Of a stretch of 41,439 nucleotides of DNA, positions 1 through 41,439 are shown piece after piece. Every line of letters starts with the position of its first letter. Position 1 is the first letter of the stretch. The notes under the pieces are model-generated. The model was not told the DNA's origin and made no database searches. It saw only the letters and a list, made by a program, of their open reading frames with translations. This DNA is from Clostridiales bacterium (GTDB lineage Bacteria > Bacillota > Clostridia > Saccharofermentanales > Saccharofermentanaceae): positions 1 to 41,439 of the forward strand of contig JAGCGK010000145.1 of the NCBI GenBank assembly GCA_017649645.1. The letters are read 5' to 3'. A program made the translations under genes and the position numbers.

Positions 1-64
1 CAGGGCTCGAACCTGTGACCCTCTGCTTGTAAGGCAGATGCTCTCCCAGCTGAGCTAAGCTTCC
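1..64 (-). tRNA. tRNA-Val (anticodon TAC), 3' end cut by the window start
   Basis: On the minus strand the 5' acceptor begins GGAAGCT at 64. It is followed by a D arm (GCTC...GAGC), an anticodon stem TCTGC/GCAGA with loop CTTACAA, and a T arm with GGTTCGAGCC. Loop positions 34-36 read TAC, so it decodes GUA as valine. The acceptor 3' strand lies outside the window. A consensus promoter sits upstream. Confidence 0.95.
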
Positions 65-106
65 ATGCCGTTGTTTTTACTGGGGCGCTCTCTCAAGCGC
101 AAAGAG

Positions 107-135
107 ATTATAAAAGAACATTTCATGTTTGTCAA
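107..135 (-). promoter_or_regulatory. Consensus sigma-A promoter of tRNA-Val
   Basis: On the minus strand TTGACA (135-130) and TATAAT (112-107) are separated by exactly 17 bases. This is a perfect match to the vegetative consensus, as expected for a stable RNA gene. The leader between it and the tRNA carries a small GCGC/GCGC hairpin (85-100) that would be removed during 5' processing. Confidence 0.85.
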
Positions 136-175
136 CAAGATATTCAAATTACTTTTTCGGACACGCTCGTATGCC

Positions 176-205
176 TTTTCAACACCTTAAACGGCATGCT
201 ATAAT
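176..205 (+). promoter_or_regulatory. Promoter of tRNA-Ala
   Basis: TATAAT at 200-205 lies 10 bases before the tRNA. A TTTTCA at 176-181 with 18-base spacing is a modest -35. The -10 is perfect and the -35 is weak. Confidence 0.6.
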
Positions 206-215
206 CATGCTGCTT

Positions 216-291
216 GGGGTATTAGCGCAGTTGGGAGCGCATCACACTGGCAGTGTGGGGGTCACGGGTTCAAGTCCCGTATACTCCACCA
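216..291 (+). tRNA. tRNA-Ala (anticodon GGC), CCA encoded
   Basis: A complete 76-nt cloverleaf. The acceptor GGGGTAT pairs with ATACTCC with one G-U pair, followed by encoded ACCA. The D stem is GCGC/GCGC. The anticodon stem TCACA/TGTGG carries loop CTGGCAG, so the anticodon is GGC (alanine, GCC codons). The T arm is ACGGG-TTCAAGT-CCCGT. Confidence 0.95.
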
Positions 292-292
292 A

Positions 293-330
293 CAAAAAAG
301 ACCGTGTCGTGTGACACGGTCTTTTATTAT
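293..330. terminator. Bidirectional terminator between tRNA-Ala and the DUF3592-like gene
   Basis: A 9-bp perfect stem GACCGTGTC/GACACGGTC (300-308/313-321) with loop GTGT is followed by TTTTATTAT on the plus strand. It is preceded by an A-rich run that gives a T-run on the minus strand. It can end both the tRNA and the converging gene at 341-907. Confidence 0.85.
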
Positions 331-340
331 ATCTCTAAGA

Positions 341-907
341 TCAATACTTGCTGTTCATGTATTTCTCAAGGAATTCCTGCTTACGCTCTTTTTTGCTTCT
401 GGCGATGTAAGAGATCGTAAATATGATCAATACTACACCGTAGATAACTGCAGAGTATGGAATAACTGTCTTGATATCAACTGTTGTTGAATCAGCATCA
501 CCTGCAAGTGAATAGATAGTCGGGTTATTCTTGTTTACATAGATCTGAATAACAGCTCCCTTTTTGTAAGGAGAATTGTTATATGTTGCGTGAGATGTGG
601 AAAGCGGAACATCAGACTTTTCCTTGTAAACGCTAAAGTCTCTTGTACTTGAATATGTCTGTCCCTTGTAGTTGAAGGAAACAGTAATAGTCTGAACAAA
701 GTTGATAACGTACTTATCCTTGAAGAGTCCCCTCTCTTTGTCTTCAACAGCAACAGGAGCTGATGAGGAAGTAATAGTACCGTAAATAAGATCGTGATCA
801 GCATGTGTAGTGAAACTGTTGATAAGAGCCCAAACACCGAATGTCATAGCTACAGCAAACACAGTGATAAGGAACACGGTCAACAGATATTTAAAGAACC
901 TCTTCAT
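341..907 (-). CDS. Membrane-anchored protein of DUF3592-like architecture
   Basis: 188 residues. One transmembrane segment lies at the N terminus (about 7-30) and one at the C terminus (about 150-170), followed by a short basic cytoplasmic tail. Between them is a predicted extracytoplasmic beta-rich part. A YKKGAVIQIYVNKNNP stretch resembles the 'G..V.vyvnP.nP' pattern of DUF3592 proteins, and I rest the family call on that pattern and the topology. A strong ribosome binding site (GGAGGT) precedes the ATG. The gene is monocistronic, with a terminator on each side. The biochemical function of the family is not known to me. Confidence 0.75.
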   Translation of the reverse strand: MKRFFKYLLTVFLITVFAVAMTFGVWALINSFTTHADHDLIYGTITSSSAPVAVEDKERGLFKDKYVINFVQTITVSFNYKGQTYSSTRDFSVYKEKSDVPLSTSHATYNNSPYKKGAVIQIYVNKNNPTIYSLAGDADSTTVDIKTVIPYSAVIYGVVLIIFTISYIARSKKERKQEFLEKYMNSKY

Positions 908-993
908 AAAAGACCTCCAAAATGAAATAACACATCTATTTTATAACACAAAATATAAAAATAAAAATACAAAATTACAACATTTCTTGAAAA

Positions 994-1026
994 ACAAAAA
1001 AACCGTCGTCTGATGCGGCGGTTTTT
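994..1026 (-). terminator. Terminator of the large structured RNA
   Basis: On the minus strand AAAACCGCCG (1025-1016) pairs with CGACGGTTTT (1008-999) across a 7-base loop, with one G-U pair. A T-run follows (1002-996). It lies just after the closing helix of the RNA. On the plus strand the same hairpin ends in TTTTT and could also stop plus-strand transcription. Confidence 0.8.
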
Positions 1027-1477
1027 CTGCATAGAAAAGCTCCAGCGAACCAATCAACTCTACTTCCCGATTAACCACAATTCCTTTACTCGAGCCTCTG
1101 CCAGCCATAACGCCTAACCGATTGCCATTGCCTTCAACGTAACTCCCAAACAATGACCCCTTCTCACCGCTTAATAAGTCGTTACTCACTTCTTTGTTTA
1201 TCGCCCCCGATTACTCGAAAGCTGTCATAAACTTAAACCGGCTACTCGGTTCGCACGATTAGGATGTACCGTTAGGTCTGTAGCTTCGAACTTCTCCTGT
1301 CGGCGGCGACCTCTCACACAACCGCGGATCAAACGTCCGAACGACTAAACTGTTACAACCTGCGACTTGCGGATAGCATCCCATCCCGTCAATCGCTGCT
1401 CGCTTCCAACTTCTAGGAAACCTATCTGTTGGCGACCGTGGTTCGAAAACTTAAGTGTTCTCGTATTCCCTGGAGCT
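996..1477 (-). ncRNA. Large structured non-coding RNA, ROOL-like candidate or new class
   Basis: This 739-base gap has no credible gene but has every mark of a stable RNA. There is a promoter at 1512-1484, an expected start near 1477, and a terminator ending near 996. The ends close on each other. AGCTCCAG (1477-1470) pairs perfectly with CTGGAGCT (1045-1038), and CGAACCA (1445-1439) pairs perfectly with TGGTTCG (1052-1046), directly stacked on it. Inner helices I can draw: CGAGAAC/GTTTTCG (1463-1457/1450-1444, sharing two bases with the second closing helix); TCG+CCAAC/GTTGG+CGA with inner TAGG/CCTA (1435-1400); GCGATT/AGTCGC (1396-1391/1367-1362); AGGTC/GACCT (1312-1308/1278-1274); TCGAAGCT/AGCTTTCGA with one bulge (1289-1282/1223-1215); AACCG/CGGTT (1251-1247/1240-1236); AAACAA/TTGTTT (1199-1194/1153-1148). 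I do not find the RNase P, tmRNA or SRP signatures. Size, tRNA neighbourhood and host type suggest ROOL, but this is inference. Confidence 0.72.
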
Positions 1478-1483
1478 ATTTTC

Positions 1484-1512
1484 AGTATATTATCCCTACC
1501 CTTGTAACGCAA
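1484..1512 (-). promoter_or_regulatory. Promoter of the large structured RNA
   Basis: TTGCGT (1512-1507) and TATACT (1489-1484) are spaced by 17 bases on the minus strand. The predicted start, about 7 bases downstream, coincides with the first base of the closing helix. That agreement supports both calls. Confidence 0.7.
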
Positions 1513-1535
1513 TTGTAATGTTTTCCATAAATACA

Positions 1536-1581
1536 AAATAAGCCTTGTGCATTTTGCACACTTTTCACAAAAAGCACAAGG
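1536..1581 (-). terminator. Probable terminator after the DUF368 gene
   Basis: On the minus strand CCTTGTGC (1581-1574) pairs with GCACAAGG (1550-1543). A competing hairpin TGTGCA/TGCACA lies inside it (1560-1555/1551-1546), and a T-rich CTTATTTTG follows. The T-run is imperfect, so some read-through into the RNA gene is possible. Confidence 0.45.
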
Positions 1582-1646
1582 TTGTATAATGAATATGTTG
1601 TGAGATTGCATAAATAATTAGACTTTCAAAGTATAACGTTTTGTGC

Positions 1647-2552
1647 TTACACTTTCTCGATCTTTTTATTCCCTGTTTTTCCCTTTTTCTCGATAACGAC
1701 CTTTAACAGCTGAAGGCCTGATATTACTGCAATTCCGATGATAAAGAAGATGATGCTGAATGTATGAAGATCCATCATCGGCTGAGGAGTATCAAGAGAT
1801 TCCGGACCTCTGACGATAGCGTAGAGAGAACCGATCATGAGACCGATTACAAGGTAGATCGTCTGTGATCTGAATCTTGAAAGGCACTTTTTGAGGATGC
1901 CGACGATTCCGACCGCACCTGCGATAACACCGAATCCGAAGATAAAACAGATAGGCAGAGCCTTAAGATCAAAGGTAAGGACGGAGTGAACTGCGCCGAT
2001 TACCGTTGTGTATACGCCAAAGATAAGAAGCAATGTTGAACCGGATATACCAGGAAGGACCATGGCACAGATCGCAAGAGCACCGCAGACAAAAAGATAG
2101 ACGCCGCTTGCAACTGTCAGGTGGAACTCACCGCCTTCACCGTTGTTGAGCTTGGCTTTGAGGAGCGTGATCGCAACAACAAGTGCCGCGCCGATGAGAG
2201 TAAATACGAGATTATAGTACTTACCCTTAAGGCACTTCTTCTCTTCCATAACGATGATCGGGATCGCAGCAAGGACAAAGCCGAGGAACATCGAACTGAT
2301 GAGATAGATATTTTTTTCGAAAAGGGAATTAAGGATAAGGATCGCGAGGACCATACCTGTTGCCCAGCCGATACCCACGCGAAGGAGGAAGAAGAATGCT
2401 TTTTTACGCTCTTCCTTTTTGCCCTTGAGGAGCAGCGAGATGGAGTTGATGAATTCGTCATAAAAGCCCATGATAAAGGCTATCGTTCCGCCTGATACGC
2501 CCGGAACACTGTCTGCAAGGGCCATCAGAAAGCCCCCGATAATTGTCATCAT
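1647..2552 (-). CDS. popT: DUF368 family membrane protein (PopT-type polyprenyl-phosphate translocase)
   Basis: 301 residues, with about eight or nine membrane segments. The N-terminal GFLMALADSVPGVSGGTIAF and the internal AMVLPGISGST are the twin 'PGxSGGT/S' signatures of DUF368. Members of this family were reported to recycle undecaprenyl phosphate across the membrane for peptidoglycan and other surface polymers. That role is transferred by family. The start is chosen at 2552 with AGAGG upstream; a second ATG follows at once. The gene is divergent from the MscS-type channel, and both concern the cell envelope. Confidence 0.88.
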   Translation of the reverse strand: MMTIIGGFLMALADSVPGVSGGTIAFIMGFYDEFINSISLLLKGKKEERKKAFFFLLRVGIGWATGMVLAILILNSLFEKNIYLISSMFLGFVLAAIPIIVMEEKKCLKGKYYNLVFTLIGAALVVAITLLKAKLNNGEGGEFHLTVASGVYLFVCGALAICAMVLPGISGSTLLLIFGVYTTVIGAVHSVLTFDLKALPICFIFGFGVIAGAVGIVGILKKCLSRFRSQTIYLVIGLMIGSLYAIVRGPESLDTPQPMMDLHTFSIIFFIIGIAVISGLQLLKVVIEKKGKTGNKKIEKV

Positions 2553-2593
2553 AGATATGAACCTCTTTTAAAATTCTTTTTCGTTCAAGTGAT

Positions 2594-2621
2594 ATTGTAC
2601 AGGAACGGGCAATTTACGCAA
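2594..2621 (-). promoter_or_regulatory. Promoter of the DUF368 gene
   Basis: TTGCGT (2621-2616) and TACAAT (2599-2594) are spaced by 16 bases on the minus strand, about 40 bases before the start codon. The -35 hexamer is identical to that of the large RNA promoter. Confidence 0.6.
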
Positions 2622-2646
2622 AGGTGATAAATTGTAAGAAATTATA

Positions 2647-2652
2647 TATAAT
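2647..2652 (+). promoter_or_regulatory. -10 element of the MscS-type gene
   Basis: TATAAT at 2647-2652 lies within an AT-rich run 30 bases before the ATG. No good -35 is seen at the proper distance. Confidence 0.35.
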
Positions 2653-2682
2653 ACAGAAAACATTTCATCAAAGGTGAACATT

Positions 2683-3867
2683 ATGATCTTCGAGAATATA
2701 AGAGAATTGATAGAGAATCTGGATCTGGGCAAGACAGTGTCCGAACTTCTGATAACAATGGCGAACATTGCGGTAATAACACTCATTTGTCTTTTGGTCT
2801 GCGCGGTGATCCTGATCGTTACCAAGATCATTTCCGCCAGCGCAAAGAGAAAATCTTTAAAAACGATCACCCAGTCAGCCAAGAATAACCATTTCACTTT
2901 ATATCTTTGTCTGTTCTTTATTTCAGTCACCGTAAGCTCGTTTGCTTCCGCTTTTCCGAGAAATGAGGGCAGGATCCTGAAGATCACGAGTGTATTGATG
3001 ATCCTCATCCTCATGCTCCTGGTTAATTCTATCATCGATATCATCGGTGACCTATATAGCACCAAGTCCATATCGAAAAAGCGCCCGATCAAGGGTCTTC
3101 TTCAGATCATCAAAGTGCTCGTTATCATCGTACTTACCATCATCATGGTATCTCTTCTCATCAATCAGAGTCCGCTCGTACTGATCGGAGGTATCGGTAC
3201 GTTCACGGCGATCATTTCCATCGTGTTCAAGGATGCTCTCCTGGGACTTGTCGCAGGTGTTCAGATTACATCCGATGATCTTTTAAGGATCGGTGACTGG
3301 GTCGAGATCCCGTCAGAAAATGTGGAAGGAACCGTTCAGGATATCTCTCTTATATCAGTCAAGATACTGGCATTCGATAATACGCTTTATACGATCCCTG
3401 CTTATACTTTCCTGTCTGTTCCGTTCAGGAACTGGCATACGGCACTCAAGAGCAAGGCACGTCGAGTTTTCAGAGCCATGCCTCTTGATATCGATTCGAT
3501 AAAGCCGTGCGAAGATGTTTCATCAGTATTGAAAAAATATGAGGAGTTCTCTGACCTTAAGGAAGCTCTCGACAAGAGAAGCGAGAAAACAGGTGAACTT
3601 ACCAACTTAAGCGTTTTCCTGGAACTTCTTCCCAGGATCATCAAGAAGGATCCTAACGTTGTTCAGGATAAGCTCGTGATCTGTCAGGTCAACGACACAA
3701 AGAGCACCACAGGCGTACCTGTAGAGTTCTTCTTCTTTACCGATCTTACCGATTGGGAACACTATAGTATGATCTCTTCTTCAAAGGCAGAGCTTGCGTT
3801 GGCCCTGGCAAAAGAACTCGGCCTTAAGCCTTATCAGTCAAAGGTAAGCGTTAACGCTCCGAAGTGA
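2683..3867 (+). CDS. Mechanosensitive channel, MscS family, YbdG/MscM-like
   Basis: 394 residues. ATG at 2683 is preferred over an upstream GTG (2674) because AAAGGTG lies 6 bases before it. Transmembrane segments fall at about 20-45, 70-90, 105-125, 150-170 and 180-205. The last matches the pore helix plus beta domain of MscS: LIGGIGTFTAIISIVFKD, then LVAGVQI and a RIGDWVEIP motif. The conserved middle, including FLSVPFRNWH, is closest to the miniconductance YbdG branch, which has a longer C-terminal region than MscS. The expected job is release of solutes on hypo-osmotic shock. The stop overlaps the converging gene at 3851-4198 by 17 bases. Confidence 0.88.
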   Translation: MIFENIRELIENLDLGKTVSELLITMANIAVITLICLLVCAVILIVTKIISASAKRKSLKTITQSAKNNHFTLYLCLFFISVTVSSFASAFPRNEGRILKITSVLMILILMLLVNSIIDIIGDLYSTKSISKKRPIKGLLQIIKVLVIIVLTIIMVSLLINQSPLVLIGGIGTFTAIISIVFKDALLGLVAGVQITSDDLLRIGDWVEIPSENVEGTVQDISLISVKILAFDNTLYTIPAYTFLSVPFRNWHTALKSKARRVFRAMPLDIDSIKPCEDVSSVLKKYEEFSDLKEALDKRSEKTGELTNLSVFLELLPRIIKKDPNVVQDKLVICQVNDTKSTTGVPVEFFFFTDLTDWEHYSMISSSKAELALALAKELGLKPYQSKVSVNAPK

Positions 3868-4198
3868 TGAGTCTGTCTCTTAACTTGTAAAGTTCCTGAA
3901 CACTGTTTTCGAGAAAGAAATAGTGAAAGATATATGGAACGAGCAGGATCAAGAGCATGACCGCAAGTACCAGAGGGAAGAAATTTCCGACCATGAAAAA
4001 TGACAGTACCGAGATGATCTCGAGTATCGCAAAGAGCACCGTGACGATCAGGTGTATAAGTCTCTCGTGCTGAAAATATAAGATCTTTGTTTCAAGCTCG
4101 TGAAGGACCTTGTCCTTGGTCTCCTGATCAGCCTTAGAAAGTTCGTTATCGAGAAACTTTTTAAGTTCGGACATATATTCGCTTATGTACTTTTTCAT
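3851..4198 (-). CDS. Small two-helix membrane protein after the radical SAM gene
   Basis: 115 residues. The N-terminal amphipathic, charged part (about 1-45) is followed by two membrane segments at about 46-68 and 72-95 and a short charged tail. No known domain is recognised. Its ATG overlaps the stop of the radical SAM gene by 4 bases (ATGA), so the two are translationally coupled. Its 3' end overlaps the end of the converging MscS-type gene. Confidence 0.75.
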   Translation of the reverse strand: MKKYISEYMSELKKFLDNELSKADQETKDKVLHELETKILYFQHERLIHLIVTVLFAILEIISVLSFFMVGNFFPLVLAVMLLILLVPYIFHYFFLENSVQELYKLRDRLITSER

Positions 4199-5112
4199 CT
4201 CACGATCACGCTCCTTTTCTCGAATCTGCCGTTAATATAGTTTACTACACTTCGCTTGTCTTTTGTCCATGACGGTTCAAGAAGGATCGATTTAGGACCG
4301 TCCCCTGTCAGGCGGTGGACGATCATTTCAGGCGGAAGGATCTTAAGAGCTTCATCAACAATGTCAAAGTACTCATCTCTTGAAAGCACCTTGATCTCAC
4401 CTCTTCTCCACTCCTTCTCAAGTCCGGTTCCGGTAAGAACATAAAGGCACGTAAACTTGATCCCGTCACTTCCCATATCGACGACGTGCTTAACGCTTTG
4501 AAGCATCATCTCACGGGTCTCATCCTTAAGTCCGAAGATAAGATGAGTGATGACCTCGATGCCTTGAGACTTGAGCCTTCTTACGGCATCATCGTATTCT
4601 TCGGTATGGTAACATCTGTTGAACCATTCGGCCGTCTTCTCGTGTATTGTCTGAAGACCTAGTTCTACCATAACAGGTTTGATCCTATTCATTCTCGAAA
4701 ACATTAGGATCATGTCATCGGGCAGACAATCAGGCCTTGTCGCGATCGACACTGCACAAATCATTGGGTGCAAAAACGCCTTCCTGATCTTCTCCTCGAG
4801 GAATGAAACCTCACAATATGTATTCGTGAAACTTTGAAAATACGCTATATACTTTGTCTCCGGAGAAACCTTAGCCGAGAGCTTTTCTATGGCGCTATTG
4901 ATCTGTTCGATAACGTCATCTCCCTTGGTTGAGAATTCTCCCGATCCTCCGAGACTGCAAAAAATACAACCGCCCAAGCCCTTCGTTCCGTCCCTGTTCG
5001 GACAGGTAACATCCAAGCTTATTGCGGCTTTGTAGACCTTGGAACCGAATCGTTCCCTGAAATATAGGTTGGCGTCAGAATATTCCGTCTTTGTCATAGG
5101 TCGACGGATCAT
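4195..5112 (-). CDS. Radical SAM protein, TIGR01212/YhcC family
   Basis: About 305 residues. The family's unusual iron-sulfur cluster motif is visible: C37, then DGTKGLGGC with C49, then C52. AYFQSFTNTY and the MVELGLQTIHEKTAEWFNR and TGDGPK stretches are typical of this family. The substrate is unknown. The start is uncertain: the frame overlaps the preceding gene by 38 bases, and a second ATG at 5097 is possible. Neither start has a clear ribosome binding site, so coupling to the upstream gene is likely. It is flanked by two small membrane proteins in one transcript. Confidence 0.88.
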   Translation of the reverse strand: MIRRPMTKTEYSDANLYFRERFGSKVYKAAISLDVTCPNRDGTKGLGGCIFCSLGGSGEFSTKGDDVIEQINSAIEKLSAKVSPETKYIAYFQSFTNTYCEVSFLEEKIRKAFLHPMICAVSIATRPDCLPDDMILMFSRMNRIKPVMVELGLQTIHEKTAEWFNRCYHTEEYDDAVRRLKSQGIEVITHLIFGLKDETREMMLQSVKHVVDMGSDGIKFTCLYVLTGTGLEKEWRRGEIKVLSRDEYFDIVDEALKILPPEMIVHRLTGDGPKSILLEPSWTKDKRSVVNYINGRFEKRSVIVR

Positions 5113-5560
5113 ATCCGATCATAAGATCTTCGTTCTTTCTGGAAACTGCAACGACCAGGACTCTGGCATCTGCCGTAGCGGTCTTATAGAATTCCTTATC
5201 ACAATCGATCCTGTATTTGCTCTTCTCACCCGGAAGCTTAACAAGGATCTGACCTGAATCACCGAGTCTCGTGACCACAAGACCTACTGTCATATAAGCT
5301 GCCTGGCTTATGATCCTTGTGTTGTTCCTGATAGTCGTGAAATAAGTATATAAGATCGCGATGAGACCGATAGCTGCAAAACTGATAAGAAGGCAAAGTA
5401 TCAAAGTGGAGAAGAAACTGTCTTTGTTATAGACCAAAACGAAACCGCTGATGATGGCGAGCATGAGCAACAGAAGATAGACAAGCATCTTGACTCTTGC
5501 CGAGTTAATAACATTAGCTCTAATTCGGGATCTTATTCCCTCATCAGCCTCCATCCACAT
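5075..5560 (-). CDS. Membrane protein of unknown function upstream of the radical SAM gene
   Basis: 161 residues. A short charged N terminus is followed by two membrane helices (about 24-45 and 50-73). A soluble C-terminal domain of about 85 residues has alternating beta-strand character (YMTVGLVVTRLGDSGQILVK). GGAGGT lies 9 bases before the ATG. It is the first gene of a three-gene minus-strand unit with the radical SAM gene and the 115-residue membrane protein. I do not recognise a family. Confidence 0.75.
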   Translation of the reverse strand: MWMEADEGIRSRIRANVINSARVKMLVYLLLLMLAIISGFVLVYNKDSFFSTLILCLLISFAAIGLIAILYTYFTTIRNNTRIISQAAYMTVGLVVTRLGDSGQILVKLPGEKSKYRIDCDKEFYKTATADARVLVVAVSRKNEDLMIGYDPSTYDKDGIF

Positions 5561-5599
5561 TTTATAAATACCTCCAAAACATGGATTATTATATCATTA

Positions 5600-6796
5600 T
5601 TATTCTTTTGTATCAAAATTCCTTTCTATTTCGCCCAGGAATCTCAAGCTGTCCCTTCCGTACCTGTCCTTGATCGCGTCAATGGTATTCTCCAGTTTCC
5701 TGTTTTTCTCTTCCGTCTTTATATTCTCGAAAAGGTTCATCTGTTCAGGAGCATCCACACTTCTTAAGTTGGTCACTCTGACTCCGATACTTCTTACCGG
5801 CACATGCCAATCATATAATGCATCAAACAGTTCGACCGCTGATCTGTGGATCACCTGACTGTTATCAGTCGGACTTATGAGTATCTTCTGCTTCTCATAG
5901 ATATTCAGATCTTTGTCTCTTACCGATATCTGGATAACATCACCCTTAAGCCCCGCCTTACGAAGCCTTCCCGCTACTTTTGAAGCCAGCATCAGATAAG
6001 TGGAGGATATATCGGAAGCTGAAGTAAGATCTGTTTCCGTTGTGGTTGAATTACCTACTGATTTGATCGTGCGTTTTGAATCGGAGCTCTTTACTTCAGA
6101 ATCATCGAGGCCGTTCGCATATATCCATAACTGCGGTCCGCCCTTCCCGAGATACTCAAAAAGGAATTCGCGGTCACAAGCGGCCAGATCTCCTATTGTC
6201 TTTATATTAACTTTATTTAAACGTTCCTTGGTCGATTTGCCCACAAACAGAAGATCCGAACACGGAAGAGGCCATACTATCTCTTTGAAATTGCTCTCGC
6301 TGATTACGGTCGTGGCATCAGGCTTTTTATAATCAGATCCGAGTTTGGCAAATATCTTGTTAAAGCTGACACCGACCGAACAGGTAAGCTTAAATTCCTT
6401 TTTAACCCTGTCCCTTATCTCGTCAGCTACTTCCTTCGGGTCTCTGTCACCGATCGTATCCGTAAGATCGAGCCAGCATTCATCAAGGCCGAAGGGTTCG
6501 ACTTTATCGGTATATTCTTCGTACAGCTCGCGAAGTTTTCGAGAATAAAAAGTATATTTATCATAATGAGGTGTCGCAAGGACAAGATCAGGACATTTAC
6601 TTTGAGCCTGCCAGATCACTTCCGCAGTCTTGACTCCGGCCCGGGATGCGAGCTGATTTTTGGCAAGAACGATGCCGTGCCTTTTTTCCTGATCACCGAC
6701 AACTGCCATGGGTACGTTCCTGTATTCGGGATGAGAGATCATCTCGACTGAGGCGAAATAACAGTTTTGATCCACATGAAATATTACCCTGCTCAA
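5600..6796 (-). CDS. dinB: DNA polymerase IV / Y-family translesion polymerase
   Basis: 398 residues from a TTG start at 6796. That start has GGAG 6 bases upstream and gives the family's usual N terminus: SRVIFHVDQNCYFASVEM with the first catalytic Asp. A longer frame to 6838 would begin inside the promoter. The other catalytic acids lie in GLDECWLD. Palm, fingers and thumb with helix-hairpin-helix (VNIKTIGDLAACD) are in order. The little-finger domain follows, and the C terminus has a QMNLFE stretch resembling a beta-clamp binding peptide. The expected role is lesion bypass. The gene stands alone with its own promoter. Confidence 0.93.
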   Translation of the reverse strand: MSRVIFHVDQNCYFASVEMISHPEYRNVPMAVVGDQEKRHGIVLAKNQLASRAGVKTAEVIWQAQSKCPDLVLATPHYDKYTFYSRKLRELYEEYTDKVEPFGLDECWLDLTDTIGDRDPKEVADEIRDRVKKEFKLTCSVGVSFNKIFAKLGSDYKKPDATTVISESNFKEIVWPLPCSDLLFVGKSTKERLNKVNIKTIGDLAACDREFLFEYLGKGGPQLWIYANGLDDSEVKSSDSKRTIKSVGNSTTTETDLTSASDISSTYLMLASKVAGRLRKAGLKGDVIQISVRDKDLNIYEKQKILISPTDNSQVIHRSAVELFDALYDWHVPVRSIGVRVTNLRSVDAPEQMNLFENIKTEEKNRKLENTIDAIKDRYGRDSLRFLGEIERNFDTKE

Positions 6797-6826
6797 AGTC
6801 AACTCCAGAACACGAACATATATTCT

Positions 6827-6854
6827 ATTATATAGCAAAAGTGCCTATTTTCAA
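6827..6854 (-). promoter_or_regulatory. Promoter of dinB
   Basis: TTGAAA (6854-6849) and TATAAT (6832-6827) are spaced by 16 bases on the minus strand, about 30 bases before the TTG start. No LexA-type box (GAAC...GTTC) was seen overlapping it. Confidence 0.7.
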
Positions 6855-6910
6855 GGTTTTTTGACGTTTGATAAAATCAAAATATAATTGTGAACAATCT
6901 ATTAACACAG

Positions 6911-6938
6911 TTGTATTCTTGACAAAATAAAATATAAT
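6911..6938 (+). promoter_or_regulatory. Promoter of the two-component system
   Basis: TTGTAT (6911-6916) and TATAAT (6933-6938) are spaced by 16 bases, about 60 bases before the response regulator start. A nearby TTGACA (6919-6924) is too close to this -10 to be its partner. Confidence 0.55.
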
Positions 6939-7000
6939 TAGAGGTGTATTTATGATTATCAAAAAAGAAATATATGATAAAAACACAAACGGAGGTATAT

Positions 7001-7714
7001 ATGGCACAACACAAGATCCTTTTGGTTGATGACGATACAGATATTCTCGAGATCAACCGCTCATTCCTTACAAGCGAAGGTTACGACGTTTACACAGCTA
7101 CATCAGTAGCTCAGACAATGGAAAAGGTACAGGTCATCAACTTTGACTGTATCGTTTTGGATGTAATGCTCCCTGACGGAAGCGCATTCGAACTCCCACC
7201 TAGAATTCAGGTTTACTGCAAGGCTCCTATCATCTTCCTCACTGCTAAAGAGGATGTTGATGATAAGATCACAGGTTTCAAGGCAGGTGCTGATGACTAT
7301 ATCACAAAGCCTTACTCTCTCCCTGAGCTCTCACTTCGTATCAACGCTCATATCAAGAGAAATCTTAAGAGTGAAGGATTCCTTATGGAGTTCAGCCCTC
7401 TCAAGATCAACATCAAGACTCGTGAAGTTACTTTGAAGGATGAGGCAGTTCACCTCACCAACAGAGAGTTCGATATCCTGAGACTTCTCGCTGAGACACC
7501 GAACGTTATCGTTCCGTTCTCCAGGATCTATTCTCAGGTTTGGGGCGATGATTCCCCGTGCGATAACCACCTCGTAATGGTTAACATCTCCTATCTGCGT
7601 AAGAAGATGGAGAAGATCGCTCCGGAGATCACTTATGTAAAGACTGAATGGGGTATCGGCTACTCTTTCGCTTACCCGCCGGTAAAGAACAGTCTTCACG
7701 GAGATTTTCAGTAA
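7001..7714 (+). CDS. Response regulator, OmpR/PhoB family
   Basis: 237 residues. The ATG at 7001 has GGAGG 5 bases upstream, so an earlier in-frame ATG at 6974 is rejected. The receiver domain (1-120) has the acidic pocket D10-D12, phospho-acceptor D54 in IVLDVMLPDG, T81 and K103. The C-terminal winged-helix domain (about 135-235) has the usual VHLTNREFDILRLLAE start and ends in TEWGIGYSF. It is the partner of the histidine kinase 90 bases downstream. Targets are unknown. Confidence 0.95.
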   Translation: MAQHKILLVDDDTDILEINRSFLTSEGYDVYTATSVAQTMEKVQVINFDCIVLDVMLPDGSAFELPPRIQVYCKAPIIFLTAKEDVDDKITGFKAGADDYITKPYSLPELSLRINAHIKRNLKSEGFLMEFSPLKINIKTREVTLKDEAVHLTNREFDILRLLAETPNVIVPFSRIYSQVWGDDSPCDNHLVMVNISYLRKKMEKIAPEITYVKTEWGIGYSFAYPPVKNSLHGDFQ

Positions 7715-7728
7715 TTGAAAAATTTAAC

Positions 7729-7764
7729 GGGCTGTCTCATACTAAAGAGGCAGCCCCTTTTTAA
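7729..7764 (+). terminator. Intercistronic terminator or attenuator between regulator and kinase
   Basis: A 10-bp stem GGGCTGTCTC/GAGGCAGCCC (one G-U pair) with an 8-base loop is followed by CTTTTTAAT. It lies inside a presumed operon, so it may reduce kinase expression relative to the regulator. Confidence 0.75.
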
Positions 7765-7769
7765 TTCTT

Positions 7770-7789
7770 GGCGGTCTTGACCGCCTTTT
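7770..7789 (+). terminator. Second, smaller hairpin just before the kinase gene
   Basis: GGCGGTC and GACCGCC (7770-7776/7779-7785) are separated by only TT, so about 6 pairs form around a 4-base loop. TTTTG follows. It ends 10 bases before the kinase ribosome binding site, so it could act as a weak second terminator or as a translation-control or RNA-stabilising hairpin. Confidence 0.5.
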
Positions 7790-7804
7790 GTATGCAGGTG
7801 TGAA

Positions 7805-9979
7805 ATGGAACGAAAGAAAAGAAACAAGACAATCAAAGTTGGCGAATCCCATTTGGTCCAGCTCTTGTTTTCCATACTTTTCATCGCCATTTTTCTCCTT
7901 GTAATGTACGTTTATTCTCTGATCAACGTAAGAGAAAATACCAATCTTCGTTATGACGCGGAACAGATGGCTTTCCATGCCGAAGAAAGATCAGACAAGT
8001 CCACAATGTTTATCAATGACGATTGGCTCTTTTTCCCTAATCTTCGTATCGAAAACATCAGAACATATAAATCCCTTATTGATTACACGATAAGTCTTCC
8101 TTATGCATCAAACGTAACGATAAACAGCAAAGGATGGGATGATCTCGGAGAAGACATCGAATGGCATAACGCGGACAACGGCACCGGTTTTATTCCGTTC
8201 ATGAACGGAGGAATGAGAATGGTCAGCGGTGCCTATATGGCAAACATCAAAGTCAACGAGACCATTAACACTCTTTATCTTGATCTGGGAAAAGTAAAAG
8301 GTCATGCATACATCTTCTGTAACGGTTATCTGGTAGGTAATACCGGTGATGCCTCAAGCTTCAAATTCCTTCCTGATTACACGGGCGGATATTCTTCTAC
8401 AGCGGTACAGAACAAGAACGATTCTATCCAGCTGATCATTCTGTTTTATTCAAATGAGATGAGTACCAGATGCGGACTTAATTCCACACCTGCGCTTTAC
8501 TATGAATCGACGAATGAGATCATGTCTTCCGTGCCTTCGGCATTTATCGCGGTCCTCGCGGTCGTAACTTTATTTGCCATCGTCGGAGGTGCTTTACTGC
8601 GTAAGACTTTGACGGATGCAAGGTCCTACTATTTCTTTGCACTCATGTCTCTTTGTCTGTTCTTCTATACGCTGATAAACGGAAATTTCCTGCGGCTGGC
8701 CACACCTTACAAGGAATTGGAAGAATATGCGCATATCATATCTGCCAACATCTTCTCATATTGGTTTATTGCTACCCTGTTTACCAAGTTCAGAGCAGAA
8801 AACCAGCACAGGTATTCCAATTTTGACAGTGTGATCATAACATGCGGCGGAATAATGATGATGTCTTTGGCATTCCTTGACAGCCGTCTTCTGAGCACAT
8901 CGTTTAAGACGACAACCTTGATCCTGTTCGTTTTCGTCCTGACACTGTCGAACTTCATCAAGATCATATTCTTCTACATTTCAGCGCCTAATTCGACACT
9001 TGCGCTTTGTTCTTCCATATCGCTGTTCTTTATCTTCTTCCATATCATCCTGTCGAATAACCAGATGGCGAATTGTCCTTTATACGGAGTCTGCTACCTT
9101 ATCGCGATCCTCGCATTGGTGATCTACTTCGTTCAAAGGTATATTTCACAGTATTCGGAACTCATACACTCATCAGAGCATTTGAAGACTATCGTTGAAG
9201 AAAAGACAGCTCATATCTCTATGATCAACAGAGATCTTTATAACACCAACAAGAGACTTCTCGAAAACGAGGAAGCAAGAAAGAATGTCATGTCCAATGT
9301 TTCTCATGACCTCAGGACTCCTATCACGGCCATAAGAGGTTATTCAGAGCTTCTTCTCCAGAGCGGTTCGGGATTAAGTGATGATCAAAGACAGGTATAT
9401 CTTCAGAATATCGTAAAGCGTTCGCAGCAGATGGAAAGGATCGTTTCCGATATCGTTGAGATCTCTAAGATGGAATCCAGCGGTTTCAGCTTCGAGTTTA
9501 TGGATATCTCCATCAATGAGCTTTTGGACGAGCTTTACATGCTTTATACGAGCGATCTTCGTAACAGCGACAAGAAGATAGTTCTCGATATCCCGGATGA
9601 TGATCTTCTCATCACAAAAGCAGATCCTAAGAGGATCAGCCGCGTTTTCGAGAACCTTATATCAAATGCAATAAACTATTCCAAGGAAGAGGCGCTTATC
9701 GAGATAAAAGCATGGCGTTCGGGAGCTGATCAGCCGCTTCCTGAGCAGAGGATCCATGTAACCGTTAAGGATAACGGTATCGGTATCCCGCCTGAAGAGA
9801 TCGACCACATCTTCGACAGATTCTACAGAGCGAAGAACTCCGGTCAGAATATCAAGGGTACGGGGCTTGGACTTTCTATCGTTAAGATGATCGTCGATAA
9901 GCATGATGCGCAGATCAGTGTAGAGAGCGTTCTCGGTGAGTACACGATATTCCACGTTATCCTGAAACCAACCTACTGA
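7805..9979 (+). CDS. Large membrane histidine kinase with extracytoplasmic domain and seven-helix region
   Basis: 724 residues. One membrane helix (about 19-41) precedes an extracytoplasmic domain (about 45-240). Its DLGKVKGHAYIFCNGYLVGN stretch resembles galactose-binding-like jelly rolls. A multi-helix membrane block follows (about 243-445, roughly seven segments, 7TMR-DISM-like), then a coiled coil (450-495). HisKA has the H-box with H501 in SNVSHDLRTPITAIRGYSEL. HATPase_c has the N box around N621, DNGIG (656-660) and GTGLGL (685-690). All catalytic motifs are intact. AGGTG lies 4 bases before the ATG. It pairs with the upstream OmpR-type regulator. The ligand is unknown; a carbohydrate or envelope fragment is a guess from the fold. 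Confidence 0.9.
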   Translation: MERKKRNKTIKVGESHLVQLLFSILFIAIFLLVMYVYSLINVRENTNLRYDAEQMAFHAEERSDKSTMFINDDWLFFPNLRIENIRTYKSLIDYTISLPYASNVTINSKGWDDLGEDIEWHNADNGTGFIPFMNGGMRMVSGAYMANIKVNETINTLYLDLGKVKGHAYIFCNGYLVGNTGDASSFKFLPDYTGGYSSTAVQNKNDSIQLIILFYSNEMSTRCGLNSTPALYYESTNEIMSSVPSAFIAVLAVVTLFAIVGGALLRKTLTDARSYYFFALMSLCLFFYTLINGNFLRLATPYKELEEYAHIISANIFSYWFIATLFTKFRAENQHRYSNFDSVIITCGGIMMMSLAFLDSRLLSTSFKTTTLILFVFVLTLSNFIKIIFFYISAPNSTLALCSSISLFFIFFHIILSNNQMANCPLYGVCYLIAILALVIYFVQRYISQYSELIHSSEHLKTIVEEKTAHISMINRDLYNTNKRLLENEEARKNVMSNVSHDLRTPITAIRGYSELLLQSGSGLSDDQRQVYLQNIVKRSQQMERIVSDIVEISKMESSGFSFEFMDISINELLDELYMLYTSDLRNSDKKIVLDIPDDDLLITKADPKRISRVFENLISNAINYSKEEALIEIKAWRSGADQPLPEQRIHVTVKDNGIGIPPEEIDHIFDRFYRAKNSGQNIKGTGLGLSIVKMIVDKHDAQISVESVLGEYTIFHVILKPTY

Positions 9980-10001
9980 TGACACATTAAACAAACGGAT
10001 C

Positions 10002-10035
10002 AAAGATCTTTTATGCTTTTTTAACAAAGATCTTT
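10002..10035. repeat. Paired AAAGATCTTT palindromes after the kinase gene
   Basis: The 10-base palindrome AAAGATCTTT occurs at 10002-10011 and again at 10026-10035. The two copies can form a stem with a 14-base loop containing TTTTTT. This may be the terminator of the kinase gene, or paired protein-binding sites. Confidence 0.45.
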
Positions 10036-10073
10036 CTGAAGTTTTCGAACGCCGAAAATTGAGACTTTTTTCC

Positions 10074-10103
10074 TTGATTTCGATTATTCCACCCTGTCAG
10101 AAT
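10074..10103 (+). promoter_or_regulatory. Possible promoter of the Spo0A-C gene
   Basis: TTGATT (10074-10079) and CAGAAT (10098-10103) are spaced by 18 bases, about 30 bases before the ATG. The -10 is weak. A TTTTCGAAC just upstream (10042-10050) recalls a Spo0A box but matches only in part. Confidence 0.35.
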
Positions 10104-10134
10104 AGACCTACATCTATAAACAGGAGGTCGTAAA

Positions 10135-10692
10135 ATGGAAAAGAATGTTTTCGGATATTCAAATAAGATGTATGAAGAGATCGGTATCTATATTGTCTGC
10201 GATAATGCGGAACTTCTGCAATCGATCAACCGGATCTTACGTAAGAACGGCATGTTTACTGTTACTGATACTGCCGGAAGACACCATTTTCTGATAGATG
10301 CGCGTAAGAACCCGTGCGCTGCAACTCAGTATATCAAGCAACTCCTGACACCTTCTAATCAGCAGGACATTAAGATGCCCGCATTTGACGGTATCCTGAT
10401 CGATAATACGATACGTACGGTAATGAACTTTCACGGCTTCGACAATACCCTGATCGGCACGGTGCTCCTTGCTGCCGTCATTAAGCACCTTTACACGGAG
10501 GGACTTTCTCTTCACTATAAGAGGATCTATTCGGAAGTCGGAAGCCGCTATTCCATGACCGGAGCGCAGGTGGAGCGCAATATCAGATACTGCCTTCAGA
10601 AAAGCGATATGTGGAATGAAGGAATGAAGAATTCCAAGGCTTGTATGACACTTCTTGAAGAGGTCAGAGACGAGGTCGTAAATCAGATCTGA
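10135..10692 (+). CDS. Orphan Spo0A C-terminal-domain protein
   Basis: 185 residues, with a strong ribosome binding site (GGAGG). Residues about 95-180 match the Spo0A DNA-binding domain. They contain GTVLLAAVIKHLYTEGLSL, then YSEVGSRYSMTGAQVERNIR, where VERNIR corresponds to the recognition-helix VER.IR of Spo0A. The N-terminal 80 residues begin like a receiver (IGIYIVCDN) but lack the Asp triad, the phospho-acceptor and the lysine of true receivers. It is therefore not Spo0A itself and cannot be phosphorylated in the usual way. It follows a two-component system on the same strand, which may be functionally linked. It probably binds Spo0A-like boxes; targets are unknown. Confidence 0.8.
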   Translation: MEKNVFGYSNKMYEEIGIYIVCDNAELLQSINRILRKNGMFTVTDTAGRHHFLIDARKNPCAATQYIKQLLTPSNQQDIKMPAFDGILIDNTIRTVMNFHGFDNTLIGTVLLAAVIKHLYTEGLSLHYKRIYSEVGSRYSMTGAQVERNIRYCLQKSDMWNEGMKNSKACMTLLEEVRDEVVNQI

Positions 10693-10693
10693 G

Positions 10694-10728
10694 CAAAAAA
10701 AGGCACCTCCATCGGAGATGCCCATTTT
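10694..10728. terminator. Bidirectional terminator between Spo0A-C gene and hup
   Basis: The stem GGCA-CTCC/GGAG-TGCC (10702-10722) with single mismatched bases has an A-run on its left and TTTT on its right. On the minus strand the T-run is seven bases, so it is strongest for hup. Confidence 0.8.
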
Positions 10729-10746
10729 AGATCGTTTGAATAAGAA

Positions 10747-11037
10747 TTACTTCTTCTTCTTGCCAGCGTTAACCTTTGTCTTAAGATCCTTACCAGCTTT
10801 GAAAGATGGAACCTTAGATGCAGGAATGTTGATAACTTCCTTTGTGCTAGGGTTGCGGCCCTTACGAGCTGCACGCTTCTTTGTCTCGAATGTACCGAAA
10901 CCTACGAGTACAACCTTCTCCTCTTTTACGAGAGCTGTCTCGATAGCCTTCATTGTTGCAGAAAGAGCAGCCTCTGCATCCTTCTTTGTGAGCTTAGCGT
11001 CCTTAGCAATTGCTTCAATAAGATCTGTTTTGTTCAT
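10747..11037 (-). CDS. hup: Nucleoid protein HU
   Basis: 96 residues. The full DNABII fold is visible: MNKTDLIEAIAKDAKLTKKD, the GFGTFETKKRAARKGRNPST core, and the minor-groove arm with the intercalating-proline region (RNPSTKEVINIPASKVPSFK). A short KKKK tail extends the usual 90-residue length. It bends and compacts DNA. GGAGG precedes the ATG and a near-consensus promoter lies upstream, fitting a highly expressed gene. Confidence 0.97.
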   Translation of the reverse strand: MNKTDLIEAIAKDAKLTKKDAEAALSATMKAIETALVKEEKVVLVGFGTFETKKRAARKGRNPSTKEVINIPASKVPSFKAGKDLKTKVNAGKKKK

Positions 11038-11070
11038 AATAAGCCTCCTTCAGGGCAATTTTGCAATATC

Positions 11071-11099
11071 ATTATGAAATGAAAACGCAATACTGTCAA
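11071..11099 (-). promoter_or_regulatory. Strong promoter of hup
   Basis: TTGACA (11099-11094) and CATAAT (11076-11071) are spaced by 17 bases on the minus strand, 33 bases before the start codon. Confidence 0.8.
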
Positions 11100-11141
11100 G
11101 CATTTTTGCCTATTTGCCCAGAAAAAAACCAATTTTATCGC

Positions 11142-11170
11142 TTGATAACACAAAACCTTTTATGTATGCT
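11142..11170 (+). promoter_or_regulatory. Promoter of the DUF1858 gene
   Basis: TTGATA (11142-11147) and TATGCT (11165-11170) are spaced by 17 bases, just before the GGAGG of the small gene. It is back to back with the hup promoter. Confidence 0.65.
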
Positions 11171-11196
11171 ATATGCGTACAAGGAGGTGACTTCCA

Positions 11197-11400
11197 ATGG
11201 TAGTAAAAAAAGACATGATCATCGGCGATCTTCTCATGGTAGATGAGGGTGTCGCTCCTATCCTTATGTCAGCTGGTCTCCACTGTTTGGGCTGCGTTTT
11301 AGCATCAGGCGAGACTATTGAGGAAGCTTGTGTCGTTCACGGTATAGATTGTGATTCTTTGGTTGAGGAACTCAATAATTATATGCAGTCTGTAGGTTGA
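11197..11400 (+). CDS. DUF1858 small redox-disulfide protein
   Basis: 67 residues. The whole protein is one DUF1858 domain (also described as hybrid-cluster-protein-associated redox disulfide domain). It has the IIGDLLMVDEGVAPILMSAG start and the HCLGC motif (C30, C33), followed by ETIEEACVVHGID. The CxxC pair suggests thiol redox or metal handling in the cytoplasm, but no partner gene is adjacent. GGAGG precedes the ATG. It is monocistronic with its own promoter and terminator. Confidence 0.88.
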   Translation: MVVKKDMIIGDLLMVDEGVAPILMSAGLHCLGCVLASGETIEEACVVHGIDCDSLVEELNNYMQSVG

Positions 11401-11427
11401 TCGGTACTGATAAGGTTAAAAGATCAA

Positions 11428-11466
11428 GGGGATGATTTCCAATGGAAAACATCCCCTTTTAATTTT
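11428..11466 (+). terminator. Terminator of the DUF1858 gene
   Basis: GGGGATG/CATCCCC (11428-11434/11450-11456) is continued by TTTCC/GGAAA across one A-A mismatch, giving a 12-bp stem. TTTTAATTTT follows. It can also serve the converging gene at 11480 less efficiently. Confidence 0.85.
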
Positions 11467-11479
11467 CATTTCCAATCTG

Positions 11480-11896
11480 TCATTCAACGAGCTCAAATGT
11501 CGTCTCCTGAGCCGCTTCCATCTCCATGATCAACTTTGATGAACCCGCGTATCTGATCTTTACATACTCGCCTATCTCAGGCATCGGAGCCGTCGGATTG
11601 ATCCTATACTTTGTACCGTCGATCGTAACGCATGTTTTCGTCTGCCCGATCTCCTCGACATAACCCGTGTAAGACTGGTATTTACCGCTTGAAACGTTCT
11701 TGATATCCATCAGTACCGGCATCGCGAAAATGATCGCATATGCAATGGTTATAACCGCGAAGAAAACCGGAGCAAAAAACATGAAGCCGTGCTTCGTCTT
11801 TCTCTTCCTGTTTCTTTCCGAAAAAAGAAGCGTAACGACGATAAACACGAGCATCACGAGAATATGCATTATAAGACAGAAAATGAAATACTTCAT
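11480..11896 (-). CDS. Small membrane protein with C-terminal beta domain
   Basis: 138 residues. Two membrane helices (about 3-25 and 38-62) flank a very basic loop (ERNRKRKTKHG). A C-terminal beta-rich domain of about 70 residues follows (GYVEEIGQTKTCVTIDGTKYRI, ending PEIGEYVKIRYAG). No known family is recognised. Its ATG overlaps the stop of the cyclo-ligase gene (ATGA), so it is the last gene of the ligA cluster. Confidence 0.75.
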   Translation of the reverse strand: MKYFIFCLIMHILVMLVFIVVTLLFSERNRKRKTKHGFMFFAPVFFAVITIAYAIIFAMPVLMDIKNVSSGKYQSYTGYVEEIGQTKTCVTIDGTKYRINPTAPMPEIGEYVKIRYAGSSKLIMEMEAAQETTFELVE

Positions 11897-12489
11897 TTAT
11901 GCTCCTCGCTCGATACTACGAGCACGTAATCGACCATATAATCATGGCTTTCGACAGGGAGTGCGGAATAAACCTGGAAATCGTAGCAGATTCCAACTGT
12001 AACCGGCTTCTTGCCGGCTCCGTACTGATTCAGATATCTGTCATAATATCCGCCGCCCTGACCGAGTCTCGCACCATCCTGAGTGTACGCAACTGCAGGC
12101 ACAAAGATAAGATCGATATCATTCGGATAGACCTTTCTCATATCATTTTTAGGCTCAGGAATATCATAACTTCCGAGAGAGAAATCAGCATCAAGATCCT
12201 TGATCTCATAGAAGTCCATCGTATCACCCTTTACACGTGGGAAACATATGGTCTTTCCGGCCTTAACAAAGTGCTCAGTAATAGCATCACAGGACAGTTC
12301 ACCGTTAACTGATCTATATAAAGCAATCGTATCAGCCTTAGCGATCTCCTCAACAAGCTGAGGATCACCGTCGTTTATGACATGCTCCGCGAGCACCTTA
12401 GCAGCATCTTCGATCTGCTTTTTGGTAAGCTGCATCCTTTGTTTTCTAACGTTTTCTCTGATCTGAGATTTAAGAATTGCTTTATTCAT
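11893..12489 (-). CDS. 5-formyltetrahydrofolate cyclo-ligase
   Basis: 198 residues. It converts 5-formyl-THF to 5,10-methenyl-THF using ATP, a folate salvage step in the cytoplasm. The family signature LGQGGGYYDRYL is preceded by IDLIFVPAVAYTQDG. The N-terminal KSQIRENVRKQRMQLT matches the usual KxxLR...R start. AGAGGTG lies before the ATG. It follows ligA and overlaps the next gene by 4 bases. Confidence 0.93.
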   Translation of the reverse strand: MNKAILKSQIRENVRKQRMQLTKKQIEDAAKVLAEHVINDGDPQLVEEIAKADTIALYRSVNGELSCDAITEHFVKAGKTICFPRVKGDTMDFYEIKDLDADFSLGSYDIPEPKNDMRKVYPNDIDLIFVPAVAYTQDGARLGQGGGYYDRYLNQYGAGKKPVTVGICYDFQVYSALPVESHDYMVDYVLVVSSEEHK

Positions 12490-12512
12490 AGTAACACCTC
12501 TGTATTTTCTTC

Positions 12513-12542
12513 ATTATAGCATTATTCGAGCATCGACAGTAA
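12513..12542 (-). promoter_or_regulatory. Possible internal promoter before the cyclo-ligase gene
   Basis: TTACTG (12542-12537) and TATAAT (12518-12513) are spaced by 18 bases on the minus strand, overlapping the 3' end of ligA. The perfect -10 suggests the cyclo-ligase pair can be transcribed on its own. Confidence 0.4.
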
Positions 12543-14546
12543 CTCGGATTCGGTTATGATCCTGATGCCCAATTCACGAGCCTTAACGGCTTTGCTGCCG
12601 GCCGCTTCGCCCTCAAGAAGCATGGATGTCTTCTTGGATACGCTGCTTACGACCTTGCCGCCGTTCTTCTCGATCAGAGCCGACGCCTCGTCCCTGCTCA
12701 TGGTCGGAAGAGTACCCGTTATACAGATGCTCAAGCCCTGGAGCTTATCTCCCAGTTCAGACTTATCCTTAACGAAGTTTAAGCCCTCTTGTCTGAGCTT
12801 ATCGATTATCTTTCTGTTTTCTTCATCTTCGAAAAAGCTCTTTATCGCGAGCGCCGATATCTCACCGATATCTCCTACCGCAGTAAGATCTTCAATGGAT
12901 GCCCCCATGATATCGTCTATGGAATCAAAGCTTCTCAGAAGTTCCTTGGCCGTTGCCTTACCGACATTCGGGATTCCAAGTCCCGCGAGAACCTTCTCGG
13001 CAGGAGCGTCCTTGGCTACTTCGATCTGCGACAAGATCTTATCCGTGTTCTTCTCAAGGCCGAATATCTTATCTTCAAGGAGTTTATCCCTCATATTCTT
13101 CAGCTCGAAAACATCCGCGATATTACTGAGATATCCTCTCTCTACCAGGTCTCTTATATACTCTTCACCAAAACCCTTGATATCGAGACAATCTCTGGAT
13201 ACAAAGTTAATGATCCTGAATGCGAGCTGTCCCTTACAGCTTATGTTCGTACACTTGTAATCTGCCGTATTTTCTTCTCTGCTCAGCTTATGACCGCAGA
13301 CAGGACAAACATCCGGAAGATGATATTTGACCCAGCCTGAAGGCCTTTTAGCCTTATTAACGGATTTGATCTTAGGGATGATCTCTCCTGACTTATAAAC
13401 AACCACGGTATCGCCGATTCCCAGATCAAGATCATCGATAAAATCCTGGTTATGAAGAGTTGCTCTCTGAACTGTCGTACCGCACAAAGTGATCGGTTCA
13501 AATACTGCGACAGGAGTTATCCTTCCCGTTCTTCCAAGACCGGTCTCGATATCGATAAGACGGCTCTCCTTTTCTTCAGGCGGATACTTATAGGCGATTG
13601 CCCATCTCGGGACCTTGATAGTATTTCCGAGCTTTTCCCTGTCCTTGATGCTGTTAAGCTTAACAACGGCACCGTCAATATCGTAAGGCAATTCGCCGCG
13701 CATATTTCCGATCTTTTGTATCGCGTCCCATACCTCATCTTTGGTCTTACAGAGATAATGGTGATCGATTACTGTCACGCCGTTCTTCTTAAGGTATTCA
13801 TAACCTTCGAGATGTGTGTTGAATGTAACTCCGCGGGTCTCCTGAACGTTAAAGATGAAAAGCGAGAGATCTCTGTCCTTAGTGATCCTGGTATCGATCT
13901 GACGAAGTGTTCCCGCAGCGCAGTTACGGGGATTGGCAAAAGTCTTCTTGCCTTCTTCCTCAGCCTTCTGATTAACCTTATCGAAAGCTTCCCTGGTCAT
14001 ATAGACCTCGCCTCTGATCTCGATATAATCCACCGGATAAGGCATCTTCTTGACGACGTCCTTGATGACCTTCGCGTTCATCGTAACGTCCTCACCTTCA
14101 TTGATTCCGTCGCCTCTGGTAACGGCCAAGGTAAGATCTCCGTTCTCATAGCGCAAAGCCATGGAAAGGCCGTCGATCTTGGTCTCTACCAAAAACTCGG
14201 TATCAGGTCCCAGCGCTTCTCTGGTGCTGTCGACGAATTCGTCCACTTCTTCCCTCGAGAAAACATCCTGCAGGCTTAACATCGGAACATTATGCTTAAC
14301 GAGCACACCCTTTTCAGCCTTCCAGCCGACACGGAAAGAAGGAGAATCCTTGGAAACTATCGAAGGGTTCTCTTTCTCGATCTGCTTAAGCCTTCTGTTG
14401 AGCGCATCATACTCGGCATCCGAGATCTCAGGCTCGTCGTCGTTATAGTAACGCTCACAGTGATAATTCAGTGTCTTGATAAGTTCCTTATATTCGGAAA
14501 CGATCTGATCGTCGTTGTTGTCAAACAATGAAAGTTGTCCGTCCAT
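12522..14546 (-). CDS. ligA: NAD-dependent DNA ligase
   Basis: 674 residues, the usual family length. It seals nicks in replication and repair with NAD as AMP donor. The Ia domain has the YHCERYYNDDEPEISDAEYD motif for NMN binding. The adenylated lysine is K123 in ETKIDGLSMALRY. The OB fold follows, then a four-cysteine zinc finger (CPVCG...CTNISC, about 415-435), helix-hairpin-helix repeats (GIPNVGKATAKELL) and a C-terminal BRCT domain from about 600. AGGAG precedes the ATG. The start overlaps the stop of the upstream membrane gene by one base. Confidence 0.97.
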   Translation of the reverse strand: MDGQLSLFDNNDDQIVSEYKELIKTLNYHCERYYNDDEPEISDAEYDALNRRLKQIEKENPSIVSKDSPSFRVGWKAEKGVLVKHNVPMLSLQDVFSREEVDEFVDSTREALGPDTEFLVETKIDGLSMALRYENGDLTLAVTRGDGINEGEDVTMNAKVIKDVVKKMPYPVDYIEIRGEVYMTREAFDKVNQKAEEEGKKTFANPRNCAAGTLRQIDTRITKDRDLSLFIFNVQETRGVTFNTHLEGYEYLKKNGVTVIDHHYLCKTKDEVWDAIQKIGNMRGELPYDIDGAVVKLNSIKDREKLGNTIKVPRWAIAYKYPPEEKESRLIDIETGLGRTGRITPVAVFEPITLCGTTVQRATLHNQDFIDDLDLGIGDTVVVYKSGEIIPKIKSVNKAKRPSGWVKYHLPDVCPVCGHKLSREENTADYKCTNISCKGQLAFRIINFVSRDCLDIKGFGEEYIRDLVERGYLSNIADVFELKNMRDKLLEDKIFGLEKNTDKILSQIEVAKDAPAEKVLAGLGIPNVGKATAKELLRSFDSIDDIMGASIEDLTAVGDIGEISALAIKSFFEDEENRKIIDKLRQEGLNFVKDKSELGDKLQGLSICITGTLPTMSRDEASALIEKNGGKVVSSVSKKTSMLLEGEAAGSKAVKARELGIRIITESELLSMLE

Positions 14547-15181
14547 CAGGCTTTTCTCCTTTCAGGAATGAAGTAAAGGACCGGAAGCATAAAAAGGATC
14601 ACAAAGAATATTCCCCATATGATCTTAGGTATCGAAAACAATCCCTTAAATGCTGCAGCGTAATCTTCGGTGCTCTTAAAAGCAATGAAGAAGAATTTCC
14701 CGACCTTGGCCGAGATCTTCGATATCGGAACAAAGAGCCAGGAAGAAATAAGAAATACCGGAAAAGAAAGGATAAAGGCATCCGATAGCCATATCCAAAC
14801 TGTCTCGAGTTTCAGGATGTAGATCAAAAGAACGATGACCACGGAAACGATCAGGACAACTGACATCTTGATGTTTACGTTTCCGCTCCTGAGGCACCCG
14901 ATAAGAAATACCAAAAGGTCGATGCTGACTGCGATCGGAGCAATGTATTTGCCGAATTCCTTTTTCGATAAAAACAAAAGGCCGACGGTCAAAGCAACGA
15001 TGACAACAGAGGTAACAAGAACACAGATCTTGCCGCCTGAAACGACGCCTGCCTTGGAAAGAACAAGGTCTATTCCTTTTCCCGTAATTCCCGCAAAATA
15101 ACGGAAGGGCTCTGTCGCCAGAGTCCCCCATAATAAGATCAAAACTATAGTAATAATTCCGGAACGCTCTTCGCTTCTCAA
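14546..15181 (-). CDS. Membrane protein of unknown function upstream of ligA
   Basis: 211 residues. Six or so hydrophobic segments span nearly the whole length, ending in a short basic tail (PERRKA). No motif is recognised. The frame opens with a non-ATG codon; no internal Met occurs before residue about 105. A GAGGA site within the last codons of the preceding gene gives the start. The stop overlaps the ligA ATG by one base, so all are coupled. Confidence 0.72.
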   Translation of the reverse strand: MRSEERSGIITIVLILLWGTLATEPFRYFAGITGKGIDLVLSKAGVVSGGKICVLVTSVVIVALTVGLLFLSKKEFGKYIAPIAVSIDLLVFLIGCLRSGNVNIKMSVVLIVSVVIVLLIYILKLETVWIWLSDAFILSFPVFLISSWLFVPISKISAKVGKFFFIAFKSTEDYAAAFKGLFSIPKIIWGIFFVILFMLPVLYFIPERRKA

Positions 15182-15184
15182 CTA

Positions 15185-15427
15185 TTATTCCTCAAACTCG
15201 TACGGATCATAGTCTGCGAGAAGTTCCTTAAGAACAGCAACTTCCTCTGCGTTGAGTGAAAGTCCCTTACCTACCTTCTCGTGGTCCGGACCCCAGTCGC
15301 GAATATCGAGCTTAGCTTTACCTTCGTTCCACTTCACGATATTTACTTCTCTGTTCCAACCGGACTTGTTGGTAGCAAGGATTCCGATGTTCTTAACGAT
15401 CTCGGATTTGATTTCTGTCTTTGGCAT
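15185..15427 (-). CDS. PC4/YdbC-like single-stranded DNA binding protein
   Basis: 80 residues from the ATG at 15427, chosen because GGAGG lies 8 bases before it. An ATG 15 bases further upstream overlaps that site. The sequence fits the bacterial PC4-like YdbC family: GWNREVNIVKWNEGKAKLDI followed by RDWGPDHEKVGKGLSLNAEE, with a C-terminal helix. Family members bind ssDNA as dimers through a curved beta sheet. It is the first gene of the cluster leading to ligA, which is in keeping with a DNA replication or repair role, though that link is inference. Confidence 0.85.
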   Translation of the reverse strand: MPKTEIKSEIVKNIGILATNKSGWNREVNIVKWNEGKAKLDIRDWGPDHEKVGKGLSLNAEEVAVLKELLADYDPYEFEE

Positions 15428-15482
15428 TTGAATATCCTCCATAGTAAAAGATACAATTGACTATTTTTATAAATATGTGAAG

Positions 15483-15491
15483 ATTATAACA
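15483..15491 (-). promoter_or_regulatory. Extended -10 promoter of the ligA cluster
   Basis: TGTTATAAT on the minus strand (TATAAT at 15488-15483) is an extended -10 element about 55 bases before the PC4-like start. No clear -35 is seen. Confidence 0.45.
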
Positions 15492-15516
15492 CAAGAAAAA
15501 CAAAGGTAAATATATC

Positions 15517-16404
15517 ATGCGATTTTTTATTATAATAATCATATTATTATTTTTGGTGTACATTGCAATCACGGTGTACTCTTCCATAGAGGCAAGAATG
15601 CTCTGTATAAGCCATGTTTTTCTTAGACGGTCCAAGTCGAAAAAGAACGATCTTAGTGTCATCAAAAAACAGAAGGATGCGTTCGAAAAAAACTTCGATC
15701 CGGCGACTGTAAAGGACAGCAAAAATACCAAGTTCTTATTTTTCTCTGACCTTCATGCCGAGTACTGTTTTATTCCCGTGGAAAAAGTCATCGACACTAT
15801 AAAAAAAGCAAATGTCGATGCGGTTATTTTCGGCGGTGATATCTGTAATGATCCTTTAACCTATAAAAAGGGAATCACATATCTTAATGCCGTTAAAAGG
15901 ACATGTGATGAACTTAATATCCCGTTTCTCGGAGTAAACGGCAATCATGATATCTATCTGTCTGAAGAACAGATGAAAGAGGCACTTTTTACGGATCTTC
16001 GTAAGACAACCGTTATCGTAAAAGACGTCCTTATCTCAGGCGTTAACGACACCGGAAAATTTAACAGGATCTGGGATGATAATCCGGTAAAAGACACAAA
16101 CGGAATGACTCATCTTCTGGTATCACATAACCCTGACTGGCTTATCGAAGCTGCGGAAAGAAAGCAGCTTGATAACATAGATCACATGATCTCGGGGCAC
16201 ATCCACGGCGGTCAGTTCTGCTTCCCGTTCAGGATCGAGATCAACGCGATAAGAAAAGACAAGCTTCCGAGAAGAAAAGTCATCGACGGTGTATTTGACG
16301 GAGGCGGGATCACATTCTTTATCAGCCGCGGACTAGGCTGCGTGCTGATCCCTTTCAGATTCTTGGCAAAACCTGAGATCTCAGTTATAGAGATCGAAAA
16401 ATAA
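15517..16404 (+). CDS. Membrane-anchored calcineurin-like metallophosphoesterase
   Basis: 295 residues. An N-terminal membrane anchor (about 3-22) precedes the catalytic domain. Its metal-binding motifs are FSDLH (D78, H80), GGD (106-108), GNHD (142-145), SHNP and SGHIHGGQ, all intact. This resembles the YkuE/YaeI type, some of which act on lipid intermediates such as UDP-diacylglucosamine; the substrate here is unknown. AAAGGT lies before the ATG. It is divergent from the ligA cluster. Confidence 0.9.
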   Translation: MRFFIIIIILLFLVYIAITVYSSIEARMLCISHVFLRRSKSKKNDLSVIKKQKDAFEKNFDPATVKDSKNTKFLFFSDLHAEYCFIPVEKVIDTIKKANVDAVIFGGDICNDPLTYKKGITYLNAVKRTCDELNIPFLGVNGNHDIYLSEEQMKEALFTDLRKTTVIVKDVLISGVNDTGKFNRIWDDNPVKDTNGMTHLLVSHNPDWLIEAAERKQLDNIDHMISGHIHGGQFCFPFRIEINAIRKDKLPRRKVIDGVFDGGGITFFISRGLGCVLIPFRFLAKPEISVIEIEK

Positions 16405-16436
16405 GCAAGAAAAAAGGCCGTCCGGCAAGGATGGCC
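16405..16436 (-). terminator. Minus-strand terminator after the metallophosphoesterase gene
   Basis: On the minus strand GGCCATCC pairs with GGACGGCC (one G-U pair) around TTGCC, followed by TTTTTT. The T-run is only on the minus strand, while the adjoining gene is on the plus strand. The terminator must therefore end a separate minus-strand transcript, the candidate sRNA, or back up the glgP terminator. Confidence 0.75.
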
Positions 16437-16594
16437 AATTACACATAAATCTTTGGGCAAAAAACTTATGAACCGTGAAAAGAACGGTTACGATCTTTCA
16501 CAGACAATAAGATGATAACCTAACAGATTCGACTCAACAATATAAATCATTTTGACATTTAGTCTAAATCTTCAGGGTTCCCGAACAGGCTTTT
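16410..16594 (-). ncRNA. Candidate small RNA, about 185 nt
   Basis: Between the glgP terminator and a second minus-strand terminator lies a promoter (16629-16601) and about 185 bases without a coding frame. Visible hairpins are ATTTAG/CTAAAT (around 16556-16568), AACCGT/ACGGTT with a 7-base loop (around 16471-16490) and CATAA/TTATG (around 16445-16471). Its size recalls 6S RNA, but I could not draw the long interrupted 6S stem, so no class is assigned. Confidence 0.4.
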
Positions 16595-16600
16595 TTGTAC

Positions 16601-16629
16601 ATATAATCCGCGAAACGTTACGCTCGCAA
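16601..16629 (-). promoter_or_regulatory. Promoter of the candidate small RNA
   Basis: TTGCGA (16629-16624) and TTATAT (16606-16601) are spaced by 17 bases on the minus strand, immediately downstream of the glgP terminator. Confidence 0.45.
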
Positions 16630-16639
16630 GGGTTTTCGA

Positions 16640-16680
16640 GCATAAAAAATCCCGGATGCCTTAAAAGACGATCCGGGATA
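16640..16680 (-). terminator. Terminator of glgP
   Basis: On the minus strand ATCCCGGAT (16679-16671) pairs perfectly with ATCCGGGAT (16657-16649) across a 13-base loop, followed by a run of six T. It lies 16 bases after the glgP stop. Confidence 0.9.
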
Positions 16681-16695
16681 TTAAGCAAAACTATA

Positions 16696-19083
16696 TTACT
16701 TGATCTTGCAAGCCTTGATCTTCCAGATCTCCTTAGCGTACTCACTGATAGTACGGTCAGAAGAAAATCTTCCGGAATTGCAGATGTTGATCCATGCCTT
16801 CTTAGCCCACTTCATCTCGTTCTTGTAATCCATGTAGATCCTGTCACGAGTCTTTCTGTAGTCATCGAAGTCACCCAATACATAATATGTATCACCAGGC
16901 TGCCAGTTGTCGCCGTAGATGATGCCGTTATAAAGGTCTCTGAACATTCCTGTTCCCTCATCGTCGAAGGAACCGTCGATGAGACGATCGAGAGCCTTCT
17001 TAAGGCCAGGGATATTCTCATACTGCCACTTAGGATTGTAATAAGCCTTCGTAGCTGCCATATCACCTGCGCGGCAACCGAAGATGTAGATATTGTCGTT
17101 ACCTACAGCCTCAGCGATCTCAACGTTAGCACCGTCAAGTGTACCGAGTGTAAGAGCACCGTTCATCATGAACTTCATGTTACCCGTACCGGAAGCCTCA
17201 AGACCTGCTGTAGAGATCTGCTCGGAGATATCCGAAGCCGGGAACAGACGCTCACCGTTGGATACGTTGTAGTTCTCGATGAATACGACCTTGAGTCTGC
17301 CCTTCATGTCAGGATCGCTGTCGATGAGCTTAGCGATCTCATTGATGAACTTGATTATAGCCTTAGCTCTGAAGTAACCGGGAGCTGCCTTTGCACCGAA
17401 GATGATGGTTACAGGCGGAAGTGCGAGCTTAGGGTCTTCCTTGATCCTGTCGTAGAGATTCAATGCATAAAGAGCATTGAGGAGCTGTCTCTTGTATTCA
17501 TGGAGACGCTTGATCTGTACGTCAAATACGGAATTAGGATTGAGCTCGATTCCTGCTGTTGCCTTAAGGAAATCAGCGTAAGCCTTCTTGTTGGACTTCT
17601 TGATCGCGATAAGACGCTTCATGACAGTCTTGTCGTCCTTATACTTCTCAAGCTTCTTAAGATCCTCGAGGTGTGTGATCCACTTATCGTTTCCTAAAAG
17701 CTCCGTGAAGAGAGCAGAAAGCTCAGGGTTACACATACGAAGCCATCTTCTAGGTGTAACGCCGTTTGTCTTGTTGGAGAACTTCTCAGGATAGATGTTG
17801 TACCATTCCTTGAGTGTCTCGTTCTTAAGGATCTCTGTATGAAGTGCAGCAACGCCGTTTACGGAATGTGATCCGTAGATAGCGAGCCAAGCCATCTGTA
17901 CCTTACCGTCAGCGAGCATGCTCATACGGTCGATAAGCTCGGAATAAACACCTGCCTCGTACATCTGAGCTCTGAACTGGTTGTTGATACCTTCAACGAT
18001 CTCGAAGATACGCGGGAAGAGATATCTGAAGATAGAGATATCCCACTTCTCTAGAGCCTCAGCCATGATGGTGTGGTTCGTATAAGCGAATGTCTCCTTA
18101 ACGATCTCCCATGCATCTTCCCAGCGGATGCCGTTCTCGTCAACGAGAATACGCATGAGCTCCGGAATACCGATAACAGGGTGTGTATCGTTGAGCTGGA
18201 TAGTATTGTACTTAGCGAAATCCTTAAGATCGTCGCCGTGAACTTTCTTATATCTTCTGACGATATCCTGCAAAGAAGCGGAAACGAAGAAGTACTGCTG
18301 TCTTACACGAAGGACCTTACCGTCGTAAGATGTGTCGTTCGGATAAAGAACACGCCAGATATCGTTTACACGGTTTCTCTGGATAACAGCATCATCAAAT
18401 CTCTGTGAATTGAAGAGATTGAAGTCGAATTCCTCTGCAGGCTCAGCCTTCCACAAACGCAGGAGGTTGATATTCTTTGTGCCGTAACCTGTGATAGGAA
18501 GGTCACAAGGAACTGCCCATACGTCCATATCGTTATAATGAACCTTTACACGCTCCTGGAAACGCTGCAATGTAAACGGATAACCTCTTTCCATCCAGCT
18601 GTCCGGATGCTCTTTCTGGAAACCGTTTTCGATAGACTGACGGAAAAGACCGTAACGGTACATGATTCCGTAACCTGTTACAGGAAGATTCAATGTAGCA
18701 CAGGAATCGAGGAAACAAGCTGCAAGTCTTCCGAGACCGCCGTTTCCGAGTGCCGGATCTGTCTCTTCCTCAAGGATATCAGTAAGATTGTAGCCGAAGG
18801 ATGCCATTGCTTCCTTAGCTTCATCGTAGATTCCGAGGTTAACGAGGTTGTTCAAAAGAGATCTGCCCTCAAGGAACTCAGCTGAAAGATAGTAAGCTTG
18901 TCTTTCCTTGCTGTATGCTACGCGGGTCTCTTCCCAGTTGTCTGAGATCAATTCAACAACGCTTTTCGAAAGGGCTGTCCAAAAGTCTCTTGCTGTCGCC
19001 TTCTCGGACGTAAAGCCTGTCTCGGCTCTGACATGAGCGTCAATTCTGTCCGTAAGCATCTTAGTTGTAACTTTTTTTGCCAT
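16696..19083 (-). CDS. glgP: Glycogen/alpha-glucan phosphorylase
   Basis: 795 residues, normal family length. It releases glucose-1-phosphate from the non-reducing ends of glycogen or maltodextrin, with pyridoxal phosphate as cofactor. The PLP lysine is K637 in EASGTGNMKFMMNGALTLGT. DPALGNGGLGRLAACFLDS and the SNKTNGVTPRRWL loop are also present. No other glg gene is nearby. Its stop is followed by a strong terminator, so it is monocistronic. The start is unusual: the G-rich ribosome binding site is far from the ATG, with a hairpin between them (see the leader feature). Confidence 0.96.
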   Translation of the reverse strand: MAKKVTTKMLTDRIDAHVRAETGFTSEKATARDFWTALSKSVVELISDNWEETRVAYSKERQAYYLSAEFLEGRSLLNNLVNLGIYDEAKEAMASFGYNLTDILEEETDPALGNGGLGRLAACFLDSCATLNLPVTGYGIMYRYGLFRQSIENGFQKEHPDSWMERGYPFTLQRFQERVKVHYNDMDVWAVPCDLPITGYGTKNINLLRLWKAEPAEEFDFNLFNSQRFDDAVIQRNRVNDIWRVLYPNDTSYDGKVLRVRQQYFFVSASLQDIVRRYKKVHGDDLKDFAKYNTIQLNDTHPVIGIPELMRILVDENGIRWEDAWEIVKETFAYTNHTIMAEALEKWDISIFRYLFPRIFEIVEGINNQFRAQMYEAGVYSELIDRMSMLADGKVQMAWLAIYGSHSVNGVAALHTEILKNETLKEWYNIYPEKFSNKTNGVTPRRWLRMCNPELSALFTELLGNDKWITHLEDLKKLEKYKDDKTVMKRLIAIKKSNKKAYADFLKATAGIELNPNSVFDVQIKRLHEYKRQLLNALYALNLYDRIKEDPKLALPPVTIIFGAKAAPGYFRAKAIIKFINEIAKLIDSDPDMKGRLKVVFIENYNVSNGERLFPASDISEQISTAGLEASGTGNMKFMMNGALTLGTLDGANVEIAEAVGNDNIYIFGCRAGDMAATKAYYNPKWQYENIPGLKKALDRLIDGSFDDEGTGMFRDLYNGIIYGDNWQPGDTYYVLGDFDDYRKTRDRIYMDYKNEMKWAKKAWINICNSGRFSSDRTISEYAKEIWKIKACKIK

Positions 19084-19110
19084 AATAGTCGACGTTAAAC
19101 GTCTCCCCCC
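19081..19110 (-). promoter_or_regulatory. glgP leader: ribosome binding site and start separated by a hairpin
   Basis: On the minus strand GGGGGGAG (19110-19103) precedes a perfect 6-bp hairpin GACGTT/AACGTC (19103-19091), then seven bases to the ATG. The linear distance is about 20 bases, too far for normal initiation. If the hairpin folds, the effective distance becomes about 7 bases. Confidence 0.55.
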
Positions 19111-19215
19111 CTCACATAAAACTTTTACACCAAGATGATTTTAACATACGCAGAAAACAGGGACGTAAATTTTTTATATACAAAATGCCAAAATTATCTA
19201 ACGTTGAATATTTAA

Positions 19216-19242
19216 TGCTTATATATTAAACTTTTATAAGCA
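19216..19242 (+). repeat. Inverted repeat upstream of the prepilin peptidase gene
   Basis: TGCTTATA (19216-19223) and TATAAGCA (19235-19242) form a perfect 8-base inverted repeat 25 bases before the start codon. It may be an operator or a 5' leader hairpin. A TTGAAT (19204-19209) nearby could be a -35. Confidence 0.4.
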
Positions 19243-19266
19243 ATAGAAAACATTTCGGAGGGCTTA

Positions 19267-20151
19267 ATGGTCACGGTTATTTCGGCAATAATTGCTGCTG
19301 TTTTGGGTATTCTTATAGGATTATTTTTGACGTTCTTGTTCAAGCATATTCCTGAGGCATGGTTGCAGGATTACGATTATGACCCGAAAGCCCCTAATCA
19401 CAGGCCTGCAAAGAGAATGAAGATCGTTCCGCACGGTATATTGGCGGGGCTTTTTTGTGCAGTTTTTTATGTTGCTTCGGTAATATTCTTCCCTGACCTT
19501 GTAGAAATGGTGATGCCTATACATATCATCGCCATCGTCGTTATAGTTCCTGTTTTATTCCTTGTACTTATTTCCGACAAGCTTAACAGGATCATTCCCG
19601 ATCAGTTCTGGATCCTTATCCTCATATTCGGATTCATACTTTTGGCTTCAGATTATCTTGAAGGAACAATGTGGTTCACTATTGAAGCACCTTGGTTCGC
19701 ACCGCTCATAAACAGGCTCGGCGGAGCAATTGTCGGCGGCGGAGTCATCTTCCTTATCGGATTTATCGGTGAGATGATCACATCAAAAGAAGCAATGGGA
19801 CAAGGCGACATGAAGCTTCTCGCTGCATGCGGAATGTGCACGGGCCTTTACGGTCTTGTAGTCCTGGTATATGTCTCCGTTATCATCGGAGTTCTTTTCG
19901 CTATCCCTCTTCTTATCAGAAAGCAAAAGCGTCTTAAGGAAGAAAGAGAATATATCGAAAATCATGAGAATCCGATCGTAGCCAAGATGGAGCTCAAGCT
20001 CAAGAAAGAAGAGATGCACTATGCCGAAGATCCCGATTACCTGGCTTTCGGACCGTTCATCGCTATTGGAACAGGCGTATTCCTCGCTCTTGAGCCGGTA
20101 TTCTATCATGTTCTTTTCCAGTATATGGTCACATTCGGAGTTTACTTCTGA
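19267..20151 (+). CDS. A24 family (type IV prepilin) peptidase
   Basis: 294 residues with about eight membrane segments. The two catalytic aspartates of the family are D104 in ISDKLNRIIPD and D181 in GQGDMKLLAACG (the GxGD motif). Such enzymes cut prepilins or related secreted precursors on the cytoplasmic side. The N-terminal cysteine pairs of the methylase domain seen in PilD are absent. Residues about 220-250 form a long charged, cytoplasmic insertion rich in Lys and Glu before the last helices. GGAGG precedes the ATG. It starts a three-gene plus-strand unit; no pilin or assembly gene lies in the window. Confidence 0.88.
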   Translation: MVTVISAIIAAVLGILIGLFLTFLFKHIPEAWLQDYDYDPKAPNHRPAKRMKIVPHGILAGLFCAVFYVASVIFFPDLVEMVMPIHIIAIVVIVPVLFLVLISDKLNRIIPDQFWILILIFGFILLASDYLEGTMWFTIEAPWFAPLINRLGGAIVGGGVIFLIGFIGEMITSKEAMGQGDMKLLAACGMCTGLYGLVVLVYVSVIIGVLFAIPLLIRKQKRLKEEREYIENHENPIVAKMELKLKKEEMHYAEDPDYLAFGPFIAIGTGVFLALEPVFYHVLFQYMVTFGVYF

Positions 20152-20165
20152 TAGAGGGATCCGAC

Positions 20166-21170
20166 ATGACATTAAAGAAGATTTTCAAGGTAATCAAACA
20201 TCACTTCGGCTTTCCTGTAACGATCAACTGGGGATATTCTCTTTTCCTTTGTTCTCTGGGACTACTGATAGTCTATATCTTAAGAAGCATTGCGATAAGT
20301 CATGAGTTCCCGGTATCTTTCACTTCACTTATGGGATATGCCCTTACTGTGCCTTTATTGGTCGCGCTCGCTCTCGTAGCTCCTGCAGCGATCCTTTTCA
20401 TAGAGAAAAAGAAGAATAAAGCTAACGTGATCATCGATTCGGTTGGTCATTATACGGGTATCGGTCCGATGCTCCTGTCGTTTATATCGGGTATCGGCAT
20501 CTTTCTTATCAAGACCCCTATCCACAACCTTTTCACGTGGCTTTGGCTCAGACTTGGAAGAAGTCTTATCTTCCCTTCGTTCTTTTTCGTAAATACTCCT
20601 GGCGACGTTGTCGAGAAGATCGCAGGATATGTTTTCGGAACAGTAATACCTTCCTTTGGAATATCCATTTTCTTTACAGGTCTCATGTGGGCATGTTTTC
20701 GAAAAAAAGACAAGAAGATCGCAGCGATCATCGTTGCACTTTCTTTTGCGATATTTTCCCTGAACTTTATAGATTTCATCGCGCTTTTCATCGTCGGCAT
20801 CTGGCTTTGCTTCCTCCGCGACAGGACCGGAAATATCTGGGCTCCTTTTGTGGCTCTTCTGGGCAGCGGACTTACCGATATGTTCTTCAGCAGATTCGTA
20901 AAGAGCGTTGATATTACCATGGTCCAGGTTCATTCCGACATCGATTCGACCTACTTTTACTCATCCATGCCGGCATTCCTTGTCGGAGTCATTCTCCTTG
21001 CATTCTTCGCGAAAACCCTGAATGACTTCAAAGCTTCATACGACACGGATGTTTCCATAAACGGAGAAGAGTCCTCTGACCAGCCTTCTGTCATGTCAGG
21101 GGTGAATTTGTCGCTGATTTGTGCGATAATAATATTCCTCACTTTGTGGGTAATCTACCTTAAAGGATAA
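20166..21170 (+). CDS. Polytopic membrane protein, function unknown
   Basis: 334 residues with about eight membrane segments. IVGIWLCFLRDRTGNIWAPF recalls the segment before the last motif of CPBP intramembrane proteases. However, the EExxxR motif and the histidines of that family are missing, so at most it is a degenerate relative. A charged loop with acidic residues (about 285-305) precedes the last helix. It lies 14 bases after the peptidase gene and 4 bases before the permease gene, so it is in the same operon. Confidence 0.75.
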   Translation: MTLKKIFKVIKHHFGFPVTINWGYSLFLCSLGLLIVYILRSIAISHEFPVSFTSLMGYALTVPLLVALALVAPAAILFIEKKKNKANVIIDSVGHYTGIGPMLLSFISGIGIFLIKTPIHNLFTWLWLRLGRSLIFPSFFFVNTPGDVVEKIAGYVFGTVIPSFGISIFFTGLMWACFRKKDKKIAAIIVALSFAIFSLNFIDFIALFIVGIWLCFLRDRTGNIWAPFVALLGSGLTDMFFSRFVKSVDITMVQVHSDIDSTYFYSSMPAFLVGVILLAFFAKTLNDFKASYDTDVSINGEESSDQPSVMSGVNLSLICAIIIFLTLWVIYLKG

Positions 21171-21174
21171 GACG

Positions 21175-22452
21175 ATGGATAGCAAAGAAAGATACGAGAG
21201 AGATAAAGCTTCTGTCATAAGCATGATCAAATACATATTGATCATTGCCATCGCCTGTGTCGTTATCTACTTCTTTGCAAAACTTGCCATCGTACTGGTT
21301 CCTTTCCTTATCGGATTCATCCTTGCCAAGACAAGTTATGCGATCGCTAAGCCGATCAGCAAGTTATTTGGTAAGAACAAGCATATAAAAAAGCCCAAGA
21401 AGACCGATCCTGAAAAGCAGAAGACTATCGGTTATAAACTCCTTCATCCAAACGGAGAGAAGAAGTCCAAGTCCATCCAGACTAAAGTATCGATAGTCGT
21501 CTATGTAATCCTTCTTATCCTGGTATTCCTTCTTTGTGCACTTTGCATTCTCGGAATCTTGTCCCAGGCTACTAATGCGGTTATGGCTCTTTCCAGATTG
21601 TCTGAAGGCTTCGATTTTGAATCGATCAAAAGAGCTGCTAATCTTAATAAGCTCTCAACTGAACAAGGCGGATTCTTAAGCCAGGATATCGTGGATCTTA
21701 TCAAGAGCAATCTTGATGCATGGGCTAATAACCTTATCAAGGCTGTTCCTTCGCTATTGTCCAAGCTTGTATCAGCCCTTTGGAATTTTGTAGGAAGTCT
21801 TCCTGCAGTTCTTTTCTCGATCATCTGTGTTATCTTAAGCGGATACTATTTCATAAGTGACGGACCTGAAGTTACCAAGTTCTACCTTAATAACGTTCCT
21901 AATAAATCATTCCGTAAGAAGTCTTTCTCTCTTATAAATGATCTGTCGGTTACATTGTTCAGAGTTCTTGGCGGATACTTCTCACTCCTTTTGATCACCG
22001 CAGTAGAGGCATATCTGATCTTCGTAATAGCTGACGTCAAATATGCTCTTATCATAGCTCTCATTACAGGCGTAATCGATTTCCTGCCTGTTCTCGGAAT
22101 AGCGGTTACAATGTGGCCGGTAATCATCTATCTGGCATTCCAGGGCAATTTCCAGGGTGCGATAATCGTTCTTATCGGAATGATCGTAATGACCGTCATA
22201 AGACGTATAATCGAACCTTTGATCCTCGGTAAATCCATGAAGCTTCATCCTCTTCTCATGCTCATCGCCATGGTAATCGGCGTATATGTATGGGGTGCTA
22301 TCGGATTCCTTCTCGGCCCTACAGTCATGATCATCGTTATTCAGGTCATGAAGGTCTTCGAATTGGACAAAAAAATACTCGCGTTCTTGTCGCGAGTATT
22401 AGGTAAGTTCATGAAAAAACCTGAGAAGATCACTGATTCTCATGAAGAATAA
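21175..22452 (+). CDS. AI-2E family permease, YtvI-like
   Basis: 425 residues. The C-terminal half carries the AI-2E/DUF20 signature: GVIDFLPVLGIAV, IIEPLILGKSMKLHP and AIGFLLGPTVMI. Two N-terminal helices are separated by a highly basic loop (about 65-100), and a long extracytoplasmic segment precedes the core. The family includes the sporulation protein YtvI and Na+/H+ antiporter-like members; transport of AI-2 itself should not be assumed. AAAGG precedes the ATG. The last 23 bases overlap the end of the converging trxB. Confidence 0.88.
   Translation: MDSKERYERDKASVISMIKYILIIAIACVVIYFFAKLAIVLVPFLIGFILAKTSYAIAKPISKLFGKNKHIKKPKKTDPEKQKTIGYKLLHPNGEKKSKSIQTKVSIVVYVILLILVFLLCALCILGILSQATNAVMALSRLSEGFDFESIKRAANLNKLSTEQGGFLSQDIVDLIKSNLDAWANNLIKAVPSLLSKLVSALWNFVGSLPAVLFSIICVILSGYYFISDGPEVTKFYLNNVPNKSFRKKSFSLINDLSVTLFRVLGGYFSLLLITAVEAYLIFVIADVKYALIIALITGVIDFLPVLGIAVTMWPVIIYLAFQGNFQGAIIVLIGMIVMTVIRRIIEPLILGKSMKLHPLLMLIAMVIGVYVWGAIGFLLGPTVMIIVIQVMKVFELDKKILAFLSRVLGKFMKKPEKITDSHEE
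22366..22399 (-). terminator. Terminator of trxB, located inside the opposite gene
   Basis: On the minus strand ATACTCGCG (22399-22391) pairs perfectly with CGCGAGTAT (22383-22375) across a 7-base loop. A run of at least seven T follows. It lies within the last codons of the plus-strand permease gene (the DKKILAFLSRVL region). Confidence 0.85.
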
Positions 22453-23350
22453 GATCACAACAGGCAACAGCTGCAATTGCTCCGTCTGAAGCTGCAGTTG
22501 TGAGCTGACGCAAAGTCTTTGTCCTTCCGTCACCTGCTGCAAAGATACCCTTAACATTTGTCTTACAATCTTCACCTGCAACGATATATCCGCTCTGATC
22601 AAGTTCTACGAGACCTGCGAACGGCTCGTTGGACGGCACCTGTCCGATAGCAACGAACAGAGCATCCACACTGATATCTCTCTCTCCTGAAGTAACAGTA
22701 TCTTTTACTGTAACAGCTTCAAGCTTCTTCTCACCCTTAAGCTCACTTACCGTGCTGTTAAGAACGAGCTCGATATTGGCTGTCTGTCTTACTATATCAA
22801 CGAGAGCGCTCTCACCTCTGAAAGCATCTCTTCTGTGGATCAGATTTACTTTATTGCAATGTCCTGCAAGATAGTTGACATCTTCCAAAGCTGTATTTCC
22901 GCCACCGTTTACGGCTACGTCCTTACCCTTGAAGAATGCACCGTCACATGTAGCGCAGTAGGAGATTCCTCTTCCGAGAAGCTTCTCTTCCATAGGAAGA
23001 CCCAAATGACGGTTCTTAGCTCCGCAAGCAAGGATCACCGTCTTACCTTCACATGTCTTACCGAATTCGGTAGTAAGTTTAAATCCTTCTTCGAAGCTTC
23101 CTTCGATCTTAACGATCTTATCGAACTCGAAATCAGTTCCGAGTGCGATTACCTGCTCATAAAGATCTGTTGCAAACTTATAACCGGATACATTCTTAAT
23201 ACCAGGGTAATTCTCGATCTCCGGAGTATTGATTATCTGTCCGCCGTAAGTCTCTGATTCATAGACAACTACGGATTTTCCCGCACGTCTTCCGTAAATA
23301 GCTGCTGTAAGGCCTGCTGTTCCCGCACCAACGATGATTATGTCATACAT
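22430..23350 (-). CDS. trxB: Thioredoxin reductase
   Basis: 306 residues. It transfers electrons from NADPH through FAD to thioredoxin. The FAD-binding GAGTAGLTAA lies at the N terminus. The redox-active pair is C132 and C135 in SYCATCDGAFF, followed by the NADPH site GGGNTALEDVNYL. The C-terminal FAD motif is GIFAAGDGRTKTLRQLTTAASDG. GGAGG precedes the ATG. It lies 23 bases after the ABC exporter pair, probably on the same transcript. Confidence 0.96.
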   Translation of the reverse strand: MYDIIIVGAGTAGLTAAIYGRRAGKSVVVYESETYGGQIINTPEIENYPGIKNVSGYKFATDLYEQVIALGTDFEFDKIVKIEGSFEEGFKLTTEFGKTCEGKTVILACGAKNRHLGLPMEEKLLGRGISYCATCDGAFFKGKDVAVNGGGNTALEDVNYLAGHCNKVNLIHRRDAFRGESALVDIVRQTANIELVLNSTVSELKGEKKLEAVTVKDTVTSGERDISVDALFVAIGQVPSNEPFAGLVELDQSGYIVAGEDCKTNVKGIFAAGDGRTKTLRQLTTAASDGAIAAVACCDLILHENQ

Positions 23351-23373
23351 AAACTTTTCCTCCGTATTTCTGG

Positions 23374-25290
23374 TCAGCTCTGAGCTGTATTACCCGTATA
23401 GAGATGATAGTATCTGCCCTTCTTCTCGATAAGCTGGTCATGATTTCCTCTCTCGATTATACGTCCTTTTTCAAGAACAATGATACAGTCTGAATTCTTG
23501 ACGGTACTCAATCTGTGAGCGATAACAAATGTCGTTCTTCCCTTCATGAGCTTATCCATACCCTTCTGTACCAAAGACTCCGTATGGGTATCGATCGAGC
23601 TTGTAGCTTCATCAAGGATAAGTACCGGCGGATCTGCAATAGCTGCACGAGCGATAGCAAGGAGCTGTCTTTGACCCTGAGAAAGGTTAGCTCCGTCTCC
23701 TTCAAGGACCGTATCATAGCCCTGCGGAAGGTGCTTAATGAACAGATCAGCATTAGTAAGTTTTGCAGCTGCATAAACTTCCTCGTCGGTAGCATCAAGC
23801 TTACCGTATCTGATATTCTCCTTAACCGACATGCTGAACAAATGTGTATCCTGCAAAACGATGCCTAGAGAATGACGCAGATCGTCCTTCTTGATCTTGT
23901 TGATATTGATTCCGTCATATCTAATCTTACCGTCAGCTATGTCATAGAAACGATTGATAAGATTGGTTATTGTCGTCTTTCCTGCACCGGTAGATCCGAC
24001 AAACGCGATCTTCTGACCAGGTGTAGCATAAAGATCGATATCGTGAAGAACAGGATGTCCTTCTTCATATGCAAAGTCGACGTCATGGAACTCAACATCA
24101 CCTTTAAGTTCAACATATGTTGTAGTTCCGTCCGCCTTGTGGAAATGTTTCCAAGCCCACATTCCCGTTCTTTCTTCACACTCAGTAAGCTTACCGTCGA
24201 CCATCTTGGCATTGACCAGGGTAACATAACCTTCGTCAGTCTCAGGAACCTGATCCAAAAGATCGAAGATCCTCTGTCCGCCTGCAAGACCAACCATGAC
24301 CGCATTAAGCTGCATTGAGATCTGGTTGATAGGATGAGCAAACTGCTTATTAAATGTCAGGAAGCTTGCAAGAGCACCAAGAGTAAAACTTCCGATTCCC
24401 TTTATTGCAAATGCACCGCCTACGATGGCACAGATAACATAACTCAAGTTACCGAGCTGAGCATTGATAGGCATGAGGATATTGGCAAACGTATTAGCCT
24501 TATCAGCACTTACGTAAAGCTCGTCATTACGCCTTATAAACTCCTCCATTGCCTTGTCTTCATAGCAGAAAGACTTAACGACTTTTTGGCCGGTCATTAT
24601 CTCCTCGATATATCCATTAACTGAACCGAGGCTTCTTTGCTGGATAGCAAAGTTCTTACCTGAAGCAGCACTTAACTTGGCTGTACAGAAGAGCATTACG
24701 AATACCATCGAGATGGTGATCAATGTCAAAAGCCAGTTGAGTATGATCATGCTCACGAGTACGCTCACAACCGTAACCACGCTCGATAAGAGCATAGGCA
24801 GGCTTTGGGAGATCATCTGTCTTAATGTATCGATATCATTCGTGTAAACGGACATGATATCACCGTGTGAATGCGTATCAAAATACCTGACAGGAAGGCT
24901 CTCCATCTTATTGAAAAGCTCGTCTCTTAAGTTACGGAGCGTTCCCTGCGTGATATACATCAAAAGTCTTGCCTGAACGAATGCCGCAACAACACCTATG
25001 AAATAGAATCCCGCAACTCTTATGATCGCATAAAGAAGCGGCAGAAAATCCGGTGTAGTCTGCTTCGTGAGAGGAATAATATATTCATCTATCAAGGTCT
25101 TCATGAACATAGTTCCCTGAACACTTGAGAATGTACTTGCAAATACACAGACCACAACGAATATCCAGTGGATCCAATACCATCTGAACGTATAACCGAA
25201 TATCCTCTTAAGGATCCTGAAAGGATGCTCTATCTTAGGCATAGGCCCCCTTCCTCTTTGTCCCATCTTAACCGGCTTAGGCTGTGCCAT
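23374..25290 (-). CDS. Heterodimeric ABC exporter, catalytically complete half
   Basis: 638 residues. Six membrane helices (about 38-330) are joined to an ATPase domain. Walker A is GSTGAGKTT (432-440), the signature is LSQGQ (536-540), Walker B ends in E561 (VLILDEATSSID), and the switch histidine is H592 (AHRLS). All are canonical. Between membrane and ATPase domains is an extra stretch of about 45 residues (350-395). With the upstream half it resembles BmrCD/LmrCD-type multidrug exporters; the substrate is unknown. The start overlaps the stop of its partner gene by one base (TAATG). Confidence 0.93.
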   Translation of the reverse strand: MAQPKPVKMGQRGRGPMPKIEHPFRILKRIFGYTFRWYWIHWIFVVVCVFASTFSSVQGTMFMKTLIDEYIIPLTKQTTPDFLPLLYAIIRVAGFYFIGVVAAFVQARLLMYITQGTLRNLRDELFNKMESLPVRYFDTHSHGDIMSVYTNDIDTLRQMISQSLPMLLSSVVTVVSVLVSMIILNWLLTLITISMVFVMLFCTAKLSAASGKNFAIQQRSLGSVNGYIEEIMTGQKVVKSFCYEDKAMEEFIRRNDELYVSADKANTFANILMPINAQLGNLSYVICAIVGGAFAIKGIGSFTLGALASFLTFNKQFAHPINQISMQLNAVMVGLAGGQRIFDLLDQVPETDEGYVTLVNAKMVDGKLTECEERTGMWAWKHFHKADGTTTYVELKGDVEFHDVDFAYEEGHPVLHDIDLYATPGQKIAFVGSTGAGKTTITNLINRFYDIADGKIRYDGININKIKKDDLRHSLGIVLQDTHLFSMSVKENIRYGKLDATDEEVYAAAKLTNADLFIKHLPQGYDTVLEGDGANLSQGQRQLLAIARAAIADPPVLILDEATSSIDTHTESLVQKGMDKLMKGRTTFVIAHRLSTVKNSDCIIVLEKGRIIERGNHDQLIEKKGRYYHLYTGNTAQS

Positions 25291-27056
25291 TATTCCTCAC
25301 CTCCCTTGCTGTTGAGCTTGGCTTCGTCGAAGTCGCCGCCTCCGCTCGTTTGCGCCTCATACAAGGAAGCATATGTCTCATTGATCTTGAGAAGCTCATC
25401 ATGTGTAGCAAAGGCCGTAACCTTATCATCTTCGATAACGATGATCCTGTCGGCCTCCTTAACCGATGAGATCCTCTGAGCAATTATGATCTTAGTCATA
25501 TCAGGTCTGTCATTCTTAAGACCTTCCCTGATCTTTCTGTCCGTACTCGTATCTACAGCAGATGTCGAATCATCAAGGATAAGGATCTTAGGCTTCTTAA
25601 GAAGGGCTCTGGCAATACAAAGTCGTTGCTTCTGTCCACCGGATACGTTGGTACCGCCCTGCTCGATCTTAGTGTTGTAGCCTTCAGGAAAATTACTGAT
25701 GAATTCATCTGCCTGAGCGATCTTACAAGCATTTATGCATTCTTCCTCGGTCGCATTCTCATCACCCCAACGAAGGTTATCGAAAATGGTTCCCGTGAAT
25801 AGTTCGTTCTTCTGAAGAACCATGGAAACGTTGTTTCTGAGAACTTCAAGATCGTAATCCTTTACGTTTGCACCGCCGACAAGGACTTCACCTGCGTTAA
25901 CATCATAGAATCTGCTTATGAGGTTAACAAATGTACTCTTACCTACACCGGTTCCTCCGACGATACCGATCGTCTCGCCGGATCTGATGCTCAGGTCTAC
26001 TCCGTTAAGGACATATGTATCTGCATCATCATAGTACTTGAAGCTTACGTTCTTGAAAGTGATGGAACCGTCCTTGACTTCCGTAAGAGGATTCTCGGGA
26101 TTAACGATGGAGCTTTCCTGTTCGAGAACTTCAGCGACACGCTTAGCGGATGCTGAGCTCATGGTGATCATAACAAATACCATGCTCAAAAGCATCAAAC
26201 TGATGAGGATATTCATACAGTAACTGAGAAGTGCCAGAAGATCACCTGTGGTAAGTTCGTTTGAAACAACGAGGTGAGCACCGAACCAGGAGATCAAAAG
26301 GATACATGCATTTGTGGTAAGGACCATCGCAGGGTTATTGAATGACAATACTTTCTCGGCTGCAACAGCAAGCTTATAGATGTTGTTGGATGCCGTATTG
26401 AACTTTTTCTTTTCGTACTCTTCTCTTACGAAAGACTTAACTACTCTGATGGAAGCTACGTTCTCCTGAACAGACTCGTTCATCTTGTCGTATTTTTCGA
26501 AAAGGACTCTAAAGTGTTTCATGGCAAGGAGCATGATGGTTACAAGGATGATAGCCAAAACAAAAACGGCTGCAAGATAGATAAGGGCGATCTTGGCGTT
26601 AAGGAAGAATGCCATGATCATTGCAGCGATAAGGCTCATAGGTGATCTTACGAGCATACGAAGGATCATCTGATAAGCATTCTGGATGTTTGTTACGTCA
26701 GTCGTAAGACGCGTAACGAGACCTGCAGTGGAGTATTTGTCGATCTCTTTGAAAGAGAACTTCTGGATCCTGTAGAACATCGCTTCTCGCAAGTTATGAG
26801 CAAAACCTGCAGAAGCACGGGCACCGAATTTACCGCCCATGGCACCTGCAAAGAGAGATACCAGCGCAACTATTACCATTCCACCTGCTATGTTGTATAT
26901 ATGATTAAGGTCTCCTTTATCAATACCGTCATCTACTATCGAAGCCATGAGATATGGGATCGCCATCTCACAGAAAACCTCCAATATCATGAACAGAGGA
27001 GTAACGATAGAAGCCGTCTTAAACTGTTTGATCTGCTTAGCAAGTGTTTTAATCAT
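25290..27056 (-). CDS. Heterodimeric ABC exporter, half with degenerate ATP site
   Basis: 588 residues. Six membrane helices (about 15-300) are followed by an ATPase domain. Walker A is GGTGVGKST (367-375) and the signature is VSGGQ (471-475). The catalytic Glu after Walker B is replaced by Asp (D496 in LILDDSTSAVD), and the switch His by Gln (Q527 in IIIAQRISS). This pairing of one degenerate and one intact site is the known pattern of asymmetric exporters. GGGGGT precedes the ATG. It is first of the pair. Confidence 0.93.
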   Translation of the reverse strand: MIKTLAKQIKQFKTASIVTPLFMILEVFCEMAIPYLMASIVDDGIDKGDLNHIYNIAGGMVIVALVSLFAGAMGGKFGARASAGFAHNLREAMFYRIQKFSFKEIDKYSTAGLVTRLTTDVTNIQNAYQMILRMLVRSPMSLIAAMIMAFFLNAKIALIYLAAVFVLAIILVTIMLLAMKHFRVLFEKYDKMNESVQENVASIRVVKSFVREEYEKKKFNTASNNIYKLAVAAEKVLSFNNPAMVLTTNACILLISWFGAHLVVSNELTTGDLLALLSYCMNILISLMLLSMVFVMITMSSASAKRVAEVLEQESSIVNPENPLTEVKDGSITFKNVSFKYYDDADTYVLNGVDLSIRSGETIGIVGGTGVGKSTFVNLISRFYDVNAGEVLVGGANVKDYDLEVLRNNVSMVLQKNELFTGTIFDNLRWGDENATEEECINACKIAQADEFISNFPEGYNTKIEQGGTNVSGGQKQRLCIARALLKKPKILILDDSTSAVDTSTDRKIREGLKNDRPDMTKIIIAQRISSVKEADRIIVIEDDKVTAFATHDELLKINETYASLYEAQTSGGGDFDEAKLNSKGGEE

Positions 27057-27087
27057 TGTAACCCCCTATAGACGAAACACACTTATT

Positions 27088-27117
27088 ATAATAGGTGGTC
27101 ATGTCCATATATATCAA
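27088..27117 (-). promoter_or_regulatory. Probable promoter of the ABC exporter genes
   Basis: TTGATA (27117-27112) and TATTAT (27093-27088) are spaced by 18 bases on the minus strand. An overlapping TATAAT (27090-27085) would have 21-base spacing. No terminator separates it from rel, so read-through is likely too. Confidence 0.5.
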
Positions 27118-27131
27118 AAATCGAATACTAT

Positions 27132-29606
27132 TTATGCTCTTCCTGCACTTATAACATCCTTGATGCTCTTTATCCTTCCGATAAGCCTGTCGAACTGAGT
27201 CTGTCCTCTTACCTCGACAACGAGATTGATGACAGCAGTAAAATCAGGCTTGGACTGGCTCGAGATGGAGCTTATGAAGACATGCTCCTCACTGATCGCG
27301 CTGGTGATCTCGTTAAGGATATAACGTCTGTCACTTACGACGATCTTCATCTCGACCTCATAGATATCAGTCGGGCTGTAGTTATCCCAATGAACCTTGA
27401 TAAGCCTGTTCTCACGCTCCTTATCCTTAGGGGAACGTGAAGCATACTTATGAAGGTTGATTATGTTGGCACAATTTGTCCTGTGGATACCGACACCGCC
27501 TGTCTGAGTAACGTATCCGATGATCTCGTCACCCGGAACAGGATGACAGCAGTTGGAAAGATGCACATGACAGTTCTCGAGTCCTTCTACGATGACTCCC
27601 GTGCTGGTCTTTGTCTTCTTCTCCTGAACTCTCTTAACAAGAGGCTTGTAGTTTGCTGTCGTTGACTGCTGCGTGAGGTTTTTCGGAAGACCGACAAGAG
27701 AATTCTTACCAATGTCCTCGACAAGTTCTGACGGAGTATAAAGGACTTGACCAGCCGAGTTGATCCTGTAGCCCATGGCAGTTCTCTCTTCTTCAGGAAG
27801 AGACTTGATGTACTCATCACGAAGCTTCGAGAATACCTTTCCAGGAGTCAGTACGCCGTAACCGATAGCGGCATAGATATCTTCCAGATTGGAATAACTG
27901 TATTTACGGAAGATGCCCTCCAACGATTTATGAAGAAGGAGCTGTTGCGGCGAGAAGCCGTTTCTCTGCATCTCACGCTCGAGAAGCTCACGGCCGTCAG
28001 CAATGTTCTCGGCACGGGATTCTTTCTTGAACCATGCGTTGATCTTACTTCTGGCGGACGCCGTCTTAACCATCTTCGCCCAGTCTCTTGAAGGTCCGTG
28101 GATCTTATCGGATGAAAGGACTTCGACGATATCACCGTTCTTAAGTTCGTAAGAAAGAGGCACGATCCTTCCGTTAACCTTGGCACCGTGCATATGGTTA
28201 CCGATACCGCTATGGATGTTATATGCAAAGTCGATAGGACATGAGCCCTTAGGAAGGTTTATGACGTCGCCCTTAGGCGTGAACACATAAACAGTATCCG
28301 GAGTAAGGTTGCTCTTCAGAACATCCATGAAATCCGTAGGATCCTTGGTCTCCTTCTGGCTGTCCAGGATCTGTCTGATCCAGTTCATCTTGCTGTCGAG
28401 CTGATCAAACTTCGATACTTCCGAATTACCTGCTTCCTTATAATGCCAGTGCGCAGCGATACCGTACTCGGCAGTTCTGTGCATCGCGAACGTTCTGATC
28501 TGTATCTCGAACGGAACTCCGCCCTTACCAAGAACAGTCGTATGGATACTCTGGTACATATTAGGCTTAGGCATGGCGATATAATCCTTGAATCGTCCCG
28601 GGATATGCTGATACATCTCGTGAACGATACCAAGTACCGTGTAGCAGTCCGTAAGTGTCTCTACGATGATACGGCACGCGAACAGGTCATAGATCTGTTC
28701 CAGAGTCTTATTCTGCTCTTTCATCTTGTTGTAGATACTGTAGAAGTGCTTAGGTCTTCCCTCGATCTCAACGTGCTTGATGCCGTATTCTTTTACCTTG
28801 GCACTTATCTCATTAACAACGTCAGCCATGAACTGCTCACGTTCGGATCTTTTTGAAGAGATCATGCCGACGAGTTCGTAGTATGCATCCTTATCAAGGT
28901 AACGAAGACAAAGGTCCTCGAGTTCCCATTTGATCTTATAGATACCGAGACGGTGTGCCAAAGGAGCATAGATATCAAGTGTCTCTCTGGAGATCTCAAT
29001 CTGCTTTTCAGGAGACTGGTGCTTCATCGTACGCATATTATGAAGTCTGTCGGCAAGTTTGATAAGGACTACTCGAATGTCCTTAGCCATCGCTACAAAC
29101 ATCTTACGTACGTTCTCTGCCTGGATATCTTCCTTGGAAACGTACGGGATCTTACCGAGTTTCGTAACGCCGTCTACAAGAAGCGCAACATTCTCACCGA
29201 ATATCTCTGTTATGAGATGGATATCTACGACAGTATCCTCAACGGTGTCGTGAAGGAGCGCAGCCTCAATGGTTTCCGCATCAACTTCAAGATCTACGAG
29301 GATCTGTGCAACAGCTATAGGATGGATGATATAAAGCTCGCCTGACTTACGCTTCTGATTCCTGTGTGCCTTATATGCAAAGATATAAGCCTCACGTATC
29401 ATATGCATATCATTCTCGAAAACTTCCGCACTCTCATGAAGCTTACCTGCATACTTCTCATACGACTTGATAAGGTCGCTGAATCGCTCGGCAATATTTT
29501 CCGGTATCTCAGGTACGTCGTCCGTATCCCTGAGGTACTGCAGTTCCTTTTGTATCTCTATCTCAAGCTCTTCAGGAGTGAGTTCATTTTTTCCGTTATC
29601 AGACAT
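27132..29606 (-). CDS. rel: Bifunctional (p)ppGpp synthetase/hydrolase Rel
   Basis: 824 residues, somewhat longer than usual because of an N-terminal extension of about 60 acidic residues before the HD domain. The hydrolase domain has RKSGELYIIHPIAVA and AALLHDTVEDT. The synthetase domain has the RFKD form of the RXKD motif (GRFKDYIAMPKPNMYQSIHT) and EIQIRTFAMHRTAEYGIAAH, so both activities are expected. TGS (VYVFTPKGDVINLPKGSCPI), a zinc/conserved cysteine region (NCCHPVPGDEIIG) and a C-terminal ACT domain follow. It makes and degrades the stringent response alarmone. AGAGG precedes the ATG. Its start overlaps the end of recJ by 8 bases. Confidence 0.96.
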   Translation of the reverse strand: MSDNGKNELTPEELEIEIQKELQYLRDTDDVPEIPENIAERFSDLIKSYEKYAGKLHESAEVFENDMHMIREAYIFAYKAHRNQKRKSGELYIIHPIAVAQILVDLEVDAETIEAALLHDTVEDTVVDIHLITEIFGENVALLVDGVTKLGKIPYVSKEDIQAENVRKMFVAMAKDIRVVLIKLADRLHNMRTMKHQSPEKQIEISRETLDIYAPLAHRLGIYKIKWELEDLCLRYLDKDAYYELVGMISSKRSEREQFMADVVNEISAKVKEYGIKHVEIEGRPKHFYSIYNKMKEQNKTLEQIYDLFACRIIVETLTDCYTVLGIVHEMYQHIPGRFKDYIAMPKPNMYQSIHTTVLGKGGVPFEIQIRTFAMHRTAEYGIAAHWHYKEAGNSEVSKFDQLDSKMNWIRQILDSQKETKDPTDFMDVLKSNLTPDTVYVFTPKGDVINLPKGSCPIDFAYNIHSGIGNHMHGAKVNGRIVPLSYELKNGDIVEVLSSDKIHGPSRDWAKMVKTASARSKINAWFKKESRAENIADGRELLEREMQRNGFSPQQLLLHKSLEGIFRKYSYSNLEDIYAAIGYGVLTPGKVFSKLRDEYIKSLPEEERTAMGYRINSAGQVLYTPSELVEDIGKNSLVGLPKNLTQQSTTANYKPLVKRVQEKKTKTSTGVIVEGLENCHVHLSNCCHPVPGDEIIGYVTQTGGVGIHRTNCANIINLHKYASRSPKDKERENRLIKVHWDNYSPTDIYEVEMKIVVSDRRYILNEITSAISEEHVFISSISSQSKPDFTAVINLVVEVRGQTQFDRLIGRIKSIKDVISAGRA

Positions 29607-31734
29607 TACTATTCAACCTCTTATAAGTGACTGTATCTTGAAGATTTGCTTTTCCCTTAACTTCCGACAGACTTAAGCAAACACGGTCATACGAGAATCT
29701 GCCGAGTTTGATAAGTCCTGCCTCCGAGAAAACGTCAAGGCAACGGAGAACCTGGAAAGGAGTGATCTCGTTTCCGGTCTTGATGCTTATCATTCTCGCG
29801 AGATAAATGGAATCTATGATCGATATACCGCTTCCGAACATATCCCTGATGGTCTTATATGTATCCGCATAGTGTTCGGATGTCGGTACCAAAGAAGCAG
29901 GATCCGTACCCTTCTGAAGCTTAGCTATCATATTAGGTGCAAGTCCGCTCTCATAAAGCTTTTCTAGTATCTCCGGCCTGTCCCACATAATGTTATCAGG
30001 CATCTTAGGTCTTAAATCAGCCAGATGAAGGCTCAAAGTATCATTACCCCACAGGTTAAACACGTTCATCGTGTAAGCGATATCGAGTCTGTCGCCGACC
30101 TTAAGTATAGATGAATAATTGCCCATACCAAATCCGACGGCTGAGATGACCCTCTTCATATCAGGATCATTTTCAGTATCGTAAAGATCGAGCCTAATGT
30201 GTGCTCCATCACTCATAAACTGGATATTGGCAAGGAACAGATTCCTTGTAACAAATACCGGCTTGCCGTTCCCGAGACCGAACGGTGACAGTTTACGGAG
30301 GGCATCATGGATCTTCATGGTAATGCATGATGCAGGGATCTCGGCATCGATCTTAAGGCTGTCCCTTTGCTCCTCTTCCTCAGTCTGATTTCTGGCATAT
30401 TCCTCGAGCGCTCTCATGAACTTGCCGATATCCTTCTTTTTAAGGACGAGACCTGCGGCCTTCTTATGTCCTCCGAAGTTTACGCAGTACTCGGAAGCAC
30501 TCTCTATTGCATGATATATGTCGAATTCGCCGTATGCTCTTGAAGAACCCTTAACGTTCTCAGTATCAAGACCGTCATCCGTAAAAACGATCGCACTTCT
30601 TCTGAAATGCTGCGACAGCTTACCGGCGACGATCCCGAGAACTCCCTGATGCCAATCCTTGCCGTAAGCAACGATAGGCCCCTTCGTATTTGTAAGGAGC
30701 CATTCCTCAGGCCTGTTACTGTTCTCGATCTGAGCCTTTGCTTCTTCGAAAACTTTGGCTTCGATCTCTTTTCTCTCATCATTCTGCTTTGTAAGAGCCA
30801 TGGCAGCCGCCTTGACCTTACTCCTGTCGTCATTGAGGAAAAGGTTAAGCGCATCGGAAGAATCATAAAGCCTTCCTGCCGCATTGATCCTCGGAACGAA
30901 AACAAACGAGATATAGGACTCATCCGGCTTCTTTCCGGAATCCAGGAGCATCTCATTCATTACGCGGATTCCGATATTTGTCGGCTCTTCCATGCTCTGG
31001 AAAGCCTTCTTGACCAAAGTCCTGTTCTCGCCGATTATCGGAACGAGATCTGCGATGGTAGCTATACCGGAAAGCTCGATGACCTGACGCCATACGCTCG
31101 GGAACACCTTGTGTCTCTTATCTCTGCCGAGAGCCTCGACGACCTTCATTGCAACTCCTGCGCCGCAAAGATCGACACAAGGATATGTGTTGTCCTGTCT
31201 CTTGGCACAGATAACCGCATCTGCGCAAGGAAGTTTATCCTGAACCATGTGGTGATCGGTTACGATGACCTTTATTCCGTGTTCTTTGATCTTCTCGATG
31301 GTATCAAAGTTAGAGATACCGCAGTCGACCGTTATAAGAAGCCCCGGCGCCTTTCTTAAGACATCCTCAAGGATGTAGTCCGTAAGGCCATAACCGTGCG
31401 CAGCTCTCTGCGGCACGATGTAATCCACATCGCAATTATGACTTCTGAAATATCTTACAAGGATGGAGGTAGCCGTAACACCGTCCGCATCATAATCTCC
31501 ATAGACAAGGATCTTCTCTCCTTTATCCATGGATTCGACGATAATATCAACAGCCTTTTGCATATCCACGAATAGAAACGGGTCGTGCCATTCAGAAGGA
31601 TTCTCGCTTAGAAAATCCTCCTTCCTGCCTTCCGTGTCAATTCCTCGGGATTCAAGCAAACGCTCCACAATCTGATCCGCGTCGACCTCACCCAAGGTCA
31701 GCGCGCAATCCCAATTCTTGCTCGTTAACAGCAT
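29599..31734 (-). CDS. recJ: Single-stranded-DNA-specific exonuclease RecJ
   Basis: 711 residues. It degrades ssDNA 5' to 3' in recombination and repair. The DHH phosphoesterase motifs are intact: DYDADG (80-85), D137 in TVDCG, and DHH (160-162). The DHHA1 domain has NFGGHKKAAGL. A C-terminal extension of about 150 residues follows the OB-like part. The ribosome binding site is weak (GTGAG). The gene order recJ-rel is common in Firmicutes. Confidence 0.95.
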   Translation of the reverse strand: MLLTSKNWDCALTLGEVDADQIVERLLESRGIDTEGRKEDFLSENPSEWHDPFLFVDMQKAVDIIVESMDKGEKILVYGDYDADGVTATSILVRYFRSHNCDVDYIVPQRAAHGYGLTDYILEDVLRKAPGLLITVDCGISNFDTIEKIKEHGIKVIVTDHHMVQDKLPCADAVICAKRQDNTYPCVDLCGAGVAMKVVEALGRDKRHKVFPSVWRQVIELSGIATIADLVPIIGENRTLVKKAFQSMEEPTNIGIRVMNEMLLDSGKKPDESYISFVFVPRINAAGRLYDSSDALNLFLNDDRSKVKAAAMALTKQNDERKEIEAKVFEEAKAQIENSNRPEEWLLTNTKGPIVAYGKDWHQGVLGIVAGKLSQHFRRSAIVFTDDGLDTENVKGSSRAYGEFDIYHAIESASEYCVNFGGHKKAAGLVLKKKDIGKFMRALEEYARNQTEEEEQRDSLKIDAEIPASCITMKIHDALRKLSPFGLGNGKPVFVTRNLFLANIQFMSDGAHIRLDLYDTENDPDMKRVISAVGFGMGNYSSILKVGDRLDIAYTMNVFNLWGNDTLSLHLADLRPKMPDNIMWDRPEILEKLYESGLAPNMIAKLQKGTDPASLVPTSEHYADTYKTIRDMFGSGISIIDSIYLARMISIKTGNEITPFQVLRCLDVFSEAGLIKLGRFSYDRVCLSLSEVKGKANLQDTVTYKRLNSNV

Positions 31735-31785
31735 ATATTACATCTCACTCTAATTATTTGTTTACATTTTACCAAAAAAAGTGAG

Positions 31786-31820
31786 ACAAAAAAAGAACTG
31801 CTCACATATGTGAACAGTTC
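31786..31820 (-). terminator. Terminator of rpsU
   Basis: On the minus strand GAACTG-TTCACA and TGTGAG-CAGTTC form an almost perfect 12-bp stem, followed by seven T. Confidence 0.9.
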
Positions 31821-31839
31821 CGTTAAGAATCAAATCCAA

Positions 31840-32013
31840 TCAGCGCTTGCGCTTTCTTGCAGCCTCTGACTTCTTCTTACGACGTACAGATGGCTTCTCA
31901 TAGTGCTCTCTCTTACGTACTTCAGCGAGAACTCCTGATCTTGCACATGAACGCTTAAATCTGCGAAGCGCACTATCAAGGGACTCATTCTCCTTAAGTC
32001 TGATTTCTGACAT
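31840..32013 (-). CDS. rpsU: Ribosomal protein S21
   Basis: 57 residues read directly from the minus strand. It begins [20 protein letters not shown] and ends in a basic [12 protein letters not shown] tail, with the family's [20 protein letters not shown] core. The length is typical. It is part of the 30S subunit near the anti-Shine-Dalgarno region. GGAGGG precedes the ATG, a near-consensus promoter lies upstream and a strong terminator downstream. Confidence 0.97.
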
Positions 32014-32055
32014 TCTTTATCCCTCCTCTCGTGCGTAGAAATAATAACGCAAGGG

Positions 32056-32084
32056 ATTATACTAAAAACTTGATATCAAGTCAA
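32056..32084 (-). promoter_or_regulatory. rpsU promoter with a perfect palindrome in its spacer
   Basis: TTGACT (32084-32079) and TATAAT (32061-32056) are spaced by 17 bases on the minus strand. The 14-base perfect palindrome ACTTGATATCAAGT (32081-32068) overlaps the -35 and the spacer, a position where a bound protein would control the promoter. Confidence 0.8.
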
Positions 32085-32123
32085 CAAATACTTGAAAACA
32101 GGGATTCAGTAATTTCTTGTTTT

Positions 32124-33359
32124 TTACTTTCCAGCCTTTTCGAGATTCCTGATGTTTTTTCGAAAAAGCAAGAACAATGATACCACAGTAAGAAGGATGC
32201 CCGCTACCATTATGACCATACCGGAACCTCTGCCGACGCTTATATTCATGACTTTCGCCGTTACATCGGCAAGGACGCCTGAAGCTGCAAAAGCTACGAC
32301 ATAGCCGAGCTGCGAGATGAAACCGATGATGCCCCAGGCCCTTCCCTGAGTTTCCTCAGGAATGTTGATCCTGATGAGGTAATCAAGGCTGTTGTTGGCG
32401 ATAGGAAGCATAGCAAAGAAGAAAAAACCTGCAACAGTCATGAGGATCACGTTCTCTTTGATGCCGAAGACCGTCATTCCGATACCGCTTAATGCAAGAG
32501 AGAATGAAAGAAGCTTAACAAAGTGCTTCTTGATGCCCAAAGCGCCCAGGACAACGCTTGTTACGAGCATTCCGCTGGCACATATGGTCTCAAGGGTTCC
32601 AAGGGTCTTTTCGTCCCTGAAAGCAAGCACCATAGGTTCGGAAAGTGTCATCATTATTCCGATGAAGCATGTGATAACGGATGTCATGATTATGAGGGTC
32701 ATAATGCCTTTCTTGGCCCTGATGACTGCAAATCCTTCCTTGATACCGTTTTTTAGTGATACATTCTCGTCGCTCTTTTTACTCTCGATACCTCTTCTTA
32801 CAACTGCCGTAGTTATTACAGTAAGAAAAAAAGTGCAGATGTCGATGATAAGAAGAAGCTTAATGTCGCTTATAGCAAGGAGGAATCCCGCGATAATAGG
32901 AGAAAGAAGGTATCTCGCGCTTCCTGCGATACTTACAAGTCCGTTCGCCTTTGAATATTCTTCTTTGGTAAGCATATCTGTAACGGTCGCCTTGTAAGAA
33001 GGCTCCAAAAGTGCCGAGAACACGGAACTTATGGTAACACCTATGCAGATATCAAGAAGCGTAGCTCCACCCATGAACATACGGATCAGGATATATATAA
33101 GGCCGATGGCGGAAAGTCCGTCACCGAGCATCATCAAAGTCCTTCTGTCATAGCGGTCGGCAAGGATTCCCGCAGGAACGCTTAATACCAGCATCGGGAA
33201 AAATGCCAAAAGCGTAACAAGTGACGTACAAGCCGCACTTCCGGTCTGCTTATAGACATAAACACCGAGACCGAAACTTGTAAGTCCGCCACCGATCGCT
33301 GATATAAACTCTCCCGCCCAAAGGAGAAGAAACTTACCGAAATTCGAATCCTTAGACAT
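32124..33359 (-). CDS. MFS transporter, probably an exporter
   Basis: 411 residues from the ATG at 33359, where GGAGG lies 5-6 bases upstream; an upstream in-frame GTG overlaps that site. Twelve membrane segments are expected. The loop 2-3 signature is GILADRYDRRTLMMLGD. It resembles multidrug or macrolide-type MFS exporters (MFS_3-like), but the substrate cannot be read from sequence. It is the last gene of the run beginning at tetR, 77 bases after the frameshifted gene. No terminator is visible between it and rpsU. Confidence 0.88.
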   Translation of the reverse strand: MSKDSNFGKFLLLWAGEFISAIGGGLTSFGLGVYVYKQTGSAACTSLVTLLAFFPMLVLSVPAGILADRYDRRTLMMLGDGLSAIGLIYILIRMFMGGATLLDICIGVTISSVFSALLEPSYKATVTDMLTKEEYSKANGLVSIAGSARYLLSPIIAGFLLAISDIKLLLIIDICTFFLTVITTAVVRRGIESKKSDENVSLKNGIKEGFAVIRAKKGIMTLIIMTSVITCFIGIMMTLSEPMVLAFRDEKTLGTLETICASGMLVTSVVLGALGIKKHFVKLLSFSLALSGIGMTVFGIKENVILMTVAGFFFFAMLPIANNSLDYLIRINIPEETQGRAWGIIGFISQLGYVVAFAASGVLADVTAKVMNISVGRGSGMVIMVAGILLTVVSLFLLFRKNIRNLEKAGK

Positions 33360-33436
33360 ATCATCCTCCGATAAAATCACATCTTTATGATTCAGATGAT
33401 ATCCAAGAATTTATTAAACAATCATTAAATGGTAAT

Positions 33437-33648
33437 TCACGCCTTGTTATCAGGAACAAGTGAGCTCAAGAACCTGAACAGAATACAATAACCAAGTCCG
33501 ACCACGCTGAATACGACCGAGGTGATATCATTACCGCGATACAAGGTACATCATGATCATAAAAGACTCCGATCCCAAGGCCGATAAGCCATAAGCACGC
33601 GACAGGCAGATATTTATAGAAAACGGATCTTTTATTTGCCGTAGACAT
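33437..33648 (-). pseudogene. Small membrane protein, frameshifted
   Basis: An ATG at 33648 opens a frame MSTANKRSVFYKYLPVACLW with one membrane helix. It then runs into sequence without membrane character (ISPRSYSAWSD). The same DNA in the -1 frame encodes ITSVVFSVVGLGYCILFRF and ends LVPDNKA. Together they make a two-helix protein of about 71 residues. The switch falls around 33525-33560. It may be a real mutation, a base-call error or frameshifting; no classic slippery heptamer is seen. The start overlaps the end of the acyltransferase gene. Confidence 0.6.
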
Positions 33649-34822
33649 GTCTTGTAACATTCATGATATTCCCCGTAGTAATGATCCCTATTACGTCTTT
33701 GGCGTAAGAAACTACCGGAGGCACAAATATGATCTCCTCGATCTTATAATCTCCGTACTGAAGGCCGATATCGGCTCTCGTAAGATTCGTAAAGCTCATA
33801 TCCCTGATCTTCTTTCCGTAACCGAGGAAACCTGCGACCATGGTGACAAAACTGCCGTCAACAAACCCTGCTCTCACCAGATTCAAGGCATCCTTCAAAG
33901 TCGGTTCCAGATGCCTCATGAACTCCAGGGAGAAATAGCGGTGTTTGGGATCAGAAAGCTTATCCTTCATCAGACGATCCACCCGTCTTGCATTATCCTC
34001 GAACGACTGCCTGTTATCATACCTGACCTTAATGGCAATACCCGTTACCTGGTTACCCATCGACCTGTTACCATCGGTCCTTCCGTCAGCCGCGATCCCA
34101 AGTGCCAGCTTCTTATCCGAACCCTCAATAAATCCGGTAATGAGATAAGAAGTCAGCGATACTCCGATCTCCCTTGATCTTTTAAGAAGAGTATCGAGCT
34201 CTTCCTTGTCATATCTTCTTACACTTACATCGGTCTTACGGCCGGTCCAAAAGCCGCTGTATTCCTCATCCATGTCACGATATGTATAGGTGCGTTTCAG
34301 CTTTGCCCATTTACGGTTCCAGTATCTTGTAAGAAACTTATAACCGAAGGATAATCCGCTCTCATCAGGTATGTCTTCGAAGGGCAGATTCCTGAACGGA
34401 ACATATTCCGCCTCGTCTCCTTCAAGACACTTCATAAATGTCTCTATGAAATAGAGCAATGACTTACCGTCGCCTCCGAGATGATGCATCATGAAGATGA
34501 GTCCGTCAGGCGATACGAACGCCCTTATAAATTCTCCCTCTTCGATCCTGAACCTTCGCCTCTCGTTAACGTATATTAGTTCTTCCAGGGAACTTCCGGT
34601 CTCGGTTATGGAATTATGCGGCTCATCGTTATCGACGTAATACGCTTCACCTGACGGTTCAATAATGACTTTGGATCTTAATACCTCATGCATATCACAA
34701 GTTCTTATAAACGAATCCCTGAGATCATCGAATGCCACTCGGACATTCAGTCTTACATTCATAACTATCAATATATTTGTATCAAAAAGATCGACTCTTT
34801 CTGTCTCAAGTCTGTATCTCAT
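33632..34822 (-). CDS. Stand-alone condensation/acyltransferase-type enzyme
   Basis: 396 residues. The start at 34822 overlaps the SDR stop (ATGA). The HHxxxDG motif of the CoA-dependent acyltransferase superfamily (NRPS condensation domains, PapA/wax ester synthase type) is present as MMHHLGGDGKS (H113, H114, D118, G119). The second half has the IAADGRTDGNRSMGNQVTG stretch typical of the floor-loop region. No adenylation or carrier domain is present, so it probably joins an acyl group to a free alcohol or amine. Its substrate is unknown. It is in one operon with an SDR and under the TetR gene. Confidence 0.8.
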   Translation of the reverse strand: MRYRLETERVDLFDTNILIVMNVRLNVRVAFDDLRDSFIRTCDMHEVLRSKVIIEPSGEAYYVDNDEPHNSITETGSSLEELIYVNERRRFRIEEGEFIRAFVSPDGLIFMMHHLGGDGKSLLYFIETFMKCLEGDEAEYVPFRNLPFEDIPDESGLSFGYKFLTRYWNRKWAKLKRTYTYRDMDEEYSGFWTGRKTDVSVRRYDKEELDTLLKRSREIGVSLTSYLITGFIEGSDKKLALGIAADGRTDGNRSMGNQVTGIAIKVRYDNRQSFEDNARRVDRLMKDKLSDPKHRYFSLEFMRHLEPTLKDALNLVRAGFVDGSFVTMVAGFLGYGKKIRDMSFTNLTRADIGLQYGDYKIEEIIFVPPVVSYAKDVIGIITTGNIMNVTRHVYGK

Positions 34823-35577
34823 AAGTATTTTCTTATCCCTGCTACCCACTGCCTCATGACTATACTTGTAGGCGTTATCTTGGAATAGATCCTGAAGTAC
34901 TGTGCAAAAAAGCCCGGAACCGACATATCCTTTCCTTTACTGCTGTCCTTAAGGGCTTTATCCACTACAAGATCAGCACTTACCATTCCCGGATAGTTGA
35001 TCTTTTTCCCGTCTTTTTCTCTCGGCAGCATCCCCGTATCAACCCAATAAGGGCACACGGAAGTTACCGTTATCTTTCTTTCCCTGAGTTCATGGTTCAA
35101 CGCTCTTGAAAGGTTCTTAAGATATGCCTTGCTTGCCGAATAGACGGAAAGATAAGGATTAGGCTGAAAGGAAGAAGCAGATGAGATATTTAATATCCTG
35201 GAACCTTCATGCATGAACGGCAAACATATAAGCATAAGTTCAGACGGCGCACTGCAGTTTACCTTGCAAAAGCTTACGACCTGATCACAGGTCATCTTGC
35301 TGAAATCACCCATATAAGCGACACCTGCATTATTAACGAGCATCCTTATATCTGGATCTTCTTCACGGATGAGATCGTTTATAACCTTCATTCCGCCATT
35401 TCCAATATCAGCTTCGATCACTCTTACGTTAGAATGCTCCTCCTTCAGCCGATCGAGCTTTTCCCTGTTCCTTCCTATCGCCCATACTTCTTCTATGTCA
35501 TCCATTGTGCTTATTCTCTGAATAAACTTTTCCCCTATACCGCCGGTCGCACCAGTCACTATTGCAACCCTTGTCAT
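34819..35577 (-). CDS. Short-chain dehydrogenase/reductase
   Basis: 252 residues from ATG 35577. The GGAGG that serves it lies in the last codons of tetR. A longer frame upstream is out-competed by this start. The Rossmann motif is VTGATGGIGE (7-16), followed by NNAG (82-85), and the catalytic set is Ser in ISSASS (131-136), Y146 and K150. It resembles the classical SDR branch of DltE/YdfG-like proteins. A C-terminal extension (about 210-252, SVPGFFAQYFRIYSKITP) is hydrophobic and may bind membrane. It lies one base after tetR and overlaps the acyltransferase gene. Confidence 0.92.
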   Translation of the reverse strand: MTRVAIVTGATGGIGEKFIQRISTMDDIEEVWAIGRNREKLDRLKEEHSNVRVIEADIGNGGMKVINDLIREEDPDIRMLVNNAGVAYMGDFSKMTCDQVVSFCKVNCSAPSELMLICLPFMHEGSRILNISSASSFQPNPYLSVYSASKAYLKNLSRALNHELRERKITVTSVCPYWVDTGMLPREKDGKKINYPGMVSADLVVDKALKDSSKGKDMSVPGFFAQYFRIYSKITPTSIVMRQWVAGIRKYL

Positions 35578-35578
35578 C

Positions 35579-36157
35579 TCACACCTCCAAAAGACGTGCG
35601 AGCGTCTCCCTGGTGACCATCTTGCACTCATTAACGAACAGTTTCTTAAGTGCATACATATAGACAGTTCCCCAATAAAGATCAGCAAGATAGACCGGAT
35701 CGCCCTTAACTACAGAACCTTCCTTCTGGCCCTGCCTTATGATCTTGGCCATATGCTTGTAAAGATCATTTTCATAGAGCGTTTCCTCCTGCTCCAGCAT
35801 GAGCTGTGAAACGATAGTGATCTTAACTACATAATCCTCATCGTTGTTGAGCTTTCTTTCCATATCGGCAGAGATCATATCGATCTTTGTCTTTGCAGGC
35901 AAAGGAAGCTTAGATACCTTCTCAAGATTTCTTACCTGATCTTTATTATCGGCATTCTTCCTTATCTCTTCGAAAAGTTCCTCTTTGGACTTGAAATAAA
36001 GATAGATCGTTCCCTGTCCTATACCTATGTGCTTTGCAAGATCTCCGATCTTCGTATCCCCAAAGCCGTTTCTAGCAAAATATAATGAAGCATTCTTAAG
36101 TATCCTGCTCCTCATATCCTCCCTGATCTGCTTACACTGTTCTTCTGTTTTTGGCAT
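35579..36157 (-). CDS. TetR/AcrR family repressor
   Basis: 192 residues. The N-terminal helix-turn-helix (about 20-62) is clear: NGFGDTKIGDLAKHIGIGQG followed by TIYLYFKSKEELF. The C-terminal helical domain (about 70-190) would bind a ligand and form the dimer. It is the first gene of its own operon. A near-perfect palindrome lies just after its promoter, so autorepression is expected, with control of the SDR, acyltransferase and MFS genes. Confidence 0.93.
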   Translation of the reverse strand: MPKTEEQCKQIREDMRSRILKNASLYFARNGFGDTKIGDLAKHIGIGQGTIYLYFKSKEELFEEIRKNADNKDQVRNLEKVSKLPLPAKTKIDMISADMERKLNNDEDYVVKITIVSQLMLEQEETLYENDLYKHMAKIIRQGQKEGSVVKGDPVYLADLYWGTVYMYALKKLFVNECKMVTRETLARLLEV

Positions 36158-36180
36158 GTATCTGTTCCTCTGTTTTTAAC

Positions 36181-36198
36181 TGAACGAATATTCATTCA
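36181..36198. promoter_or_regulatory. TetR operator palindrome
   Basis: TGAACGAATATTCATTCA is an 18-base palindrome with a single mismatched pair. It has the TGAAYGAATATTC form typical of TetR-family sites. It begins about 8 bases after the -10 of the tetR promoter, covering the early transcribed region, 24 bases before the tetR start codon. Confidence 0.8.
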
Positions 36199-36205
36199 TA
36201 AAGTG

Positions 36206-36234
36206 AATATATCACGGGTGTATTTTTCTGTCAA
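36206..36234 (-). promoter_or_regulatory. Promoter of the tetR cassette
   Basis: TTGACA (36234-36229) and TATATT (36211-36206) are spaced by 17 bases on the minus strand. The operator lies directly downstream, and the hpf terminator abuts its -35. Confidence 0.85.
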
Positions 36235-36235
36235 C

Positions 36236-36265
36236 ACAAAAACAGGGAGCCCCGCAGGGCTCCCC
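36236..36265 (-). terminator. Terminator of hpf
   Basis: On the minus strand GGGAGCCC (36264-36257) pairs perfectly with GGGCTCCC (36252-36245) across TGCG, then TGTTTTTG. Confidence 0.85.
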
Positions 36266-36320
36266 AAATCCTAATCGCGTAACAACGGCTTTACTGTGAA
36301 GGATAACCAATCAGGAAGGA

Positions 36321-36866
36321 TCAATAGGCCGGTTCAATCAAACCGTAGTTGCCGTCCTTACGCTTGTAAATTACACTTACGACGTTGGTATCAGCATCCA
36401 AATAAACCAAGAAGTTATGCCCAAGCATTTCCATCTGCAAAATTGCGTCTTCCGAAGACATAGGTCTTAATTCAAATGTCTTTCTTCTAATTATCTTCTT
36501 CTCCTCTTCATAATCCTCAAAATCGAAATCAGAATCTGCTTCGTCTTCAAGGTAGCTTACGATCTGCGGGTAATCTTTCTTCTGCTTTAAGAATTTAGTC
36601 TTCTGTCTCCTTATCTGTGACTCAAGCTTATCGATTGTTCTATCAACTGCTGTAAGGATCTCTTCGTCTCTGGACTCTGCTCTGTAGATCCTGTTGTTGA
36701 GTTTAAGAGTGATCTCTACGACCATTCGGTCTCCCTCAGGTCTGATTCGTATATTGAAGGTGCCTTCCTCACCAAAATACTTGTCGAATTTGCTCATCTT
36801 GTCGGCAATCTTCTTCTCAAGTCTCTCTCCGATACGAATGCCTTTTCCCTGCGTAGTGATCTTCAT
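36321..36866 (-). CDS. hpf: Ribosome hibernation-promoting factor, long form
   Basis: 181 residues. The N-terminal S30AE domain (1-95) begins MKITTQGKGIRIGERLEKKI and carries the ribosome-binding helices. An acidic linker (about 105-125) leads to the C-terminal dimerisation domain (RKTFELRPMSSEDAILQMEM, ending KDGNYGLIEPAY). Long HPF forms 100S ribosome dimers in stationary phase or stress. AAGGA lies before the ATG. A TATAAT at 36924-36919 is a likely -10. Confidence 0.96.
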   Translation of the reverse strand: MKITTQGKGIRIGERLEKKIADKMSKFDKYFGEEGTFNIRIRPEGDRMVVEITLKLNNRIYRAESRDEEILTAVDRTIDKLESQIRRQKTKFLKQKKDYPQIVSYLEDEADSDFDFEDYEEEKKIIRRKTFELRPMSSEDAILQMEMLGHNFLVYLDADTNVVSVIYKRKDGNYGLIEPAY

Positions 36867-36987
36867 AAAATCACATCCTTCCCGTGATGTTTTCTAGAGG
36901 ACTTTCGTCCTTGAATCAATTATAATTCATAACTTGTTTACAGATTGTAACAGTCATAACCACTTTATTTTCGAAAAAATGTTATAA

Positions 36988-37030
36988 TGAAAAAGATGGG
37001 GCTTAAGAAAGACTTAAGTCCCATCTTTAT
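36988..37030. terminator. Terminator of the zinc-ribbon gene
   Basis: AAGATGGG-CTTAAG and CTTAAG-CCCATCTT form a 14-bp stem with one mismatch (36993-37027). The T-run is on the minus strand (TTTTTC), ending the gene at 37047. On the plus strand only TTTATTAT follows. Confidence 0.8.
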
Positions 37031-37046
37031 TATCCGAATATCGATA

Positions 37047-37574
37047 TTATTCTTCAGATCCCTCTGTCTTCTCAGGTTCAGAAGTCTCTTCAGCAGCTTC
37101 CTCTGTTGTCTCTTCAACAACTTCTTCAGATGCTTCTTCCTTTTCTTCTTCTTTTACTTCCTCAACAGAAGGCTCTTCAGCCTTAGGTTCTTCGATCGCA
37201 GGAGCCTCAATAATAGGCTCGACCTTGGAAGGCTTTACTTCACCCGGAGCATTCTCGGAACCTGGTTCAAACTTGGCGCCGCATGCAAAACAGAATGCAT
37301 AAGCAAGCATGTTCTCCTTACCGCAGTTAGGGCAAAGCTTAAGGCCCTTAGCAAAGAGGATCTTAAGTTCGCAATCTCTGATCTCGTCATAAAGATCGCT
37401 TACAGCCTCACAACGTGTGTTGATGTCCTTTGTTACGTCAACGGACATATCCTTATATTGTCCATAGTAAAGTCTTCCGATCTGATCGAAGTACTTTGCT
37501 ATTACTCTGTTCTTCTCTTCGATTGACTTCTGGTATCCGGAGATAACCTTAGTCTTTGGATCAAAAATAGCCAT
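37047..37574 (-). CDS. Zinc-ribbon protein with long acidic tail
   Basis: 175 residues. An N-terminal helical part (1-78) leads to a four-cysteine zinc ribbon: C81 and C84 (LCPNCG), C95 and C98 (FCFACG). The last 75 residues are a low-complexity Glu/Pro/Val/Ala tail with EE-rich repeats and very low predicted order. GGAGG precedes the ATG. No function is known; the ribbon suggests a nucleic acid or protein contact and the tail a charge-based interaction. Confidence 0.8.
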   Translation of the reverse strand: MAIFDPKTKVISGYQKSIEEKNRVIAKYFDQIGRLYYGQYKDMSVDVTKDINTRCEAVSDLYDEIRDCELKILFAKGLKLCPNCGKENMLAYAFCFACGAKFEPGSENAPGEVKPSKVEPIIEAPAIEEPKAEEPSVEEVKEEEKEEASEEVVEETTEEAAEETSEPEKTEGSEE

Positions 37575-37638
37575 TTATAAATCCTCCTCAAGGAAACGAT
37601 CAAAATAGATTATACACTATACCGACGGTTTTTGCTTG

Positions 37639-38334
37639 TTATTCTTTATTTCCCGAAGCCGACATGTAATTGTTCAGATATCTCTCTTTAGGTCTGTTGG
37701 ACATTATTATTCCGCTGGACATAACACAGATACTGATGATGATGCCTACTATGGCAGGAACTTCAGCTGAATGGATAATGCCGAAATATGACATGGATGT
37801 ATAAAGGACAGGAACGATCGAAAGAGACGCATCCACTATTCCTATAACTTTCATGACTCTTATGACAGGCGTTTCTTTTCTTCTGGTAACGAAAAGTCCG
37901 TAGATCGCAAATGCATTTTTGAACACCGCAAATGTCACGAAGCAGTATACAAGTCCGCCTCCGATCAGGACTACATCGCCGACCAGATACATCCTGATAC
38001 AAAGAGCCAAATATGCTGCACCGATCAGGAAGATAAATCCGCCGCTTCTGTTGTGGATGGCAAATTCTATCTCATACTTCTTTACTGAGTCTTCTATGTT
38101 CTTGATATAGATGTAATTCTTCATGGTCTTATATCTGGCGAAACCCAAGAAGACGAAATATACGGCGTGTAGAATAAGCCAGAAAGATTCAAGATAAAAA
38201 CCGAAGATCAATTTAAAGAACGCAAGAATCGAGTTCGCAACAATAGAGATCGCGATAAGAGATACATTTATATCTTTATCTTCGATCCTGATCTTGACCC
38301 TTTCAATGATATTGTGCTTGCAAAATCTATACAT
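37639..38334 (-). CDS. Polytopic membrane protein, function unknown
   Basis: 231 residues with about six membrane segments. A charged N terminus (about 1-20) and a loop with KNYIYIKNIEDSVKKYEIEF are predicted cytoplasmic. No motif is recognised. AGGG lies 4 bases before the ATG. A possible promoter (TTGCGG, 18 bases, TAATAT) lies about 40 bases upstream. It stands 64 bases before the zinc-ribbon gene on the same strand. Confidence 0.72.
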   Translation of the reverse strand: MYRFCKHNIIERVKIRIEDKDINVSLIAISIVANSILAFFKLIFGFYLESFWLILHAVYFVFLGFARYKTMKNYIYIKNIEDSVKKYEIEFAIHNRSGGFIFLIGAAYLALCIRMYLVGDVVLIGGGLVYCFVTFAVFKNAFAIYGLFVTRRKETPVIRVMKVIGIVDASLSIVPVLYTSMSYFGIIHSAEVPAIVGIIISICVMSSGIIMSNRPKERYLNNYMSASGNKE

Positions 38335-38456
38335 TTCCCTTAATTACTCTATAAAACTGGTGTTACATATATTATGGAGCAACAATATTATTCCGCAATC
38401 CCAAAGAATCAATAAGCATCCGGGCTTGTTTCCTGAATAATTGAACAAATTGACGA

Positions 38457-40940
38457 TTACTTGAAGTACTTGTTTTCGAAATTAAAAACCGTCAAAGGCT
38501 TACTGTAGTAGTATCCCTGAAGAACGTCCGCACCCATGTCACGGATTACTTTAGCCTGGTTTTCATTCTCTACGCCCTCAACGCAGACCTGCTTTTTAAT
38601 GGAGTGCGCAAGCATCGTGATAGCCGAGATAAATGATCTGTTAAATGCAACGGTATCCATATCATCAACGAATGCCTTATCGATCTTGATCTCATCGACA
38701 GGAAGCTCTCTTAAATAGTTGAATGAAGAATAACCTGTACCGAAGTCGTCCAATGCGATCCTTACGTTCTCGTTTCTGAGCCTTATGAGATTCTGACGGC
38801 ACATAGCGATGTTTCTCATGAGGGATGTCTCCGTGATCTCCAAAAGGATATTCTTCGGAGAAAGATTGTATCTGGCAAGAACGTTCAGAACATCGTTGGC
38901 AAAATCCCTTCTTACAAGGTCATCAGCCGTGACATTGATATGAACATAGAAATTCGGATCAGCACCGTTAGCGAGCCACTGAGCACACTGACCGATAGCC
39001 TTATCGAGGATCCAGGAGCCGATTATCTCCATCTGGTCGGTTGACTCGAGAGCATTAACAACTCTTTCAGGGTTAACAAGTTCACCGTTAGGAGCAACCC
39101 AGCGAAGGAGTGCCTCAGCACCGCCCAAGGTCTCTGTCTTGGCATTGATAAGAGGCTGATAATAAAGCTGGAAACTATCCATGTTATTACGGATGGACTG
39201 AGAGATCTGAAGCTCAAAGTCCAGTCTTTCCTTAAGTTCTCTCTTATCAACCGGTGAATAGATCGCATACTTAAGTTTCTTATCCTGCTTAACCTTATGA
39301 AGCGCGATCTCGGCATTAACGAGAAGCTCGTCAACAACGGAACCGCAGGACGGATAGATAGCAGCAGAAAGACCGTAAGTTACAAAGAATGATCCTCTTC
39401 CCATCTCGAGCGGCTGGATACTTTCTTCCTGAAGATAACTCATGTACTCTGCAACTTTGATCCTTGAAGCATGAGGCCAAAGGATACAGAAGATATCAAC
39501 ACCTATGTGATAGATGGATGCTCCGTCAGGAAGATGCTTTTGGAGCATATTACCGACGGCGATCAAGATCTCGTTTCCGGCAGATCTTCCGTAACGGTCA
39601 TTATAGGAATGGAATCCGTTAATATCGATAAGAACAACGGCAGCAGAGAGAAGATCCTTGTTCCTGAATACGAGTTCAGCATCGGAAATAAGTCTCTCAC
39701 GTGTCGGGAAACCGGTAAGTTCGTGACATGAAGCATTACGCTCAACGCCCTCTCTTACCTCGTTCATTCTTGTAAGGTCAAAGACAGTACCTACGATCAT
39801 GAGGGAATGTCTTGTATTGTCAAAGAAGCTCTTGCCTCGGCATGCGATCCAGATATTCCTGTCACCTTCGACCGGAACACGGAACTCTACGGAGAATTTT
39901 TCTTCCTGACCGTCGACTACCTGATGCATGATGTCCCTGAAACGCTTACGGTCTTCAGGAACGATCTTGGAAGCGATGAGTTCAATGAGTTCACCGTCCT
40001 GCTCTGTCGGGATACCCGGAAGTATCTCGTGAATATTCTCGGAGAAAACGATCTTACCGATCCTGTAGTCGGCATAGAAAGTAATAGCAGATGTACCCTC
40101 GATCAAGTTAGTCCTGATGGATTCATCCTCGACAAATCCCGTGATATCACTGAAAGATCCGGAAATGTATTGAGGATCTGCGCCGGGAACGCCGTCTTTA
40201 TCGGCATCGGAAAGGCCGTTGGCATGAAGGTGGATCTCACCTCTGTTGGCAGAAAGGAATCTGTACGTTCCGTCAAACTCAACCGATTCATGATGGATAA
40301 AACTCTTGATCTCATCACGAAGTCTCTCGACATCATCCTGATGAACGAATCTGTAGATCTCGTTAGAAGCGTTCTTTATCTTCCAGGAAGAAAGATCGAA
40401 ATCTTCCATGATCCTGTCATTTACGTAAAGCGCATCACTTATAACGTCATATGTGAAAAGATAATCGTTAATGCCCTTGCTGAACAACTGACATGCGATA
40501 CGGTCACGTAAAGTCCTTGATCTGTCTACCAATATACCGAAGATGTAATTTTCCTTATCAACATTGATAAGCTGCATATAAGCTTCCACTTCGAGCATCT
40601 CGAACTGGGATTTACGGAGAGTGTGGGAAATGGAGATGTGGTCGACATTTGAGAAGACCAGATCCTTGAATGCGTTCTGATACTTTGCCCCGATCGCTTC
40701 TCTCTCAGTTTCAGGAACAAACTGGAGATAAGACGTAAGAAGGACATCCTGTGACGCGAGAGATCCTAAGATCTTTCTCATTCCGTCACTGAAGTACATT
40801 CTTTCTTCTCTCGGGATAACTATAAAATTGCATATGGAAAGGTCAGAGAAAAGTGGCTTAATCTCTTCAACTGCAGTCATTTCTAAGATCCTGAGCATCT
40901 CATCTCTGGATCTGTAAAGGTCAGATTGCATCTCGTTCAA
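38457..40940 (-). CDS. PAS-GGDEF-EAL protein, probable c-di-GMP phosphodiesterase
   Basis: 827 residues from a TTG start at 40940, where AGGGGAG lies 8 bases upstream; the frame extends further without a ribosome binding site. The N-terminal half holds PAS-like repeats (about 160-400). The GGDEF domain (about 410-570) has LTGFPTR and IDINGF, but its signature is GVDIF, so cyclase activity is unlikely. The EAL domain (about 590-825) keeps its key residues: EALLRW, NVTADDL, EITET, DDFGTGYSSF, KIDK, VEGVE and QGYYYSKP. It should hydrolyse c-di-GMP, perhaps controlled through PAS and the inert GGDEF. It lies just after rsmI. No transmembrane segment is seen. Confidence 0.9.
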   Translation of the reverse strand: MNEMQSDLYRSRDEMLRILEMTAVEEIKPLFSDLSICNFIVIPREERMYFSDGMRKILGSLASQDVLLTSYLQFVPETEREAIGAKYQNAFKDLVFSNVDHISISHTLRKSQFEMLEVEAYMQLINVDKENYIFGILVDRSRTLRDRIACQLFSKGINDYLFTYDVISDALYVNDRIMEDFDLSSWKIKNASNEIYRFVHQDDVERLRDEIKSFIHHESVEFDGTYRFLSANRGEIHLHANGLSDADKDGVPGADPQYISGSFSDITGFVEDESIRTNLIEGTSAITFYADYRIGKIVFSENIHEILPGIPTEQDGELIELIASKIVPEDRKRFRDIMHQVVDGQEEKFSVEFRVPVEGDRNIWIACRGKSFFDNTRHSLMIVGTVFDLTRMNEVREGVERNASCHELTGFPTRERLISDAELVFRNKDLLSAAVVLIDINGFHSYNDRYGRSAGNEILIAVGNMLQKHLPDGASIYHIGVDIFCILWPHASRIKVAEYMSYLQEESIQPLEMGRGSFFVTYGLSAAIYPSCGSVVDELLVNAEIALHKVKQDKKLKYAIYSPVDKRELKERLDFELQISQSIRNNMDSFQLYYQPLINAKTETLGGAEALLRWVAPNGELVNPERVVNALESTDQMEIIGSWILDKAIGQCAQWLANGADPNFYVHINVTADDLVRRDFANDVLNVLARYNLSPKNILLEITETSLMRNIAMCRQNLIRLRNENVRIALDDFGTGYSSFNYLRELPVDEIKIDKAFVDDMDTVAFNRSFISAITMLAHSIKKQVCVEGVENENQAKVIRDMGADVLQGYYYSKPLTVFNFENKYFK

Positions 40941-40973
40941 TTTTGTGACTCCCCTAACAAGCAATGCTAAAGT

Positions 40974-41439
40974 TTATTTTATCAGATTCAGGGTATATGA
41001 GTACAGTTCTTTTTTGCTCTTACCTGTAAGTTTTGCAAGTTTGGCTGCAGTTTCTTTTGTGGAACATCCCTCATCGAGGAACTTTCTGGCCATAGCTTCA
41101 ATGTCTATATCTTGAGTCTCACTGGTATCCTTTTCGCTCGTTGGTTCTAAGCAGATAACGAATTCGCCTTTTGGAGGAGTCTCGGTAAAATACTCCTTTG
41201 CCTCAGACATCTGAAGCCTTACGACCTGTTCGTATTTTTTTGTAAGTTCCCTGCAAAAAGCCGCCTTACTTCCCGAAAAGCCTGCCTCGCTAAGGTCATC
41301 TATGGTCTTAAGGAGCCTATGCGGGGCCTCGTAAATGATGATAGTCTCGTTATAAGATCTGAGGGCTTCAAGCCTCTCTTTACGCTCTTTGGCAGGAACA
41401 GGGATAAAACCTTCAAAATGATAATATCTGGTATCAAGG
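40974..41439 (-). CDS. rsmI: 16S rRNA 2'-O-ribose methyltransferase RsmI, C-terminal part, cut by window end
   Basis: About 155 codons are in the window; the N terminus lies beyond 41439. The visible part has the family motifs FEGFIPVPAKERKERLEAL, then IIIYEAPHRLLKTIDDL, FCRELTKKYEQV and PPKGEFVICLEP. The last 45 residues form the small C-terminal helical domain (EAMARKFLDEGCSTKETAAK). RsmI methylates C1402 of 16S rRNA with S-adenosylmethionine. It is followed closely by the EAL protein on the same strand. Confidence 0.93.
   Translation of the reverse strand, partial: LDTRYYHFEGFIPVPAKERKERLEALRSYNETIIIYEAPHRLLKTIDDLSEAGFSGSKAAFCRELTKKYEQVVRLQMSEAKEYFTETPPKGEFVICLEPTSEKDTSETQDIDIEAMARKFLDEGCSTKETAAKLAKLTGKSKKELYSYTLNLIK

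Follow-up and report, generated by a model that had tools for sequence, protein, structure and literature searches.

Few bacterial RNAs as large and complex as the one described here are known, and most of those have no assigned function. The most similar in size and style are ROOL, which forms a homo-oligomeric nanocage, GOLLD, OLE, and raiA/ModT, the last of which is much shorter than most copies of the present RNA. In PMC12286853, ROOL is described as a prophage and phage RNA, often near tRNA islands, and GOLLD as a phage and prophage RNA; PMC11706538 describes raiA/ModT as widespread in Bacillota. The gene analyzed here lies in a 41,439-nucleotide contig of a Clostridiales bacterium (this whole stretch is referred to as the window). 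Its product resembles ROOL (RF03087) in size, rumen hosts, and elaborate pairing but has no covariance model (CM) match to it, has no match in the phage or plasmid collections searched, and occupies a conserved chromosomal place. Like OLE, which is about 600 nt long, it is an extensively paired RNA of Bacillota, again with no CM match. GOLLD is also large, complex, and near tRNAs in some hosts, but it is described as phage or prophage borne (PMC12286853), and its model does not match. raiA/ModT (RF03072) is likewise a trans-acting RNA on Bacillota chromosomes (PMC11706538), but not even the 269- to 291-nt forms of the present RNA match its model, which was run with no raiA control. The RNA is a family new to Rfam 15 that, in kind, joins the large structured bacterial RNAs; it is best read as kin in kind to OLE, raiA, and ROOL, with detectable homology to none. 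Our main reading, to which we assign a probability of roughly 0.6, is that the RNA forms a class of its own among large, structured noncoding RNAs that act in trans, the scaffold role discussed below included.

To place the RNA among known families, all 4,227 models of Rfam 15 were scanned, with a positive control for ROOL only. At gathering thresholds, the window gave two tRNAs only and 16 relative loci gave tRNAs only. A permissive scan (E values up to 10) of the window RNA and one relative (L027) returned weak subthreshold matches only, among which ROOL, OLE, GOLLD, raiA, RNase P, tmRNA, and SRP were absent; four further relatives scanned at an E value of 0.5 and four copies from genera g25 to g27 scanned at 5 gave the same picture. 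The ROOL model found nothing on the window RNA or nine relatives (L027, L119, L134, L131, L124, L164, L166, L167, and L168), while the ROOL of Ligilactobacillus salivarius pMP118, its region taken from PMC5643018, was recovered at 130.4 bits. A ROOL search of 59 relative genomes was also negative, but control genomes gave none either, so it shows nothing alone. On the same ten sequences, no match was obtained with the raiA/ModT, OLE, or GOLLD model (each run with no positive control of its own) or with the 6S RNA model (RF00013). The first-pass annotation had suggested a possibly ROOL-like RNA, perhaps a short ROOL, and proposed an Rfam comparison; with no family match for the window or the nine relatives, and with no sign of a phage-borne gene in the searches made, the ROOL identity was rejected.

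A divergent member of the ROOL, GOLLD, OLE, or raiA/ModT families would fit the similar size and style and the wide spread of raiA/ModT in Bacillota (PMC11706538). We consider this very unlikely: six sequences scanned at E values of 5 to 10 and four at 0.5 gave no match to any of these (with a control for ROOL only), the gene sits in chromosomal synteny, and the searches made gave no phage, plasmid, or viral match. The reported absence of RNase P, tmRNA, and SRP signatures was borne out, and these identities were rejected, since the models do not match and the genome carries separate genes for RNase P (RF00010; G000:C163:51297-51646, 257 bits), tmRNA (RF00023; G000:C4:30350-30725, 160 bits), and the bacterial small SRP RNA (RF00169; G000:C180:9506-9605, 79.8 bits). 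Among the literature records listed, often the top-ranked of a longer set, no title or abstract opening concerned this RNA, although published lists of candidates may include it without a name; the comparison with the literature also covered passages of PMC5643018, PMC12286853, PMC8632094, PMC8040213, and PMC11706538.

The stretch examined almost certainly holds a real gene for a large folded noncoding RNA (Table 1). The minus-strand unit proposed earlier (TTGCGT-17-TATACT, start at 1477, terminator near 996) held when its coordinates were rechecked, as did the coincidence of the start with the first base of helix P1: the A six nucleotides past the −10 element opens AGCTCCAG. Transcription is predicted to begin at the first paired base. 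Relatives point to the same architecture. Of 91 homologues, 74 have their best TATAAT match starting 12 nt ahead of the first paired base, 7 have it starting 13 nt ahead, and 10 have it elsewhere; the −35 element is TTGACA in most copies from sister genera; and a similar hairpin follows the 3′ end in most of the listed homologues, by inspection. Both ends were recovered in relatives found by the core model or the 5′ motif alone. A simple promoter and terminator scan missed both elements on the minus strand and reported the terminator hairpin as a plus-strand one. The GC content of the RNA is 49%, versus 30% and 18% in the flanking spacers. By blastn, the window RNA is 85% identical to the copy in genome G038, where the neighboring 188-amino-acid (aa) and PF04018 proteins are 36% and 81% identical, respectively, to those of the window.

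Table 1. Positions of the RNA gene, its signals and helices, and neighboring genes in the window
Feature	Position	Strand	Remarks
PF04018 membrane protein, 301 aa	1647..2552	-	Upstream neighbor; outside RNA gene
Palindrome GTGTGCA-AAA-TGCACAA	1545..1561	.	At -84; one mismatch to TTGTGCA-N3-TGCACAA; likely operator
-35 element TTGCGT	1507..1512	-	17-nt spacer to -10 element
-10 element TATACT	1484..1489	-	Followed by 6 nt, then A at 1477
RNA gene	996..1477	-	Predicted transcript 1477 to 996, ~480 nt; both ends recovered in relatives
P1, 5′ strand AGCTCCAG	1470..1477	-	Pairs 2 to 8 in 63/63 aligned homologues
P1b, 5′ strand GAAU	1465..1468	-	Stacks on P1; 63/63, invariant
Short hairpin	1406..1432	-	Replaces ~130-nt domain of most relatives (alignment inspection)
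P3, 5′ strand CGAGC	1398..1402	-	Long range; pairs with 1091..1095
P4 hairpin GCGATTG...CAAGTCGC	1362..1396	-	Helices 13 and 14; 99.7% and 99.6% of cells paired
P5, 5′ strand	1342..1359	-	Closes central domain
P6 arm	1285..1341	-	Helices 17 and 18; 89.8% and 97.0% of cells paired; 9/20 pairs changed on both sides
P7-P9 stack with variable tip	1124..1284	-	Helices 19 to 23; contains most conserved stretch, 1257-1239
P5, 3′ strand	1104..1121	-	Closes central domain
P3, 3′ strand GCTCG	1091..1095	-	Partner of CGAGC
P1b, 3′ strand GUUC	1047..1050	-	Partner of GAAU
P1, 3′ strand CTGGAGCT	1038..1045	-	Faces AGCTCCAG
Intrinsic terminator	996..1026	-	Hairpin and T run; end ~996
188-aa protein	341..907	-	Downstream neighbor; weak DUF3592 match below cutoff; outside RNA gene
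tRNA-Ala	216-291		
Second tRNA	1-64		

Homologues were collected by nucleotide and model searches. blastn gave matches in 47 of 59 genomes of the same genus; two matches of 29 to 30 nt in other genera were treated as chance. A 21-base core pattern searched against the genome_contigs collection retrieved 63 matching stretches, 62 of them labeled as Clostridia (Saccharofermentans, Ruminococcaceae, Oscillospiraceae, Clostridiales, and others), many from rumen or gut. The remaining one (L074, labeled Candidatus Kapaibacterium) has neither RNA end and was set aside as an apparent chance match in a protein gene, judged by eye. From 94 core matches, removal of L074 and of seven cut at a contig or locus end left 86 loci, corresponding to 63 distinct RNAs of 437 to 623 nt with both ends. 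A covariance model of the RNA core (R1) was then run on 188 genomes of the order; it matched 78 of 85 genus genomes and, weakly (22 to 33 bits), 20 of 23 genomes of the sister genus g28. All 12 of the g28 matches inspected have the 5′ motif, a 3′ motif 553 to 602 nt further on, and a −10 element at the same spacing; a hairpin beyond the 3′ motif is visible by eye in these 12. L135 is cut at a contig end.

The end motifs (GYTCCARGGAATRC and GGTTCGYTGGARC) extended the family further. The 14-base 5′ motif occurs exactly once in each of the seven genomes of g25 to g27, all missed by R1, and adds true copies in two of the three remaining g28 genomes, bringing that genus to 22/23. All nine copies found in this way have the exact 3′ motif, at a distance of 269 to 291, 427 to 429, or 587 to 589 nt. 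By either criterion, copies are present in 107 of 115 family genomes, spanning five genera and usually one per genome; carriers include the named isolates YAD3003, AB4001, and KHP2. The core model found no copy in seven genus genomes (G006, G010, G022, G033, G053, G142, and G153), and one g28 genome has no true copy by either the model or the 5′ motif. Three of the seven are 97 to 99% complete, so the RNA is dispensable or divergent in these eight genomes. Two 5′ motif matches were discarded: L171 and L172, from G033 and G156, have no 3′ end and resemble protein-coding sequence by eye. Elsewhere in the order R1 matched 0 of 73 genomes, and in a sample of the class it matched 0 of 380 outside the genus; as it missed g25 to g27 as well, these zeros do not show absence beyond the family. 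In G061, a complete genome of another family, one weak end-motif pair (3 and 1 mismatches) and one weak P4 match at a different place were attributed to chance. A stricter setting still recovered 12 of 12 known copies. The window's own assembly contains a second copy of the whole block (L002, G000:C46:1-3473, 82% identity). Its PF04018 protein is 80% identical to that of the window, as divergent as in other species, and its 188-aa protein is 35% identical; since the assembly is also rated 6.3% contaminated, L002 is probably a contig of another species (bin contamination) rather than a paralogue.

Folding energy by itself is modest evidence for structure. The minus strand folds at −158.9 kcal/mol, compared to −141.1 ± 6.1 for shuffled sequences (z = −2.9), and because 1 of 100 shuffles was as good, the case is carried by the homologues. 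The 8-bp closing helix P1 described in the first-pass annotation stands in its inner part, where pairs 2 to 8 form throughout the 63 homologues with compensatory changes at two of them (U-A replaces C-G in 3, and G-C replaces A-U in 23); only 23 of the 63 form the outermost A-U pair. The unbroken pairing is partly due to selection, as the 63 rows were chosen by loose end motifs (≤3 and ≤2 substitutions), and the compensations are unaffected by that choice. The second long-range helix that had been drawn, CGAACCA/TGGTTCG, was rejected because key pairs are not conserved among the aligned homologues: 39 of 63 have A-C at pair 34/431, and two of the five window-clade sequences have U-U at pair 36/429. 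An alternative partner for the 3′ GGTTCG is a 5′ GAAU, with which it can form a helix stacked on P1 (P1b) in all 63 rows. These pairs are invariant and thus give no covariation evidence; minimum-energy folds of eight single sequences from five genera all contain P1 and GAAU/GUUC.

A multidomain structure was derived with RNAalifold from the 63 sequences. Over all rows, 94.4% of cells are paired, versus 32 to 39% in slid controls, and 56 of 131 pairs change on both sides, compared to a shuffled mean of 37.4 (0 of 500 as high); the structure scored on these 63 rows was itself derived from 58 of them. When the structure was derived without the window clade (58 sequences), 418 of 510 held-out cells (82%) paired, versus 31 to 46% with the partner slid by 1 to 3 columns, in an alignment that had been built with all rows, window clade included. 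Among 102 pairs in the held-out clade, 59 are the same, 14 carry a one-sided change, 11 carry a two-sided change and still pair, and 18 are unpaired, that is, not formed by the majority of the clade; the 11 two-sided compensatory pairs compare with a mean of 2.9 and a maximum of 7 in 301 redealt controls. In the reverse test, a structure from the five window-clade sequences paired 65% of cells in the others, versus 34 to 45% in the control, and has only 30 pairs in common with the 58-sequence structure.

Only one pair was significant in an all-pairs covariation test with APC, and three were in a two-set G-test. The APC test was judged too conservative for closely related rows, and tree event counts and the held-out clade were used alongside it. 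On the tree, 72 compensatory branches were counted, against a null mean of 2.5 (maximum, 8) in 200 simulated alignments and a maximum of 13 in 500 redealt alignments; pair-breaking branches numbered 150, compared to a null mean of 223. The long-range helices P1, P3, P5, P7, and P8 covary. With five genera, strong covariation, and no Rfam match, the earlier suggestion of a large structured noncoding RNA of a possibly new class stands.

Individual elements show how the fold is maintained. P3 appears as CGAGC/GCTCG, CGGGC/GCCCG, or CAAGC/GCTTG within the genus and as GCGAAC/GTTCGC, GCGAAT/ATTCGC, or GTGAAT/ATTCGC in sister genera; a P3 of at least 5 bp was found in all but one of the 89 copies examined (88), with covariation from genus to genus. 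Because 44% of shuffled controls also yield a 5-bp match of some kind, the argument for P3 rests on register and compensations. The P4 hairpin is present across five genera, with the strand variants GCGATTGA/CAAGTCGC, GCGGTTGA/CAAGCCGC, GCAATTGA/CAAGTTGC, and GTGGTTGA/CAAGCCAC; a loose pattern (≤2 substitutions per strand) finds it in 86 of 91 copies, partly via a neighboring word as the 5′ strand. P5 (helix 16) has 94.6% of cells paired and two-sided changes at 7 of 16 pairs, and helix 20 is kept in the window clade through a G-C to U-A change. Homologues range from 269 to 623 nt, changing by whole domains; at about 440 nt, the window clade represents a short form. Both ends, a CCGCC-plus-hairpin element, and P4 persist in the smallest relatives (269 and 291 nt); P3 was found in the one of the two that was looked at. 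These natural minimal forms, L167 (269 nt) and L166 (291 nt) of genus g26, are useful for structure work.

A large, multidomain RNA with invariant stretches (an CGTGCNAACCGAGTAGCCG-like block and GGTTCG) and with domain-wise size variation about a common core could also be a ribozyme or the RNA of a catalytic ribonucleoprotein (RNP) instead of a scaffold. The CYGAGTA part of the central block recurs outside the genus, in 16 of 21 copies (13/14 in g28, 2/3 in g27, and 1/2 in g26, with 0/2 in g25), but the full block, CGAGTARCCG, which is present in 68 of 70 genus copies, occurs in 0 of those 21. This genome has genes of their own for RNase P RNA and tmRNA, and no substrate is suggested; we regard a catalytic role as improbable. 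A wider version, in which the RNA is a family-specific machine of a new kind, self-assembling or catalytic, of 270 to 620 nt with its own regulator and a central place in host physiology, is unlikely, if somewhat less so; there, the outer domains would come and go about constant ends and a P3/P4 core, a picture we hold just as tentatively.

Minus-strand open reading frames (ORFs) of 88 and 82 aa overlap the RNA gene, as a protein-coding or dual-function transcript would have it. The longest ORF has a median of 77 aa in 82 homologues versus 75 aa in shuffled sequences, so a coding signal is absent, and RNA lengths fall in all three frames (28, 34, and 20 of 82 homologues). Since covariation accounts for the pattern as well, coding can be practically dismissed.

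The RNA gene is chromosomal, and its synteny is conserved. The nearest upstream ORF encodes a membrane protein (PF06695, MscS-like, or PF04018 group) in 46 of 63 loci, and in 38 of 63 the nearest downstream ORF is a convergent phosphoribosyltransferase gene (PF00156, hpt-like), often followed by a cytidylate-kinase-like gene. No protein gene invariably adjoins the RNA in the 63 loci, nor is any same-strand gene fixed downstream, and none of the named neighbors is known to be an OLE partner. The placement next to tRNA genes is a loose description of the window, where two tRNAs are present, with the 188-aa gene intervening; any tRNA is found in only 25 of 60 loci (3.2 to 8 kb each, a few representing the same genome twice, and the chance match L074 among them). 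No match was found in the phage collection (window and one g28 copy as queries), in the plasmid collection (window and one long form), or in viral contigs (two patterns). In L137, a direct repeat of about 96 nt is visible downstream of the RNA terminator.

A role in cis, as a leader or riboswitch controlling the gene that follows, would fit the window and three close relatives, where a same-strand gene follows at 105 to 143 nt. A terminator stands between the RNA and that gene, and 40 of 62 loci have the downstream neighbor, hpt-like 38 times, on the other strand, an arrangement that argues for an independent, trans-acting transcript. The leader reading is highly unlikely, marginally more so than a divergent known family.

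Upstream of the promoter, the palindrome TTGTGCA-N3-TGCACAA is exact in 35 of 91 homologues, has at most two mismatches in 20 more, and is absent from 36. In 54 of the 55 it lies at −83 to −92 (in one, at −137), while shuffled versions of the upstream 160 nt contain it in 2 of 4,550 cases. A DNA-binding protein may therefore act there. Exact sites number 24 in 19 of 59 genomes, 16 beside R1 matches (compared by eye) and 8 elsewhere (loci concerned include L139, L143, L145, L147, L151, and L154), the latter including G007:C21. The window genome's only exact site (G000:C163:20645-20661, L147) precedes an 86-aa protein gene. Four genomes have the palindrome starting 159 to 160 nt ahead of a gene for a conserved ~85-aa protein, and in two it starts 183 to 184 nt ahead of a lipoprotein gene (solute binding by eye). 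Together the sites suggest a small regulon sharing one putative regulator; no regulator was identified. The subclade of L133, L134, and L136 to L138 has no palindrome and shares TTTGTCATTTGTGTTACATTG before the −10 element.

An own, apparently regulated promoter would also suit a trans regulator of gene expression, such as a 6S-like RNA polymerase binder, a sponge, or an antisense RNA, and 6S RNA was not detected in G000, G002, G004, or G005. The RNA carriers G001 and G003, however, have 6S-like matches elsewhere, below the gathering score, and the RNA is far larger than 6S; this role is doubtful, on a par with catalysis.

Returning to the main reading, the RNA would be transcribed from its own regulated promoter, beginning at the first paired base, with a putative DNA-binding regulator at the −83 to −92 palindrome controlling that promoter. 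The sequences show ends clamped by P1, covarying long-range helices (P1, P3, P5, P7, and P8), and a conserved hairpin, P4. By analogy with OLE, raiA/ModT, and ROOL, the folded RNA probably acts in trans as a stable scaffold, either within an RNP or as an assembly of RNA alone. The natural variants of 269 to 623 nt outline a minimal core of the RNA, the putative operator may offer a way to learn when it is expressed, and the named isolates that carry it (YAD3003, AB4001, and KHP2) make it open to testing.
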